Assembly (NCBI GenBank): GCA_020629175.1
Contig: JAHDDU010000002.1
Span: forward strand, 27,692-91,691
Origin: Flavimaricola sp.
Lineage (GTDB): Bacteria > Pseudomonadota > Alphaproteobacteria > Rhodobacterales > Rhodobacteraceae
DNA length: 64,000 bases
Direction of reading: 5' to 3'
Shown here: piece after piece, positions 1 to 64,000 of the stretch
How positions within the stretch are numbered: the stretch's first letter is position 1
Layout of the letters: every line of letters starts with the position of its first letter
Notes under the pieces: model-generated
The model's database searches: none
What the model was told of the DNA's origin: nothing
Seen by the model: the letters and a program-made list of their open reading frames with translations, nothing else
Translations under genes and position numbers: made by a program

Positions 1-293
1 GGAGTGGTTGGCGACGTGCCAATACCAGCGGCCTGAAGCTCACCCGGAGCGATGGTTGTGCCCTGCTGTGGAACGCCGGAGCTGGGGATCGGCAGCACGT
101 TGGCGGCATTTGGGGGCACGATACCTTGCGTGGTCCGCACGATCGGTCCGCTCAGCGCCGCCTCGCGGCGGGCGCGATCAATCTCAAACTGCGACAGTCC
201 AGACGCGCCGACCTCGGCCCCGCTGTCTGGTACCGCGACCACACACGCCGAAAGGAGCGGCAAGGAACACATCACGAGAACGGCACGAAACAT
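1..293 (-). CDS. Putative lipoprotein, 3' end outside window
   Basis: The visible 97 codons start at an ATG at 293 and run off the left edge without a stop, so this is a partial gene. The N-terminus is a short hydrophobic stretch ending in LLSAC, a lipobox with Cys17, so the protein should be exported and lipid-anchored. The remainder is Ala/Pro/Gly-rich with no domain that I recognise. It lies 34 bp downstream of gatA on the same strand, with an AGGGTGAT ribosome-binding site, so it may be co-transcribed with gatCA. Function unknown. Confidence 0.7.
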   Translation of the reverse strand, partial: MFRAVLVMCSLPLLSACVVAVPDSGAEVGASGLSQFEIDRARREAALSGPIVRTTQGIVPPNAANVLPIPSSGVPQQGTTIAPGELQAAGIGTSPTT

Positions 294-327
294 CAAAATC
301 ACCCTGTGGGTTGCGCTGGCGCGCAGA

Positions 328-1809
328 TTACCACCACTTTTCCGGTTTGCCCACAAATTGCGCCGCACGTTCGAGTGAGTAGGCACAATTGAGCAAGTCG
401 CCCTCCTCCCAAGGCCGTCCGATGAGTTGAAGTCCGAGCGGCAAGCCTTTGGAATCAAAGCCTGTTGGAATGCTGATACCAGGAAGACCGGCGAGGTTGA
501 CTGTCACCGTAAAGACATCGTTCAGATACATCTGAATGGGGTCTGCGTCCTTCATCTCGCCCAGACCAAAGGCGGCTGATGGCGTGGCAGGCGTCAGGAT
601 CGCATCAACGCCTGTGGCAAACACCTCGTCAAAGTCACGCTTGATCAACGCACGCACCCGACGTGCGCGGTTATAATAGGCATCGTAGAAACCAGCGGAG
701 AGCACATAGGTGCCGACCATAACGCGGCGCTGCACCTCAGGACCAAACCCCTCGGCCCGTGTCTTCTCATACATCTCGGTGATGCCATCGCCTTCAGCCA
801 GGCTCGCCCGATGTCCAAACCGCACGCCGTCATAGCGCGCGAGGTTCGATGACGCTTCGGCAGGCGCAATCACGTAGTAGGCGGGCAGCGCGTATTTCGT
901 GTGCGGCAGGCTGATGTCGACAATTTCGGCACCCGCGTCGCGCATCATTTCCTGGCCTTGTGACCAAAGCTTTTCAATCTCATCCGGCATGCCGTCCATG
1001 CGGTATTCACGCGGGATGCCAATTTTTTTGCCTTTGATGTCGCCGGTCAGCGCGGCCTCAAAATTGGGCACGGGAATATCGGCACTGGTGCTGTCTTTGG
1101 GATCGTGGCCGGACATGGATGTCAGCATGATGGCCGCATCGCGCACGTCCTTTGTCATCGGACCTGCCTGATCCAGCGAGGAGGCAAAGGCCACGACACC
1201 CCAGCGTGAGACGCGCCCATAGGTCGGCTTAATGCCAGTAATGCCGGTAAAGGCGGCTGGCTGGCGGATTGAACCGCCCGTATCTGTCCCCGTCGCACCA
1301 AGACAGAGGTCAGCCGCAACAGCAGCCGCCGAACCGCCAGAAGAGCCGCCCGGCGTCAGCTTTCGCCCGCCGTCCTGCCACGGGTTCACCGCGTCGCCGT
1401 AAACGGACGTCTCGTTGGAGGAGCCCATAGCGAACTCGTCCATGTTGAGCTTCCCGAGCATGACAGCGCCATCGCGGAACAACTGCGTTGTCACGGTGCT
1501 CTCGTATTCGGGCTTGAAACCTTCTAGGATGCCAGAGGCCGCCTGCGAGGCAACGCCCTTGGTGCAGAACAAGTCTTTGATGCCCAAAGGAATTCCGCAT
1601 AGATCAGGTGACATGCCCATGGCGATCCGCTCATCGGCGAACTTGGCCTGCTCGCGCGCAATCTCTGGCGTGTTGTGCACAAAAGCGTTGAGCGTGGCGG
1701 AGCCTTCTACTTCCGCCAAACATGCCTCCGTCAGCTCGGCAGAGGTGATCTCTTTCGCACGCAGTTTGTCGCGTGCTTCGGCAATCTTCAGTTTCGACAG
1801 CTCGGTCAT
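328..1809 (-). CDS. gatA: Asp-tRNA(Asn)/Glu-tRNA(Gln) amidotransferase subunit A
   Basis: 493 residues, the normal GatA length. This is the glutaminase subunit of the GatCAB complex, which amidates misacylated Glu-tRNA(Gln) and/or Asp-tRNA(Asn) in bacteria lacking the matching synthetase. The amidase signature is intact: Lys78 in GIKDL, the cis-Ser156 in GGSSGGS and the nucleophile Ser180 in DTGGSIRQP, forming the Ser-cisSer-Lys triad by alignment with known GatA and FAAH enzymes. The start overlaps the gatC stop by one base (TAATG), indicating translational coupling. gatB is not in the window, as is common in alphaproteobacteria. Confidence 0.97.
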
Positions 1810-2096
1810 TATTCCACCACCTTTGGCACAGCAAAGAAGCCTTCACGGGCATCGGGCGCATTGGTCAGAACGGCGCCCTGTTGGTCGCCATCGGTGACCA
1901 CGTCCTCCCGCCGTTTGAGGCGCATGGGTGTGACGGATGTCATCGGCTCTACACCATCCACGTCCACTTCGTTCAACTGCTCGATAAAGCCAAGTATCGC
2001 GTTGAATTCATTGGCAAGTACCGGCAGGGCGTCATCCTCAACCCGGATCCGGGCGAGCTTGGCGACCTTGCGGGCGGTTTCGGTATCAATGGACAT
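1809..2096 (-). CDS. gatC: Asp-tRNA(Asn)/Glu-tRNA(Gln) amidotransferase subunit C
   Basis: 95 residues, typical for GatC, the small belt-like subunit that holds GatA and GatB together. The N-terminal [17 protein letters not shown] and the helix-turn-helix-like first half match the family. The ATG at 2096 is preceded by CGGAGATCC as ribosome-binding site. Its TAA stop shares one base with the gatA start, so the two form a coupled gatCA operon. Confidence 0.96.
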
Positions 2097-2204
2097 GCGG
2101 ATCTCCGGCGTTGCAGGCTGACACGCGTTTATCGCGCAGGCTCAGCCGCCGCAAGTCGCCGTGAGAGGATCGCCCCCGTCGCCGCAGGGACAAGGGCAGG
2201 AGAT

Positions 2205-2675
2205 TTAGCAGCTATCGAAACGGAAGCTGTCGATGATCCGGCCGTTACGGCCGCCCAGTTCAACGACCATTTCACCACCCACGAGCAAGAAGCTGTTGAG
2301 AATATCGACAGAACAGAGATCACGGCGGATCGAACTGCGGATGGAAAAACGTAAAGACTGAACCTGGCTTTGGCGCACTTCATTGGCGCGGAATGGAAAA
2401 TTGTATCCGACATAGAGCACATTGCCCTCAGCCCGCGCATCGCGACGGCGCACGCCGTCACCAAGACCTTCGGGAATGCTGTCATTCCACACATTAGCGA
2501 GCACTTGGGCAGATGCGGCAACGTTGGCCTGGTCCTCGCTCGACAGCGTCGTCGAAGCAGCTGGGGCTGTTGTTGGCGCCTGGACGGGATCAGGGGAATT
2601 TGACCCCTGGGGTACTGGCTCACAAGCCGCAAGCATTGTCACGAGAGCGGCCCCGGAAAGAAGTGGTTTAAACAT
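2205..2675 (-). CDS. Hypothetical lipoprotein
   Basis: 156 residues. The first 18 residues form a lipoprotein signal ending in MLAAC, predicting export and lipid attachment at the cysteine. After a Pro/Ala/Thr-rich linker comes a compact C-terminal domain of about 100 residues with two cysteines (one in RRDLCSV, one at the very C-terminus) that could form a disulfide. The ATG at 2675 has a TAGGAA ribosome-binding site about 7 nt upstream. It lies 108 bp upstream of gatC on the same strand. I do not recognise the family. Confidence 0.75.
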   Translation of the reverse strand: MFKPLLSGAALVTMLAACEPVPQGSNSPDPVQAPTTAPAASTTLSSEDQANVAASAQVLANVWNDSIPEGLGDGVRRRDARAEGNVLYVGYNFPFRANEVRQSQVQSLRFSIRSSIRRDLCSVDILNSFLLVGGEMVVELGGRNGRIIDSFRFDSC

Positions 2676-2777
2676 TGAAATTCCTAGTTATTCCTGTGGA
2701 GGGATTAGACTCCCCACAACTCTAAGAGAAAACAAAAGCAACCTATAGGCGTATTTGCGGCTAAAGTGAGACTGAAG

Positions 2778-2806
2778 CGAAAAGAGCGCCGCACAACGCG
2801 GCGCTC
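2778..2806 (-). terminator. Rho-independent terminator of the glutamate dehydrogenase gene
   Basis: A perfect 9-bp inverted repeat, GAGCGCCGC and GCGGCGCTC with a 5-base loop, lies just downstream of the glutamate dehydrogenase stop. Read on the minus strand it is followed by TTTTCGCTT, so it terminates that gene before the lipoprotein-gatCA block. Confidence 0.85.
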
Positions 2807-2817
2807 GGATCAGATCT

Positions 2818-4257
2818 TCAAAGGCCCTTGGCGCGGTAGCTGTCTGCCACCTTGCCAATAGAGACAAGGTAGGCCGCCGTCCGCAGGTCCTGAACGTCAT
2901 CACGCGAACGCCAGACCTCGCGCATGGCCTGATAAGCTGTCCGCATCGTGTCATCGAGACCGGAACGCACCAGCTCAAGCTCCCCTGCGCCGCGCAGGTA
3001 TTTGTCCTTGAAGCCATCAGACAGCGTCCATTTGATCGACGCATCGGCGCTAATCCGCTCGAGTTCATCGACGATCAGCTGATGACGGCTCTCTTCCGCG
3101 CGCCGCTGCATTCGGCCAAAGCGGATATGGCTGAGGTTTTTGACCCATTCAAAGTACGACACCGTCACACCACCGGCATTGGCGTACATGTCAGGAATGA
3201 TGATACAGCCTTTGTCCCGCAGAACCTCGTCCCCGCCCGCCGTAATGGGGCCGTTTGCTGCCTCGATGATTAGCGGGGCTTGGACACGGGGCGCGTTGTC
3301 GCGGTTGATCACCCCTTCAAGGGCAGCAGGGATCAGGATGTCACACTCCGCCTCAAGCAAGGCCGCGCCGTCTTCGTGGTAAGTCGCACCTTTATAACCC
3401 TTCACACCGCCGTTGCTGCGGATCCATTGCGAGATGGCCTCGACGTCGAGCCCTGCCTCATCCTGCAGCGCACCGTCCCGCTCGATGATCGCGGTGATTT
3501 TGGCCCCGTCTTCTTCGGAAAGGAACTTGGCTGCGTGGTAGCCAACGTTCCCAAGCCCTTGAACAATGACCCTTTTTCCATCTAGCGTTCCGCTCAAGCC
3601 GGCAGATGCGACATCGTCCGAATGCCGGAAAAATTCGCGCAATGCGTATTGCACGCCCCGGCCCGTCGCCTCGACCCGCCCCGCAATGCCGCCCGCGTTT
3701 GGCGGCTTGCCAGTTACACAGGCGTTGCCATTGATGTCCGTCGTGTTCATGCGTTTGTACTGATCCGCGATCCACGCCATCTCACGCTCGCCCGTCCCCA
3801 TATCGGGGGCCGGAACGTTTTGGGCCGGGTTGATCATATCGCGCTTGATGAGCTCATAAGCAAACCGACGTGTAATCAGCTCCATCTCATGATCATCCCA
3901 ATCACGCGGATTGATCCTAAGGCCCCCCTTGGAACCGCCGTAAGGGACCTCCACCAAGGCGCATTTGTAGGTCATCAAAGCAGCGAGCGCTTCGACTTCA
4001 TCCTGATGCACGCCCATCGCAAAACGGATACCGCCTTTGACAGGCTCCATATGTTCGGAATGGACGGAACGATAGCCGGTGAAGGTTTCGATCTTGCCCC
4101 GTAGACGCACGCCAAATCGCACGGTGTATGTGGCGTTACAGACCCTGATTTTCTCTTCCAGCCCCGGCGGTAAATCCATCAACGCAACTGCTCGATTGAA
4201 CATGATGTCGACGGAGTCGCGGAAACTGGGTTCTGCTGAGTTTGTGGGGCTGGTCAT
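2818..4257 (-). CDS. Glu/Leu/Phe/Val family dehydrogenase (glutamate dehydrogenase)
   Basis: 479 residues from the ATG at 4257, chosen because GAAGGA lies about 8 nt upstream; an in-frame ATG at 4272 has no comparable site. It catalyses NAD(P)-dependent reversible oxidative deamination of glutamate to 2-oxoglutarate. The N-terminal substrate domain has the catalytic motif VPYGGSKGGL with the active lysine, the lysine of MEPVKGGIRF and a further lysine in TYKCAL. The C-terminal half has the Rossmann motif VIVQGLGNVG. It is monocistronic: it has a terminator downstream and about 380 bp of upstream DNA. Coenzyme preference cannot be read with confidence; the length fits the approximately 50-kDa hexameric class. 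Confidence 0.93.
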   Translation of the reverse strand: MTSPTNSAEPSFRDSVDIMFNRAVALMDLPPGLEEKIRVCNATYTVRFGVRLRGKIETFTGYRSVHSEHMEPVKGGIRFAMGVHQDEVEALAALMTYKCALVEVPYGGSKGGLRINPRDWDDHEMELITRRFAYELIKRDMINPAQNVPAPDMGTGEREMAWIADQYKRMNTTDINGNACVTGKPPNAGGIAGRVEATGRGVQYALREFFRHSDDVASAGLSGTLDGKRVIVQGLGNVGYHAAKFLSEEDGAKITAIIERDGALQDEAGLDVEAISQWIRSNGGVKGYKGATYHEDGAALLEAECDILIPAALEGVINRDNAPRVQAPLIIEAANGPITAGGDEVLRDKGCIIIPDMYANAGGVTVSYFEWVKNLSHIRFGRMQRRAEESRHQLIVDELERISADASIKWTLSDGFKDKYLRGAGELELVRSGLDDTMRTAYQAMREVWRSRDDVQDLRTAAYLVSIGKVADSYRAKGL

Positions 4258-4639
4258 ATCTGTGTCCTTCATTACGCCTGCATAAGCGCGACGTTCATTT
4301 TCGAACTATGCCATTATTTTGGGCATTTGCTAGCACCCGTTGTTCAACTGGTTGCGATCATCTCGCGAATCGCAGTCGGGTCCGAACTCCAATGGAAAAG
4401 GCGACCCGTCCAGTGTTGGCAGCAGTTCACTGCAACCATAGAGACCTGATCGTTTCCAGATTGCGAACAGGGCCGGGCAGAAACATCGAATTGATGCCAA
4501 TTCGCATAGGTTTGTTCACAATTCGATTTTCTTTCGCCCCAATTCCGCCATCCCGAACTGGCAGAAATTCGCTCAGGCTCCTGCTTGGAGTCCGTCCAGT
4601 TGTGCCCTGCCGGGTGTGTGAGAGAACGAGGAACATGTG
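4258..4639. other. Intergenic region between divergent gdh and tadG-like genes
   Basis: About 380 bp without a convincing gene; it must hold the promoters of two divergent units. Near the gdh side, 4307-4330 is AT-rich and contains an ATGCC...GGCAT inverted repeat, a possible regulator site. I see no clear -35/-10 pair, riboswitch or small RNA. Confidence 0.5.
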
Positions 4640-6373
4640 ATGCCCCTGCCCAAACCTGCCAATTTGGCCAAGCCATTTGCGGATTTCCGCAAGGATCAAG
4701 ACGGTTCGATCACCGTCCTGACGCTGTTCCTGATCATCGCCATGATCTTCACCGCCGGTATCGCCGTCGACATGATGCGGTTCGAGACGTATCGCGCCCG
4801 GTTGCAGTCAACCGTTGATCGCGCCACGCTCGCTGCCGCTGACCTGCATGTCTGCCTCGACGACTCGATCGACAAAGAAGCTCTGATTGCAGACTACTTT
4901 GAAAAGAACGGTTTTGCGTCCCAGCTGACGTCTATCTCAATTCAGAGCGACGATAACTCTTGCGCGGTCGAAGTTGACGCACAAATCGACGTAAACACCA
5001 TTTTCATGAAATTGATCGGCTTTGGAGAGGTCAACACCGGGCCACAAGACCTCACGGCCGTGGTAACGTCGGCTGCGACGGAGGCGATCTCTGACGTCGA
5101 AATCAGTCTTGTGCTGGATATTTCAGGCTCCATGGGTTGGAACGGCAAGATCGAGCAGTTGCGGACGGCAGCTGGCGACTTTGTCGATGATGTGAATGAA
5201 ACGGTTGAAGACGGCCGGCTCTCAATCTCGATCGTCCCCTATGCGTCGCAGGTCAATCTTGGGCCAGCGCTGATTGCACAATACCCGCGCGCATATGCGC
5301 ACGGCTACAGCCATTGCCTTGAGTTGCCCGCCAACTCCTACAGCAGTACCGCCATTCCACAGGCCAACAATATTCCGCAAGCTGCACACTTTGACCCTTA
5401 CAATGGCGCCGCCTACAACGACTTCCGACCTGCAGTTAACTTCATCTGCAATCCGGAAGAGTATGCCCAAGTCGTGCCAATCTCAGCCGACATGCAGGTG
5501 CTTCATGACAGCATCGACAATTTGGAAGCCAATGGCGCAACGTCCATTGAAATTGGAGCCAAATGGGGTGTGGCCCTTCTCGACCCATCGAGCCGTGGAG
5601 ATATCCAAGGCCTGATCAACCTTGGCGTGGTCGACAATGAATTTTCAGACCGTCCCGCCGATTTTGGTAACGACGACACTATGAAAGTTCTCGTCATCAT
5701 GACTGACGGCGAGAATACTCCTGAGTATAGCATCAGCACGAACCGCCGATCCCAGGACTCGGACGTTTGGTTGAATTCGCTTGGTGCGAGCCAGGACGGC
5801 CATTGTGATTGGTCCTTGTCGCTGGGGGATGCAGACTGCGATTGGCGCACTCCTTTCCGTCAGCAATACGACAACCTCAACCACCTTTACTATGTGCGTG
5901 ACCGCGAACCGGGTGACCGCGACGCGGATGGGAACGCCTATGAAGACTACTACATCGTCGAGCACGACAGTAATCCCAACATTGGTCCAGAAGATGCTTG
6001 GGTCGACAATCGCCTTGGCACACGCCTGACGTGGCAAGACATCTGGGCCAACTATAGCCTGCGGACACATGCCTGGAACTTCCGCGGTGACCAGACTGAC
6101 GATTTTGGTGTGTACAACCAATGGTACAACAACCTCGTCACGGTGACTTACGGAGCCGCTAAGGACGACCGTCTGGACCGGATCTGCACGGCCGCGAAAG
6201 ATGCCGGCATCATCGTCTACACGATCGGTTTCGAAGTCTCCGACCGTTCCGCCGGGGTGATGCATAGCTGTGCGTCAGACGACAACACGTTCTTCCGTGT
6301 CGAAAACGGTAATCTTGAGAACGCTTTCGCCGCTATCGCAAGCGACATCTCAGCTCTGAGGTTGTACCAATGA
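4640..6373 (+). CDS. TadG-like pilus assembly protein with von Willebrand A domain
   Basis: 577 residues from the ATG at 4640 (GAGGA at 4628-4632); a GTG directly before it is also possible. The N-terminus has the Tad pseudopilin pattern, a short basic leader, DGS and a hydrophobic helix (about residues 23-45). From about residue 154 there is a von Willebrand A domain with the MIDAS motif DISGSM and a later MTDGEN strand, suggesting metal-dependent ligand binding. TadG proteins of this kind are membrane-anchored with the bulk outside the cytoplasm and are linked to Flp pilus assembly and adhesion. The conserved Glu at +5 of the pseudopilin site is absent (SITVLT). The stop overlaps the next gene in ATGA. 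Confidence 0.85.
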   Translation: MPLPKPANLAKPFADFRKDQDGSITVLTLFLIIAMIFTAGIAVDMMRFETYRARLQSTVDRATLAAADLHVCLDDSIDKEALIADYFEKNGFASQLTSISIQSDDNSCAVEVDAQIDVNTIFMKLIGFGEVNTGPQDLTAVVTSAATEAISDVEISLVLDISGSMGWNGKIEQLRTAAGDFVDDVNETVEDGRLSISIVPYASQVNLGPALIAQYPRAYAHGYSHCLELPANSYSSTAIPQANNIPQAAHFDPYNGAAYNDFRPAVNFICNPEEYAQVVPISADMQVLHDSIDNLEANGATSIEIGAKWGVALLDPSSRGDIQGLINLGVVDNEFSDRPADFGNDDTMKVLVIMTDGENTPEYSISTNRRSQDSDVWLNSLGASQDGHCDWSLSLGDADCDWRTPFRQQYDNLNHLYYVRDREPGDRDADGNAYEDYYIVEHDSNPNIGPEDAWVDNRLGTRLTWQDIWANYSLRTHAWNFRGDQTDDFGVYNQWYNNLVTVTYGAAKDDRLDRICTAAKDAGIIVYTIGFEVSDRSAGVMHSCASDDNTFFRVENGNLENAFAAIASDISALRLYQ

Positions 6374-6942
6374 ACCAGTCTGTTCTTACCAAGTCCCTTT
6401 GCCATGTTCGGCAATTTCACCGCGATGAGCGTGGATCCGTCGCGATCGAGTTCATGCTGTTTCTGCCGCTGATCTTCGCCTTCTTCCTCTCGACGTTCGA
6501 GATTGGAATGCTGATGATCCGTCAGACGATGGTGGATCGTGGCGTGGACATCACCGTGCGGCTTATTCGCCTGAACCAGATGGTTGATGCGAACGGCGAT
6601 CAAGCGGTCACACAGGATAACATCCGTCGATCCATCTGTTTCTTTAGCAGTGGCCTTGTGCCGAACTGCGACAACCGGATGCGCATCGAAATGGTCCGTG
6701 TTGACCCACATGATTGGCAAGGCTTGCCTGCCCAGGCTGACTGCATCGATTTGAACAACCCTGCAGCGCCTGCACGGGCGACCAATGTTGGTGCAGACAA
6801 TGACCTGATGCTTCTGCGCGTCTGCGCCTTGGTACAGCCTTTCGACTTCACCAACGGTCTTGGCCGCATCCTGACACGTCAGAGCGGAGAACTGTACGCG
6901 ATCTTCTCGACCGCAGCCTTTGTTGTGGAGCCTACACAATGA
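6370..6942 (+). CDS. TadE-like minor pseudopilin
   Basis: 190 residues. The N-terminus has the TadE signature: a basic leader, ERGS, then VAIEFMLFLPLIFAFF with the conserved Glu at +5 after the predicted prepilin-peptidase cleavage site, followed by a single transmembrane helix (about 22-45) and an extracytoplasmic domain with several cysteines. TadE proteins are minor pseudopilins processed by the TadV/CpaA peptidase. The start overlaps the preceding TadG stop by four bases and its own stop overlaps the next start, so the three genes are translationally coupled. Confidence 0.85.
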   Translation: MNQSVLTKSLCHVRQFHRDERGSVAIEFMLFLPLIFAFFLSTFEIGMLMIRQTMVDRGVDITVRLIRLNQMVDANGDQAVTQDNIRRSICFFSSGLVPNCDNRMRIEMVRVDPHDWQGLPAQADCIDLNNPAAPARATNVGADNDLMLLRVCALVQPFDFTNGLGRILTRQSGELYAIFSTAAFVVEPTQ

Positions 6943-7550
6943 CGACACATCGTATCCTTCCCGCAATGTTTGCCGACAGCGTAGTCCGTTTCTGGCACGA
7001 TGAAGATGGATCGCAGTCCATCGAATTGATGCTCATGATCCCGCTGTATGTCTGGAGCTTCCTGGCGACTTACGTCTTCTTCGATGCGTTCCGGCTTCAG
7101 TCGATCAACGCCAAAGCTGGCTACACAATCGGAGATATCGTGAGCCGGCAAACCAGCTACATCACACCGGAATTTATCGATAGCATGTGGAATCTGCAGG
7201 CTCTGATGATTGAAACGGGTGAACGCGCACGGTTGCGTGTTTCCACAATCCAAAATAACGTCGATCAAGGTCTAATTGTGTGTTGGTCAGAAACTCGCGG
7301 TGGCGGAGATGACCTCACAGATGCACGTTTGCAAACGATGGCCAACGCACTACCAGAAATGTTCAACAATGAGATCGCTATTCTTGTGCAATCATCTGTC
7401 GACTACAATCCCGTCTTTGCTGCTGGTGTGGCCGCTACGACATTTGATGACTTCGTTGTCCTCAGTCCCAGAACAACCCAGGTAAACTTTAACACCGTTA
7501 ACCGTCCTGGAAGCCAAACACCTGCGACAGAGTTGAACTGCGGCACCTAA
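6939..7550 (+). CDS. TadE/TadF-like pseudopilin, third gene of the cluster
   Basis: 203 residues. It has the same architecture as its upstream neighbour: basic leader, EDGSQSIELMLMIPLYV with Glu at +5 of the predicted cleavage site, one transmembrane helix (about 25-50), then a roughly 150-residue extracytoplasmic domain. It is likely a second minor pseudopilin (TadE or TadF type). It is joined to the TadE gene by a 4-bp ATGA overlap and followed by a strong terminator, closing the three-gene unit. The main tad locus lies about 37 kb away in the same window. Confidence 0.8.
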   Translation: MTTHRILPAMFADSVVRFWHDEDGSQSIELMLMIPLYVWSFLATYVFFDAFRLQSINAKAGYTIGDIVSRQTSYITPEFIDSMWNLQALMIETGERARLRVSTIQNNVDQGLIVCWSETRGGGDDLTDARLQTMANALPEMFNNEIAILVQSSVDYNPVFAAGVAATTFDDFVVLSPRTTQVNFNTVNRPGSQTPATELNCGT

Positions 7551-7561
7551 TCGTGAACTTC

Positions 7562-7604
7562 AAAAAATGACAACCGGTGCCTCACAGGCGCCGGTTTCAC
7601 TTTT
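7562..7604. terminator. Bidirectional terminator between convergent genes
   Basis: AACCGGTGCC (7572-7581) pairs with GGCGCCGGTT (7587-7596) around a 5-base loop. On the plus strand it is followed by TCACTTTT; on the minus strand by GTCATTTTTT. It therefore serves both the TadE cluster and the facing membrane-protein gene. Confidence 0.85.
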
Positions 7605-8076
7605 GGCCAAGCTCCAACGCGAGGTATTCGGCCATGAACCGTGTCTCGCGGGCGGGGAGCATTCCGCCGACGCCAACCCTTCGCCCGATCCGCCACCATA
7701 GACCCGGCACCCAGCGGCGCCCGGCCGGTGACTGTAGGATGAGCGCAAAACCGTTGGAGGGCTTGATCGCAAACGTTCCCCGGTCGACCTTTTCTATCTC
7801 GGACCACTTGGCCAAGATGTCTCCAGAACTGTCGCGCAGATCCAACTCTGTCAGCTCAATGGCGCGTTTGGATGATCTTCGGAACCGCTCGCCGTTGAAC
7901 AGCGCAAGGCACCCCAGCAAGAAAAGCGCGATGGCGGCACCGGTTCCTATGGTACCTGAAAGCGCGACAAGGACCAAAAGGCCCCCTAGCGCGAAATAGA
8001 CCAACACTGCCGCGAAGACCCGGCCTGCAGAGGGTTCGATGCGCATCAGGACGCCGTTTTCATCAGGGGACAACAT
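7597..8076 (-). CDS. Hypothetical membrane protein
   Basis: About 159 residues if started at the ATG at 8076. A longer reading to 8181 would overlap the dehydrogenase upstream, and the extra N-terminus looks non-native; an ATG at 8046 is another option. Two adjacent hydrophobic helices (GRVFAAVLVYFALGG onward, then GAAIALFLLG) are followed by a soluble domain with the pattern ERFRRSSKRAIELT, WSEIEKVD and WVPGLWWRIGRR, reminiscent of small PH-like membrane proteins. It lies 55 bp downstream of the dehydrogenase on the same strand. Function unknown. Confidence 0.6.
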   Translation of the reverse strand: MLSPDENGVLMRIEPSAGRVFAAVLVYFALGGLLVLVALSGTIGTGAAIALFLLGCLALFNGERFRRSSKRAIELTELDLRDSSGDILAKWSEIEKVDRGTFAIKPSNGFALILQSPAGRRWVPGLWWRIGRRVGVGGMLPARETRFMAEYLALELGQK

Positions 8077-8131
8077 GCCCCCTGATACTGGCTCCCCCTC
8101 GCAATGGAAAGACCGCAGGCGCGACCTGCCC

Positions 8132-9076
8132 TTACCGGTTGACCTGCACCTCGTAGCCCGGTTCTTCGGGTTCATCGTCAATCATCTCGGACGGAAATCC
8201 GGGGGCCAAAATCTCAAGGCCCGTCGCCTCTTCCAATCGCTCAATGATCCGGTCGGATTGCGCTCGCGCGCCGTAGCGGTCGATGCCGTCTTGTAAAATC
8301 TGGATCATCAGCGGGCTGATCTCCAGCGGTACGTCGGCTTCGTCCGCGATCTTCTGGAAAAGCCCGATGTCCTTTTTGACAAGATCCATCGTGAAGTTGA
8401 TGTCGCGGCAGCCGTTAAGGATCATCTGGCTCTCTGTTTCGTGGACGAAGGAAGTGCCAGAGCTGATCTTGATGGCTTCATAAGTCGTCGCCATGTCGAG
8501 GCCTGCGGCTTTCATCGTCACCAAGGCTTCGCAAACAGTCAGCAGATTGGCCGTGGCAAGGTAGTTGGTCATGACCTTGAGCGTGGACGCCGTCCCCAGA
8601 TCGCCTGTATGCAGAACCCTGCGCCCCAGAACCGTTGTGAGCGGCAGTACGGCCTCAAAGCATTCCCGCGTGCCGCCGACAAAGATAGAGATGTTGCCGG
8701 TGGCTGCGCGATGGCACCCTCCGGACACTGGGCATTCTGCTGCGAGCCCACCGCGGCCGATGACCTCCGCCCCAAGTGCTTGAACATCATCGGCATCGGT
8801 TGTCGACATTTCCATCCAGATTTTGCCGGGGCCAACTTCTGGCAGCATCTGCGTGACAACATCGCGGCAGGCGGCCGGTGACGGAAGACAGGTGATAACG
8901 GCTTCATTGCGGGCCATCATCTGCGCCGGGCCCTCCCCCGCTTGGGCGCCCACTTCGACCATCGCCTGAACGGCCGTCGCGTCCAAATCGAAGACTTGCA
9001 CATCATGGCCGTTGCGTATCAGGCTTCCAGCCAGCTTTGCGCCCACGTTGCCAAGCCCAATGAATCCGACTTTCAT
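8132..9076 (-). CDS. NAD(P)-dependent beta-hydroxyacid dehydrogenase (3-hydroxyisobutyrate dehydrogenase family)
   Basis: 314 residues from the ATG at 9076, which has GGGAGAG 5 nt upstream and begins directly with the Rossmann motif MKVGFIGLGNVG. The middle contains the family's substrate-binding pattern ECPVSGGCHRAATGNISIFVGG (split by one residue from the usual DAPVSGG) and the catalytic-lysine region (LKVMTNYLATAN). These enzymes oxidise 3-hydroxy acids such as 3-hydroxyisobutyrate or tartronate semialdehyde. The substrate cannot be assigned from sequence or neighbours. Confidence 0.88.
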   Translation of the reverse strand: MKVGFIGLGNVGAKLAGSLIRNGHDVQVFDLDATAVQAMVEVGAQAGEGPAQMMARNEAVITCLPSPAACRDVVTQMLPEVGPGKIWMEMSTTDADDVQALGAEVIGRGGLAAECPVSGGCHRAATGNISIFVGGTRECFEAVLPLTTVLGRRVLHTGDLGTASTLKVMTNYLATANLLTVCEALVTMKAAGLDMATTYEAIKISSGTSFVHETESQMILNGCRDINFTMDLVKKDIGLFQKIADEADVPLEISPLMIQILQDGIDRYGARAQSDRIIERLEEATGLEILAPGFPSEMIDDEPEEPGYEVQVNR

Positions 9077-9201
9077 GTAACTCTCCCAATTGCTTGAGGT
9101 CATTGGCGGCCGCATTCGGCCAAAAATCTTGACCAGACACGACACCATTGGCCTCGCAGCGTCGCTCTTGTATGTCGGGGGCACTCAACCGGGATTTTTC
9201 C

Positions 9202-9483
9202 ATGCGGATTTCCAGCCTCGTCCTTTTCTTTGCATTCGCAGGATGCGCCGAGTTCCCGGCACTGGACGCCCGCGTGGGGCCAGAAGCGCTAGAGGCACCC
9301 TTTCCCACCCTGCTCCCTATGGAACAGCTTTTGGACGCCTCAGCACCCCCCATCAGCATCGCCTCAGGACCCAGCTCGAACCGTATTGCAGCATTGCGCG
9401 CACGGGCGGCCCGCTTGCGCGGGCCCGTGGTGGACCAAGCGACACGCCTGCGGATGCAACAAGGTGTGCAACCCGCGCATTGA
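9202..9483 (+). CDS. Small putative lipoprotein
   Basis: About 93 residues from the ATG at 9202. The first 14 residues are a hydrophobic signal ending in AFAGC, a lipobox. The rest is Ala/Pro-rich, ending in an Arg/Ala-rich helix (about 60-85). It is divergent from the dehydrogenase and 73 bp upstream of hom on the same strand. No recognised domain. Confidence 0.6.
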   Translation: MRISSLVLFFAFAGCAEFPALDARVGPEALEAPFPTLLPMEQLLDASAPPISIASGPSSNRIAALRARAARLRGPVVDQATRLRMQQGVQPAH

Positions 9484-9556
9484 GGGACAGGCACGGCGTT
9501 GAATAGACGCGCCAGACAGGCTAACAGCGCTCAACCACAGCTGCAGGATACATAAC

Positions 9557-10852
9557 ATGGCCAAAACCACCGCTCCTCTCCGCCTTGGCATCGCTGGTCT
9601 GGGCACCGTCGGGACCGGCATTGTGCGCATCCTGCAGAACAATCCGGACCTCATTGAAGCGCGTGCAGGTCGCAAGATCGAGATCGCGGCGGTCACTGCG
9701 CGGGACAAGGCCAAAGACCGCGGCGTTGATCTGTCGGCCTATGCCTGGGCGCAGGATCCAGTAGCCCTCGCCCAGCGCGATGACGTTGACGTCTACGTCG
9801 AATTGGTTGGCGGCGATGAGGGGCCAGCAAAGCTCTCAATGGAGGCCGCCATTGCCGCTGGAAAGGATGTTGTCACTGCGAACAAAGCTCTGCTGGCGAT
9901 GCATGGACAGGCCTTGGCCGAAGCGGCAGAAGACGCCGGACGCGTTATCCGGTATGAGGCGGCTGTTGCCGGCGGCATACCGGTGATCAAATCGCTTCTT
10001 GAAGGGCTGGCCGGGAACGAGATCAAACGCGTCATGGGCGTGATGAACGGGACCTGCAACTACATCCTGACCCGGATGGAAAGCGCGGGCCTACCCTACG
10101 AAGAGGTTTTCGCCGAAGCAGACGCCTTGGGCTATCTCGAAGCAGACCCGAACCTTGACGTCGGTGGCATTGACGCCGGGCACAAACTGGCGCTCCTCTC
10201 GGCCATCTCATTTGGCACTCAGGTGGATTTTGCCGGGGTCGAGTTGGAAGGCATCGGCGCCATCAGCATCGAGGATATTCGTCAGGCCGCTGACATGGGG
10301 TACCGCATCAAACTGTTGGGCGTGGCCCAAATGACCGGACGCGGGATGGAGCAGCGCATGTCGCCTTGCCTTGTGCCAGCCTCCTCACCGCTTGGCCAGC
10401 TGGAGGGCGGGACAAACATGGTCGTTCTTGAAGGCGACGAGGTGGGGCAGATTGTCCTGCGCGGCGCAGGCGCGGGTTCTGGCCCGACGGCGAGCGCTGT
10501 GATGGGCGACGTCATCGACATCGCCCGCGGCACGCGCCTTCCAACCTTTGGCCAACCAGCCAAGACGCTACGGGCCGCCCGGTCGGCGCGAGCGGCCGTC
10601 TCTGCGCCCTACTACCTGCGTATGCAATTGATGGACAAACCTGGCGCGTTGGCCAAAGTGGCCAAATCGCTGGGCGAAGCAGGTATCTCTATCGACCAGA
10701 TGCGGCAATACGGGCACGAGGATACCTCCGCCCCGGTCCTGATCGTAACACACAAGACCACGCGTTCGGCCATTGATGAAGCAATCTCTGACTGCCGGTC
10801 TTCCGGCGTGGTCATCGGCGATCCCGTAGCCCTTCGAATTGAATCCGTCTGA
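9557..10852 (+). CDS. hom: Homoserine dehydrogenase
   Basis: 431 residues, the usual length of the ACT-containing form. It reduces aspartate semialdehyde to homoserine in the threonine/methionine branch. The NAD(P)-binding motif GIAGLGTVGTG is at 11-21, the catalytic and substrate region includes NGTCNYILT and the conserved ADPNLDVGGIDAGHKL, and the C-terminus (about 350-425) is an ACT domain that usually binds threonine for feedback control. Two other genes of the pathway are in the window, lysC (16281) and thrC (28032). A palindrome follows the stop. Confidence 0.96.
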   Translation: MAKTTAPLRLGIAGLGTVGTGIVRILQNNPDLIEARAGRKIEIAAVTARDKAKDRGVDLSAYAWAQDPVALAQRDDVDVYVELVGGDEGPAKLSMEAAIAAGKDVVTANKALLAMHGQALAEAAEDAGRVIRYEAAVAGGIPVIKSLLEGLAGNEIKRVMGVMNGTCNYILTRMESAGLPYEEVFAEADALGYLEADPNLDVGGIDAGHKLALLSAISFGTQVDFAGVELEGIGAISIEDIRQAADMGYRIKLLGVAQMTGRGMEQRMSPCLVPASSPLGQLEGGTNMVVLEGDEVGQIVLRGAGAGSGPTASAVMGDVIDIARGTRLPTFGQPAKTLRAARSARAAVSAPYYLRMQLMDKPGALAKVAKSLGEAGISIDQMRQYGHEDTSAPVLIVTHKTTRSAIDEAISDCRSSGVVIGDPVALRIESV

Positions 10853-10857
10853 GTGGG

Positions 10858-10887
10858 CCCCAAGTTTTTTCGCGAAAAATCTTGGGG
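10858..10887. terminator. Palindrome downstream of hom, possible terminator
   Basis: A 30-bp near-perfect palindrome (CCCCAAG...TTTTCG/CGAAAA...CTTGGGG, one mismatch) begins 6 bp after the hom stop. It lacks a T-run after the stem on either strand, so it may act as a weak terminator, an mRNA-stabilising hairpin or a protein-binding site. Confidence 0.5.
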
Positions 10888-11015
10888 ATCCGCGTGGTGC
10901 AAACGAAACACTCTGCCAAATCCCGCCGCACTGTTGGGCCGTTAGCGTTCACAGTGTTGTCAGGCGCGGCGTCGTGTTGTCTAGCGACAGGACGATCTGA
11001 ATAAAGGACGACGAT

Positions 11016-11990
11016 ATGGCACAGGCCGCTGATTTTAACGACCGCACGCTTTCTTTGGGCCTTGCCCGTGTTTCCGAGGCCGCGGCCATCGCTTGTGCCC
11101 CCCTCATCGGGCGCGGGGACGAGAAAGCAGCCGATCAGGCCGCCGTCGATGCCATGCGCACCCAGCTCAACAAACTCGACATTGCTGGTGTCGTCGTCAT
11201 TGGTGAGGGCGAGCGGGACGAAGCCCCAATGCTCTACATCGGCGAAGAGGTTGGCACGGGCACCGGCCCCGGCGTGGATATCGCGCTCGATCCGCTCGAA
11301 GGAACAACCCTGACGGCAAAAGACATGCCAAATGCGTTGGCCGTCATCGCGATGGGCCCGCGCGGCAGCATGTTGCATGCGCCGGATGTCTATATGGACA
11401 AGCTCGCCATTGGGCCCGGTTACCGCGAAGGCGTTGTAACGATGGACATGACCCCGTCTGAACGGGTCAACGCGCTTGCTTCGGCCAAAGGCTGCTCGAC
11501 CGAGGACATCACAGTTTGCGTGCTAGAGCGTCCACGTCACGAAGGCATCATCGAAGAGATCCGCTCAACTGGTGCGGCCATCCGTTTGATCACCGACGGT
11601 GATGTGGCAGGCGTCATGCATTGCGCCGAGGCCGCGACAACGGGCATTGATATGTACATGGGATCTGGCGGCGCGCCCGAGGGCGTGCTGGCGGCTGCCG
11701 CATTGAAATGCATGGGCGGTCAGATTTTTGGCAAGCTCCTGTTCCGCAACGATGACGAGCGGGGACGCGCGACCAAGGCAGGCATCACAAACTTTGACCG
11801 GGTCTACACCCGCGATGACCTTGTTACAGGTGACGTCATTTTTGCCGCCACCGGCGTAACAGACGGCAGCCTTGTCCCCGGGATCAAGCGCGAAGTGGGG
11901 TTTGTCACCGCCGAGACCATCCTGATGCGCTCCAAAACCGGCTCAGTCCGGCGGATGATCTACCGCAATCCTGTACCGCAACGCGGATAG
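11016..11990 (+). CDS. glpX: Class II fructose-1,6-bisphosphatase
   Basis: 324 residues, normal for GlpX. It hydrolyses fructose-1,6-bisphosphate to fructose-6-phosphate, the committed step of gluconeogenesis; some homologues also act on sedoheptulose-1,7-bisphosphate. The Mg/Mn-binding motifs are visible: GEGERDEAPMLYIGE and DIALDPLEGTTL. A strong AAAGGACG ribosome-binding site precedes the ATG. The order hom-glpX-recJ on one strand is, from family knowledge, common in Rhodobacteraceae. Confidence 0.95.
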   Translation: MAQAADFNDRTLSLGLARVSEAAAIACAPLIGRGDEKAADQAAVDAMRTQLNKLDIAGVVVIGEGERDEAPMLYIGEEVGTGTGPGVDIALDPLEGTTLTAKDMPNALAVIAMGPRGSMLHAPDVYMDKLAIGPGYREGVVTMDMTPSERVNALASAKGCSTEDITVCVLERPRHEGIIEEIRSTGAAIRLITDGDVAGVMHCAEAATTGIDMYMGSGGAPEGVLAAAALKCMGGQIFGKLLFRNDDERGRATKAGITNFDRVYTRDDLVTGDVIFAATGVTDGSLVPGIKREVGFVTAETILMRSKTGSVRRMIYRNPVPQRG

Positions 11991-12050
11991 CGCTGGCCCC
12001 CACCCAAGGATGCAGTTTATCTGATGCCGGGGCTTAAGGGGCGCGGCATC

Positions 12051-13802
12051 ATGTCAGAAGCATTTCTGGGCGTAGGCTCATCTTTGAATGGTCGGAAATG
12101 GGTCGGTCCCCCTTCGGGGGCGGCGCGTCTTGCCGAGGCTATGGCACAGTCCCAAGCCTTGCCCCTGCCGCTGTGCCAAACGCTCGTGCGACGCGGCGTG
12201 GCCGAGGCAGAAGTTGCAGCCTTCATGGCCCCGACCCTGCGTGACCTCCTGCCTGATCCCCGGAGCCTGCGCGATATGGAGACTGCCGCCGCCCGGTTTT
12301 GCGCGGCAGTGACCAAGCGCGAACAGATTGCCATTTTTGCGGATTACGATGTCGATGGCGGCTCGTCCGCCGCCCTCCTCCTCACATGGCTGCGGCAGAT
12401 GGGGCAGGATGCGACGCTTTATGTGCCCGACCGGATTGACGAAGGCTACGGCCCGAATGACGCGGCCATGAAGGACTTGGCGGCGGCGCATGATCTGATC
12501 ATCTGCGTCGATTGCGGAACGCTCAGCCATGGTCCTATTGAAGCCGCGAAAGGCGCTGACGTGATCGTGTTGGATCACCATTTGGGCGGTGAAACACTGC
12601 CGCCTGCCCTCGCTGTCGTGAACCCGAACCGGCAGGATGAAAGCGGCGATCTGGGTCACCTTTGTGCAGCGGCCGTCGTCTTTCTGATGCTGGTCGAGGC
12701 GAACCGGCAACGCAAAGATGCTGGTCAACAAAGCCCGGACCTGATGGCGATGCTTGACCTCGTCGCCCTTGCGACAGTGGCGGACGTGGCCCCGCTCACC
12801 GGGGTAAACCGCGCATTTGTGCGGCAGGGTCTGACCGTGATGGCGCGGCGGCAGAGGCCGGGCCTCGTGGCGCTGGCGGATGTGGCCAAGATGGACACCG
12901 CCCCGCAGGCTTATCACCTTGGGTTTCTGATGGGGCCGCGCATCAATGCGGGCGGTCGGATCGGCAAGGCCGACCTTGGCGCGCGCCTGCTTGCCGCCAA
13001 TGATCCGCATGAGGCGGCCTCACTGGCGGAACGCTTGGATCAGCTCAACACCGAACGGCGTGAGGTTGAGGCTATGGTGCGCGATCAGGCGCTTGCACAG
13101 GCTGAAACGCGCGGGCTGGACGGCCCCCTAGTCTGGGCCGCAGGCGAAGGCTGGCACCCCGGCGTGGTTGGTATTGTTGCCGCACGGCTCAAAGAAGCTA
13201 CGAACCGTCCGGCCATTGTCATTGGACTGGATGGCGATGAGGGCAAGGGCTCAGGCCGCTCTGTCACCGGCGTTGATCTGGGGGCTGCGATCCAACGGGT
13301 TGCGGGCGAGGGCCTGCTGATCAAAGGTGGTGGGCATAAAATGGCGGCAGGCCTCACGGTGGCCCGCGAGCAGTTAGAGCCCGCGATGGAACGGCTGGGG
13401 GAGCTGCTGGCCAAACAAGGCGCTGATGCGCTTGGGCCACGGGATTTGACGCTGGATGCTGTGCTGATGCCAGGCGCCGCAACGGTTGACCTCATCACCC
13501 AAATTGAGGCCGCTGGCCCTTATGGCGCTGCCGCTGCCGCCCCCCGGTTTGCCTTCCCCTCAGTGGCCATTCACGCAGCGCGCCCCGTCGGCACCGGACA
13601 TTTGAAGGTGACGTTCGGCGATGGCCTTGGTGCGCGGCTCGACGGGATTGCATTTGGCGCGATGGACGGCCCGATGGGCCCTGCCCTGATCAATCACGCG
13701 GGCAAACGGTTTCACCTAGCAGGACGGCTGGACCTGAACCATTGGCAAGGGCGCACCTCGGCCCAGCTGCGGCTCGAGGATGCGGCTTTGGCGGACGGAT
13801 AA
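12051..13802 (+). CDS. recJ: Single-stranded-DNA-specific 5'-3' exonuclease RecJ
   Basis: About 583 residues from the ATG at 12051; an upstream ATG at 12024 is less likely because the AGGGGC site lies just before 12051 and RecJ relatives start similarly. It degrades single-stranded DNA 5' to 3' in RecF-pathway recombination and mismatch repair. DHH-family motifs are present: FADYDVDG, VDCGT and the signature VLDHHLGG, followed by the DHHA1 region with GSGRSV and KGGGHKMAAG. It is the last of three same-strand genes (hom, glpX, recJ). Confidence 0.95.
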   Translation: MSEAFLGVGSSLNGRKWVGPPSGAARLAEAMAQSQALPLPLCQTLVRRGVAEAEVAAFMAPTLRDLLPDPRSLRDMETAAARFCAAVTKREQIAIFADYDVDGGSSAALLLTWLRQMGQDATLYVPDRIDEGYGPNDAAMKDLAAAHDLIICVDCGTLSHGPIEAAKGADVIVLDHHLGGETLPPALAVVNPNRQDESGDLGHLCAAAVVFLMLVEANRQRKDAGQQSPDLMAMLDLVALATVADVAPLTGVNRAFVRQGLTVMARRQRPGLVALADVAKMDTAPQAYHLGFLMGPRINAGGRIGKADLGARLLAANDPHEAASLAERLDQLNTERREVEAMVRDQALAQAETRGLDGPLVWAAGEGWHPGVVGIVAARLKEATNRPAIVIGLDGDEGKGSGRSVTGVDLGAAIQRVAGEGLLIKGGGHKMAAGLTVAREQLEPAMERLGELLAKQGADALGPRDLTLDAVLMPGAATVDLITQIEAAGPYGAAAAAPRFAFPSVAIHAARPVGTGHLKVTFGDGLGARLDGIAFGAMDGPMGPALINHAGKRFHLAGRLDLNHWQGRTSAQLRLEDAALADG

Positions 13803-13841
13803 GAAAGCCGCAGCAAAGGCAAGAATTTTCACCGAATCCTC

Positions 13842-13870
13842 TTGCGCGGCCTGCGCGCTTTGCCTAGAAC
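13842..13870 (+). promoter_or_regulatory. Promoter of tRNA-Glu
   Basis: TTGCGC at 13842-13847 and TAGAAC at 13865-13870 are separated by exactly 17 bp, and the mature tRNA starts 10 bp after the -10 element. Spacing and position fit a housekeeping sigma-70 promoter. Confidence 0.55.
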
Positions 13871-13880
13871 CCGCCGCAGT

Positions 13881-13955
13881 GGCCCGTTCGTCTATCGGTT
13901 AGGACGCCAGGTTTTCAACCTGGAAAGAGGGGTTCGATTCCCCTACGGGCTGCCA
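13881..13955 (+). tRNA. tRNA-Glu (anticodon UUC)
   Basis: A 75-nt cloverleaf. The acceptor stem GGCCCGT pairs with ACGGGCT, followed by discriminator G and an encoded CCA. The D-arm contains GGTTAGGA, the anticodon stem-loop is CAGGTTTTCAACCTG with anticodon TTC, and the T-arm is GGGGTTCGATTCCCC. The gene lies 78 bp after recJ. The histone-deacetylase-like gene on the other strand ends inside it, its stop codon falling in the anticodon arm. Confidence 0.97.
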
Positions 13956-15084
13956 CGTTTCCCAAATTTTCGATCCGCGGCAACAGCAATTCCAATCTTT
14001 GCTTCACCTCTGGGTTCGGCTCTTGGGCTTGACGTAAATCATGCAATGTCGTGATCCAATGCGGCTCTGGCGTCAGAGGCCGTCCGCGTCTGTCCCAAGA
14101 CAGCGCAAGCAAAACGGATTGTGCGGCCTCTGGCAGGACTGGGTCTGCCGTCAGGCCATTGAGAACGCCCCAAATGGCGGTCCAGCAACGTCCAACAGAC
14201 CACGGATTGTACCCCCCGCCCCCGAGCGCAAGGAGCCGAGGGGCCAATTTCATGATGGCGCGGACAACATCGCAATGACTGTTGTTGGTCAAAGACATGC
14301 GCGATTGCGGATCCTCGGTGACGCCATCGGCACCGCATTGCAGGACGATGGCATCCGGCGCAAAGGCCCGCAGCACAGGCGCAATCAGCCACTCTCTAAT
14401 CAAGGCATAGTCGCCATCATGGCAGCCGCGCGGCACGGGCAGGTTAAACACATTGCCCGCCCCTTGTTCAGTCAGCGCACCCGTGCGGGGCCAACGGTTC
14501 TCTTCATGCACCGACAAAACGAGTGTGTCGGGGTCCTCCTCAAATGCGGCCTGCACGCCGTCGCAATGATGGGCATCGATGTCGACATAGGCGATCCGGC
14601 GCGCTCCGTGATGACGCAAGGACAGAATCGCGAGAGCCGGATCGTTGAAATAACAAAAACCGTTCGCATAGTCAGGGAAGGCATGGTGTGTGCCGCCCCC
14701 CGGCGCGAAAACGATGCCGCCTTCCTTTAGCAACTCACCGGCGAGGATCACTCCGCCAGACGATGTTGCCGGTCTTCGAAACATCTCGGGGAAAATAGGG
14801 TTCGAGACTGTGCCGATGTTGTGCCGCGCTTTGACGCCATCGCTCACCTTTTGCGCCGCTTCGGCCTGTTGCAAGGCGGCGATGTAGTCGGGGGTGTGGA
14901 ACGCGGCGAGAGCGGCAGGTTTGGCGCGTGGTGAGGTGATGAATTGCGCGGGCGGCAGCCAGCCCAATGCCCGCGACAGATCCATCACCGTTGAGACGCG
15001 CGGCACGCGCAACGGGTGCCAGCCGCCGTAGCTCGAATGTCTGTAAATTTCTGAGCCGATGAACATCGGTTTTCCAAGGCTCAA
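13915..15084 (-). CDS. Histone deacetylase family protein (AcuC/acetylpolyamine amidohydrolase-like)
   Basis: 389 residues. A TTG at 15084 is chosen as start because GGGGAGAG sits about 6 nt upstream; an ATG six codons later (15066) lacks such a site. Zn-dependent deacetylase motifs are complete: GGGTHHAFPDYANGFCYFND and the metal-binding VDIDAHHCDG, then LGGGGY. Bacterial members deacetylate acetylated proteins or polyamines; the substrate here is unknown. The last dozen or so residues (GNVAARRGIEPLFPG) are encoded by the antisense of the tRNA-Glu gene, so the reading frame uses a stop inside the tRNA. Confidence 0.9.
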   Translation of the reverse strand: MSLGKPMFIGSEIYRHSSYGGWHPLRVPRVSTVMDLSRALGWLPPAQFITSPRAKPAALAAFHTPDYIAALQQAEAAQKVSDGVKARHNIGTVSNPIFPEMFRRPATSSGGVILAGELLKEGGIVFAPGGGTHHAFPDYANGFCYFNDPALAILSLRHHGARRIAYVDIDAHHCDGVQAAFEEDPDTLVLSVHEENRWPRTGALTEQGAGNVFNLPVPRGCHDGDYALIREWLIAPVLRAFAPDAIVLQCGADGVTEDPQSRMSLTNNSHCDVVRAIMKLAPRLLALGGGGYNPWSVGRCWTAIWGVLNGLTADPVLPEAAQSVLLALSWDRRGRPLTPEPHWITTLHDLRQAQEPNPEVKQRLELLLPRIENLGNVAARRGIEPLFPG

Positions 15085-15154
15085 AGCTCTCTCCCCATTG
15101 CACCGGGCTGCGATACCCCTAAGTTAGCGGCACAATGCGCAAAGTCCCGAACCC

Positions 15155-15565
15155 ATGATCAAGTTTACCCTCACCTGCCCTGACGACCACCGGTTCGACA
15201 GCTGGTTTGCCTCGTCTGAGGCGTTTGAGACCTTGCAGAAGGGCAAGATGATCAGCTGCACGCAATGTGGTGCAACGGAGGTCACCAAGGCGCTGATGGC
15301 CCCCGCCGTTTCGGTCAGCGAATCCGCGCCGTTATCCGCCCCCACCGAAACAGAAGCCAAGATCGCAGCTATGCGAAATCATGTGGAAGCCACCGCAGAC
15401 GATGTCGGCAAAAATTTTGCCAAAGAGGCGCGGGACATGCACGACGGCGTCATCCCCGATCGCCCAATTTACGGTGAGGCGAACCTCAAAGAGGCCAGGT
15501 CTTTGCTCGAAGATGGAGTGCCCGTAGTGCCTTTGCCCTTCATGAACAAGCGAAAGGCCAACTGA
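15155..15565 (+). CDS. DUF1178 family protein
   Basis: 136 residues. The N-terminus, MIKFTLTCPDDHRFDSWF, with CTQCG about 30 residues later, is the characteristic start of the DUF1178 family, small proteins with a putative Cys zinc ribbon and no assigned function. The C-terminal half is Glu/Ala-rich with RPIYGEA and VPLPF. The stop directly abuts the start of the SDR gene, so the two are co-translated. Confidence 0.85.
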   Translation: MIKFTLTCPDDHRFDSWFASSEAFETLQKGKMISCTQCGATEVTKALMAPAVSVSESAPLSAPTETEAKIAAMRNHVEATADDVGKNFAKEARDMHDGVIPDRPIYGEANLKEARSLLEDGVPVVPLPFMNKRKAN

Positions 15566-16213
15566 ATGACCATGTTGATCACCGGCGCCAACCGCGGGAT
15601 CGGGGCGGAACTCTTGCGGCAAGCGACCGCACGCGGCATTCGCGCTTTGGGGACGAGCCGGTCAAAGGACGCAGCCCTGCTGCCCTTGGATGTCACCAAC
15701 CCGGCCTCTGTAGCATCGCTGGCCACCCATATGGAGGGAACACCGCTGGACCTTTTGGTCTGCAACGCAGGCGTTTTTCCGGATCGAGGTCAGTCCTTGG
15801 ACAGCGGCTACCCCGCCGAGATGTGGGCCGATGGGTTTGCGGCGAATGTCACAGGCGTTTTTCTTTGTATTCAGGCGTTTCTGCCGCATTTACAGCGAGC
15901 CAAAACACCCAAAATTGCAATCATAAGCAGCCAAATGGCCAGCCATACCCGCGCTCCTGGCGGCAATTACATCTACCGCGCCTCCAAGGCCGCGGCTTTG
16001 AACCTGGGGCGCAATCTGGCGTCTGATCTTAAGGACGATGGCATCGCTGTCGGCATATACCACCCCGGTTGGGTCCAGACAGATATGGGCGGGGGCGAGG
16101 CTGACATCACCGTGGAAGCCTCTGCCACAGGGCTGCTGGACCGGTTTGAGGCCCTTAGTGTTGAGACCACTGGTTGCTTTGAAACCTGGGACGGCCGCGC
16201 CCACGCCTATTAA
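15566..16213 (+). CDS. Short-chain dehydrogenase/reductase
   Basis: 215 residues, a classical SDR on the short side. The NAD(P)-binding motif TGANRGIG is at the N-terminus, followed by the structural NAG motif (LVCNAGVF) and the catalytic YRASK with a preceding serine in ISSQM. The second ATG at codon 3 could also be the start. It follows DUF1178 without a gap. These enzymes reduce a wide range of carbonyls; no substrate can be inferred. Confidence 0.88.
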   Translation: MTMLITGANRGIGAELLRQATARGIRALGTSRSKDAALLPLDVTNPASVASLATHMEGTPLDLLVCNAGVFPDRGQSLDSGYPAEMWADGFAANVTGVFLCIQAFLPHLQRAKTPKIAIISSQMASHTRAPGGNYIYRASKAAALNLGRNLASDLKDDGIAVGIYHPGWVQTDMGGGEADITVEASATGLLDRFEALSVETTGCFETWDGRAHAY

Positions 16214-16280
16214 GAAGGCCGTTGCCCTCCCCCCGCTGGCCCACTAAGAGAGGCGCGGAGTTTCAGATAGGCGCACTTCT

Positions 16281-17519
16281 ATGTCCATTCTCGTGATGAA
16301 ATTTGGTGGCACCTCCGTCGCCACGCTGGACCGCATCGCGCGGGCGGCCAAGCGTGTGGCGGTTGAAGTGGCCAATGGTCACAACGTGATCGTCATCGTC
16401 TCGGCCATGTCCGGCAAAACCAACGAATTGGTAGGGTGGGTGAACGAGACCTCACCGCTCTATGATGCGCGCGAATATGATGCGGTTGTGTCCTCCGGAG
16501 AGAATGTGACTGCAGGCCTCATGGCCCTGCGCCTGCAAGAAATGGACGTGCCTGCTCGCAGTTGGCAGGGCTGGCAAGTGCCGCTGAAGACCAATTCGGC
16601 CCATTCCTCGGCGAGGATCGAGGAAATCCCACCTGAAAACATCCTTGCCAAGTTTGATGAGGGCATGAAAGTCGCCGTTGTAGCGGGCTTTCAGGGCATA
16701 AGCCCAGAGGGGCGGATCACAACGCTTGGCCGCGGCGGATCCGACACAACGGCAGTTGCTTTCGCCGCAGCTTTCGAGGCCGTGCGGTGCGACATCTACA
16801 CCGACGTGGACGGCGTCTACACGACGGACCCGCGCATTTGTGACAAGGCACGCAAGCTGGATCGCATCGCGTTTGAGGAGATGCTGGAGCTTGCCTCACT
16901 TGGGGCCAAAGTTTTGCAGACCCGTTCGGTCGAGTTGGCGATGCGCTATAAGGTTAAATTGCGGGTCCTGAGCAGTTTTGAAGAAATGTCTGACGATGCC
17001 GGAACGCTCGTCTGCGATGAGGAGGATATCATGGAAAGCAATGTGGTCGCAGGTGTCGCCTATAGTCGTGACGAAGCGAAAATGACCCTGATCTCGGTTG
17101 CGGACCGTCCGGGCATTGCCGCCGCTATTTTCGGACCTTTGGCAGAGGCTGGGGTCAACGTGGACATGATCGTCCAAAACATCTCGGAAGATGGTCGGAC
17201 TGATATGACCTTTTCCTGCCCCGTCGATCAGGTCGCCCGCGCGGAAGAGGCCATGCGCAAAGCGCAAGACGCTGGCGAGATTTCATACCATGAACTGATC
17301 TCGGACAAAGACGTTGCCAAAGTCTCTGTCGTTGGCATTGGAATGCGCAGTCATGCCGGTGTGGCGGCCAAGATGTTTGACGCCCTGTCGAGCGAAGGCG
17401 TGAACATCAAGGTGATCACCACGTCTGAGATCAAGATCAGCGTGTTGATCGACCGCAAGTACATGGAATTGGCGGTACAAGCGCTGCACGATTGCTTTGA
17501 GCTTGAGAAGGCCGCCTAA
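16281..17519 (+). CDS. lysC: Aspartate kinase
   Basis: 412 residues. It phosphorylates aspartate, the first step to lysine, threonine and methionine. The N-terminal KFGGTSV motif and GRGGSDTTAVA of the amino-acid kinase fold are intact, and the C-terminal third carries two ACT domains (about 265-405) for feedback regulation. It lies directly upstream of ptsP on the same strand, an arrangement common in alphaproteobacteria. Confidence 0.97.
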   Translation: MSILVMKFGGTSVATLDRIARAAKRVAVEVANGHNVIVIVSAMSGKTNELVGWVNETSPLYDAREYDAVVSSGENVTAGLMALRLQEMDVPARSWQGWQVPLKTNSAHSSARIEEIPPENILAKFDEGMKVAVVAGFQGISPEGRITTLGRGGSDTTAVAFAAAFEAVRCDIYTDVDGVYTTDPRICDKARKLDRIAFEEMLELASLGAKVLQTRSVELAMRYKVKLRVLSSFEEMSDDAGTLVCDEEDIMESNVVAGVAYSRDEAKMTLISVADRPGIAAAIFGPLAEAGVNVDMIVQNISEDGRTDMTFSCPVDQVARAEEAMRKAQDAGEISYHELISDKDVAKVSVVGIGMRSHAGVAAKMFDALSSEGVNIKVITTSEIKISVLIDRKYMELAVQALHDCFELEKAA

Positions 17520-17652
17520 CCCGCTGCTTTTTGTTTAGGCATATTTGCTCCGATGCCGCGCAGATTTTGGTAATTTCTGCAACCCGTTCTTCCCCTCGCC
17601 CGCTGTGCTGCGCTATGGCTTCAGTAGGGTAGAGTTGCCCGAGGGGAGCAGA

Positions 17653-19896
17653 ATGCCGCACCGCGCAGAAACTGAGAGCCGCAAGCTGCTGGGCCGCTTG
17701 CGCGAAGCGCTTGCCGAGGACAGCGCCGGACAGGCGCGTCTGGACCACGTGGTGCAGCTCATCGCGTCCTCCATGCAGACCGAAGTGTGCTCGATCTACC
17801 TGTTCCGGGATGCCGAAACCTTGGAGCTGTGTGCGACGGAAGGTCTGCAGCAGGACGCAGTTCACCAGACGCGGCTGAAGCTTGGCGAAGGTCTGGTGGG
17901 GCGCACTGCCGAACGGGGCCAAGTGATCAACGCCGCAAACGCCCCTGCCCGCGCGGGCTTCCGCTATATGCCGGAAACGGGTGAGGAAAAATTCATTTCT
18001 TTCTGCGGTGTCCCGATTGCCCGTCTTGGCCAGCCTTTGGGCGTCCTCGTCGTACAATCGCGCGAGCAGCGCAGGTTTACGCCGGACGAGGTCTACGCCC
18101 TCGAAGTGGTCGCAATGGTTCTGGCCGAGATGACAGAGCTCGGCGCGTTTGTCGGCGAAGGGGCTGCGCTTTCTGCCCCGCACCAGCGCCCCGAGATGTT
18201 CCGCGGCCTGATCGGACAGGAAGGGGCCGTGCGCGGCACCGTCTACCTGCATGAACCGCGCGTAGTCGTGACCAACCCGATCGCAGAAGATACCGAAGTT
18301 GAGCTTGGACGCCTGCGTGCAGCGGTTGAAGATCTGCAAACCAGTGTCGACACGATGATCTCGGACAGTGGCGCCGCGGGCGATCAAGCTGAAATTCTTG
18401 AGAACTATCGCCTTTTCGCGCACTCCCGCAGCTGGCTCCGGCGGATGGAGGCGGATGTCGAAAACGGTCTTTCTGCCGAAGCTGCCGTCGAAAAGGAGCA
18501 GTCTCTGGCGCGTTCCCGGATGGGGCGCAGCAAGGACGCCTATATGCGCGAACGGGCAAATGATCTGGACGACCTGTCCAACCGTTTGCTGCGGATTCTA
18601 ACCGGCCAAGGGTCGGATACCGGTGCCGATATGCCCGACGATCCTGTGCTCGTGGCGAAAAACATCGGGCCGGGAGAGCTGCTCGAGTACGGCAAGGCTT
18701 TGCGTGGCATCGTGTTAGAGGAGGGGTCTGTCGGCAGCCATGCTGCGATTGTGGCGCGCGCCTGGGCGATCCCGCTGATCATCCGTGCCAGCCGCATCAC
18801 GGCAGAAGCGCTGAACGGTGATACAATCCTTGTAGATGGCGATCAGGGCATCGCGCACCTTCGTCCGGATGAAACGGTTCAGGCGGCTTTCGCGGACAAG
18901 ATCGCCATGCAGGCCCGCGCGCAAGAGCGCTACGCCTCAATCCGGGACGAGCCCGCGCAGGCCAAATGCGGCACTGTCATTTCGCTCAACATGAACGCGG
19001 GACTGATGGCCGATCTGCCCTCTATTGAGAGCAGTGGCGCCGAAGGCGTAGGGCTTTTCCGGACCGAACTACAGTTCCTGATCCGCAACAAGATGCCCAA
19101 GCGTTCCGAGCTGTCGTCGCTCTATGGCCGCGTCATGGACAGCGCCAAAGGGCGGCGGGTGACGTTCCGCACGCTCGACATCGGCTCGGACAAGGTGCTG
19201 AGCTACATGAAGCCCAACGACGAGCCGAACCCGGCAATGGGGTGGCGGGCCTTGCGTGTGGGGCTGGACAAACCCGGCGTGCTGCGGATGCAATTGCAGG
19301 CCCTCGTGCGCGGTGCGGCCGGGCGGCCTCTGACAGTGATGTTCCCCTTTGTGGCCGATCCGTCTGAGTTTCAATCTGCGCGGGCCGAAATGGATAAAGC
19401 GCTCGAACGTGAGAGTATTCTGGGCCATCCGCTGCCCGAAAACATCGAGATCGGAGCGATGGTTGAGACACCCAGCCTCGGTTTCGCGCCGCAGAGTTTC
19501 TTTGATGACGTCGATTTCCTGTCTGTCGGCGGAAACGACCTCAAACAGTTCTTCTTTGCAGCAGACCGCGAGAATGAGCGTGTCCGAAGGCGCTATGACA
19601 CGCTGGACGTCAGCTTTCTGTCGTTCCTCGAACAGATTGTCACCCGCGCCAATGCCTCTGGCACCCCGATCAGCTTTTGCGGGGAAGATGCTGGCCGCCC
19701 GATTGAGGCGCTGGTTTTCGCGGCCCTTGGATTTCGCTCGCTTTCCATGCGCCCCCCTTCCATCGGCCCGGTCAAGCATCTGATCCGGCGCGTGTCCTTG
19801 GAAGAAGTGCGGGAGGTTGTTGAGGACGCCAGAACGTCTGGTGCGCAATCCGTGCGCAAGGCCGTCACCGATTGGCTGGTCTTTCAGCAGGATTAA
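17653..19896 (+). CDS. ptsP: Phosphoenolpyruvate-protein phosphotransferase PtsP (EI-Ntr)
   Basis: 747 residues from the ATG at 17653, which has a strong GAGGGGAGC ribosome-binding site. An N-terminal GAF domain (about 20-150) is followed by the enzyme I domains. The phosphorylated histidine is His363 in GSVGSHAAIVARA; the PEP-binding C-terminal barrel has GVGLFRTELQF and GGNDLKQFFF. It starts the nitrogen phosphotransferase relay EI-Ntr to NPr to EIIA-Ntr, a regulatory chain responding to nitrogen through the GAF domain (glutamine/2-oxoglutarate in known cases). Confidence 0.96.
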   Translation: MPHRAETESRKLLGRLREALAEDSAGQARLDHVVQLIASSMQTEVCSIYLFRDAETLELCATEGLQQDAVHQTRLKLGEGLVGRTAERGQVINAANAPARAGFRYMPETGEEKFISFCGVPIARLGQPLGVLVVQSREQRRFTPDEVYALEVVAMVLAEMTELGAFVGEGAALSAPHQRPEMFRGLIGQEGAVRGTVYLHEPRVVVTNPIAEDTEVELGRLRAAVEDLQTSVDTMISDSGAAGDQAEILENYRLFAHSRSWLRRMEADVENGLSAEAAVEKEQSLARSRMGRSKDAYMRERANDLDDLSNRLLRILTGQGSDTGADMPDDPVLVAKNIGPGELLEYGKALRGIVLEEGSVGSHAAIVARAWAIPLIIRASRITAEALNGDTILVDGDQGIAHLRPDETVQAAFADKIAMQARAQERYASIRDEPAQAKCGTVISLNMNAGLMADLPSIESSGAEGVGLFRTELQFLIRNKMPKRSELSSLYGRVMDSAKGRRVTFRTLDIGSDKVLSYMKPNDEPNPAMGWRALRVGLDKPGVLRMQLQALVRGAAGRPLTVMFPFVADPSEFQSARAEMDKALERESILGHPLPENIEIGAMVETPSLGFAPQSFFDDVDFLSVGGNDLKQFFFAADRENERVRRRYDTLDVSFLSFLEQIVTRANASGTPISFCGEDAGRPIEALVFAALGFRSLSMRPPSIGPVKHLIRRVSLEEVREVVEDARTSGAQSVRKAVTDWLVFQQD

Positions 19897-19899
19897 AGT

Positions 19900-20691
19900 C
19901 TAACCAAGGTTGACCGAAATTTTGCGTGCGTTGAGCACCTTGTGGAAGTGCTCGGCCACATCGTCAGCGTCATGGTTGCGTGTCAGCGCGCGCAGTCCGA
20001 AATGCACATGTGCCATCTCAACGTAATAATCGACAAACACGTAGTTCGTCCCTGCCCCGGCTGCAGCGCCGATGATCGGCACGGCTTGCGTCGCGAGCTT
20101 TTGCCCGAGTACCGTCGCAAAACGGGGGGCGATAACGTTGATCATTTTGTTCAGCGCGGGGCCGGTCAGGCTCATCCGTGCGCCGACAAAACTCGTGTCG
20201 ATCCCGTCGTCCTCATCACCCGGGCCGCCTGATCCAAACACGCGCAGGCATTCCAGCCGGGTTTCCTCAGAAGTTGGATCTTCGCCATAGCTTTCGGCCA
20301 CGTTTTGGACGGCGCGAAAAATCACGGTGGTGGCAATGGGCAATTCCACCAGCGCCGTTGGCAAGCCGCCGACGCCACCCAGCGCACCTGACAGGCTGGC
20401 CAAAACCTTGTGGCCCCGATCAGAGTTCAGCGGCCCCGGCATGCGTACTTTTTCCGCAGTATCATAGCTTTGGAGCAGCGCACGTCTCGCCGCGGCTTCC
20501 AGCTTGGCCCGCGCCTCTTTGGGGAGGAGCGATAAGCCATCTTCGACCTGCCCGCCCGCGAAAGTGACAGCGGACATCAATATGCCCCTTGCCTTGTCCT
20601 GCCGGATTGCAAGATCGGCAATCTGCCTTTTCGTCTCGTCAGACAAGGCCTGTGCCGGATTGATGGTTTTCATCGGATGCTGCTTGGTCAT
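19900..20691 (-). CDS. EcsC family protein
   Basis: About 263 residues from the ATG at 20691; other possible starts are an ATG at 20673 and a GTG at 20757, and none has a strong ribosome-binding site. The Gly/Ala-rich helical stretches (ASLSGALGGVGGLPTAL, VPIIGAAAGAGTNYVF) and the two-domain arrangement match the EcsC family, whose function is unclear though some members are membrane-associated. It converges on ptsP with a 3-bp gap and lies 31 bp after the GNAT gene on the same strand. Confidence 0.78.
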   Translation of the reverse strand: MTKQHPMKTINPAQALSDETKRQIADLAIRQDKARGILMSAVTFAGGQVEDGLSLLPKEARAKLEAAARRALLQSYDTAEKVRMPGPLNSDRGHKVLASLSGALGGVGGLPTALVELPIATTVIFRAVQNVAESYGEDPTSEETRLECLRVFGSGGPGDEDDGIDTSFVGARMSLTGPALNKMINVIAPRFATVLGQKLATQAVPIIGAAAGAGTNYVFVDYYVEMAHVHFGLRALTRNHDADDVAEHFHKVLNARKISVNLG

Positions 20692-20722
20692 ACTTATAAA
20701 GTCGGGGTTCACAGACCCGTTT

Positions 20723-21211
20723 TCAAGCGGTTGCCTTTTGAACGGGCCCAACCACACCTTGCCAAGCGCCTGCGACCAGCTCTATCCCCATCACCCTCTC
20801 CGGGTTCGTAGGTTGCGGCATGATCACGTCCGTGAGCTTGGAAAACCCAAAGCGCTGGTAGTACGGCGCATCCCCAACAAGCATCATGCGGGACCAGCCC
20901 AGCTCTCGGCCGATCTCTATGGATTTGTAGATCAGGTAGGCCCCCAATCCCTCGCCCTGTCGCGTCGGGTGCACGGCCACAGGGCCAAAGAGGATGACGT
21001 CCTGCCCTGCCACTCTGACCGGCCAGCTGCGGACTGCACCGCCCAGAATGCCAGCCTCGTCTCGCTCGACAAGGCACATTGGTGCAATCGGGGCCACGTC
21101 ATTGCGAAACCGGTAAGACGACAGCGCCTCACGCCCCGGCGCAAAGGTCAGGTCATAAAGCGCTTCGACCTCCCACCAGTCTGATGGCTGTTCCTGTTGT
21201 AGCGTGATCAT
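20723..21211 (-). CDS. GNAT family N-acetyltransferase
   Basis: About 162 residues from the ATG at 21211, just after a G-rich ribosome-binding site. The acetyl-CoA binding loop (GPVAVHPTRQGEGLGAYL) and the C-terminal YYQRFGF motif are typical of the YhbS-like group of GNAT proteins. The acceptor substrate is unknown. It probably forms a two-gene unit with the downstream EcsC-like gene. Confidence 0.85.
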   Translation of the reverse strand: MITLQQEQPSDWWEVEALYDLTFAPGREALSSYRFRNDVAPIAPMCLVERDEAGILGGAVRSWPVRVAGQDVILFGPVAVHPTRQGEGLGAYLIYKSIEIGRELGWSRMMLVGDAPYYQRFGFSKLTDVIMPQPTNPERVMGIELVAGAWQGVVGPVQKATA

Positions 21212-21303
21212 TCCCCGCCCCGTCCCGACGCCCCTCCCCAAGGGCTGGCCTTTGGGGCAACATGCCGCTAGGCACGGGCTGTGACAAGAGCGAGAGAGGC
21301 ACC

Positions 21304-21909
21304 ATGTTCTACGAGCCTAAATTGGGCCACGGTCTGCCGCATAACCCCTTCAACGCCATCATCGCCCCACGCCCCATCGCATGGATCGCGACGCGAGATG
21401 GAAATGGGGCCGAAAACCTCGCACCCTACTCCTTCTTTAACGCTGTCGCCTATGAGCCACCGCAAGTTATGTTTGCCTCCACCTCGGCCAAGCCGGATCG
21501 CGGCGACACCAAGGACAGCGTGGCCAACATTCGCGAGACCGGCGTTTTTTGCATCAACATCGTTGAACACGCGATGCGGGACGCGATGAACCTGACCTCT
21601 GGCCCATGGCCACGGGAGACAGATGAGTTTGAGGCGGCAGGGCTACACCGCGCTGCCTGTGAAACCATCGCTTGTAGCCGGCTGGCGGACGCCCCTGCGG
21701 CCTTGGAATGCAAGTTGACGCGGATTGTGCAACTCGACGGCTTGGCAAATTTCACGGTCTTTGGCGAGGTGACCGGCATTCATATGCGCGACGACTGCAT
21801 CGTTGATGGTTCGTTTGATGTGACCACGTTCAACCCTCTCGCCCGGATGGGCTATCGTGACTACACGACGGTACGCGATGTCTTTACACTCAATCGCCCG
21901 GGCGAATGA
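21304..21909 (+). CDS. Flavin reductase-like domain protein
   Basis: 201 residues from the ATG at 21304 (AGAGAGG site). The pattern IIAPRPIAWIATRDGNG, NLAPYSFFNAVAYEPP and GVFCINIV is that of the FMN-binding split-barrel flavin reductase family (flavoredoxin type). Members bind FMN and reduce flavins or act as oxidoreductases; the physiological substrate is unknown. It is followed 60 bp later by mtnP on the same strand. Confidence 0.88.
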   Translation: MFYEPKLGHGLPHNPFNAIIAPRPIAWIATRDGNGAENLAPYSFFNAVAYEPPQVMFASTSAKPDRGDTKDSVANIRETGVFCINIVEHAMRDAMNLTSGPWPRETDEFEAAGLHRAACETIACSRLADAPAALECKLTRIVQLDGLANFTVFGEVTGIHMRDDCIVDGSFDVTTFNPLARMGYRDYTTVRDVFTLNRPGE

Positions 21910-21969
21910 GTTGCGCTGCCGGGTTAGTTTTGGTTTTCTAGTCATGGTTGCATGCGACTTGGGGGCGGT

Positions 21970-22836
21970 ATGACAGCAAAGCTCGGCATTATCGGCGGCT
22001 CAGGTCTTTACGACATCCCGGGGCTGACGGACGCGGCGTGGCAAATGGTCGAGACGCCATGGGGGGCGACCTCTGACGCGTTCCTGTGCGGCGTGCTGGG
22101 CGAGATGGAGGTGGTGTTTGTGCCGCGCCATGGCCGCGGACACAAACATTCGCCAACAACTGTCCCTTACCGCGCTAATATTGATGCGCTCAAACGGCTG
22201 GGCGTGACGGACGTGGTCTCGATCTCGGCCTGCGGATCTTTCAGAGAGGAGCTTGCACCCGGCGATTTTGTCCTCGTGGATCAGTTCATTGACCGTACAT
22301 TTGCCCGCGAGAAGACCTTTTTTGGCACAGGTTGCGTGGCCCATGTCAGCGTGGCGCATCCAACTTGCCCGCGTCTGTCTGGCGCTGTGACCCAGGCTGC
22401 CGAGGCTGCAGGGATCACCCTGCATCAGGGCGGTACATACCTCGCGATGGAAGGGCCGCAGTTCAGCACTGTCGCTGAAAGCCGGATGTACAAATCATGG
22501 GGCTGTGACGTGATCGGGATGACCAATATGCCCGAGGCAAAGCTGGCGCGTGAGGCGGAGCTTTGCTACGCCAGCGTGGCTATGGTGACGGACTATGACA
22601 GTTGGCACCCCGGCCATGAAACCGTTGATATCTCGACGATCATTGCGACGTTGCAAGGCAACACTGCACAGGCAAAAGCTCTTGTCGCGGGACTGCCCGC
22701 GGCGATCCCACGGCGCCTAACGCCCTGCCCCGACGGCTGCGACCGGGCGCTGGACCATGCGATCATGACGGCGCCTGACGCCCGAGACCCTAGCATCCTC
22801 GCCCGGCTCGATGCGATTGCCGGGCGCATTCTTTAA
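21970..22836 (+). CDS. mtnP: S-methyl-5'-thioadenosine phosphorylase
   Basis: 288 residues from the ATG at 21970 with a GGGGGCGG site; an ATG 18 bp upstream would add six residues. It cleaves methylthioadenosine to adenine and 5-methylthioribose-1-phosphate. Family motifs: IIGGSGLYD, the phosphate-binding RHGRGHKHSPTTVPYRANI (19 residues) and the substrate pocket EGPQFST...IGMTNMPEA. The next gene, apt, salvages the adenine released here, so the pair forms a functional unit with a 21-bp gap. Confidence 0.95.
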   Translation: MTAKLGIIGGSGLYDIPGLTDAAWQMVETPWGATSDAFLCGVLGEMEVVFVPRHGRGHKHSPTTVPYRANIDALKRLGVTDVVSISACGSFREELAPGDFVLVDQFIDRTFAREKTFFGTGCVAHVSVAHPTCPRLSGAVTQAAEAAGITLHQGGTYLAMEGPQFSTVAESRMYKSWGCDVIGMTNMPEAKLAREAELCYASVAMVTDYDSWHPGHETVDISTIIATLQGNTAQAKALVAGLPAAIPRRLTPCPDGCDRALDHAIMTAPDARDPSILARLDAIAGRIL

Positions 22837-22857
22837 TCCGTTTTCAGAGGACACCTT

Positions 22858-23388
22858 ATGCCTAGCGTCAAAGACTACATCCGCACGATCCCCGACTTTC
22901 CGCATGAGGGGATCATGTTTCGCGATGTCACCACGCTCTTTGATAATGCCCAAGGGTTTCGGATGGCTGTTGACCAACTGGTACATCCCTACGCGGGCCA
23001 AAGGATCGACAAGGTCGCAGGGCTTGAAGCGCGCGGGTTTATCCTTGGCGGTGCGGTAGCGCACCAACTCTCGGTGGGCTTTGTTCCCATCCGCAAAAAG
23101 GGCAAACTGCCGGGTAAGACGATTGAGCAATCCTACAAACTCGAATACGGCGAGGCGACTGTCGAGCTGCACGATGATGCACTGCAACCGGGCGAAAAAG
23201 TGCTGCTGGTTGACGATCTTCTTGCGACTGGTGGCACGGCAGAGGCAGGCGTGCGTCTGATCGAACGGCTGGGGGCAGAGGTGATCAGCTGCGCCTTCGT
23301 GATTGATCTGCCGGAACTTGGCGGGCGCAAGCACCTCGAAAGCCTTGGGATGAACGTCCAGACGCTTTGCGAGTTTGAGGGCGCCTAA
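22858..23388 (+). CDS. apt: Adenine phosphoribosyltransferase
   Basis: 176 residues. It converts adenine and PRPP to AMP. The PRPP-binding motif [17 protein letters not shown] is at about 115-131, and the N-terminal [16 protein letters not shown] is diagnostic. It acts directly after mtnP in methylthioadenosine salvage. Its last four bases overlap the end of the convergent FAD-oxidase gene. Confidence 0.96.
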
Positions 23389-24797
23389 CCCACGCTCCGC
23401 AGCACCGCCCCGGGGTTCATAATACCCTGCGGGTCGAGCGCCTTTTTGATCGCGCTCATCATTGCGAGCTTGACTGGATCGCCATAAGTTTCAAGATCGG
23501 CAACCTTCAGACGGCCCACACCATGTTCGGCACTGACCGATCCACCCAAGGAATGGGTTAGATCATGGACAGCGCGCTTCACATCCTTGCGCAAATGTTC
23601 ATAATCTGCGCGGGTTTTGCCCGGTGCCGGAAAGACGTTGTAGTGCAGGTTTCCGTCGCCCAAATGGCCAAAGCAGTTGATCCGGAACTCTGCAATCTCG
23701 GCCAAAAGCGGCCCGCCCTTAGTGATAAACTCCGGCACCGCGGACAAAGGGACCGAGATGTCGTGGGAAGAAACTGATCCGATGCGGCGGTTGGCCTCCG
23801 GGATCGTTTCGCGGATGGCCCATAGATCGGCGCGTTGTGCCTCAGACTGCGCAATGACACCGTCGGTCGTCAGGCCCCGCTCTGCCGCCTCCTCAAACAG
23901 CGCCAAGAGTGCGGCTTGGGGGTCGGTCGTTCCAAAAGTGCCGATGTCGATGAGAACCATCCAATCAGGTGTCTCTGCAAACGGCGCTTTGAAGGGTAAG
24001 TCAGTCTCGGCCAGGAAATCCAGCCCTTGCCGGTGCATCAACTCAAAGGCTGAGATCGCGTCACCGAGGTGCGCTTGCGCCACGGAAAGCAGATCAAGTG
24101 CAGCCTGTGGTGAAGGCACCGCGAGCATGGCAGCCCCTGTGTGCGCAGGCTGTGGTACCAACCGCAAAGCGGCGGCGGTGATAATTCCTAGCGTCCCTTC
24201 GGCCCCGATCATCAGGTCGCGCAGATCATAGCCGGTGTTGTCTTTGCGCAGCCGTGACAGCCCATGCCACACGGTGCCGTCCGCTGTGACGACTTCGAGC
24301 CCCAAACATTGCGCCCGAGCATTGCCATAACGCAGCACATTCACCCCACCCGCATTCGTGGCAAGCAACCCGCCGATCCGGGCCGATCCTTCTGAGGCGA
24401 GCGACAGCGGGAACATGCGGTCGACCGACTTTGCCGCCTGATGAACATCCGCGAGTATCATCCCCGCATCGACGACCATCACATTCTCAGCCGGATGAAC
24501 CGCTCGCAGCGCGTTCATCCGTTCCAGCGACAAGACGACCGGCGTTGGCCCCTCCTCAAGCAATTGCCCGCCGACAAGGCCAGTCCCGCCGGAGTATGGC
24601 ACAATGCCGACCCGTGCCGCAGCGCAGGCCCGAACGACAGCAGCCACCTCATCGGTGGAGCTTGGGGCCACAACCACACCTTTGCCCTGCCACCGCCCCC
24701 GCGGCTCGGTCACATAGGCGGCGCTGTCGCGAAAAGCGGCATCCGGTAAGAGTGTCTTAAGGTCGGCAATAAAAGCGGCATCGGCAGAGTTCAGCAT
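23385..24797 (-). CDS. FAD-linked oxidase (GlcD/D-lactate dehydrogenase-like)
   Basis: 470 residues, the usual size of FAD-binding type 4 oxidases such as GlcD, D-lactate dehydrogenase or D-2-hydroxyglutarate dehydrogenase. The FAD-binding [12 protein letters not shown] motif is at about 60-72 and a second FAD contact is [16 protein letters not shown]. The C-terminus has the metal/substrate region [12 protein letters not shown] and SAEHGVG. The lack of iron-sulfur motifs and of glcE/glcF neighbours argues against a glycolate oxidase complex. It lies 3 bp after the GNAT gene, last in a five-gene operon running from the SURF1 gene. Confidence 0.9.
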
Positions 24798-24800
24798 ACG

Positions 24801-25385
24801 CTATCCTGCATCGGTTTTCCCACGTCGGTCTGAGCGCAGATTGGCATAGAGCACATGGTTGCGCCACCGACCATTGATCTGCAAATAGCTTTGCGCCACG
24901 CCTTCGTATTTGTACCCGCAGCTTTCCAGCAGTTTGCGCGAGGGCAGATTTTCCGGCAGGCACCCCGCTTCAATCCGACTGAGATCAAGTTCGGTGAACG
25001 CGTGATGCACCAGTGCCTTGATCGCTTCGCGCATGTATCCGTTGCGCGCAAAGCTTTGTCCGATCCAGTAGCCGGTTGTGCCCGCCTGCGCTGGCCCTCT
25101 GCGAATGTTATCAAGCGTGATGGCGCCCATCAGTGCCGCATCTTCGCGACGCACAAGAAACAGCGGCAGCGCATGCCCCTGCGCAATGGAGCGCTGCGCC
25201 CAATAGACACGGTTGGTAAAGCTCTTGCGGCTGAGATGATCTTTGGCCCAGTTGGGCTCCCACGGAGTCAGGAACGCGCGGCTTTCGCTGCGCAACCCGG
25301 ACCAGGCGCGGAAATCCCCATGCTCGGGTGGGCGCAACGTCATACGCTCGGTCTCGAGCCGGACCTTCCGCCGCGCGCGTAGCAT
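24801..25385 (-). CDS. GNAT acetyltransferase, RimJ type
   Basis: 194 residues. N-terminal ETERMTLRPPEHGDF and WIGQSFARNGYMREA with GCLPENLPSRKLLESCGY are typical of RimJ/RimL-like acetyltransferases, which modify N-termini of ribosomal proteins or other amines; the target here is not certain. Its ATG shares one base with the stop of the M16 peptidase (TAATG), so translation is coupled. Confidence 0.9.
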   Translation of the reverse strand: MLRARRKVRLETERMTLRPPEHGDFRAWSGLRSESRAFLTPWEPNWAKDHLSRKSFTNRVYWAQRSIAQGHALPLFLVRREDAALMGAITLDNIRRGPAQAGTTGYWIGQSFARNGYMREAIKALVHHAFTELDLSRIEAGCLPENLPSRKLLESCGYKYEGVAQSYLQINGRWRNHVLYANLRSDRRGKTDAG

Positions 25386-26650
25386 TATGCGGCGAGCCTT
25401 GCCTGTAATTCCTCAAGCGTCGGCGCATTGTCCGCCGGGCCGTAGAGCGCCATCGCAGCACCCGCCGTGCTGGCCGTTACCTCACCATGAGCACGCACGT
25501 GTGCCAGCGTGACGCCATCGATTTTTTCGACCGCCTCATCAATCGTCGGAACGCGGCCCCAGATGGACAGCATACGTGCCAGACGTTCGGCCCGGTGCGA
25601 TGGGCTCTCAAGCCCCATCAGCATGCCTGCCTTCATTTGCACTTTGGCGCGCGTCACTTCGGCTTCCGTCATTTCATCTGCGGCCCGTTTCATCACGTCT
25701 GCCGTCACGGTTGCCAACTCGCCAATCTGTTCGCCCGCCGTGCCCGCATAGATGGTCATAAGGCCTGTATCTTCATAGGCCCCGGCCTGCGCAAAGATCG
25801 AATAGCACAAACCGCGGTTCTCACGCACTTCCTGGAACAACCGGCTCGACATGCCACCGCCCAAGGCATTGGCGTACACCTGCGCTGCAAAAATCTCGTC
25901 CGCGCGGTAGTTCGGCCCCTCAAACGCAAGCGCAAAATGCACCTGTTCAAGCGCCTTATCCTCACGCCGTTCACCACCCTGAAAACGGGCCGGTTGGATC
26001 AATGCCGGGGCCTTGACCGGGGCGAGCCCTCCAAACAGATTTTCGGCCATTTTGCAGATCGCATCGTGGTCCACAGCACCCGCCGCACAGAGCACCATCT
26101 GCGCCGGGCCATAGTGTTCTGCCACAAAACCGGCCAAATCTTCGCGGCTAAACGCGCCCACCCGCTCCGATGGTCCGAGAATCGTTCGGCCCAATGGCTG
26201 GTCAGGATACGCGACCTCCTGCAACCAATCGAAGATGATGTCATCGGGCGTATCCAGGGCCTGACCGATCTCTTGCAGGATCACGCCCCGCTCAACTTCG
26301 ATCTCCTCGGGATCAAAGACAGGGTTCAAGAGAATGTCGCCAATCACATCAATCGCCAGAGGTACATCATCTTCGAGGACGCGCGCATAATAGGCCGTCA
26401 TCTCGCGGCTGGTATAGGCATTGATATAGCCGCCAACATCCTCAATCGCCTCGGCGATTTGCAGGGCACTGCGGCTCTGGGTGCCCTTAAAAGCCATGTG
26501 TTCAAGGAAATGTGCAACACCGTTTTGTTCAATCCGTTCGTGGCGGCCACCGGCCATTACCCAGATCCCGACAGAGGCTGATTTCAGCCCCGGCATGTTC
26601 TCGGTGGCGATGCGAAAGCCATTCGGCAAGGTGTGCAGCTGAACGCTCAA
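25385..26650 (-). CDS. M16 family zinc peptidase (processing-peptidase-like)
   Basis: 421 residues, the size of bacterial homologues of the mitochondrial processing peptidase beta subunit. The inverted zinc motif HFLEH is at 47-51, with the third ligand Glu127 in ILQEIGQ. The C-terminal half has the substrate-groove sequence GGGMSSRLFQEVRENRGLCY. Function in bacteria is mostly unknown, perhaps degradation of signal peptides or small proteins. Its ATG overlaps the thrC stop by four bases. Confidence 0.92.
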   Translation of the reverse strand: MSVQLHTLPNGFRIATENMPGLKSASVGIWVMAGGRHERIEQNGVAHFLEHMAFKGTQSRSALQIAEAIEDVGGYINAYTSREMTAYYARVLEDDVPLAIDVIGDILLNPVFDPEEIEVERGVILQEIGQALDTPDDIIFDWLQEVAYPDQPLGRTILGPSERVGAFSREDLAGFVAEHYGPAQMVLCAAGAVDHDAICKMAENLFGGLAPVKAPALIQPARFQGGERREDKALEQVHFALAFEGPNYRADEIFAAQVYANALGGGMSSRLFQEVRENRGLCYSIFAQAGAYEDTGLMTIYAGTAGEQIGELATVTADVMKRAADEMTEAEVTRAKVQMKAGMLMGLESPSHRAERLARMLSIWGRVPTIDEAVEKIDGVTLAHVRAHGEVTASTAGAAMALYGPADNAPTLEELQARLAA

Positions 26651-28032
26651 AACGAAATCCGATCTCTAACCAGCGCTTGCAAGGCGCCCAAATCATTTGC
26701 CACCTGCGTCACACGTTCCGGCCGATCATACAAATCTGCCATCCGGGGCGGTAGCGGTGGGTGGATACCCGTCGCCGCCTCGACCGCCGCGGGGAACTTC
26801 GCAGGGTGCGCGGTTGCCAATGTGATCATCGGTGTGTGTCCCAAATATGGCGCAGCAACATGCACACCAACAGCGGAATGCGGACACAGTAATTCACCAT
26901 GTTTTTGCACATAGGCCGTGATCGCAGCAGAGGTTTCACCCTCGGACGCGCGGCCTGATTTGAAGGTGTCGCGCAACATGCCGATCGCGCCCTGACTGAT
27001 GGTAAAACTGCCAGACTTCAGGTCATCCATCTGCCCGGCCACTGTGGCCCCGTCTCGGCCATACGCATCGAACAGGACACGCTCAAAGTTGGACGACACC
27101 TGAATGTCCATGGACGGGCTGATTGAAGGGGTCACACCTTCCTTCGTGTAGGCCCCCGTCTGCAGCGTTCTGTGCAAGATATCGTTCTGGTTCGTGGCCA
27201 CCACCAAATCAGCGATTGGCAGACCCATCTGCTTGGCGATGTAACCCGCGAAAATGTCGCCAAAGTTACCGGTGGGCACCGTAAAGCTCACCTCGCGATG
27301 TGGCGCCCCAAGACTTACGGCGCTGCTGAAATAGTAGACGACCTGCGCGAGCACGCGGCCCCAGTTGATCGAATTCACGCCAGCGAGCTTGACCTCATCG
27401 CGGAACACATGGTCGTTGAACATGTCCTTCAGCCGGGCCTGACAATCGTCAAAGTCCCCATCAACCGCGATGGCGTGCACATTGTCTTCAACCGGTGTTG
27501 TCATCTGCCGGCGTTGTACCTCAGACACCCGGCCATGCGGGTAAAGGATGAACACATCCACGTTCGACAATCCGCGAAACGCCTCAATCGCCGCAGAGCC
27601 GGTGTCGCCGGACGTAGCCCCTACTATCGTTACACGGCTGCCAGAACGTCCTAGCGCCTTTTGGAACATCTGGCCGATGAGCTGCATCGCGAAGTCTTTG
27701 AACGCCAATGTGGGCCCGTGAAACAGTTCTAGCAAGAAATGGTTTGGGGCGAGTTGCACTAATGGCGCGCGGGCCGCGTGTCCAAAACCGCCATAGGCAT
27801 TGGCAATCAACTCGCGGAATTCATCGTCCGTAAACGTCTCGCCAATAAACGGGCGCATCACTGTAAAGGCGATCTCTTCATAGCTCTGCCCCGCCATCGC
27901 AGCGATCTGCGCTTGTGTCAGCGTCGGCACAGCCTCGGGCACGTAAAGCCCGCCATCGGGTGCCAAGCCCGTCAGCATCGCCTGCTCAAACGTCAGCGCG
28001 GGGGATTTGCCGCGGGTCGAGATATAGTGCAT
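26647..28032 (-). CDS. thrC: Threonine synthase
   Basis: 461 residues, as for the longer bacterial ThrC. It converts O-phosphohomoserine to threonine with pyridoxal phosphate; the PLP lysine is Lys112 in LAFKDFAMQ, and GATSGDTGSAA and PTGNFGD are the phosphate-binding loops. It follows the SURF1 gene by 4 bp and overlaps the M16 peptidase gene by 4 bp, so threonine synthesis sits in an operon with oxidase assembly and peptidase genes. Confidence 0.95.
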   Translation of the reverse strand: MHYISTRGKSPALTFEQAMLTGLAPDGGLYVPEAVPTLTQAQIAAMAGQSYEEIAFTVMRPFIGETFTDDEFRELIANAYGGFGHAARAPLVQLAPNHFLLELFHGPTLAFKDFAMQLIGQMFQKALGRSGSRVTIVGATSGDTGSAAIEAFRGLSNVDVFILYPHGRVSEVQRRQMTTPVEDNVHAIAVDGDFDDCQARLKDMFNDHVFRDEVKLAGVNSINWGRVLAQVVYYFSSAVSLGAPHREVSFTVPTGNFGDIFAGYIAKQMGLPIADLVVATNQNDILHRTLQTGAYTKEGVTPSISPSMDIQVSSNFERVLFDAYGRDGATVAGQMDDLKSGSFTISQGAIGMLRDTFKSGRASEGETSAAITAYVQKHGELLCPHSAVGVHVAAPYLGHTPMITLATAHPAKFPAAVEAATGIHPPLPPRMADLYDRPERVTQVANDLGALQALVRDRISF

Positions 28033-28036
28033 CAGG

Positions 28037-28711
28037 TCAGCCTTTGCCTTCGCTTGTTCGGGTCCGTTTGATCAGCAAGAGCGTCATAATGGCCCAGACC
28101 AGCGCCAGAAGGGCCCATGTGATCGCATAGTTCAAGTGGTTGTTGGGAATACCGCTGGTGTCAATTGGTGTTGGTGTCAGGACATCAGCCTCGTCACCGA
28201 AATCCCCATTGGAAATCACCAGAACGGGTTGGGCGTCCAAAACTTCTGCCATCGCATCGACGTCGCGCGCGAACCATAGCGCCCCGTCTGGCGCTGGTGT
28301 CCAATTGTCAGCCTCGTCCGGCCAATGCAGGTTGCCCGTGATCGTTCCGCCAAAACCGCCAAGCTGCGCCTCTTCACCCTGCCGGACAAAGCCACGATCT
28401 ACGAGGACGCGTTGGTCATCCTCCATGACGAACGCCTCAATGATCCGGTAACCCGCACCCACATCCTGAAGCGACGTCAGAACGAACAATCGGTCTCCGG
28501 TAAAGCCACCGACAAGAGACACCGGACTGTATCGCAGAGCATCCCGGTCCCCATCAAACGAACCGGTGTAAGTTTCGCCAGCGATCTTGGCTTCGATCTC
28601 GGCAAGGGCCGCTTCCTTTTCGGCCAAACGCCCGATTTGCCAGACGCACAACGACAGCAAAATCGCGATGCCGCCTAGCCCGAGAATGATCGGGAACAAC
28701 AGTTTGCGCAT
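28037..28711 (-). CDS. SURF1 family cytochrome oxidase assembly protein
   Basis: About 224 residues from the ATG at 28711 (GGAGG site 7 nt upstream). Two membrane helices flank a periplasmic domain: N-terminal (PIILGLGGIAILLSLCVWQ) and C-terminal (HLNYAITWALLALVWAIM), with the SURF1 motifs VWQIGRL and VLVDRGFV. SURF1/Shy1 proteins aid haem a insertion into subunit I of aa3 oxidases. It lies just downstream of the oxidase operon but beyond its terminator, so it likely has its own promoter or relies on read-through. Confidence 0.92.
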   Translation of the reverse strand: MRKLLFPIILGLGGIAILLSLCVWQIGRLAEKEAALAEIEAKIAGETYTGSFDGDRDALRYSPVSLVGGFTGDRLFVLTSLQDVGAGYRIIEAFVMEDDQRVLVDRGFVRQGEEAQLGGFGGTITGNLHWPDEADNWTPAPDGALWFARDVDAMAEVLDAQPVLVISNGDFGDEADVLTPTPIDTSGIPNNHLNYAITWALLALVWAIMTLLLIKRTRTSEGKG

Positions 28712-28804
28712 CGGCCCGCCTCCTCTCTCGCAAGCTTTGCGCGGTTGTGATCCCACTGCCCCTTGGGGTCAAGGGCAGAGGCCCAATCCACCGGCTTCAT
28801 CTGA

Positions 28805-28839
28805 CAAAAAAACTCCCGCCGGAGGCATCCGACGGGAGT
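28805..28839 (-). terminator. Terminator of the cytochrome oxidase operon
   Basis: ACTCCCGTCGG on the minus strand (28839-28829) pairs with CCGGCGGGAGT (28822-28812) around a short loop and is followed by seven or eight T. It lies directly after ctaE and separates the cox genes from SURF1. Confidence 0.9.
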
Positions 28840-28867
28840 ATCATTCTCATGCGTTTGCTATCTGGGA

Positions 28868-29677
28868 TCAGCCGCCCCAGATGTAGACCGCAAAGAAGAG
28901 GAACAGCCAAACGACGTCCACAAAGTGCCAGTACCAGGCCGCGGCCTCAAAACCCACGTGACGTTCGGGCGTAAAGTGCCCCTTCTCGGCGCGGAACAGG
29001 CACACCAGCAAGAAAATCGAGCCGATCACAACATGGAAGCCGTGAAAGCCAGTGGCCATGAAGAAGTTCGCAAAGTCGATCTCGCCGCCGAATGTGTAGC
29101 CATCGTAGACCAGCAATTCGCGGTACTCGTAAACTTGGAATCCCGTGAAGATCACGCCCAAAGCAACGGCAAGCATCAGACCGTGCTTAAGATCTTTGCG
29201 GTTGTTGCCATGGATCAGCGCATGGTGCGCCCATGTCAGAGCCATGCCGGACAACAGCAAAAGCAGCGTATTGATCAGCGGCAGGCCAAAAGGATCAATA
29301 TGGTGGATCTCCGGCTTGACGTAGGTTGTGCCCTCATAGGTCTCCATGGGGTACATCTCATGCTTGAAAAAGCTCCAGAACCAGGCGGCAAAGAACATCA
29401 CTTCTGACATGATGAACATGATGACGCCGTAGCGCAGGCCAATCCGAACAACGGGCGTGTGGTCGCCCGCCTTGCTTTCGGCCACAACTTCGGACCACCA
29501 AGCATACATGACGTAGAGCACCAGAGCGAGGCCGATGAGGAACATCCAAGGGCCCTGCCCCACACGCGGCATCCACAAAACGGCGCCGAAGAGCATGATG
29601 AACGCACCCAGTGAGCCAAGCAATGGCCAGATGGAGGGGTTCAGGATGTGATAGTCGTGGTTCTTTGCATGCGCCAT
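28868..29677 (-). CDS. ctaE: Cytochrome c oxidase subunit III
   Basis: 269 residues with seven hydrophobic helices and the subunit III motifs [16 protein letters not shown] at the N-terminus and [16 protein letters not shown] and [14 protein letters not shown] at the C-terminus. It is a core subunit of the aa3-type oxidase that stabilises subunit I and forms an oxygen path. Last gene of the oxidase operon; GAAGGG precedes the ATG. Confidence 0.97.
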
Positions 29678-29702
29678 ATCGGTCGCCCTTCCGGTCTTGT
29701 CG

Positions 29703-30314
29703 TTAGTTCTGTTCTATGGCTTGCGCCGCAGTCGGTGTCAAAGCCTGAGGTTCAGCACGGGCTGTTTCTTCCTCCGGCAGATCAGTTTCGTAGAACGCGT
29801 AGCTCAGCGTGATTGTGTGAACATACTGTCCTTCACGGTCGTCAACGATCTCGGGATCGACGTAAAAGCTGACCGGCATCATGACGGTCTGCCCCGGCTC
29901 AAGCACTTGAAGCTCAAAGCAGAAGCAGTCAATTTTGGTGAAGAAGCCGGACGCCGCGTAAGGCGCCACGTTATAGCTCGCCGTACCGGCGATGGGCCGA
30001 TCTGTCGGATTGTGCGCGCGGTAAAAGGCAAGGCCTGTCTCACCGATGCGCACGTCCATCGTCCGCACCTCAGGCTCGAACTCCCATGGCATATTGCTAT
30101 CAACGGTTGCGTCAAAACGCATGGTGATGGTTTGATCGAGAATGCCATTGTCATTGGCCTCTGCCACCAGCGGTGTGCCGCCAAAACCAGTCACACGGCA
30201 GAACCAATCGTAGAGCGGAACGGACGCCCACGCGAGCGATCCCATGATGAACACCACGCCCACAAGTTGGGCTCGTGTGCGCTCCGGCCCTTGAAGATTT
30301 GGGAACAGCTTCAT
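29703..30314 (-). CDS. ctaG: Cytochrome c oxidase assembly protein CtaG (Cox11)
   Basis: 203 residues. One N-terminal membrane helix (about 15-35) is followed by a periplasmic domain with the copper-binding CFCF (Cys130, Cys132) and MPVSFYVDP. It delivers copper to CuB of subunit I. The ATG overlaps the end of the small upstream gene, with GGAGGGTG inside that gene as ribosome-binding site. Confidence 0.96.
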
Positions 30315-30553
30315 TCTGAGACACCCTCCTCTGCTGCGGCGTTGCGATCTGCGGCAGCCTCGATGGCAGCCGGCTCAATCTGCGGTCGGGCGACATGGTC
30401 GAACCGCTCAAACTGTTTGATTTCTTCGAGGTTTAGGACCTTGACCACGGTCAGGCCAAAAACGATCCCCACGAGCCCAAGGAGGACCAGCCCCACACCG
30501 CGGTTCCGACCCCGGCGGCGCTCGTGCATTTCATGTTCAACCTTAATCGCCAT
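30311..30553 (-). CDS. Small cox-operon membrane protein (CoxF-like)
   Basis: About 80 residues from the ATG at 30553, which shares one base with the ctaB stop (TGATG) and has GGAGG upstream. The N-terminus EHEMHERRRGRNRGVG precedes one membrane helix (LVLLGLVGIVFGLTVVKV), followed by a charged Ala/Glu-rich tail. Small proteins with this motif occur between ctaB and ctaG in many Rhodobacterales and are often called CoxF or oxidase assembly proteins; the role is not established. Confidence 0.8.
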   Translation of the reverse strand: MAIKVEHEMHERRRGRNRGVGLVLLGLVGIVFGLTVVKVLNLEEIKQFERFDHVARPQIEPAAIEAAADRNAAAEEGVSE

Positions 30554-31488
30554 CACCAGCCTCCGATCCCGTAGGCGCGCAAGGCCGCTTCAACCAATAG
30601 CGCGCCAAAGTGCAGGAAGAGGTATGAAAGCGAAATGCGGAACAGCCATTTTTCCGTCGCGTACTCATCGGCTTCCGAGGCCCCTTCGTCCCGGTTCCAA
30701 ACCAGCCAAGCGCCGTAGAGGAACCGCGCGTTCAGCAGAAGGGAAACCGCGAGGTAGAACCAGCCGCCAATTGAGGTAAAGGCGATGCCAACAGCGACAG
30801 GGGCCAACAGGAGCGTGTATCCCCAGACGTGCAGCCGAGTGGACTTGCGACCATGAGTTTCGGTCAGCATCGGAACACCCGCGTCGCCGTAGTCTGTTTT
30901 GACGAACAGTGCGAGAGCCCAGAAATGAGGGGGTGTCCACATGAAGATCAGCGCAAACATCAAAATACTTTCGAGGCTGACGCCGCCCGTCATAACAGCC
31001 CAGCCGATCATCGGAGGAAAGGCACCTGCCGCCCCACCAATCACGATGTTCTGGGGCGTCGCGCGCTTGAGCCACATCGAATAAATGACCGCGTAGAAAA
31101 AGATCGTGAACGCCAAGAGGGCGGCCGACAGCGCATTCGCCGCGAGCCACAGCAGGACAACAGAAAAGCCTGACAGGGCAAGGCCCAAGGCGAGCGCTTC
31201 CTGCGGTTCCACTTTGCCCGCAGGAATGGGACGTTTTGCGGTGCGCCGCATCACGGCATCGATATCCGCATCCCACCACATGTTCAAAGCACCCGAGGCC
31301 CCTGCCCCGACAGCAATGCATAGGATCGAGACAAATCCGATAAAAGGATGCACACCAACCGGGGCGACAATCATACCGACGAACGCCGTAAAGACGACAA
31401 GCGACATCACACGCGGCTTGAGCAAAGCGAAATAATCGCCGAACTGCGCCTCGTCTTGTGCCTGCGTCTGGATCGTTGCGTCGGTCAT
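30553..31488 (-). CDS. ctaB: Protohaem IX farnesyltransferase (haem O synthase)
   Basis: About 311 residues from the ATG at 31488; a TTG at 31509 would add seven residues. Polytopic membrane protein of the UbiA superfamily with the prenyl-diphosphate motif [19 protein letters not shown] (19 residues) and a second Asp-rich loop ([10 protein letters not shown]). It makes haem O for the aa3 oxidase. Second gene of the operon after ctaC; its stop overlaps the next start. Confidence 0.95.
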
Positions 31489-31542
31489 GTCAGCCCTAAA
31501 ATAGGACAATGGCCGGACCCATTTGGGCCGGCCACGTCGGGG

Positions 31543-32490
31543 TTACCAGGAGGTATATGTACGCTGCGATGATGGCAGCTCGGCATCGGCGCGGACCGCG
31601 GCGAGCCATTCGTCGTAGACTTCCTGCTCAACCACTTTGACGGTGATTGGCATGTAAGCGTGGAACATGCCGCACAGTTCAGAGCACTGGCCGAAATACA
31701 CGCCCTCTTCCTCAGCCGTGAACCACAGCTCTGCCAAGCGGCCCGGCACGCCGTCCTGTTTTACGCCAAAGGCGGGCACGGTCCAGGAGTGGATGACGCC
31801 GCTGGGATCGCCAGTGATCTGCATCACGACGGTGGCACCAACTGGCACAACGACAGATGTGTCTGTAGCCAGCAGCCACTGGTCTTCATTATACCCGTAT
31901 TCGGCCAGATGCGTCAGCATCGCGTCGTTCAGGACGTTGGGATAGAGATCGTTCTCCGCATCCGCGTCGGTCACAAGGTAGTTGGAGCCGAGCATATAGC
32001 TTTCAAACTCGATATCTTCGTCGACGTATTCGTAGCCCCAGTACCACTGGTAACCTGTCACCTTGATGGTGATGTCAGCCTCAGGGATTTCCTGCTGGTT
32101 AAAGAGAACGGGCAGCGAGAAGGCACCAATGAACACAAGGATCACGATCGGCACAACCGTCCACGCCACCTCGAGCGGCGAGTTGTGCGTGAAGGTCGCA
32201 GGTGTTGGGTTCTTTTTGGCATTGTAGCGCAAGATCACCCACAGGAGCAGACCCGTCACAAACAGCGAGATTGCGACAATGATGTAAAGAAGCAAGTTGT
32301 CGAGCCACTGAGCCTCCGAAGCAATGCTCGTCACTGGCGCCTGAAAGCCGGTACCCGCGTCAATCGGTTGCCCGCGCATCGGCAAATCCGCGAGCGCAGT
32401 TTGCGCCTGTGCCGTTGCGGCAGCCATCACTCCGGTTGTGGCGGTCAGTGCAGCGGCGCCATACCGCTTGATCATGCGTGTGATGTGCAT
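31543..32490 (-). CDS. ctaC: Cytochrome c oxidase subunit II
   Basis: 315 residues. A cleavable signal (to about ATAQA, residue 29) and two membrane helices precede a periplasmic cupredoxin domain. The CuA ligands are visible near the C-terminus: Cys269 and Cys273 in GQCSELCG, His277, Met280 and an upstream histidine in HSWTVP; the aromatic relay QWYWGYEY is present. It receives electrons from cytochrome c. AAGGG precedes the ATG at 32490. First gene of the oxidase operon; subunit I (ctaD) is not in the window. Confidence 0.97.
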   Translation of the reverse strand: MHITRMIKRYGAAALTATTGVMAAATAQAQTALADLPMRGQPIDAGTGFQAPVTSIASEAQWLDNLLLYIIVAISLFVTGLLLWVILRYNAKKNPTPATFTHNSPLEVAWTVVPIVILVFIGAFSLPVLFNQQEIPEADITIKVTGYQWYWGYEYVDEDIEFESYMLGSNYLVTDADAENDLYPNVLNDAMLTHLAEYGYNEDQWLLATDTSVVVPVGATVVMQITGDPSGVIHSWTVPAFGVKQDGVPGRLAELWFTAEEEGVYFGQCSELCGMFHAYMPITVKVVEQEVYDEWLAAVRADAELPSSQRTYTSW

Positions 32491-32698
32491 ATCAGTCCCT
32501 TGTCTCTTGGCTACTGGGTTCCCGGATCATGGGAATCCCCCGGTCTTGCGCGTCTCTTCCCACATCCTAAGTCCTAGGACAAGAAGTGTGGTTGCGGCAA
32601 ATGGGCGCTTTCGTATGCAATTGCGCACGAACCGCGCGCTTGTGTTGCTCGTGCGGGACGGTTACGCCCATCGCGGTAAGTAAAAAGGACATTGCTTT
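32491..32698. promoter_or_regulatory. Divergent ctaC/tldD intergenic region with a 10-bp palindrome
   Basis: About 210 bp that must hold promoters for the oxidase operon and tldD. It contains the perfect palindrome GTCCTAGGAC at 32571-32580, nested in TCCTAAGTCCTAGGA, and an imperfect GGTTCCC/GGGAATCC repeat near 32517-32537. Either could be an operator; no regulator can be named. Confidence 0.35.
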
Positions 32699-34120
32699 AT
32701 GGCTCAGGCCCCATTCCGCCCCTTCGACGATGCGCTGGATCAGGATGCAGCTCTCACCATGCTGCGAGAGGCCGTGGCAGGCGCCGACGACGGAGAGCTC
32801 TTTCTGGAAAGGCGCCGGTCCGAGGTTCTGGGCTTTGATGATGGGCGGCTCAAGACGTCCACATACGATGCGTCCGAAGGGTTTGGGCTTCGCGCGGTGC
32901 GCGGTGAGACAGCAGGCTACGCCCATTCGACAACCATCGACGAGCATAGTCTCAAACGCGCTGTCTCAACGGCCCGGCTGGCGGTTGGAGGAGGTGGCGG
33001 CACGTTGGCGGACGGCCCTACGGGCACCAACGTCAAACTCTACAGCGATGTCGACCCACTTGAGGAAACGGGGTTTGCCGTCAAAGTCGATGTCCTGCGC
33101 GAGATTGATGCCTATGCCCGCGACCTTGACCCACGTGTTGTGCAAGTCTCGGCCAATCTTGCTGCGACATATCAAGAGGTCTTCATCCTTCGGCCAGATG
33201 GGAGCCTGCTCAGCGACATACGGCCCATGGCGCGTCTGAACGTGAGCGTCATCCTCGAGCAAAACGGTGAACGTCAGGGCGGCAACGCCGGAGCTGGTGG
33301 TCGTCATGGCCTGTCTGGGCTGATTTCGCCAGATCATTGGAAGCCCGCAATTCGCGAGGCTGTGCGGATCGCGGATGTGAACCTCGGCGCCGAAGCGGCC
33401 CCGGCAGGCGTTCTGGACGTGGTTCTTGGCCCCGGTTGGCCCGGCATTCTGCTGCACGAAGCCGTTGGCCACGGGCTTGAAGGCGATTTCAATCGCAAAG
33501 GAACCTCGGCCTTTGCCGGCCTGATGGGCCAGCAAGTAGCAGCCAAAGGCGTAACAGTCCTTGATGATGGCACGATCCCCGACCGCCGCGGCTCTCTCAC
33601 CATCGACGACGAAGGCACGCCGAGTGGGAAAAACACATTGATCGAAGACGGTGTTCTCGTGGGCTATATGCAAGACCGCCAAAATGCTCGCCTCATGGGG
33701 GTCGCCCCCACCGGAAACGGACGGCGCGAAAGCTTTGCCCATATCCCCATGCCGCGCATGACCAACACCTACATGTTGGCAGGACAAGATGATCCGGCTT
33801 CCTTGGTCGCGGATCTCAAGGATGGAATCTACGCCGTTGGCTTTGGCGGCGGGCAGGTCGACATCACTAGCGGCAAATTCGTCTTCAGCTGCACAGAAGC
33901 CTATCGCGTCAAAGGTGGCAAAATCGGAACGCCCGTAAAAGGGGCGACGCTTATCGGCGACGGGGCGACGGCGCTGAAACACATCCGAGGTATCGGCAAC
34001 GATCTGCAGCTTGACCCCGGTATCGGTAACTGCGGCAAGGCGGGGCAATGGGTTCCTGTCGGCGTCGGGCAACCGTCATTGATGATCGGCGGCCTGACCG
34101 TCGGCGGCGCGTCGGCCTAA
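32699..34120 (+). CDS. tldD: TldD family metalloprotease
   Basis: 473 residues, normal for TldD. With its partner TldE (PmbA), which is not in the window, it forms a Zn peptidase that degrades unfolded peptides and matures small peptides such as microcins. The zinc motif HEAVGH (His253-His258) and the flanking GLEGDFN are present. A strong AAAAAGGA site precedes the ATG. It is divergent from the oxidase operon. Confidence 0.95.
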   Translation: MAQAPFRPFDDALDQDAALTMLREAVAGADDGELFLERRRSEVLGFDDGRLKTSTYDASEGFGLRAVRGETAGYAHSTTIDEHSLKRAVSTARLAVGGGGGTLADGPTGTNVKLYSDVDPLEETGFAVKVDVLREIDAYARDLDPRVVQVSANLAATYQEVFILRPDGSLLSDIRPMARLNVSVILEQNGERQGGNAGAGGRHGLSGLISPDHWKPAIREAVRIADVNLGAEAAPAGVLDVVLGPGWPGILLHEAVGHGLEGDFNRKGTSAFAGLMGQQVAAKGVTVLDDGTIPDRRGSLTIDDEGTPSGKNTLIEDGVLVGYMQDRQNARLMGVAPTGNGRRESFAHIPMPRMTNTYMLAGQDDPASLVADLKDGIYAVGFGGGQVDITSGKFVFSCTEAYRVKGGKIGTPVKGATLIGDGATALKHIRGIGNDLQLDPGIGNCGKAGQWVPVGVGQPSLMIGGLTVGGASA

Positions 34121-34204
34121 GCAGCAGCGCAAGGCTTTTCCCTTAGGTCAATAAATGCTACACTTCCGCCGTAGCAATGCGGCGATCTTGGGGGAGGAGC
34201 GACA

Positions 34205-34279
34205 TTGAATGCGACGCAGATGATGTTGGTCACAATGTGCCACTCTACACCGATCAGTTTGGCGGACGTTTTCGCATGA
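34205..34279 (+). CDS. Possible leader peptide upstream of a membrane protein gene
   Basis: A 24-codon frame starts at TTG 34205, preceded 7 nt upstream by GGGGAGGAG, one of the strongest ribosome-binding sites in the window. Its TGA overlaps the ATG of the next gene in ATGA. The arrangement suggests a short upstream open reading frame that couples or controls translation of the membrane protein. It could also be the degraded start of a longer gene, since the peptide resembles nothing I know. Confidence 0.35.
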   Translation: MNATQMMLVTMCHSTPISLADVFA

Positions 34280-34743
34280 CATCCTGGCCGGCCATCCGCA
34301 CCAACGGCGCGTCGCACCACCAGTATGAAATGGGTCATGCCGCCTCTATCGGATTGGCCATTGTCCTGATCGGGTTGCCCTTGCTGGGCCTCAGTGTCAG
34401 CTGGATGATCGAAACCTCCGACACCGCCTCGTACGACGGCCTTTCGCTCTACGGCTTTGCACAAATGCTGGCCTATTCGCCTCTGTTGTCGTGGCTGGGG
34501 CTGGCAATTGGCGTACCCCTCGTGCACTGGTCGATCCGCTGGGGCTTTGGCGGCTGGCTGGTGACGATTGCGATCGGAGCAATCTGTGGAGCGATCGTGC
34601 TGAACGGGGCGGCCTGGACCACGCTGGATGTTGTCAGCATCAGGATCGGCCTGATTGGCGCGCTCTTTGGTGGCGCGTTTTCGGCGATTTATTGGCTCGT
34701 GATGCGCCTGCTCTCGCCGGTGCTGTTTCAAGCGCCCGAGTGA
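34276..34743 (+). CDS. Hypothetical membrane protein
   Basis: About 155 residues from the ATG at 34276, chosen because it overlaps the stop of the short upstream frame; ATG 34330 or an earlier ATG at 34177 are alternatives. Four hydrophobic segments can be seen (about 19-45, 60-85, 93-115, 118-145), so it is an inner-membrane protein. No family recognised. It sits alone between tldD and dprA. Confidence 0.65.
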   Translation: MTSWPAIRTNGASHHQYEMGHAASIGLAIVLIGLPLLGLSVSWMIETSDTASYDGLSLYGFAQMLAYSPLLSWLGLAIGVPLVHWSIRWGFGGWLVTIAIGAICGAIVLNGAAWTTLDVVSIRIGLIGALFGGAFSAIYWLVMRLLSPVLFQAPE

Positions 34744-34855
34744 CCACGGGCATCTTCGAAAAATTTGTGACAAATTCCCCGGGCTGCCGCTTTTGATTTA
34801 CCTATTGTTAACCTCAATCCTCCTAGGTTGATCTCGCAACAGGCTGAGGTACGCT

Positions 34856-35983
34856 ATGTCCGGGGACACTCTTTTTTCTCAAACCCCAACCCGACCCCCC
34901 TTTGAGAAAGAAGACCGGCAAGACTGGCTCCGCCTGTTGCGATCGCGCCGGGTTGGGATAACAACATTTTGGCGTTTAATGGCCGAGTTTGGGACCGCCA
35001 GTTCCGCTTTGGAAGCGCTCCCTGATATTGCCGAGAAGGCCGGAATCAAAAATTATGAAATTTGTCCCGAGACCCTCGTTGAAGAAGAGGTGAAGCGGGC
35101 CAAGACCCATGGCGCCACCCTCGTTTGCCACGGCGACATGGAATATCCCGCCCACCTCGCCGATGTCGAAGATCCGCCGCCCCTATTGTGGTGTATGGGT
35201 GACGTGTCTTTGCTTGGCCGCCCGACCGTGGCCCTGGTTGGCGCCCGAAATGCTTCATCCCTTGGCACGCGCATGGCCCGCAACCTCTCTGCTGAGTTGG
35301 GCGACGCGGGTTTTGTCATCGTTTCGGGCCTTGCGCGTGGGATTGATGCGATTGCCCATTCTTCCGCACTGACGAGCGGGACCATTGCTGTGATGGCTGG
35401 CGGTGTGGACACAATTTATCCAAGCGAGAATACCGATCTGGCGGTTGAGATTGCGGAAAAGGGACTACGTGTCTCGGATCAACCCATGGGCGTTCACCCT
35501 CAGGCCCGCCACTTTCCAGCGCGAAATCGGATCATTTCGGGCATGTCGCAAGCCACCGTTGTGGTTGAGGCAGCTGCTAAATCGGGCAGTCTGATCACCG
35601 CCAGATGCGCTTTGGATCAGGGGCGTGACGTGCTCGCCGTCCCCGGACACCCTTTTGATGGGCGGGCATCCGGCTGCAATATGTTGCTCCGCGATGGAGC
35701 TGTCCTCGTCCGCTCAGCTGCCGACATCATTGAACACATCGGTGCGGCCACGCAGCCCAAACCGATGGCCCTGCCCGCTGCACCCAAACAGGACGCGCCA
35801 AAACCCGCCGCAAACCTCCACGTCATGATTTTGGAAAAGCTGGGGCCATCACCGGTGGCTGAGGATCAGTTGATCCGCGATTTGCAAGTCCCCAGCGCCC
35901 AGGTCGCCCCACTCCTTGTCCAGTTGGAGCTTGAGGGCCAAATCGTGCGACAGGCAGGCGGATTGCTCAGCCGCGCGGGCTAG
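34856..35983 (+). CDS. dprA: DNA-processing protein DprA
   Basis: 375 residues. DprA loads RecA on incoming single-stranded DNA during natural transformation. The Rossmann-like core shows GARNASSLGTRMARN, VSGLARGIDAIAH and the later GRASGCNMLLRDGA; a short N-terminal SAM-like region and a C-terminal winged-helix (about 310-370) complete the family architecture. GGCTGAGG precedes the ATG. It is followed by topA, a neighbourhood seen in many alphaproteobacteria. Confidence 0.95.
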   Translation: MSGDTLFSQTPTRPPFEKEDRQDWLRLLRSRRVGITTFWRLMAEFGTASSALEALPDIAEKAGIKNYEICPETLVEEEVKRAKTHGATLVCHGDMEYPAHLADVEDPPPLLWCMGDVSLLGRPTVALVGARNASSLGTRMARNLSAELGDAGFVIVSGLARGIDAIAHSSALTSGTIAVMAGGVDTIYPSENTDLAVEIAEKGLRVSDQPMGVHPQARHFPARNRIISGMSQATVVVEAAAKSGSLITARCALDQGRDVLAVPGHPFDGRASGCNMLLRDGAVLVRSAADIIEHIGAATQPKPMALPAAPKQDAPKPAANLHVMILEKLGPSPVAEDQLIRDLQVPSAQVAPLLVQLELEGQIVRQAGGLLSRAG

Positions 35984-36177
35984 GCGTCCGTTCATTTACC
36001 CGGCATTAACAGCACCACCCCCATGATGTTGCGGCACGCTGAACGTGCGGCTGGTCCTGAAAGTTGTGGTGAATCTTCGTAGATTTCTCCCCCTCTTATC
36101 GCGCCTCATTTGCATGCAGGACTGCAGTCGCGGGAGTGGTGCGGCATGCCTATTTCGCAAGCCGGTCGGAACCTGCA

Positions 36178-36206
36178 TTGACATTGCCTCAGGCCGTCCC
36201 ACATCT
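36178..36206 (+). promoter_or_regulatory. Candidate topA promoter
   Basis: TTGACA at 36178-36183 matches the -35 consensus; 17 bp downstream lies ACATCT, a poor -10 match, about 40 bp before the topA start. The -35 element is convincing, the -10 is not. Confidence 0.3.
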
Positions 36207-36245
36207 TGCCGCGCCAATGCCATCATGGATTTCTAAAGGATTCTT

Positions 36246-38867
36246 ATGCCAGTTGTCGTCGTCGAATCCCCGGCTAAAGCCAAGACAATCAACAAGTATT
36301 TGGGCTCGGACTACACCGTTCTCGCCTCCTATGGGCACGTGCGGGATCTGCCGCCCAAGAATGGTTCCGTTGATCCTGACGCTGACTTTGAGATGCTTTG
36401 GGAGGTCGCCAGCGACAGTAAAAAGCATATCAAGGCGATCACGGACGCACTAAAAAACGATCCTGAGCTGATCCTCGCCACCGACCCCGACCGCGAGGGC
36501 GAAGCGATCAGCTGGCACCTAACCGAAGCGTTGACCGCCAAGAAGGCGATTAAGAAAGACACGCCTGTTAGCCGCGTCGTGTTCAACGCCATCACCAAAA
36601 CCGCCGTCACCGAGGCGATGAAGAATCCGCGGCAGGTCGATGTGCCACTCGTCGACGCCTATCTCGCCCGACGCGCTTTGGATTACCTCGTGGGCTTTAA
36701 CCTGTCGCCCGTGTTGTGGCGCAAGCTGCCCGGTGCCAAATCCGCCGGCCGGGTGCAGTCGGTCTGCCTGCGGCTGATCGTTGAGCGCGAGATGGAAATT
36801 GAGGCGTTCCGCAACAAAGAATATTGGTCTGTTACAGCCCAGCTGACGACGCAAAAGGGCCAAACGTTTGAGGCTCGGCTCACAACGCTGGCGGGCAAGA
36901 AGCTCGACAAGTTTGATATTGCTGACGCGACAGCAGCAGAGCTCGCGGTGCAAGCCGTCACCTCCCGTGATCTCAGCATTCAGCGCGTCGAAGCAAAGCC
37001 CGGCTCCCGTAACCCCTCGCCCCCCTTCATGACATCGACGCTACAGCAAGAGGCCAGCCGCAAGTTTGGCATGGGCGCACGGGCCGCGATGAGCACGGCC
37101 CAGCGCCTTTATGAAGCCGGACACATTACGTATATGCGGACCGACGGCATCGATATGGCGCCCGAGGCCGTGGCCGACGCGCGATCAGCCATCACCAATC
37201 GCTACGGCGACAAATACCTGCCTGGCGAGGCGCGGGTCTACAAGAACAAGGCCAAGAATGCGCAAGAGGCCCACGAATGCATCCGCCCGACAGATATGTC
37301 CAAGGCCGCCGATGATCTCAAGATCATGGATGCCGACCAACGCAAGCTTTACGATCTGATCTGGAAGCGGACGCTGGCGAGCCAGATGGCCGCGGCAAAG
37401 CTCGAACGCACCACAGCGGACATTGGCAGCGCGGACGGTCAGGTCATGTTGCGCGCGACGGGTCAGGTCATGCTCTTTGACGGTTTCCTAGCCGTCTACG
37501 AAGAGGGCAAGGACGATGCGGTCGCAGATGATGATGACAAGCGCTTGCCGCAGATGAGTGAGGGCGAAACGGCGGACAAAACCGCCGTCACGCCCGAACA
37601 GCATTTCACTCAGCCCCCGCCCCGCTACACCGAGGCCACGCTGGTCAAGAAGATGGAAGAGCTGGGCATTGGCCGCCCGTCCACCTATGCCAGCATCGTC
37701 ACGACCATTCAGGATCGCGGCTACGTCGAGAAAGACAAAAACCGGCTGATCCCGCAGGACAAAGGGCGTTTGGTCACAGCGTTCTTGTCGAACTACTTCA
37801 AACGCTATGTTGAGTACGACTTCACCGCTGATCTTGAAAACCAGCTCGACAAAGTCAGCGCGGGCGATGCCGACTACAAAGAGCTGCTGGGCCGGTTCTG
37901 GCGTGATTTCTCGGCGGCCATTTCTGAAACGGCCGATCTTCGGATCACCGAGGTACTGGAAAAGATCAACGAGGTACTTGAACCCCACCTCTTCCCGCCA
38001 AACGAAGACGGCAGCGATCCGCGCATCTGCCAGAACTGTGGAAACGGGCGTCTGTCTATGCGCACCGCCCGGTCCGGTGGCGCCTTCATTGGCTGTTCGA
38101 ATTACCCCGAATGTCGCTACACCCGCCCCTTCGGCCCGCCAAACCCAGAGGCAGAGGCCAGCGCGATCCCTCCTGAGGGCAAATTGCTCGGTCAGGACGA
38201 TGGGGATGACATCAGTGTGTTCAAAGGACGCTTTGGCCCTTATGTCCAACGCGGTCAGGTGACGGATGACAACAAAAAGCCGCCACGCCAGTCGATCCCC
38301 AAAGAATGGCCGCCTGAAGAAGTGGACATGGCGCAAGCGCTCAAGCTGTTGTCCCTGCCCCGCCTGATTGGTCCGCACCCTGAGGATGGCGTTAATGTTT
38401 GGTCCAACATCGGGCGCTATGGCCCCTACCTCAAACATGCGGACACCACCTCCAACCGGGGTGGCACCAATGCCAACCTTGAGACAATTGAGGATGTCTT
38501 TACCGTTGGCATGAACCACGCGGTTGAGCTTTTGGCGGCCAAAGTTGCCTCGCGCGGCAACCGCGGCAAAGCGGCGGTCCCAATTCACGAGCTGGGCGAA
38601 CATCCAGAGGTCGGCGGCCCGGTGAACATCTACGACGGCAAGTACGGTCCGTATGTGAAGTGGGAAAAGATCAACGCGACAATCCCGGAAGAGATTGCCC
38701 CCGCGGATCTGACCATGGCCCAGGCCGTGCATTTGATTGACGAGCGCGCCGCGAAGTCTGGCAAGAAAGTCGCAAAGAAAAAGCCCGCAGCCAAGAAAAA
38801 GGCTGCTCCAAAAAAGAAGACCGTAGCCAAGAAAAAGACCGCCAAAAGCGATGACGTCGTCGAATAG
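36246..38867 (+). CDS. topA: DNA topoisomerase I
   Basis: 873 residues. It relaxes negative supercoils through a 5'-phosphotyrosine. The Toprim domain has VVVESPAKAKTI and DPDREGEAISW; the catalytic Tyr296 lies in ITYMRTDGID. A C-terminal zinc ribbon (CQNCG...GCSNYPEC) is followed by topoisomerase repeats (RFGPYVQRG, IGRYGPYLKH, KYGPYVKW) and a Lys/Ala-rich tail (KKKPAAKKKAAPKKK) resembling histone H1, as in other alphaproteobacteria. CTAAAGGA is the ribosome-binding site. Confidence 0.97.
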   Translation: MPVVVVESPAKAKTINKYLGSDYTVLASYGHVRDLPPKNGSVDPDADFEMLWEVASDSKKHIKAITDALKNDPELILATDPDREGEAISWHLTEALTAKKAIKKDTPVSRVVFNAITKTAVTEAMKNPRQVDVPLVDAYLARRALDYLVGFNLSPVLWRKLPGAKSAGRVQSVCLRLIVEREMEIEAFRNKEYWSVTAQLTTQKGQTFEARLTTLAGKKLDKFDIADATAAELAVQAVTSRDLSIQRVEAKPGSRNPSPPFMTSTLQQEASRKFGMGARAAMSTAQRLYEAGHITYMRTDGIDMAPEAVADARSAITNRYGDKYLPGEARVYKNKAKNAQEAHECIRPTDMSKAADDLKIMDADQRKLYDLIWKRTLASQMAAAKLERTTADIGSADGQVMLRATGQVMLFDGFLAVYEEGKDDAVADDDDKRLPQMSEGETADKTAVTPEQHFTQPPPRYTEATLVKKMEELGIGRPSTYASIVTTIQDRGYVEKDKNRLIPQDKGRLVTAFLSNYFKRYVEYDFTADLENQLDKVSAGDADYKELLGRFWRDFSAAISETADLRITEVLEKINEVLEPHLFPPNEDGSDPRICQNCGNGRLSMRTARSGGAFIGCSNYPECRYTRPFGPPNPEAEASAIPPEGKLLGQDDGDDISVFKGRFGPYVQRGQVTDDNKKPPRQSIPKEWPPEEVDMAQALKLLSLPRLIGPHPEDGVNVWSNIGRYGPYLKHADTTSNRGGTNANLETIEDVFTVGMNHAVELLAAKVASRGNRGKAAVPIHELGEHPEVGGPVNIYDGKYGPYVKWEKINATIPEEIAPADLTMAQAVHLIDERAAKSGKKVAKKKPAAKKKAAPKKKTVAKKKTAKSDDVVE

Positions 38868-38877
38868 GCTTTGAGGT

Positions 38878-38913
38878 TTGACACTCTTGCCGGTGCGGGT
38901 CAAAACACCCGCA
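38878..38913 (+). promoter_or_regulatory. Promoter-like TTGACA and inverted repeat before scoA
   Basis: TTGACA at 38878-38883 is followed by the perfect inverted repeat TGCGGGT (38894-38900) and ACCCGCA (38907-38913), ending 22 bp before the scoA start. The repeat has no T-run, so an operator is more likely than a topA terminator. Confidence 0.4.
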
Positions 38914-38934
38914 TCAGCAGCGAGGGAGTGTGTG

Positions 38935-39633
38935 ATGAAAAAAGTCTATGGATCTGCAGCCGAAGCATTGGACGGATTGCTCCATGATGGCATGCTGATT
39001 GCCGCCGGTGGCTTTGGCCTGTGCGGTATTCCGGAACTCCTGCTGAACGCGATCAAAGAGGCCGGCACCAAGGACCTGACATTCGCCTCCAACAACGCGG
39101 GCGTCGATGATTTTGGCATCGGTATTCTCCTGCAGACAAAGCAAGTCAAAAAGATGATCTCGTCCTACGTGGGCGAAAATGCCGAGTTTATGCGGCAGTA
39201 TCTTTCCGGTGAGCTTGAGCTCGAATTCAATCCGCAGGGCACGTTGGCCGAGCGTATGCGCGCGGCAGGTTGTGGTATCCCGGGGTTCTACACCAAGACC
39301 GGCGTGGGCACTGTGATCGCAGAGGGCAAAGACCACAAAGACTTCAATGGTGAGACCTACATCATGGAAGAAGGCATCTTTGCCGATCTGTCCATCGTCA
39401 AGGCCTGGAAGGCCGACGCAACTGGCAACCTGATCTTCCGCAAGACTGCACGCAACTTTAACCCGCCCGCCGCGATGTGCGGCAAGGTCTGCGTCGTTGA
39501 GGTCGAAGAGATCGTCGAAACCGGCAGCCTTGATCCCGACAGCATCCACCTGCCCGGCATATATGTGCACCGCATCATCCAGGGCGAGCACGAAAAGCGG
39601 ATCGAGCAGCGGACGACGCGCCCAGCCGCATAA
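38935..39633 (+). CDS. scoA: 3-oxoacid CoA-transferase subunit A
   Basis: 232 residues from the ATG at 38935 (GAGGGAG site). This is the alpha subunit of succinyl-CoA:3-ketoacid CoA-transferase, which activates acetoacetate and related acids. The diagnostic GGFGLCGIPELLLNAI motif is near the N-terminus and NNAGVDDFGIG, GAN-like loops and CGKVCVVEVEEIVE follow. The beta subunit gene, normally a few bases downstream, starts only at 42939 because a 3.2-kb gene lies between. Confidence 0.93.
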   Translation: MKKVYGSAAEALDGLLHDGMLIAAGGFGLCGIPELLLNAIKEAGTKDLTFASNNAGVDDFGIGILLQTKQVKKMISSYVGENAEFMRQYLSGELELEFNPQGTLAERMRAAGCGIPGFYTKTGVGTVIAEGKDHKDFNGETYIMEEGIFADLSIVKAWKADATGNLIFRKTARNFNPPAAMCGKVCVVEVEEIVETGSLDPDSIHLPGIYVHRIIQGEHEKRIEQRTTRPAA

Positions 39634-39686
39634 CCTGAGACAACCGGCGGCGGGAAACTGCCGCCACAATTGCGTCCTTCGGCGGG

Positions 39687-42600
39687 ATGTCTACTATTCG
39701 TTTCATGTTGAAACGCCTTGGATTGACCGGTCTGCGCGCTGCTGTGTTCCTTTGGTGCATGACGCACAATGCCACAGCGGAGGACGACGCGATGCAAACG
39801 ACAACGGTGACCCCGAGTTTTGTTGACGCCAATACGATCCAACTGCGGTTTGAGCTCGGCCATATCATTGACGCTGTACAAACGACGACGATCCCAGAGG
39901 GTGGCAACGTCGATCCCGACAGCGGTTGGATCTGGAATGACGGATGGGTCGGGCGCGTCCAGCTGAGTGGTGACGCCTATATGCCGCTCGACACATATCA
40001 GTCCTCCCCCATTGAGGACTTGTTTGACGCGCCGGTTCCTGAGAGTGGGACGCGCGCCGCTGCAATCGACAACGCAGCGCTTTGGACGATCACCGTCAAC
40101 GGCGCACCTGTCGCGCTGGAGGACATCTCGCGCAAATCTCACATCCTTGACAGCGCCACTGTTGGTTGGGGCGTCTACGATTTTCGCACCCTGCAAAACG
40201 TCTTTCTCGATCTCGACGCGCCCCTTACTGCGGGGGACGTTATCGAAATCTCGTTTGCCGACCCAGACTTTGCGTCGATCACTGTGACCTATGCCCCACG
40301 CGAAGTGATCTCAGAGGCGATCCATGTGAACCTCACGGGCTACGACCCGGACGACATCTCAAAAACAGCCTTCCTCAGCAGCTGGAACGGGTGGTCCGTG
40401 GCCGAACAGGCCGGACAGCCGCAAACATACGAGGGCCCCCTCACCTATCAGGTGATCAACGAAGATACCGGCACGGTAGCCGCCACGGGCCAGACAACGC
40501 TGGGCGCCGGGATTAACCAGACGACAGATTTTGAGCTGAACTTTGCGCTCACCGATGTCTGGGAGATCGACTTTTCAGATGTGACGACCGAAGGGGATTA
40601 TTACATCGTGGTCGAGGGAGTTGGCCGCTCCCAGACCTTTTCGATTTCTGATGAGGTTTGGAGCGACGTGTTTGAGACGTCCTTCTCCGGGTTCTACCAC
40701 CAACGTTCCGGCATTGCGCTGGAGAGTGAGTACACCGATTGGGTGCGAGGCCGGTCGCTTCACCCCGAAGATGGCAATGTCATCGTCTATGCAACAACGC
40801 TGCCAATTACAGATACTGACGAAAGCTATGGCGACGGCAAGCCCGATCAGTTCGGGCCACTGGTCGCGGCAGCAACAAGCGAGGTGCTGCCCGATGCCTG
40901 GGGCGGCTGGCACGACGCGGGCGATTGGGACCGGCGCACGCAGCACATCGAAGCCTCTCGCAAGTTGATGGACTTGGTAGAGATGGCCCCGGACTGGGCC
41001 GAAAGCTTTGATGCACAAATTCCCGAGAACACAAACGGCATCCCCGACATCCTCGATGAAGCGATTTGGAACATGGACTTTTTTGCCCGGCTCCAGACCG
41101 CTGACGGTGGCGTGCGTGGCGGCATTGAGGGCGATGACTACCGTGGCTACGGTGCAAATTCCGCCGAGGAAGAGCATATCCTCTACGCCTATGCCCCCGA
41201 TACTTGGACGACATGGGAGTTTGCCGCGGCTGCGGCCAAGCTCTCACGCCTTCTAGAAAAGTACGATGCAGACGCGGCCGCTGTGTGGCTTGAGCGTGCC
41301 GAGCGCGCGATGGATTGGGCCGAGGCGCGAGTACCTGCGGACATCGACATCACCCAGCAAACATCGCGCAACCTCGCGGCAGCCGAGCTATATGCGACGA
41401 CGGAGGACCCGGACTGGCACAACCTGTTCCTGCAAACCTCCTCTTACGCCGACCCAAATCGCGAGTTGGCGTGGAATGAGTGGCAATACGAGGCGGCAAT
41501 AACCTATTCCAGGCTTGATCCCGCTTTGACCAAAGCCGATGTCGCCGCCCGCGCTTTTGAAGGTGTCCAAGGACAGGCAGACTTCCTGATTGATCAAGGT
41601 ATGCAAAGCGGTTTTGGCGCAATCATTGATCCTTATGCACCCTACGGTTGGGGGATCACGGCATCGCAGCCATTTAATGCCGCGACGTTCATGGTTGCGA
41701 TGCACCATTTGACCGGAGAGGACGTCTACCTTGATGCGATCCTGAGCGACGTCCAGTACGGCCTCGGCGCGAACCCGTCGAACATGGTCTACATGACGGG
41801 TGTTGAGGGCGTCCGCTCGCCCGAGATCACCCTCAATGCTGACGCCGACAGCTTGCACGGGGGGACGCCGCCCCCTGGGATCACGATCTACGGCGATTAT
41901 GGCACGCACGACTATGGAGTGCACCCAGGTCAAGGGGCAGTGTGGAACACGATTTTCCCGGATCCGTACCAGACGCCCGTGCATGAGAGCCATAACGGCT
42001 ATTACCTCTTTGTGCCGTCCACCGAATACACCGTCCAACAAGGTATCGCCGATATGACCCTTGTAACCGGGTATCTGGCGTCGCTTGGTGAGGCAGAGGC
42101 ACCGAAAGGCAAACTGGAGGCCGGCAAAGCCACAGTTCATCAGACCAGCCGGGACAAATGGACCCAAGTCACCTTTGACGAGCCCATCGAGGATGCGGTT
42201 GTTGTTGCAGGCCCTGTCACTTTGCGCGGCGGCCAGTCCTTGACCGTGAATGTGCGCAACGTGACCGACAGTGGTTTTGAGTTGCAGGTGGCTGAATGGG
42301 AGTTCCTCGACGGATTCCACGTCCCAGAAATCATCAGTTGGGTAGCGGGCACAGCCGGCAATCACACGCTGGATGATGGCACACAGATCAGCCTAGGCAG
42401 CACGGCGCCCGGTGTGACCGGCAGCGTAAATTTGACCGGCTTTGATGAGACGCCGCTTGTCTTTGGGCAGGTCAACGGATCAAACCTACCTCCGATGGCA
42501 GACAGGCTGCATAGCGTGAGTGCAGATGGCTTCGACTTTACTCTACAAGCCGAAGAGGCGAACAGCGGCAGCGAAGTTGCAGCAAACCTATCCTGGATCG

Positions 42601-42869
42601 CGGTCGAGAATACCGGACAATCATCTTCGGGTATCTTCTCTGCCAACCATCAATTCGCGGACACCTCAGTCACGTCAGATTTGGCTTTCCTTGCGGACAT
42701 GCAAACACTCAACGGCGGCGACACCGCTGGGTTGCGCATCAGAATAGGACCGGACGATCTGATCGACCTCAAAATTCTTGAGGAACGCTCTCGCGATCAA
42801 GAGCTTTGGCATCTGAACGAAGACATTGCCTTCTGGTCCCTGCAGACCGGTACATACGATCTTTATTGA
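39687..42869 (+). CDS. Secreted GH9-type glycoside hydrolase (endoglucanase-like) with three C-terminal repeats
   Basis: 1060 residues. An N-terminal signal ends near ATA (residue 31); the start could also be the ATG at 39705. An all-beta region of unknown family (about 40-205) precedes a cellulase N-terminal Ig-like domain (about 212-320, HVNLTGYDPD). The GH9 barrel follows (about 326-800) with the catalytic aspartates Asp410 and Asp413 in WHDAGDWD, the LGANPSNMVYMTG loop and the candidate acid Glu780 in STEYTVQQ. Three repeats of about 70 residues end the protein (about 825-905, 911-975, 985-1060), probably carbohydrate-binding or adhesive. Exact substrate (cellulose, mixed-linkage glucan or other) unknown. 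It sits inside the split scoA/scoB pair. Confidence 0.85.
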   Translation: MSTIRFMLKRLGLTGLRAAVFLWCMTHNATAEDDAMQTTTVTPSFVDANTIQLRFELGHIIDAVQTTTIPEGGNVDPDSGWIWNDGWVGRVQLSGDAYMPLDTYQSSPIEDLFDAPVPESGTRAAAIDNAALWTITVNGAPVALEDISRKSHILDSATVGWGVYDFRTLQNVFLDLDAPLTAGDVIEISFADPDFASITVTYAPREVISEAIHVNLTGYDPDDISKTAFLSSWNGWSVAEQAGQPQTYEGPLTYQVINEDTGTVAATGQTTLGAGINQTTDFELNFALTDVWEIDFSDVTTEGDYYIVVEGVGRSQTFSISDEVWSDVFETSFSGFYHQRSGIALESEYTDWVRGRSLHPEDGNVIVYATTLPITDTDESYGDGKPDQFGPLVAAATSEVLPDAWGGWHDAGDWDRRTQHIEASRKLMDLVEMAPDWAESFDAQIPENTNGIPDILDEAIWNMDFFARLQTADGGVRGGIEGDDYRGYGANSAEEEHILYAYAPDTWTTWEFAAAAAKLSRLLEKYDADAAAVWLERAERAMDWAEARVPADIDITQQTSRNLAAAELYATTEDPDWHNLFLQTSSYADPNRELAWNEWQYEAAITYSRLDPALTKADVAARAFEGVQGQADFLIDQGMQSGFGAIIDPYAPYGWGITASQPFNAATFMVAMHHLTGEDVYLDAILSDVQYGLGANPSNMVYMTGVEGVRSPEITLNADADSLHGGTPPPGITIYGDYGTHDYGVHPGQGAVWNTIFPDPYQTPVHESHNGYYLFVPSTEYTVQQGIADMTLVTGYLASLGEAEAPKGKLEAGKATVHQTSRDKWTQVTFDEPIEDAVVVAGPVTLRGGQSLTVNVRNVTDSGFELQVAEWEFLDGFHVPEIISWVAGTAGNHTLDDGTQISLGSTAPGVTGSVNLTGFDETPLVFGQVNGSNLPPMADRLHSVSADGFDFTLQAEEANSGSEVAANLSWIAVENTGQSSSGIFSANHQFADTSVTSDLAFLADMQTLNGGDTAGLRIRIGPDDLIDLKILEERSRDQELWHLNEDIAFWSLQTGTYDLY

Positions 42870-42938
42870 GTGTGAGGGCTCTTGCAGAGCCCCGGACCGT
42901 TGGCTATCCAACCCACAACGAAGTTGGGGAGAGACGAG

Positions 42939-43565
42939 ATGCCTTGGGATCGTGATCAGATGGCCGCCCGCGCCGCGCAAGAGTTGCAGGACGGCATGTA
43001 CGTGAACCTTGGGATCGGCATCCCGACGCTTGTGTCAAACCACATCCCCGAAGGGGTCGAAGTTACGCTGCAATCCGAGAACGGCATGCTTGGCATGGGC
43101 CCCTTCCCTGTTGAGGGGACAGAGGACGCTGACCTGATCAACGCGGGCAAGCAAACCATCACAGAACTGCCGCAGACAGCCTATTTTGACAGCGCACAAT
43201 CCTTTGGCATGATCCGGGGCGGCAAGATTGCCATGGCAATCCTTGGCGCGATGGAAGTGGCGGAGAACGGCGATCTGGCCAATTGGATGATCCCGGGCAA
43301 GCTGGTCAAAGGCATGGGTGGTGCGATGGACCTTGTGGCAGGCGTTGGGCGCGTGGTCGTCGTGATGGATCACACAAACAAGCACGGCGACAGCAAGCTG
43401 TTGCGGGAATGCACGCTGCCCCTGACCGGGAAAAGCGTGGTGGACCGGATCATCACGAACCTTGGCGTGCTCGACGTGGTCGACGGCGGACTCAGCATCG
43501 TGGAAACGGCAGATGGCGTGACAGAGGACGAACTGCGCGCCGCGACCGAAGCCACGATCGTTTAA
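42939..43565 (+). CDS. scoB: 3-oxoacid CoA-transferase subunit B
   Basis: 208 residues from the ATG at 42939 (GGGGAGAG site). Beta subunit carrying the catalytic glutamate, Glu47 in [10 protein letters not shown], which forms the glutamyl-CoA intermediate. N-terminal [12 protein letters not shown] and [11 protein letters not shown] are typical. It pairs with the scoA product encoded 3.3 kb upstream on the same strand. Two bp separate its stop from the convergent transglycosylase gene. Confidence 0.94.
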
Positions 43566-43567
43566 CC

Positions 43568-44446
43568 CTAGAGGTTTCCGATCGCGAAAACACAGCCGTC
43601 GCTGATCAACTCAGGCGGTGTCAGGCAAAGTCCCCGTGCGACAGTCCACGCGGCGAGAACCTTAGGGACATATCCACGCGTTTCGGGGTATGGCGGCACA
43701 CCGCCATTGTCTCGCACGGCCCCCTCGCCCGCGTTGTATCCAGCCAGCGCAAGGATAGGATCGCCGTCAAAGTGATCGAGGAGCCAATTGAGGTAGGCCA
43801 CCCCGCCCTCAATGTTTTGCGCGGGGCTGGTCCGGTCTGTGACGCCAAACCGCTCGGCGGTAGCCGGCATCAACTGCATAAGCCCGGAAGCCCCGGCCGA
43901 ACTGACGGCCTCAGCCCGCCCTGCACTTTCAACAGAGATGACAGCAAGAACGAGGGCGGGCGAAACCTCTGTTCCAATAGTCGCGCGGAGAATGTCAGCG
44001 CCGTGGGCCTGTGCAATGTCTTGCAGGGACTGCATTCGCGGCATTGGGGCGCTGCCCCCTGCTGCGGGATCCGTCAAAACACTCACAGCATCAGCGAGCC
44101 TGCCGGGGCGGCTATCTTCGCGCTTTGGAGAGATGGAGGCCCAGAACCATTCAAAGCCGCTGGGGGACGGTGCCGCGGCAGAGGCCTCTGGCGCAGCGGC
44201 GGCCGCCGCAGCAACTTGCACGGGCGCATCCGTGCCGTCAGCGTCCTCAAACGCACTGTCGGGTGCCCGAATGGCACTGGGGGCTGTAGGATCGATCTGA
44301 ACGGTGATGCGGCCCGGCGAGCCAGCCGATGGGGCGCCAATCATCCGGAATGTAAAGTCTGGTTGCAGCCGATCGTTTGCCTGAGCTGCTAATACGTTCG
44401 GCAAGACCAATCCCGCACAAAACGTCACCGCGTGAATCACCCGCAT
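43568..44446 (-). CDS. Lytic murein transglycosylase (SLT domain)
   Basis: About 292 residues from the ATG at 44446, which begins a signal peptide ending around VLAAQA; a longer start to 44536 is unlikely. After an Ala-rich linker, the SLT domain occupies the C-terminal half, with the catalytic Glu in VISVESAGR and the motifs GASGLMQLMPATA and LALAGYNAGEGAV. It cleaves peptidoglycan. Its position, divergent from the Flp pilin genes, makes a role in opening the wall for the Tad apparatus possible but unproven. Confidence 0.9.
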   Translation of the reverse strand: MRVIHAVTFCAGLVLPNVLAAQANDRLQPDFTFRMIGAPSAGSPGRITVQIDPTAPSAIRAPDSAFEDADGTDAPVQVAAAAAAAPEASAAAPSPSGFEWFWASISPKREDSRPGRLADAVSVLTDPAAGGSAPMPRMQSLQDIAQAHGADILRATIGTEVSPALVLAVISVESAGRAEAVSSAGASGLMQLMPATAERFGVTDRTSPAQNIEGGVAYLNWLLDHFDGDPILALAGYNAGEGAVRDNGGVPPYPETRGYVPKVLAAWTVARGLCLTPPELISDGCVFAIGNL

Positions 44447-44801
44447 AATCTTCGCCTGCCTTATGTTTTTTGTTGTCAGCGTTATCTCAACAATAGCGCG
44501 ACACCGCCAGACACTGTGTAAATTTTTGGAAAACATGCTGAATATTTGACACGTTTCAGACCCTCAAATGGGAGGCGAAGATACAAAAAATGAATAATTA
44601 AACGTTCAATTTCAATATGTTAATATTTTCTTTACGAAAAAATCGCCGCGCTGCAAATAAGTGCCGATCCGGCCAAACCATAGCCCGATTCCAACGTCAA
44701 AACATTCTCATCCACAGCGGGGATCGAGCCAACTAGAGGCCGGCCCGAAATGATCCGCCGGGGATGTCTGTTAATGAAGCGAATACTCTGAGGAGAGAAA
44801 C
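44447..44801. other. AT-rich intergenic region upstream of the pilin array
   Basis: About 355 bp without a gene. The stretch at about 44590-44645 is strongly A/T-rich in an otherwise GC-rich window and probably contains the flp promoter or a binding site for a global regulator. A TTGACA at 44546-44551 has no partner -10 element. A TTGTTG...CAACAA inverted repeat lies near 44471-44494. Confidence 0.45.
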
Positions 44802-44992
44802 ATGCTTAACTACATCAAGACTTTTGCTGCCGACGAAGACGGCGCCGTGACCGTTGACTGGGTTGTTCTGACAGCTGCTATCGTTGGTCTGGGCATCGCC
44901 GTTCTGACATCCGTTTCTAACGGTGCAGAGACAATGGCTGCCAACATCGAGACAGAGCTGAACACTGCTGTTCCAGACATCGTCTTCTAAGA
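44778..44992 (+). repeat. 215-bp direct repeat, copy 1 (contains flp pilin 1)
   Basis: Identical base for base to 45790-46004 (offset 1012). It covers the ribosome-binding region, the whole pilin gene and two bases after the stop. A 16-bp hairpin sequence six bases further on (TCCTCCGCTCGGAGGA) is also shared. Confidence 0.95.
44802..44990 (+). CDS. flp1: Flp-type pilin, copy 1
   Basis: 62 residues. A short leader ends at the predicted prepilin peptidase site DEDG|AVTVDW, followed by one hydrophobic helix (VVLTAAIVGLGIAVL) and a small polar tail ending in PDIVF. The canonical Flp Glu5-Tyr6 pair is Asp-Trp here. It would be the structural subunit of the Tad pilus. AGGAGAG lies 6 nt before the ATG. 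The protein and the DNA are identical to those of the pilin at 45814. Confidence 0.95.
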   Translation: MLNYIKTFAADEDGAVTVDWVVLTAAIVGLGIAVLTSVSNGAETMAANIETELNTAVPDIVF

Positions 44993-44996
44993 TTGC

Positions 44997-45058
44997 TCCT
45001 CCGCTCGGAGGATCAGTTTGGGGCCGTGCCTTACCCCTGGGCACGGCCCCTTTTCTTT
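44997..45058 (+). terminator. Terminator after pilin copy 1
   Basis: A small hairpin (TCCTCCG/CGGAGGA) is followed by a strong one: GGGGCCGTGCC (45020-45030) pairs with GGCACGGCCCC (45040-45050), then TTTTCTTT. Confidence 0.9.
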
Positions 45059-45271
45059 GCCCCTTACCCTTTTTCCGGACATTCATCTTCCACGCTGCCG
45101 CAGTTTCGCGGACGGCGTGCTTTGCGTTGCTGAAATATTGCTTCAAATCCGCCTAAAAGCTGCCGCATTTGGGCCGTCAAATGTCCACATCCATACCAGG
45201 TGGGGGCAGCGATGTTTCGCAAGTTTGCTTGGTAGTTGGATGAGTATGCTGCCCAACGAAAGGTAAAGAAA

Positions 45272-45460
45272 ATGAAGAACTATATTCAGAATTTCATGGC
45301 GAACGAAGACGGCGCGGTCACAGTTGACTGGGTCGTGCTTACGGCTGCGGTTGTAGGTTTAGGTATTGCTGTCTTGTCTGCTGTCTCAAACGGAGCAGAG
45401 ACAATGGCTGCCAACATCGAGGCCGAACTCAACACAGCCGTCCCCGACATCGTATTCTAA
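45272..45460 (+). CDS. flp2: Flp-type pilin, copy 2
   Basis: 62 residues from the ATG at 45272 (AAAGG about 8 nt upstream). Its sequence closely follows pilins 1 and 3 with differences in the leader (MKNYIQNFMANEDG) and a few helix positions (VVGLGIAVLSAV), including the same AVTVDW processing site and PDIVF end. The DNA differs much more than the protein, with different third-codon bases, so this copy diverged longer ago than the 1/3 pair. Confidence 0.95.
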   Translation: MKNYIQNFMANEDGAVTVDWVVLTAAVVGLGIAVLSAVSNGAETMAANIEAELNTAVPDIVF

Positions 45461-45483
45461 ACACGACACTGGATCTGGCATAG

Positions 45484-45522
45484 GTGCCGTCCCGACAGAT
45501 GATCGGGGCGGCACTTTTCTTT
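45484..45522 (+). terminator. Terminator after pilin copy 2
   Basis: GTGCCGTCCCGA (45484-45495) pairs with TCGGGGCGGCAC (45503-45514), one G-T wobble, followed by TTTTCTTTT. Confidence 0.9.
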
Positions 45523-45789
45523 TGGGGATACCAAATCAGCGATTCTGCCAGGCGCATCGACGCAAGACACGGGAATCCTGCAAATTTCTGGAAAGGCATC
45601 AATCTTCACCTCTCCGAATAGACTGTTTCCAAACCCGATCAAACAAGCTGATTTGGCACAAAAAAAGAGGGAAAAAGGTCCGAGTTGGCAATCTTTCCGC
45701 CGCTTTTGCGCCCCATTCACCATCCATTAATATCCCATCGCCGCAGCAAGCAGTGGTCATGAAGACGACGGTGGATGCGGCTAAAACTG

Positions 45790-46004
45790 AGCGAATACTC
45801 TGAGGAGAGAAACATGCTTAACTACATCAAGACTTTTGCTGCCGACGAAGACGGCGCCGTGACCGTTGACTGGGTTGTTCTGACAGCTGCTATCGTTGGT
45901 CTGGGCATCGCCGTTCTGACATCCGTTTCTAACGGTGCAGAGACAATGGCTGCCAACATCGAGACAGAGCTGAACACTGCTGTTCCAGACATCGTCTTCT
46001 AAGA
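45790..46004 (+). repeat. 215-bp direct repeat, copy 2 (contains flp pilin 3)
   Basis: Identical to 44778-44992. The sequences upstream and downstream differ, so the homologous unit is sharply bounded by the gene and its ribosome-binding region. Confidence 0.95.
45814..46002 (+). CDS. flp3: Flp-type pilin, copy 3 (identical to copy 1)
   Basis: 62 residues, identical to the pilin at 44802 in protein and DNA, including the AGGAGAG ribosome-binding site. The upstream DNA is unrelated to that of copy 1, so its transcription may differ. It has its own terminator downstream. Confidence 0.95.
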   Translation: MLNYIKTFAADEDGAVTVDWVVLTAAIVGLGIAVLTSVSNGAETMAANIETELNTAVPDIVF

Positions 46005-46008
46005 CACT

Positions 46009-46060
46009 TCCTCCGCTCGGAGGATTTGGGGGCCGCATCTTCGGATGCGGCCCTTCTTTT
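46009..46060 (+). terminator. Terminator after pilin copy 3
   Basis: The shared small hairpin TCCTCCG/CGGAGGA is followed by GGGCCGCATC (46030-46039), a TTCG tetraloop, GATGCGGCCC (46044-46053) and TTCTTTT. Confidence 0.92.
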
Positions 46061-46194
46061 ATGAAAAAACAGCTGAATTTGGAGCGAATAAACCTCGTGA
46101 TTGATCCAATGCAGCCGAATTGTTGCCTCAATCGAAGAGCACAAAGGTCAGAACCACTTGCGGCCAGCACGGCCTGAAATATCGGAGAATGAAG

Positions 46195-46389
46195 ATGAAG
46201 TGTCTGCTTAAAGAGTTCCACCAATCAGAGGATGGGGCTGTAACTGTCGACTGGATGCTGCTGACGGCAGCGCTGCTTACCCTGGGGATCGTAGTCGGTT
46301 ACGCTGTTTCTGATGGCGCTGAAACGATGGCTCAGAACACGGGCAATGAATTGGCAACAGCAGACATTCCAGAAGTCTCTTTCCAATAA
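46195..46389 (+). CDS. Divergent Flp-type pilin, copy 4
   Basis: 64 residues from the ATG at 46195, placed 8 nt after GGAG; an ATG two codons earlier is possible. It shares EDGAVTVDW at the processing site and the GAETMA segment with the other three, but the helix (MLLTAALLTLGIVVGYAV) and the C-terminus (TADIPEVSFQ) have diverged. It lies 31 bp before cpaB with no terminator between, unlike the other pilins, so it may be a minor pilin co-expressed with the assembly proteins. Confidence 0.88.
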   Translation: MKCLLKEFHQSEDGAVTVDWMLLTAALLTLGIVVGYAVSDGAETMAQNTGNELATADIPEVSFQ

Positions 46390-46420
46390 TCACCACAAAC
46401 CCGAATTGAGGTAAAAAGCT

Positions 46421-47281
46421 ATGCGCGCAGTATTCGGATTGGTACTTATCGTAGGTCTTGGGCTGGCCGGCTTCGCCGTCTACATGGTGCAAGGCTACTT
46501 CGAACAGCAAGGACAACAGCTTCGCGCGGCCGAGGCCGCACGCCAGCAGGCTGTCCCAACGGTTGCTGTATATGCAGTCAATCGCACAATTGAATTTGGT
46601 GAAGCTCTCACCATGGATGATGTGGAAATCATTCGCTATGCAGAGCCACACCTCCCCGATGGCGTGTTTCAGGACGAAGTAGCCCTCTTCCCACGTGGCG
46701 AAGATCTTCCCCGCTACGTTCTCCGCCAGATGGAGCCAAATGAGCCTGTCCTCGCCACCAAGGTGACCGAGCCTGGTGTCGCCGCGACGATCACTTCCTT
46801 GATCCAGCCGGGCCTCCGCGCTTTCACAATCGAAGTTGACGCAACAACAGGTGTGTCAGGTTTCTTGCGCCCCGGTGACCGTGTTGACGTCTACTGGACT
46901 GGCCAAGTTGCACAGGGCCTTGCCGGAAGCAACGACGTCACACAGCTGATTGAGCCAGGTCTACGCCTCGTCGCTGTTGACCAATCCGCGGATACCGCCC
47001 GTGCTGGCGCCAGCATTGCTCGCACAGTGACCGTGGAAGTGACGCCGCTCCAGGTTGGCAAGCTGACACAAGCACAGGCTACTGGTGATCTTTCCTTGTC
47101 CCTCGTCGGCCATGCCGATGACCTGACGACCGAAGCAATCGAAATGACGCAGTCGACACTGCTCGGCATCGTTGCACCGGAAATCGTCGTCGAAGAAGAG
47201 GTCGAAGAAGAGCAGATCTGCACAATTCGCAGACTTGCCGGCGGTCAGGTCATCGAAGACATCATCCCCTGTTCGAACTGA
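46421..47281 (+). CDS. cpaB: Flp pilus assembly protein CpaB (RcpC)
   Basis: 286 residues. One N-terminal membrane helix (about 4-24) anchors a periplasmic part with an SAF-like domain (about 45-115; VPTVAVYAVNRTIEFGEALT) followed by the CpaB/RcpC region (RPGDRVDVYWTG). CpaB supports the outer-membrane secretin. The tail is acidic (EEEVEEEQ) and ends with two cysteines about 17 residues apart. A terminator follows. Confidence 0.92.
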   Translation: MRAVFGLVLIVGLGLAGFAVYMVQGYFEQQGQQLRAAEAARQQAVPTVAVYAVNRTIEFGEALTMDDVEIIRYAEPHLPDGVFQDEVALFPRGEDLPRYVLRQMEPNEPVLATKVTEPGVAATITSLIQPGLRAFTIEVDATTGVSGFLRPGDRVDVYWTGQVAQGLAGSNDVTQLIEPGLRLVAVDQSADTARAGASIARTVTVEVTPLQVGKLTQAQATGDLSLSLVGHADDLTTEAIEMTQSTLLGIVAPEIVVEEEVEEEQICTIRRLAGGQVIEDIIPCSN

Positions 47282-47343
47282 TCACATTACTACATATCGT
47301 GTCGCGCGTCGCAAAATGCGCGGTACGAGGACAACAAGTGGTA

Positions 47344-47374
47344 GGGTCGTGAGGAGAAATCCTCGCGACCCTTT
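47344..47374 (+). terminator. Terminator between cpaB and cpaC
   Basis: GGGTCGTGAGGA (47344-47355) pairs with TCCTCGCGACCC (47360-47371) around a GAAA tetraloop, followed by TTTCTG. The short T-run suggests partial termination, which would lower expression of the downstream secretin and motor genes relative to the pilins. Confidence 0.75.
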
Positions 47375-47524
47375 CTGTTGGGACGCATCGTGTTGCGACT
47401 TATCCACATCACTTTTGCCCCGCAAAACATTGATTCTTGCAAAAAATGACCGTCTTCGGCAGGTTCAACGCATCCATGGGCACTAAGACCCGTTAATGAG
47501 GCGTGATCGGAGAGGCAGGTCACA

Positions 47525-48943
47525 ATGACATATAAGAACTATCTAGGGGCCGCGTTTGTCGGCCTTGCTATGAGTCTATCCGGACTCCCAAGCACAGTCG
47601 CGGCAGAAACGCTGCGCGTGGTCACAGGCGCGCCGTCATCGGCGTTGCAAGTGCCAATGAACCGGGCGGTTGTCGTTGAAAGCGACAGCCCATTTGCCCA
47701 GATTTCCATCGCGAACCCGGGAATTGCGGACATCTCGTCCCTTTCGGACCGGACGATCTATGTCCTTGGTAAGGAACCGGGCCGCACAACGCTGACAATT
47801 CTGGCCGCCGACGGCAGCCTGATCAGCAACGTCGAAATTCGCGTGACACCAGATGTTGCAGAATTCCGCGAGCGTCTGGCGCAGATCCTTCCTGGTGAGC
47901 AAATCGAAGTACGGACAGCCAATGACGGTATCGTTCTGTCAGGCACCGTCAGCTCAATCGCGCGTCTTGATCGCGCATTGGAACTGGCCGAGCGCTACGC
48001 ACCAGAGCGTGTTTCCAACCTGATGACTGTTGGTGGAACCCAGCAAGTCATGCTTCGCGTTCAGTTTGCTGAGATGCAACGCTCAGTCAGCCAGGCGCTT
48101 TCATCATCTGTCGCGCTAAACGGAAACCCGGTTGACGGGGATCTCGGGCTTGTTGGTGAGACGGGCACTTGGCTTTCCGGCTCGAACGGTCTGGCTGAAC
48201 GCTCCATCACGTTTGGGGACGAAGCAGAAGGCGGTCTCGCCATTGGCTTCAACGCCGGTGCCCTTGAAATCGGTATTCTGCTTGAAGCATTGGAAAGCCG
48301 AGGCGTCGTGCGAACACTTGCCGAACCAAGCCTCACGGCCCTTTCCGGTCAGGAAGCGACGTTCCTTGCCGGTGGTGAGTACCCCGTTCCCGGAAGCTCG
48401 GGCGATGGCGGCGTTACAATTGAATACAAGCCGTTCGGTGTTGAATTGAACTTCATTCCGCGTGTGGTCGATGGCGACATCATCAATCTGGAGATGATCG
48501 CAGCTGTTTCGTCTATCGACCCTTCCAACGGTATTGTGTCAGACGGCATCCAAATCGATGCTTTCCGTCGGCGCGAAACCTCCACAACGGTCGAGATGCG
48601 TGACGGCGAAAGCTTTGCAATTGCTGGACTTTTGCAGGATGACTTCCGCGATGTTATCGGCCAGGTTCCGTGGCTTGGGGACGTGCCCGTTCTGGGTGCC
48701 CTCTTCCGTTCGGCAGAGTTTCAGCGGCAGCAAACAGAGCTGGTTATCATCGTCACCCCACATCTCGTGACACCAACACGCGGTGATGCGTACGCTTTGC
48801 CAACGGACCGTGTGCGCCCACCAACAGCGCGCGATCTGTTCTTGTTTGGTCGCGTGTCGGCAGATGATGCACCTCAAACCGGCGGTGCCGGCGAAGTGGC
48901 CCGTCAGGACTTTAGTGGGTCCTACGGCTACGTCCTGGACTAG
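47525..48943 (+). CDS. cpaC: Tad secretin CpaC (RcpA)
   Basis: 472 residues. A signal peptide (to about TVAAE, residue 29) precedes the pilus-specific N-domain (PMNRAVVVESDSPFAQISIA, 20 residues) and a BON-like region, then the type II/III secretin domain with VPGSSGDGG and the conserved VPWLGDVPVLGALFRS. It forms the outer-membrane pore for the pilus. It starts the second transcript of the locus, after a 244-bp gap with a terminator. Confidence 0.94.
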   Translation: MTYKNYLGAAFVGLAMSLSGLPSTVAAETLRVVTGAPSSALQVPMNRAVVVESDSPFAQISIANPGIADISSLSDRTIYVLGKEPGRTTLTILAADGSLISNVEIRVTPDVAEFRERLAQILPGEQIEVRTANDGIVLSGTVSSIARLDRALELAERYAPERVSNLMTVGGTQQVMLRVQFAEMQRSVSQALSSSVALNGNPVDGDLGLVGETGTWLSGSNGLAERSITFGDEAEGGLAIGFNAGALEIGILLEALESRGVVRTLAEPSLTALSGQEATFLAGGEYPVPGSSGDGGVTIEYKPFGVELNFIPRVVDGDIINLEMIAAVSSIDPSNGIVSDGIQIDAFRRRETSTTVEMRDGESFAIAGLLQDDFRDVIGQVPWLGDVPVLGALFRSAEFQRQQTELVIIVTPHLVTPTRGDAYALPTDRVRPPTARDLFLFGRVSADDAPQTGGAGEVARQDFSGSYGYVLD

Positions 48944-48955
48944 GGAGATAAAATC

Positions 48956-49624
48956 ATGCGTATTCTCGCACTCACCCTCATCACTGCGACTGCCCTATCG
49001 GGCTGTAAGCAGTACGCCTCAGAGTTGGCCAGACAGTTGGACCGTGAAGTTGGTTCCAACAGCAGCGAAGCAACGTTTGGCACAGCTGTCGCCCAGAACA
49101 GCGCGCTCAACCGGGGCGCTGAGGGCTACCGGCTTGATCTTGATCGTAGATTTGCTGCTGAAGTGAACACGATGGTCAACTTCGAGTTCAATTCAGCAAA
49201 CCTCGATGCAGTGGCCCAATCAACACTGCGCGAGCAGGCAAGCTTTATCCGCCAGTTCCCTGAGGTTCGCTTTAAGGTCTACGGGCACACGGATCTGGTG
49301 GGCTCAAATGCCTATAACCGGAGCCTTGGTTTGCGACGTGCCAATGCGGTTGTGAACTACCTTGTTGCTCAAGGGATCAGCCGCTCCCGTCTGGAAGCCG
49401 TTGTCAGCCTGGGTGAGACGCAGCCTCTCGTCGCCACCCCTGGCCGCGAACGCGCCAACCGACGGACAGTGACAGAAGTGTCTGGCTTTGTGGAAGGCGG
49501 TCGTCCTGGCGAACTCAATGGCCGCTATGCCGAGATCATCTTCCGCGATTACGTCGCGGATGGCGCTGAGGCCCGGTCCACGCTTTCCAACCTGAGCACC
49601 GAAGGTTTTGGCTCCGAAGAATAA
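48956..49624 (+). CDS. OmpA-family lipoprotein of the tad locus
   Basis: 222 residues. The signal ends in the lipobox ALSGC (Cys17). From about 75 to 180 there is an OmpA C-terminal peptidoglycan-binding domain: VNFEFNSANLDA, VYGHTDLVGSNAYN and LGLRRANAVVNYL. Located where many tad loci have CpaD/RcpB, it may anchor the CpaC secretin to the cell wall. It begins 12 bp after cpaC. Confidence 0.88.
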   Translation: MRILALTLITATALSGCKQYASELARQLDREVGSNSSEATFGTAVAQNSALNRGAEGYRLDLDRRFAAEVNTMVNFEFNSANLDAVAQSTLREQASFIRQFPEVRFKVYGHTDLVGSNAYNRSLGLRRANAVVNYLVAQGISRSRLEAVVSLGETQPLVATPGRERANRRTVTEVSGFVEGGRPGELNGRYAEIIFRDYVADGAEARSTLSNLSTEGFGSEE

Positions 49625-49647
49625 GCCCAAAATCGCTGGAAACAAAG

Positions 49648-49685
49648 CTGTTGCCGGGGCCCAAAGCCTCGGCAACAGTCGTTTA
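49648..49685 (+). terminator. Probable terminator after the OmpA-like gene
   Basis: CTGTTGCCGGGG (49648-49659) pairs with CCTCGGCAACAG (49667-49678), one G-T wobble, followed by TCGTTT. The T-run is short, so efficiency is uncertain. Confidence 0.6.
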
Positions 49686-49847
49686 AAGTTAAGCTCATCG
49701 TCGCACTTTACCAAACAATTACAGCTTTTGCGCCCAAATCTAGACACGTTCCTACGCGAGTTTAGCGCCAATGGGACAGGTCCGACTGCCTCATACGGTA
49801 ACGGATAGTGGGGCCAAGCCCCTGTTTTTTATAAGGACGCGAGGCGA

Positions 49848-51086
49848 ATGAGCATGAACGCTGCACTCCAACCAGACCCACAGCCGATTCTGGCGTGCAC
49901 AATCAGTCGCGATGTACAGATCTTTGATCTGCTGATTGAAGATATGGAAATGGCCCTCGGTGAGAACTGGGGCGACCTCAACTTCAACGATGCCCTCGCC
50001 TTCCTTGAACAGCCCGATGCCGCCGAACTCCAGTTCGTCGCGATTGCGTTGGACCAGGACGACGAAAATGATCTCTCGCTCATCGTTAGCATCATCAACG
50101 CGGCCAAAACCAAAGATATCAAGGTCATCCTCATAACCGAGGATGTCAGCCCGGCATCGCTGCACACATTGTTGCGCGAAGGTGGCAACGAGTTTGTCCC
50201 CTACCCCCTTCCCGAGGGGGAGCTGGCACGCGCCATTGAACGTGTCCAAAAACCCGTTGAAGAAGCGCCAGTTGCCGAAGAAATCCGAAACACCCTCAAG
50301 CCAACCGGTGACCGGTCTGGCGTCGTGATCCCTGTCCACGGCATGGCGGGCGGCACCGGAGCCACGACACTTGCCGTCAACCTCGCATGGGAACTGGCCA
50401 ATGTTGAGAAAGAAGATCCGCCACGGGTCTGTCTGATCGACCTCGATCTTCAGTTTGGCGCGACGTCGACCTACCTCGATCTGCCCCGGCGCGAAACGAT
50501 CCTAGAGCTGCTGTCCGACACAGAAAGCATGGACAGCGAAAGTTTCATGCAGGCTTTGTTGAGCTACAACCAAAAGCTTCAGGTTTTCACATCGCCCACT
50601 GACATGATCCCAATGGATCTTGTGACCACCGAGGATATTGACCGCCTGATCGAAATGGCACGGGTCAACTTTGACTACGTTGTCATCGATATGCCGTCGA
50701 CGATGGTGGAATGGTCCGAGACTGTGCTGAATGCGGCTCACGTCTACTTTGCAACGCTCGAGCTCGATATGCGCTCGGCCCAGAACACTCTGCGTCTGAA
50801 GCGTGCGTTGCAGTCCGAAGGTCTTGCCATCGAAAAGCTGCGCTTTGTCCTGAACCGCGCGCCTGGCTTCACCGATCTGAACGGCAAAAGCCGGGTAAAG
50901 CGTCTGGCCGAGAGCCTTGGCGTCTCAATCGAAGTGCAACTGCCTGATGGCGGCAAGCCTGTGGCCCAAAACGCAGACCACGGTGTGCCTTTGGCAGACG
51001 GACTACCAAAGAACGGCCTGCGCAAGGAGATCGCAAAGCTCGCGAAATCCGTGCACGAGGTGAATGCTGCTGAAGCAACCGGATAA
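49848..51086 (+). CDS. cpaE: TadZ/CpaE-type ATPase-like localisation protein
   Basis: 412 residues. The N-terminal part (about 12-135) resembles a receiver domain, and the C-terminal part is a MinD/ParA-like domain (about 158-400). The Walker A region reads GMAGGTGATTLAVN: both signature lysines are missing and position 172 is Ala. The switch motif IDLDLQFG and DMPSTM are recognisable. TadZ/CpaE directs the pilus machine to the pole. Its 224-bp upstream gap with a probable terminator suggests its own promoter. Confidence 0.92.
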   Translation: MSMNAALQPDPQPILACTISRDVQIFDLLIEDMEMALGENWGDLNFNDALAFLEQPDAAELQFVAIALDQDDENDLSLIVSIINAAKTKDIKVILITEDVSPASLHTLLREGGNEFVPYPLPEGELARAIERVQKPVEEAPVAEEIRNTLKPTGDRSGVVIPVHGMAGGTGATTLAVNLAWELANVEKEDPPRVCLIDLDLQFGATSTYLDLPRRETILELLSDTESMDSESFMQALLSYNQKLQVFTSPTDMIPMDLVTTEDIDRLIEMARVNFDYVVIDMPSTMVEWSETVLNAAHVYFATLELDMRSAQNTLRLKRALQSEGLAIEKLRFVLNRAPGFTDLNGKSRVKRLAESLGVSIEVQLPDGGKPVAQNADHGVPLADGLPKNGLRKEIAKLAKSVHEVNAAEATG

Positions 51087-51098
51087 GGGGACGGTTTC

Positions 51099-52529
51099 AT
51101 GTTTTCAAAGTACAAAAAGACCGAAAAGGCGCCCGCAACCGCGGCCAACGTGACACCAATCACAGCGGCGCCCGCGGCCGAGCCCAAGAAAACGCTCATC
51201 CAGCCGCCCAAGCCGAAGCCGGCGCAGGCGGCTCCGATGGATAAAGAGAAGAAGCGAAAGGAGCGCCTGTCCGAGATCAAGCTCGATCTGCATAAGGCGC
51301 TGCTAGACAACCTGAACCTGTCCGCGCTCGAGGCAGCGTCCGAGCAGGATTTGCGTCAGGAAATCAATGCGATCGCACAAGAAACGCTCGAAGAGATGGG
51401 CGTTGTTCTCAACCGGGACGAGCGCCAGACGCTCAGCCAAGATCTCTACGATGAAGTGAAGGGCCTCGGCCCTCTTGAAACGTTGCTGAAAGATGAGTCG
51501 GTCAACGATATTCTTGTGAACGGCCCGCAGCAAATCTTTGTAGAACGCGCCGGTAAGCTCGAAATCACCGATGTGACCTTCAAAGACGAACGCCACTTGC
51601 TGCGGATCATCGACAAAATCGTGTCCGCCGTTGGCCGTCGCGTCGATGAAAGCAACCCTTATGTTGACGCCCGTTTGGGCGATGGCTCGCGTTTCAACGC
51701 CATGGTTGGACCGATTGCCATCGACGGCAGCCTGGTCTCTATCCGTAAGTTCAAAAAAGACAAGTTGGGCATCGAAGACTTGGTGAAATTCGGGGCCTTT
51801 ACCGAAGAAATGGCTGCATATCTGCAAGCCGCTGTTGCCTGCCGTCTGAACGTCATCGTCTCGGGCGGTACGGGTTCGGGTAAGACGACAACGCTCAACG
51901 CGCTGTCATCTTTCATCGACAACAACGAACGCATCCTGACGATTGAGGATACGGCCGAACTTCAACTCCAGCAAACGCACGTGGGCCGGATGGAAAGCCG
52001 TCCGCCAAACGTTGAAGGCAAGGGCGAGGTTTCGCCTCGCGACTGTTTGAAGAACGCACTGCGTATGCGTCCTGACCGCATCATCGTGGGGGAAACGCGT
52101 GGCGAGGAAGTCATCGACATGTTGCAGGCCATGAACACGGGCCACGACGGCTCCATGACCACAATCCACGCCAACAGCGCGCGCGATGGTGTCAGCCGTC
52201 TGGAAAACATGATCGCGATGGCCGGGATCGAGATGCCATTGAAGGCGGTTCGCAGCCAGATTTCCTCGGCTGTAAACCTCATCGTGCAGGCCTCGCGTCT
52301 GCAAGACGGCTCTCGCCGCATGACTTCGATCACCGAGATCACGGGGATGGAAGGCGAGGTGATCTCGATGCAAGAGGTCTTCCGCTACCAGCGTGTGGGC
52401 CTGACGCCAGACAACAAGATCATCGGCCACTTCACCGCAACGGGCGTGCGCTCGCACTTCTCCGAGCGGTTCCGTCTGTGGGGCTACAATCTGCCTGCCT
52501 CCATCTTTGAACCCTTTGCTGCTGAGTAA
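51099..52529 (+). CDS. cpaF: Tad pilus assembly ATPase CpaF (TadA)
   Basis: 476 residues. Type II/IV secretion ATPase that powers pilus extension. The Walker [11 protein letters not shown] (Lys262), the Asp box [11 protein letters not shown], Walker [15 protein letters not shown] and His box [13 protein letters not shown] are all intact. The N-terminal 60 residues are Ala/Pro/Lys-rich. It starts 12 bp after cpaE and is followed 5 bp later by tadB. Confidence 0.96.
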
Positions 52530-52534
52530 CCATC

Positions 52535-53503
52535 ATGGAATTTGCTGCAGAACCACTGATTTACATCATCGTCTTCGTCGCAGTGCTCGCGCTGGTCGAA
52601 GGCCTTTACCTGACGGTTTTTGGAAAATCCATTAGCCTCAACAGCCGGGTCAACCGCCGGATCGAAATGCTCGACAAATCGGCGGGCCGCGAACAGGTGC
52701 TGGAACAACTCCGCAAGGAGATGACGCAGCACATGAAATCACGCAGCATTCCGCTGTACTCGATCCTCGCCACCAAGGCGCAAAAGGCCAACATCGCCTT
52801 CTCACCTTCGCAGTTGATCATGATCATGGCGCTGCTGTGCCTCGTGGCCTTTGTGGGCCTGACACTTGGCACGGCAACAGACCTTGCCGTTCGGCTGGTC
52901 CTATCCATCGCCATCGGTATTGGAGCCGTTTTTGTCTGGGTCAATAACAAGGCCAAGAAACGCTCGTCGATGATCGAAGAACAGCTGCCCGACGCTGTGG
53001 AACTCATGGTGCGCAGTTTGCGCGTGGGTCACCCCTTTGCCTCTGCCGTGAACATCGTTGCCAAAGAGGTACCAGATCCATTGGGTACCGAAATGGGCGT
53101 GATCGCGGATGAGGCGGCCTATGGTCGTGACATTGGCGAAGCGCTCAAGCACATGGCCGAACGGCTTGATATGCAGGACCTCCGCTTCCTTGCCGTGGCC
53201 GTGACAATCCAGCAAACCGCTGGTGGTAACCTTGCTGAAATTCTTGACGGTCTGTCGAAAGTGATCCGTTCGCGGTTCAAACTGTTCCGCCGGGTTCAGG
53301 CAATCACGGCTGAATCCAAATGGTCCGGTATGTTCCTGTCGATCTTCCCCCTGCTCGCCCTGGTGGCGATCAACGTGATCCAGCCGGGCTACTACGATGA
53401 CGTAAAAGAAACTGACGTCTTCATCCCTGCCTGCCTTGCCGTCGGTGCGTTTCTCGTCGCCAACATCTTTGTCATGCGCTCGCTCGTAGACATCAAAGTT
53501 TGA
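52535..53503 (+). CDS. tadB: Tad inner-membrane protein TadB
   Basis: 322 residues with four to five membrane helices and the T2SS-F-type cytoplasmic domain: LPDAVELMVRSLRVGHPF, LDMQDLRFLAVAVTIQQTAGG. TadB with TadC forms the inner-membrane platform on which CpaF acts. The gap to cpaF is 5 bp and to tadC 9 bp, a compact operon. Confidence 0.94.
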   Translation: MEFAAEPLIYIIVFVAVLALVEGLYLTVFGKSISLNSRVNRRIEMLDKSAGREQVLEQLRKEMTQHMKSRSIPLYSILATKAQKANIAFSPSQLIMIMALLCLVAFVGLTLGTATDLAVRLVLSIAIGIGAVFVWVNNKAKKRSSMIEEQLPDAVELMVRSLRVGHPFASAVNIVAKEVPDPLGTEMGVIADEAAYGRDIGEALKHMAERLDMQDLRFLAVAVTIQQTAGGNLAEILDGLSKVIRSRFKLFRRVQAITAESKWSGMFLSIFPLLALVAINVIQPGYYDDVKETDVFIPACLAVGAFLVANIFVMRSLVDIKV

Positions 53504-53512
53504 GGAAATATC

Positions 53513-54490
53513 ATGCTGTCGCAAATAGAAACCTTCCTCGTTGAGAACCTAGGCCCCTTCGGTCCTTTGATGGCTGTTGGCATGCTCGGCGTGCTGCTGA
53601 TCCTGCTGACACTGCCCATTCTGTTGCAGCAACGTCAGGATCCACTCGACAAACTGAACCAAGTTGCAAAGCGCGAAGAAGGGCCAGCCGCGGAACGGCT
53701 GCGGTCTGGCAAACAGAACAAAGACAAGTTGGAAAAGTACTCCAACTTCCTCGAGCCGCAGGACGCGGAAGAATATTCAGCCGTCCGCCTTAAGCTCTTG
53801 CAAGCGGGATACCGCGACAAAAGCTCCGTCCGGATCTACCACTTCATGCAGTTTGCGCTGGGGATCATCTTCCTCATCGGTGGTATTGCTTTTGCGATCT
53901 ACAAATCGACAACGGGCGAGGTCGAGACACCAAAGCTCATGCTTTATGCGATGGGTCCCGGCATCGTTGGCTATATGCTGCCAAAGTACTGGGTCACACG
54001 CCGCCAGACAGCTCGCCAAGAGGCGATTATCAACGCATTCCCTGACAGTCTCGACATGATGCTTGTGTGCGTGGAAGCCGGTCAATCCATGGATCAGGCC
54101 ATTCTGCGCGTGTCGAGCGAATTGAAGTCTGGTTTCCCGGAATTGGCAGAAGAGTACGAGCTCGTCAGTCATGAAATGAAAGCGGGTAAGGACAAGACCC
54201 AGGTTTTGCGCGACATGTCCGAGCGCTGTGGCGTACCAGATATTGCAAGCTTTGTGACCGTTTTGATCCAGTCGCAGCAATTTGGTACATCAGTCGCAGA
54301 GGCGCTGCGCGTCTACGCCGGCGAAATGCGTGACAAAAGGATCATGCGCGCCGAAGAAAAGGCCAACAAGCTCCCAACCAAGATGACATTGGCCACCATG
54401 ATGTTGACGGTTCCGCCGCTTCTCATCATTCTGATCGGGCCGTCTATCTACGAGATTTCGACCATCCTCGGAGGCGGCGCACTCGGATAA
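53513..54490 (+). CDS. tadC: Tad inner-membrane protein TadC
   Basis: 325 residues, paralogous to TadB: membrane helices near 15-37, 115-155 and 300-320, with the T2SS-F motif FPDSLDMMLVCVEAGQSMDQ and SQQFGTSVAEALRVYA. Second half of the platform. The ATG follows tadB after 9 bp with GAGGAAAT as ribosome-binding site. Confidence 0.94.
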   Translation: MLSQIETFLVENLGPFGPLMAVGMLGVLLILLTLPILLQQRQDPLDKLNQVAKREEGPAAERLRSGKQNKDKLEKYSNFLEPQDAEEYSAVRLKLLQAGYRDKSSVRIYHFMQFALGIIFLIGGIAFAIYKSTTGEVETPKLMLYAMGPGIVGYMLPKYWVTRRQTARQEAIINAFPDSLDMMLVCVEAGQSMDQAILRVSSELKSGFPELAEEYELVSHEMKAGKDKTQVLRDMSERCGVPDIASFVTVLIQSQQFGTSVAEALRVYAGEMRDKRIMRAEEKANKLPTKMTLATMMLTVPPLLIILIGPSIYEISTILGGGALG

Positions 54491-54509
54491 CGCCAGTCCC
54501 AGAGGACGT

Positions 54510-55076
54510 ATGAAACGAACCATTGCTATTGCTTTCACGGCTCTTGCCGGTCTGGCCGCCTGTTCTGATACGGGCGGCTTGAACCGTTCTGCGGGCGGGC
54601 TTTTTGCGCCGGGCATCTCAGACGAAGAGGCCAGCGTTGATGAACTTCTGGTGGGCCACAGGCTAATGGCGGCAGGCCAGTTTGAACTGGCGCTGGATGC
54701 CTACACACGGGCAGCGGCAACGCAGGGGTTGAACGTTGACACGCTCTCCGCCATCGGATCGGCAAATTTGCGTCTTGGGCGGCTCGGTCAGGCAGAACGC
54801 TGGATGCGCCGCGCCGTGGACGAAGATCCAACATTCGCACCAGCCCTCAACAATCTGGGTGTTATTTTGATGGAACAGGGCGAAATTGCCGAAGCCGCCC
54901 AAATTTTCCGTCGCGCATTTGCCACGGACAACGGGAATAGTGACGAAATTAGGGAGAACCTGCGCTTGGCACTGGCCCGATTGGAAAACTCACGCTACGA
55001 ATTAGAGCAAGAGAACGTAGAGTTCCAATTGGTGCAGGCGGGTACACCGGAGTTTGAGGCCCTGACTGCGCCCTGA
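54510..55076 (+). CDS. tadD: TPR lipoprotein TadD
   Basis: 188 residues. A lipoprotein signal ends in GLAAC (Cys18). Three to four tetratricopeptide helices follow (HRLMAAGQFELALDAYTRA, SAIGSANLRLGRLGQAERWM, ALNNLGVILMEQGEIAEAAQ). TadD-type proteins are pilotins or scaffolds for the secretin. It starts 19 bp after tadC. Confidence 0.88.
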   Translation: MKRTIAIAFTALAGLAACSDTGGLNRSAGGLFAPGISDEEASVDELLVGHRLMAAGQFELALDAYTRAAATQGLNVDTLSAIGSANLRLGRLGQAERWMRRAVDEDPTFAPALNNLGVILMEQGEIAEAAQIFRRAFATDNGNSDEIRENLRLALARLENSRYELEQENVEFQLVQAGTPEFEALTAP

Positions 55077-55102
55077 GAGGCAGAGCAGTAAAGGACGCAA
55101 AC

Positions 55103-55960
55103 ATGCGCCATCCTATGATTTTGATTGCCCCCATCGCGGGGATGTTGGCCCTTGGGGCCTGTGGCCCGCGGTCTGGCGAGGCAGAAGTAAACCGTGCCTT
55201 GCAGGAGGCCGCCGTTGCAGACACGGACATCAACAGCATTTTTGCCACCGTCGCGGACCCGAACGAGGCCATCGCCTACTTCAGCCGGTCGCTTGGCCAG
55301 AACCCAGATAGCCTCGAGCTGCAGCGCGGATTGGCCACGTCCTTTACCCGGGCGCAAAGATCGCCAGAGGCGGTCGAGGCGTGGCGGACAGTAACGGCGC
55401 ACCCTGAGAGCACCCATGAAGATGACGTCTTGCTGGCTGGAGCCTACATCCGCGCAAACCAGTGGACCGAGGCCGAGACCGTTCTGGACAGCGTTCCCCC
55501 GACGCACGAGACGTTTGAGCGCTACCGTCTCGAGGCCGTCATTGCCGATGGCAATGAAGAATGGGAGCGGGCAGACAGCTTTTACGAGATTGCACTCGGT
55601 CTAACGACGCAGCCGTCCAGCGTTTTGAACAACTGGGGCTTTTCCAAACTGACGCGCGGCGACTACGCTGACGCCGAGCGCCTGTTCGCAGATGCGCTTC
55701 GGTCGGAGCCCGGTCTCTTCACTGCAAAGAACAACCTCGTTCTCGCCCGCGGGGCGCAGCGCAACTACGACCTGCCAGTTGTGCCGATGACACAGATCGA
55801 GCGTGCCCAGCTTTTGCACACGATGGCCCTGACAGCGATCAAGCAGAACGACGTCAACATCGGCCGCAGCCTGCTTCAGGACGCAATCGACACGCACCCG
55901 CAGCACTTTGAAGACGCCGTGCGCGCGCTGCGCGCACTGGACAACGGCCAAACCAACTAG
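55103..55960 (+). CDS. Second TPR lipoprotein of the tad locus
   Basis: 285 residues. Signal ending in LALGAC (Cys20). The rest is tetratricopeptide repeats (AIAYFSRSLGQNPDSLELQR, SVLNNWGFSKLTRGDYADAE). It is probably a paralogue of TadD acting with it. The gap to tadD is 26 bp and it is followed by a hairpin terminator, closing the cpaE-to-here transcript. Confidence 0.85.
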   Translation: MRHPMILIAPIAGMLALGACGPRSGEAEVNRALQEAAVADTDINSIFATVADPNEAIAYFSRSLGQNPDSLELQRGLATSFTRAQRSPEAVEAWRTVTAHPESTHEDDVLLAGAYIRANQWTEAETVLDSVPPTHETFERYRLEAVIADGNEEWERADSFYEIALGLTTQPSSVLNNWGFSKLTRGDYADAERLFADALRSEPGLFTAKNNLVLARGAQRNYDLPVVPMTQIERAQLLHTMALTAIKQNDVNIGRSLLQDAIDTHPQHFEDAVRALRALDNGQTN

Positions 55961-55972
55961 GCCCATTCACTG

Positions 55973-56010
55973 TTCCGGGGCCGGCAACAAAGCCGTGTGC
56001 CGCCCCGGAA
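55973..56010 (+). terminator. Hairpin terminator after the tad TPR gene
   Basis: TTCCGGGGCCGGCA pairs with TGCCGCCCCGGAA with a single bulged C, loop ACAAAGCCGTG, followed by TTGTG. A very stable stem but with a minimal T-run. Confidence 0.6.
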
Positions 56011-56024
56011 TTGTGCCCCCTCTT

Positions 56025-56061
56025 CCATCCTTTTGACAGATTGCCCTGGCTCTATGGTCGC
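56025..56061 (+). promoter_or_regulatory. Promoter-like element upstream of the prepilin peptidase
   Basis: CCATCCTTTTGACA followed after 14 bp by TATGGT, 56 bp before the start codon. The same block with identical spacing recurs at 56633-56669 ahead of the next gene, so it is likely a functional promoter or activator site. Confidence 0.45.
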
Positions 56062-56108
56062 GACGGCGCAGGCGTTGCGCTTTAACTGACCAAACACGAG
56101 GCTATGTC

Positions 56109-56618
56109 ATGGACAGCAACACATTACAGGCGCTGGGATTTTTGCCCTTTGTCCTCCCCATCTGCATTTACGTTGCATATTGGGACATGAAAGGGATGAT
56201 CATCCCGAACAAAGCCGTCTATGCGCTCTTTGCAACGTTCGTGGTCATCGGCTTTTTTGTGATGCCGGACACAGCGGACTACCTCTGGCGTTTTGCCCAC
56301 TTTGCCGTTGTTTTGCTGATCGGAATATTGCTGAACGCCGCCCGCCTTTTGGGGGCCGGAGACGCAAAGTTCATGGCTGCGGCTGCACCAATGGTCGCAA
56401 TTTCCGATATTGGCTTTCTTTTCGTTATCTTCTCGGTATGCCTGTTGGCAGGCTACGCTCTTCATCGGATCGCCAAGAAATCCCCACTGCGCAAGCGGTT
56501 CCCCGATTGGAAGAGCTGGGACAGTGGCCGCCGGTTTCCCATGGGCTTTCCGCTTGCACTTACGCTGGTCGCCTATCTCGTCCTGAATATGAACAATGCG
56601 CCGGGTGTGACGGCCTAA
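56109..56618 (+). CDS. cpaA: Prepilin peptidase (TadV/CpaA)
   Basis: 169 residues, the short type without the N-terminal methyltransferase domain. Four to five membrane helices carry the catalytic aspartates Asp26 (YWDMKGMIIPN) and Asp85 in the LGAGDAKFM motif of the A24 aspartic peptidases. It cleaves the Flp pilins and TadE-type pseudopilins. It has its own promoter-like element rather than belonging to the upstream transcript. Confidence 0.93.
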   Translation: MDSNTLQALGFLPFVLPICIYVAYWDMKGMIIPNKAVYALFATFVVIGFFVMPDTADYLWRFAHFAVVLLIGILLNAARLLGAGDAKFMAAAAPMVAISDIGFLFVIFSVCLLAGYALHRIAKKSPLRKRFPDWKSWDSGRRFPMGFPLALTLVAYLVLNMNNAPGVTA

Positions 56619-56632
56619 CATCCGGGCTTTCA

Positions 56633-56669
56633 CCATCCTTTTGCCGCAAAGCTTTGGCCTTATGGCCGC
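56633..56669 (+). promoter_or_regulatory. Promoter-like element upstream of the AAA ATPase gene
   Basis: CCATCCTTTTGCCG, 14 bp, TATGGC; about 26 of 37 positions match the element at 56025-56061 in the same register. It lies 36 bp before the start codon. Confidence 0.45.
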
Positions 56670-56696
56670 ACCTTTCATCACCAACGGGTTGATCAG

Positions 56697-58007
56697 ATGA
56701 ATATGCAAGTTTCTGGCGTCATGGCGCCCCCTGCCCCTCGCACCATCGAAGAGATGGAATTGCCCATCGTCATGATGCGCGACATCCTTATCAAGACGAT
56801 GTTCCGCAAGAACATCTCCAAGACGAGCCATCTGGCCAAGGCGATTTGTCTGCCCATTCGCGTGACACAAGAGCTGGTGGACATGGGCCGCGATCAGAAC
56901 CTGATTGAAGCGACCGGTACCTTGAACGCGCTCGATAGCTCTGAGATGGGTTATCAGCTCACCGATGCGGGCAAGGCGCGCGCACTCGATGCCTTGGCGC
57001 AATCAGAGTACTTTGGGGCCATGCCTGTCCCCCTGACCGTCTACGCCGAACAGGTCAAACGCCAGTCTATCCGCAACATTCAGGTGACCCGTGATCAACT
57101 CGTCGCCGCGATGGGCCATCTGATCCTGCCACCCGACCTGCTTGACCAGCTGGGGCCGGCGGTCGGTGCCGGCCGCTCGATCCTGATGTACGGCCCTCCG
57201 GGCAACGGTAAATCCTCGATCTCGAACGGCATCCGGGACGCGTTGGGCGACAAAATCTATATCCCCCGCGCGATCGAATACTCCGGTCAGGTCATCACGG
57301 TCTATGACCCCATCGTGCATTCCGCCGCAGAGGAGGATGTAGATGATCCCAACTCGCTCCGCCGCACGTCCGGCAAATATGACACCCGCTATGTCAAATG
57401 CGAGCGGCCCACGGTGATCACCGGGGGTGAATTGACAACCTCCATGCTCGACCTTGCCTACAACCAAACGGCACGCACCTACCAGGGCTCGCTCCAGCTT
57501 AAGGCCACCGGCGGCATCTTCATCATCGACGACCTTGGACGTCAGGCCGAACCACCACAGGCCATCGTGAACCGTTGGATTGTTCCGCTCGAAGAAAACC
57601 GCGATATCCTCGCCCTGCAATCGGGTGAAAAGTTTGAGGTGCCCTTCGACACGCTCGTGATCTTCTCGACCAACTTCCACCCGAACGAGATCTTCGATAA
57701 AGCGGCGCTGCGTCGTATCTTCTTCAAGATCAAGATCGACGGCCCAAGCCAGGAAGACTTCCTCAAAATCTTTGCGATGGTCGCTCGCAAGCGCAAGATG
57801 CCGCTAGACGAGCCGTCCCTTATCCACATGATTCAAAAGAAGTATCCGACGATCAACAACATCTACGCGAATTACCAGCCGATCTTCTTGATCGACCAGA
57901 TGATCTCAATTTGCGAGTTTGAGGGGCAGCCCTATCACATGACGCCAGAGCTTGTGGATCGCGCCTGGGCCAACATGTTCGTCAAAGAAGAAAAGATCGT
58001 GCACTAA
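56697..58007 (+). CDS. AAA family ATPase adjoining the tad locus, role unknown
   Basis: 436 residues. An N-terminal winged-helix-like region (about 20-105; YQLTDAGKARALDAL) precedes an AAA core: Walker A GPPGNGKS (166-173, Lys172), Walker B IFIIDDLG (275-281), sensor-1 FSTNF and a possible arginine finger in ALRRIFFK. The C-terminal helical part follows. It is not a secretion-type ATPase. Such proteins often sit at the end of tad loci in this family, but I know of no defined function; a chaperone, regulator or substrate remodeller is conceivable. Confidence 0.85.
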   Translation: MNMQVSGVMAPPAPRTIEEMELPIVMMRDILIKTMFRKNISKTSHLAKAICLPIRVTQELVDMGRDQNLIEATGTLNALDSSEMGYQLTDAGKARALDALAQSEYFGAMPVPLTVYAEQVKRQSIRNIQVTRDQLVAAMGHLILPPDLLDQLGPAVGAGRSILMYGPPGNGKSSISNGIRDALGDKIYIPRAIEYSGQVITVYDPIVHSAAEEDVDDPNSLRRTSGKYDTRYVKCERPTVITGGELTTSMLDLAYNQTARTYQGSLQLKATGGIFIIDDLGRQAEPPQAIVNRWIVPLEENRDILALQSGEKFEVPFDTLVIFSTNFHPNEIFDKAALRRIFFKIKIDGPSQEDFLKIFAMVARKRKMPLDEPSLIHMIQKKYPTINNIYANYQPIFLIDQMISICEFEGQPYHMTPELVDRAWANMFVKEEKIVH

Positions 58008-58025
58008 GCACATCAGGCAGGTGGC

Positions 58026-58613
58026 TCAGGCCCCCTGCCCGCCGATCGGCTTGGCCGGCACTCCGCCGACTGTCAGGCCCGCGGGCACATCCTTGACCAC
58101 GACGGCATTGGCGCCGATTTTGGCGTCATCATATACATGAACGCGTCCAACGATAACCGCACCCGCGCCAATCTGGACGCGGTTTCCAATGATCGGGCGG
58201 CCGTCTAAGTCATCAAGGCCCGAAACACCAAACGTCGTATTTTGGCGGATCACCACGTCGTCGCCGATGGAATGTGCCATCAGGACCATACCGCCGAAAT
58301 GTTCGAGCCTCACCCGCCGCCCAACCTGCACAGTGTACGGCAGATGAATGCCGCACACCCACTCCGTCACTTTGAACATGATACGATAGATCAGCGTCAG
58401 CGGCATCCGCAACGGCTTGACCTTCACGCTCATCCGCCAATTGCCGAAACGGTGCCAGAACAGCGCCCAAAAGCCCTGATCCCAAATCCCATCGTCGTTT
58501 GAGGCCAAATCCTCGGCGACAAGGGCCCAGAATCCGATCCCTTCCGGGTTTCGGTTTTCTGCCCCGATATTCGGCGCAAACTTTTCATCCTGCGCGAACG
58601 GCATGTCACTCAT
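58026..58613 (-). CDS. Hexapeptide-repeat acyltransferase (serine acetyltransferase-like)
   Basis: About 195 residues from the ATG at 58613 (GGAAG about 7 nt upstream). The C-terminal half has left-handed beta-helix repeats: GMVLMAHSIGDDVVI, IGNRVQIGAGAVIVG, AKIGANAVVVKDVPAGLT, ending in GVPAKPI. It resembles CysE- or polysaccharide-modifying acetyltransferases. It overlaps the preceding glycosyltransferase gene by 8 bp, which favours a role in polysaccharide decoration over cysteine synthesis. Confidence 0.85.
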   Translation of the reverse strand: MSDMPFAQDEKFAPNIGAENRNPEGIGFWALVAEDLASNDDGIWDQGFWALFWHRFGNWRMSVKVKPLRMPLTLIYRIMFKVTEWVCGIHLPYTVQVGRRVRLEHFGGMVLMAHSIGDDVVIRQNTTFGVSGLDDLDGRPIIGNRVQIGAGAVIVGRVHVYDDAKIGANAVVVKDVPAGLTVGGVPAKPIGGQGA

Positions 58614-59592
58614 CACGCGTCTTCCCAAGCCCCAAAAGTGGTCGCACTGACCATTGCCAGAAATCTGACCAAAACATCAGGGGAAAAGACGGCGCCTGAC
58701 CGCGCAACCGCGCAATCACCGCATTCAACCCTGCCCCCAGCATCCAACACAGCGCAGCCCAAAGTGCATAGGCCCGTCCGTGTGTTTTATGAAAGTAGTA
58801 CGCCCAGGAGCGATACCAATAGGCAGGTTTGCGGCGGCGTTGTGTGGCAACGCCTGTGACTTGTGTAGCCGCCCCCTCTTCATGCAGCACCTCTGCTTCG
58901 GGCACGAACCAAACCTCATGCCCCGCAGACACGATCCGGCGCATCAGTTCCACCTCTTCAAAGTACAAAAAGAACTCCGGATCAAAGCCTTGGAGCTCTC
59001 GCACAACATCAAAGCGCATCGCGACAGCGGCCCCTGCAACCCAATCCACGGCTTGTGCTGGAATGTCAGCGGGCAAAGGAACCTCAGAGTTCGCGAACAA
59101 TCGGCTGACCGGACCAAACGCCACGCTGCCTGCAAACTCCGCACTCGCCGACGGAAACCGAAAGGCCGCCACGCGCGGTCCGCTCTGCGGCTTGGTGATC
59201 CGCGCACCAGCAACGGCCGCCTTGGGATTTTTGCGCAGAAACGAGACCAGCGTTTCGATCGCGCCATCCGTCACTTGGGCATCAGGGTTGAGAAGAAAGA
59301 CAAAGTCGGGAAGAGTCTCACGTTTCGACAACGCGTTGAAAACGATGTTGTTTCCCCGACCAAACCCGTGATTTTCAGCTTCAAGATAGAGGGTCACCCC
59401 CTCCCAATCGGCGCGCAGCTTCTCGGCTTTGAACCGTGCAGCACTGTCATCGGGGGATGCATTGTCGACCAGATGCACATCCACCTTCAGTTCGCCGTGC
59501 TGACGTGAAACAACACTGTCCACCGCAGCCACGGCGAGGTCAGCCGTCCCGTAGTTAACGACAATCACAGCAACCGACGCCGTGTCACTCAT
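58606..59592 (-). CDS. Family 2 glycosyltransferase
   Basis: About 328 residues from the ATG at 59592 (AAGGG about 8 nt upstream, and the protein begins with VAVIVVNYGT). It has the GT-A motifs LVDNASPDDSA and FLLNPDAQVTDGAIETL and the membrane-adjacent C-terminal region (SWAYYFHKTHGRAYALWA). It transfers an activated sugar, possibly rhamnose, to an envelope polysaccharide. With the downstream acyltransferase it forms a small surface-polysaccharide unit next to the pilus locus. Confidence 0.88.
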   Translation of the reverse strand: MSDTASVAVIVVNYGTADLAVAAVDSVVSRQHGELKVDVHLVDNASPDDSAARFKAEKLRADWEGVTLYLEAENHGFGRGNNIVFNALSKRETLPDFVFLLNPDAQVTDGAIETLVSFLRKNPKAAVAGARITKPQSGPRVAAFRFPSASAEFAGSVAFGPVSRLFANSEVPLPADIPAQAVDWVAGAAVAMRFDVVRELQGFDPEFFLYFEEVELMRRIVSAGHEVWFVPEAEVLHEEGAATQVTGVATQRRRKPAYWYRSWAYYFHKTHGRAYALWAALCWMLGAGLNAVIARLRGQAPSFPLMFWSDFWQWSVRPLLGLGKTRDE

Positions 59593-59683
59593 ACCATTAC
59601 CCTTCATTTGAGGGCTATGTGCCGCAACTCGTCTTGTTAGGCAATGGCCTTGACGCCCCCTCTGTTCATCGCATCTTTGCGAC

Positions 59684-62131
59684 ATGACTGCCTTGCCCTC
59701 CAAGTTTTCCGAATGGTTCGCCTCGCGCGGATGGGAAATCCATCCCCACCAAAGCGCTATGCTACAGCAGGCCGAGGCCCCGGCGATGCTTCTTATTGCG
59801 CCCACAGGCGGCGGCAAAACGCTCTCAGGCTTTCTGCCCAGCCTGATCGAGCTAGCCGACGCGCCCGCAGATGGGCTGCACACGCTCTATGTCAGCCCGC
59901 TCAAGGCCTTGGCCGCTGATATCAAACGCAATCTGCGCACACCGGTTGAGGAGATGGATCTGCCAATCCGGATCGAAGACCGGACAGGCGATACCTCTTA
60001 CACGCAAAAGCGACGTCAACGAGCCGATCCGCCGCACATCCTGTTGACCACGCCAGAGAGCCTCGCCCTTTTAACCTCTTACGAAGATGCACCGCGAATG
60101 TTTTCGGGGCTACAGCGGGTGATCGTCGACGAGATTCATGCCCTGCAAGAGAGCAAGCGCGGCGATCAATTGATGCTGGCCCTGTCGCGGCTGGATGCGA
60201 TCTCCCCCGGGCTCCGGCGGGTCGGACTGTCGGCGACGGTTGAGGATCCGGACGCGATTGCCAAAACCCTCGCCAGACACCCTGATCCTTGCCCTATCCT
60301 CTACGCCGATCCGGGGCCTGATCCAGACATCCAGATGCTCGTGACCCAAGAGCTGCCGCCCTGGTCCGGCGGTGGCGCCGCCTACTCAATCCCCGCCGTT
60401 CTGGAACAGGTCAAAAAACACAAGACCACGCTGATCTTTCACAACACACGGGCGCAGGCCGAGATTTACTTTCATAATCTCTGGCTTGCCAATGACGAAG
60501 GGCTGCCCATCGGCATTCATCACGGCTCGCTCGCGCGCGAGCAGCGCGACAAGGTCGAGGCTGCGATGGTGCGTGGAGAGCTCAAGGCCATCGTCTGTAC
60601 CGGCACGCTTGACCTTGGGATCGACTGGGGCGACGTGGATCTGGTGATCCAGATTGGCGCGCCCAAAAACGTCAAGCGCCTCGTGCAACGGATCGGACGG
60701 GCCAACCACCGCTACAATGCCCCGTCCCGCGCCTTGCTTGTCCCTGCCAATCGCTTTGAGATTGTCGAATGCGTTGCAGCCCTCGAAGCGGTCAAAGAGC
60801 GTGCGCTGGACGGTGAGCCCAAGGGTGCCGGGCCGCGGGATGTGCTCTGCCAGCACATCCTGATCCGCGCCTGCGCCGGGCCGTTCGTTGACACCGAACT
60901 ATTTGACGAAGTGCGAACTGTTGGCGCCTACGCCGATCTCAGTCGCGCAGCCTTTGACGACTGCCTCGAGTTCTGCGCCACGGGCGGCTATGCGCTCCGC
61001 GCCTATGACCGCTGGCAACGGCTGATGCTGCGTGACGGTCTCTGGCACCTGCGCGACCCGAGGGCGGCACAACGCATCCGGATGAACATCGGCACCATTC
61101 AGGACACCGACACGCTGAAAGTCCGCCTCAAGGGCAACTTTAAACCCTTAGGCGAGGTTGAAGAGGCCTTCGCCGCCACCCTCAGCCCCGGCGATACCTT
61201 CCTCATCGGCGGTGAGATTGTGCGCTATGAAAACCTTAAAGAGATGACAGTGCAGGTGACCAGGCGCGCGGACAAACAGCCCAAGATCGCAACATTCCTT
61301 GGCACCAAGTTCGCCACAACGACACAGCTCTTTGATCGCATCCTCGCAATGTTTCAGCAGCCTGATTGGCCGCAACTGCCCGGCCACACAGCGGATTGGC
61401 TGGCACTGCAGCGCAAGGTCAGCAAAATGCCCGAGCGCGACCGCATCCTTGTAGAGACCTTTCCCCACGACAGCCGCTCTCACTCCGTCTTCTACAGTTT
61501 CGCCGGACGCAACGCGCAGCAGACGCTCGGCATGCTCCTGACACAACGGATGGAGGATCTCGGTCTCAATCCTATCGGCTTTGTCGCCACTGACTACGCC
61601 ACCATGGTCTGGGGCCTTGATGAGATCACCGATCCTGCGCCGCTTTTTGATGCGTCCTCCCTTCGGGATGGCTTTGAAAATTGGTTGTCCGGCAATGCCG
61701 TGATGAAAAAGACCTTTCGCGCCTCAGCCACCATCGCGGGCCTCATCGAGCGCAACCTGCCCCAAGCGCGCAAGAGCGGACGTCAAGCGACGTTCAGCTC
61801 TGACATTCTCTACGATACGCTGACAAAGTATGACCCCGATCACCTCATGCTGCGGATCACACGAGAAGAGGCCCTTCGCGGCCTTGTCGACTTTGGCCGT
61901 ATCGAAGAAATGATCGCGCGGACCGAAGGCCGCATTGATCACGTCACGCTCAAGCGCGTCTCGCCACTTGCCGCGCCCATCTGCCTCGAACCCGGACGAG
62001 TGCCAATCAAGGGCGAAGGCCGCGAGCGGCTTGCCGAAGAGGCCGCGGCCAAACTGCTCGACACAGCGGGGCTGGCCGATAACGGAAAAGACAAACGCCG
62101 CTGGGGCGGTCCGATGTTGTTTTACGGTTAA
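59684..62131 (+). CDS. Ligase-associated DEXH-box DNA helicase (Lhr-like)
   Basis: 815 residues. Helicase motif I is APTGGGKT (39-46), motif II DEIH (149-152), motif III SATVED, and motif VI QRIGRANHR; the long C-terminal part is the DEAD/H-associated winged-helix and Lhr core. This family is defined by clustering with an ATP-dependent DNA ligase, an exonuclease and PdeM in a DNA-damage response unit. Here only PdeM follows, 49 bp downstream. Confidence 0.93.
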   Translation: MTALPSKFSEWFASRGWEIHPHQSAMLQQAEAPAMLLIAPTGGGKTLSGFLPSLIELADAPADGLHTLYVSPLKALAADIKRNLRTPVEEMDLPIRIEDRTGDTSYTQKRRQRADPPHILLTTPESLALLTSYEDAPRMFSGLQRVIVDEIHALQESKRGDQLMLALSRLDAISPGLRRVGLSATVEDPDAIAKTLARHPDPCPILYADPGPDPDIQMLVTQELPPWSGGGAAYSIPAVLEQVKKHKTTLIFHNTRAQAEIYFHNLWLANDEGLPIGIHHGSLAREQRDKVEAAMVRGELKAIVCTGTLDLGIDWGDVDLVIQIGAPKNVKRLVQRIGRANHRYNAPSRALLVPANRFEIVECVAALEAVKERALDGEPKGAGPRDVLCQHILIRACAGPFVDTELFDEVRTVGAYADLSRAAFDDCLEFCATGGYALRAYDRWQRLMLRDGLWHLRDPRAAQRIRMNIGTIQDTDTLKVRLKGNFKPLGEVEEAFAATLSPGDTFLIGGEIVRYENLKEMTVQVTRRADKQPKIATFLGTKFATTTQLFDRILAMFQQPDWPQLPGHTADWLALQRKVSKMPERDRILVETFPHDSRSHSVFYSFAGRNAQQTLGMLLTQRMEDLGLNPIGFVATDYATMVWGLDEITDPAPLFDASSLRDGFENWLSGNAVMKKTFRASATIAGLIERNLPQARKSGRQATFSSDILYDTLTKYDPDHLMLRITREEALRGLVDFGRIEEMIARTEGRIDHVTLKRVSPLAAPICLEPGRVPIKGEGRERLAEEAAAKLLDTAGLADNGKDKRRWGGPMLFYG

Positions 62132-62180
62132 TGCTCCTTTCGACTTTCACTTTGCCGGGAGTCGGTTAAAAGAACATTAA

Positions 62181-62834
62181 ATGAACACCGTTGATTTTCA
62201 GCTCCGGGGCCTGACCCTTACCGCGCTGCCGTCTGGTGCCCTTTGGGACGCGACGCATCGGGCGCTTTGCGTGTCTGATCTGCACCTGTGCAAATCAGAC
62301 CGGATCGCGCGGCGGCAGGGACTGATGCTGCCCCCTTATGAGAGCCGCGAAACACTGGACAAGCTCGCCGCCGACATTGAGGCCACGCATCCGCAAATGG
62401 TGATCTGTTTGGGCGACAGTTTCGACGATCTTGCCGCCGCTGAGGCGCTGGACGATGATTGCCGTCAAACGCTAACCCAGTTGCAGGCGGGTCGTCGGTG
62501 GATCTGGATTGAGGGGAACCACGATCCGGGGCCGGTCGAGCTCGGCGGGACGCATCTTGCCGAACTTCAACTTGGGCCGCTAACATACAGACATATCGCG
62601 GAAAATGCGCCGAGTGGCGAAGTCTCAGGGCACTATCACCCCAAGTTCGCGTTACCCGGCGCGGGTGCGGCACGACCATGTTTCCTCTATGATGATCGCC
62701 GGCTGATCTTGCCTGCTTATGGCGCATACACTGGAGGGCTGCGCGCCCAAACGCCCGTCTTGCGGGACCTGTTTGCCCCGCAATGCTTTGCTATCTTGAC
62801 AGGACGTAAGGCCCTGCTGACCCGACTGCCCTAG
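62181..62834 (+). CDS. pdeM: Ligase-associated DNA damage response endonuclease PdeM
   Basis: 217 residues. A metallophosphoesterase with all metal motifs: SDLHL (DxH), GDSFDD, GNHD and SGHYHPK. PdeM-type enzymes act with the helicase, ligase and exonuclease of the damage-response unit. The end overlaps the convergent folD by four bases. Confidence 0.9.
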
Positions 62835-63733
62835 GCCGTCAGGCCTTCCGGCTCTTCAAGGCCATTGGCGCGGCAACAGGCCGTCACAGTGTTGGCCAAG
62901 AGGCAAGCAATGGTCATCGGCCCAACCCCACCCGGCACCGGCGTGATCGCACCTGCAACAGCCGCACAGCTGTCATAATCCACATCACCCACAAGTCGGG
63001 TCTTCCCCTCGCCCTTTTCGGGCGCGTCGAGACGATTGATGCCCACGTCAATCACCGTGGCCCCAGGTTTGATCCAGTCGCCGGGGACCATCTCGGGGCG
63101 ACCAACGGCGGCCACGACAATATCCGCCTGACGCACGACGCCGGGCAGATCAGCAGTGCGCGAATGGGCGATCGTCACGGTGCAACTGTCGTTCAGTAGC
63201 AGCTGCGCCATCGGCTTACCCACGATGTTAGAGCGCCCAATCACCACCGCATTCATGCCAGACAAGCTACCATGATGATCGCGCAGCATCATGAGGCACC
63301 CCAGAGGAGTGCAAGGAACCATGCTCTTTTGGCCGGTTCCGAGCAGGCCAACATTCGAAATGTGAAAGCCGTCCACATCCTTGGCCGGATCGATGGAGTT
63401 GATAACGAGATCGGAGTCCAGATGATCCGGCAGCGGCAGTTGTACCAGAATGCCATGAACGGCCGGATCATTGTTGAGCTGGTCCACAACGGCCAAGAGG
63501 TCGGCCTCTGAGGTATCCGCGTCAAGTTTATGCTCGAAGGAGTTCATGCCGGCCTCTGCAGTTTGCTTACCTTTGGAGCGGACATAAACCTGGCTGGCCG
63601 GGTCTTCGCCCACCAGCACTACGGCGAGGCCCGGGGTCACGCCCGCCTCTGCCTTAATGCGCTCCACATGCGCTGCGACTTTTTCGCGAACTGTTCCGGC
63701 AAAGGCTTTGCCGTCAATGACCGTTGCTGCCAT
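62831..63733 (-). CDS. folD: Bifunctional methylenetetrahydrofolate dehydrogenase/cyclohydrolase
   Basis: 300 residues from the ATG at 63733, chosen for the textbook AAGGAGG site and because the family begins here; a longer frame upstream is not real. It interconverts 5,10-methylene- and 10-formyl-tetrahydrofolate. The catalytic region [14 protein letters not shown] with the conserved Tyr and Lys, and the NADP site [14 protein letters not shown], are intact. The start lies within the end of the upstream small membrane protein gene. Confidence 0.96.
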
Positions 63734-63974
63734 TCGTTTGATCCTCCTTAGGGTACCGCTTGCGGTAGAGCCACCACAGCGGTTCGCTGATGTAGTACCC
63801 GGCCACACCGCCGCCAATATAGAAGATGGTGGACTTGTTGCCGTAATAGCCAAACCACTCATGCACAAGCCAATAGGCGGCGAGGGCCCCGGCGACAGCA
63901 CAGATGGCTGACACAAGATAAAGAAGCCATTTAAGCGGTTTGGGTTCAGTTTGGGATTGGATCGGCGATGTCAT
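63714..63974 (-). CDS. Small hypothetical membrane protein
   Basis: About 86 residues from the ATG at 63974 with GGAG about 7 nt upstream; ATGs at 63986 and 63998 are possible. Two membrane helices are visible ([34 protein letters not shown]) and the C-terminus is charged. It overlaps the folD start by 20 bp, so the pair is co-transcribed. No family recognised. Confidence 0.7.
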
Positions 63975-64000
63975 GTTTGTCTCCATGTGGTCTGACATGC

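Follow-up and report, generated by a model that had tools for sequence, protein, structure and literature searches.

Identical Flp pilin genes between unrelated flanks in a Rhodobacteraceae tad locus: a likely case of gene conversion

Pilin genes and duplicated bacterial genes offer several described systems in which sequence is exchanged between copies. In the pilE/pilS antigenic variation of Neisseria, one expressed gene acquires variation from silent partial cassettes. Gene conversion has been documented to drive the concerted evolution of bacterial duplicates, tufA/tufB among them (Wang and Chen 2018, PMC6053082); a word search finds no mention of pilin or flp in that paper, and our literature search found no paper linking gene conversion with flp and tad. 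The tad/flp locus of Aggregatibacter contains flp-1 and flp-2, the latter apparently not expressed (PMC8383342).

We analysed a stretch of 64,000 nucleotides from a Rhodobacteraceae genome (Flavimaricola sp.; hereafter the window), which carries a complete tad (Flp pilus) locus (Table 1). As in Aggregatibacter, the flp genes come first in a tad assembly locus that also contains rcp genes, tad genes, and a prepilin peptidase; unlike that system, with its flp-1 and flp-2, the window has four pilin genes, three with their own terminators and two identical. Gene conversion between pilin copies, which we infer for the window, would be shared with Neisseria pilE/pilS, except that here complete flp genes would have been made alike: all four copies in the window have a start codon and a stop, and no silent truncated donor cassettes of the pilE/pilS type were found among them. 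The resemblance to tufA/tufB lies in paralogs that are closer within than between species, silent sites included, as seen for Flp pilins in a related genus (that of genome G147); the difference is that flp codes for a 62-aa pilin, and that tandem duplication additionally makes its small local array grow and shrink.

Table 1. Features of the flp array and tad locus in window coordinates.
Feature	Position	Strand	Basis
Structured leader of flp1: hairpin, inner stem GAGCC/GGCCC, and RBS hairpin CTCTGAGGAGAG	44697..44801	+	Covariance model R1
Copy 1 of 215-bp identical block	44778..44992	+	Direct comparison
flp1 pilin gene, 62 aa	44802..44990	+	ORF and comparison
17-bp hairpin, also after flp3	44997..45013	+	Comparison, fold
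Terminator-like hairpin and T run after flp1	45020..45058	+	Fold
flp2 pilin gene	45272..45460	+	Comparison with flp1
27-nt stretch of flp2 identical to flp1/flp3	45395..45421	+	Codon comparison
Terminator-like hairpin and T run after flp2	45483..45523	+	Fold
Copy 2 of 215-bp identical block	45790..46004	+	Direct comparison
flp3 pilin gene, identical to flp1	45814..46002	+	ORF and comparison
Terminator-like hairpin and T-rich stretch after flp3	46029..46060	+	Fold
flp4, diverged pilin-like, without terminator hairpin, read towards cpaB	46195..46389	+	ORF, fold
cpaB/rcpC	46421..47281	+	PF16976, 1e-23
Secretin rcpA/cpaC	47525..48943	+	PF00263, 3e-42
tadZ/cpaE-like ATPase	49848..51086	+	PF13614; name given by position
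tadA/cpaF ATPase	51099..52529	+	PF00437, 8.5e-67
tadB	52535..53503	+	PF19360
Prepilin peptidase, tadV-like	56109..56618	+	PF01478, 5.7e-10

The downstream genes further include one for an OmpA-like protein and additional tad-like genes; upstream lies a lytic transglycosylase encoded on the opposite strand. The pilin proteins score below the Pfam cut-offs for Flp families (best Flp1_like, 12.9 bits against 33.5; DUF4244, 15.9 against 27) and have no match in NCBIfam, so the name Flp pilin is a putative one that draws on position, length, the G-A-V-T-V-D-W motif, and similarity to genes present in most genomes of the family. Each of flp1, flp2, and flp3 is followed by its own strong hairpin and then T-rich sequence, the hairpins differing between copies, whereas folding found no terminator hairpin between flp4 and cpaB; this suggests that each of the first three genes has a short transcript of its own and that the assembly operon begins with flp4. 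The ends of flp3 (45987-46068) and flp1 (44994-45064) show a sub-threshold likeness to the suhB/mmgR RNA family (27.9 and 18.2 bits, cut-off 41), which is probably just that of terminator hairpins. Elsewhere in the window, a 1060-aa ORF (39687-42869) that by eye resembles a GH9-type glycosidase lies between two ORFs resembling CoA-transferase subunits (38878-39633 and 42882-43565). A PDB match to the BP39L lectin was discounted because its score added up seven weak repeats.

An earlier note on this DNA had described three pilin copies, omitting flp4, and had claimed that the first and third are identical over 215 bp, including silent sites and the ribosome-binding region, while the DNA farther out differs. 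Apart from the copy number, which is four, direct comparison of the two window copies bears this out. All 215 of 215 bases agree; the block starts 24 bp ahead of the coding sequence, takes in the ribosome-binding site in the leader and the complete 62-aa gene, and ends 2 bp past the stop. A wider 236-bp frame matches at 232 positions: the block is followed by 4 mismatches and then by 17 more matching bp (TCCTCCGCTCGGAGGAT, 44997-45013 and 46009-46025), which form a small hairpin (TCCTCCGCTCGGAGGA). Except for this hairpin and the start of the terminator (GGGGCCG), the farther flanks are at chance level, with 29% upstream and 21% downstream in ungapped comparison, so that homology ends at the gene edges. 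The two paralogs use the same codon at 62 of 62 positions, an agreement that two independent encodings of 62 residues would reach with a probability of about 1e-20 under pilin codon usage, or 1e-25 under that of the window. The note's further statement that the second pilin encodes nearly the same protein with other codons also stands: flp2 shares 53 of 62 residues with flp1/flp3 (85% protein identity) and uses the same codon for only 24 of these 53, which indicates that other codons are tolerated for pilin residues. Within flp2, nine consecutive codons (27 nt) show no silent change relative to flp1/flp3 (permutation p 0.0017 for a stretch picked after inspection), and this segment may be a short conversion tract of the same kind.

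Comparable patterns were found in the genus of G147, in which eight species carry pilins A, B, and C at corresponding places. Within these genomes, A and B are identical at 158 to 186 of 186 positions, reaching 186/186 in G334 and 185/186 in G147; between these two species, A matches A at 175 and B matches B at 176 of 186, and silent sites of the pilins differ between species in the genus. The flank upstream of A can be aligned between species (134/151), whereas within genomes only 12 and 9 positions of the 26 nt upstream match between A and B. In the tree, A and B of the same species cluster together in five of the eight genomes (G334, G147, G338, G326, and G327), and an AU test on a set that includes the long-branched C copies rejects a single clade of all A copies (p 6.6e-33). 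Positional paralogs in this genus are thus recurrently homogenised by conversion. The pair G337 and G340 shows no recent conversion, with 184 (A-A) and 185 (B-B) identities between genomes against 174 and 173 (A-B) within, implying that conversion events are episodic. In two of the nearest genera with pairs, G412 and G167, A and B agree at 177/189 and 170/189 within the genome, compared with 143-152 between genomes.

The pattern recurs across the family. A survey of flp in Rhodobacteraceae yielded 151 distinct loci, 121 of them with at least two flp genes, and in about 44 of these 121 two of the genes share at least 90% of their nucleotides. By the flank cut-off used, which is rough because unrelated DNA gives about 45-55% in gapped alignment, near-identical pairs have both flanks unlike in 23 distinct loci and one or both flanks above it in 21; a few loci occur in both lists, and the flp1/flp3 pair of the window was itself sorted into the second owing to the hairpin downstream of the coding sequence. 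Clear tandem duplications, whose 430-490-bp units include flanks, are present in L033, L093, L129, and L195, among others. Separately, the pilin gene of L012 (G244) has an internal repeat of the segment GLGIAVLTTVSGGAEDLA, and genomes G188, G013, G210, and G245 have 10-14 Flp-like matches each, many of them off the contig with the main cluster.

We consider it likely, with a probability of roughly 0.77, that flp1 and flp3 are established paralogs, one of which was recently overwritten with the other by gene conversion, and that repeated events of this kind homogenise the copies within genomes. The earlier note had left the choice between recent duplication and gene conversion undivided. Conversion between pre-existing copies is the better supported of the two because identity is confined to the gene, each copy keeps its own flanks and terminator, and homogenisation is seen in a related genus; simple tandem duplication was rejected for flp1/flp3, as it would have copied the flanks, which are at chance level.

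We regard as unlikely a recent duplicative insertion, in which a piece of about 236 bp with flp1 was copied into the spacer between flp2 and flp4 and became flp3. The 215-bp identity would fit such an origin, as would the lack of an outgroup for flp3 and the presence of only three pilins in G167. Yet a gene-sized piece would have had to land beside a ready terminator without bringing its own, the tandem duplications of relatives copy whole units together with their flanks, and the related genus shows the same pattern in positional paralogs common to several species. Weighing against conversion, the array was not found in the two same-genus genomes (in G001, the cpaB match begins only at residue 153), so that the presence of flp3 before the event is presumed, and the spacers between the window copies give no alignment signal to G167. 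The clear tandem duplications elsewhere in the family and the pair G337 and G340 count on the same side. Far less probable is an assembly artefact in which a single copy was placed twice: the genome is a draft of 85 contigs, but both copies lie on a single 172-kb contig, where their flanks differ on either side, and similar pairs occur in other assemblies and related genera, including G340 in two contigs. That codon selection alone, without sequence exchange, keeps flp1 and flp3 identical can practically be set aside, for although major pilins are probably highly expressed and codon bias is expected, flp2 differs in codon at 29 of the 53 shared residues, and the between-species silent differences in the related genus already contradict this reading.

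Under gene conversion, flp1 and flp3 would be established paralogous genes for the major Flp (Tad) pilin, individually equipped with a ribosome-binding site and a terminator. Recombination without exchange of flanks, presumably by a RecA-dependent route, would have overwritten one copy from 24 bp before the start codon to the end of the coding sequence. Repeated conversion, together with tandem duplication and loss, would prevent major pilins from drifting apart inside a genome even as they diverge from species to species, and selection favouring a filament subunit that is uniform or abundant may lie behind the homogenisation. Dosage change or the loss of flp2 by recombination, both raised in the earlier note, may be further consequences. 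The flp1 gene occupies the conserved first-pilin place, with a flank homologous to the first-pilin flanks of G167, G412, G051, and G358, which at first suggested flp1 as the donor; this assignment was dropped, since the bases bordering the block at flp3 are similar to the leader consensus as well.

The leader itself is the more novel by-product of this analysis. About 100 nt upstream of the first flp are common to many Rhodobacteraceae genera, and an alignment of 36 leader sequences contains three helices, the inner stem varying on both sides in many rows. The resulting covariance model scores the leader in the window, a member of its training set, at 84.5 bits and, at E <=0.01, finds matches in roughly half of 81 loci; those whose positions were checked lie just before an flp gene, and in tandem arrays, such as L052/G009, matches precede each copy. 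In L081 (Aliiruegeria haliotis), five matches lie about 460-590 bp apart, the first two preceding flp genes identical over 198 bp. In a second leader set, nearly all of whose rows were unused in model building, 10 of 14 pairs change on both sides (44 cells compared with 14.7 in shuffles); fitting this alignment to the structure biases it towards covariation, but sliding the partners abolishes the signal. Rfam 15 gave no match at gathering score in six loci and none over the window leader even at E 5; the leader is absent from that release, and it may already be described in a 2017 survey of candidate RNAs. Within the window, the full leader belongs to flp1 only, and no leader match was found at flp2 or flp4. 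At flp3, just the ribosome-binding part is present through the shared block, and a full leader was rejected there because a 28.3-bit match disappears once the shared 24 bp are removed. The simplest guess is an element for stability or translation. More specifically, and tentatively, the leader could be an undescribed Rhodobacteraceae cis-acting RNA that controls how stable the major pilin mRNA is or how well it is translated, in which case homogenised genes behind different leaders would yield one pilin under several expression controls.

The flp1/flp3 pair is likely a new case of an already known evolutionary process. Tad genes of Rhodobacteraceae have been linked to colonising algae (PMC8383342). 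The flp array provides a natural system in which to measure recombination between short repeats, and the conserved RNA leader offers a direct way to test what sets pilin output. In Rhodobacteraceae, one Flp pilin copy does not evolve independently of the others: trees built from single flp genes would mislead, and copy number is in flux.
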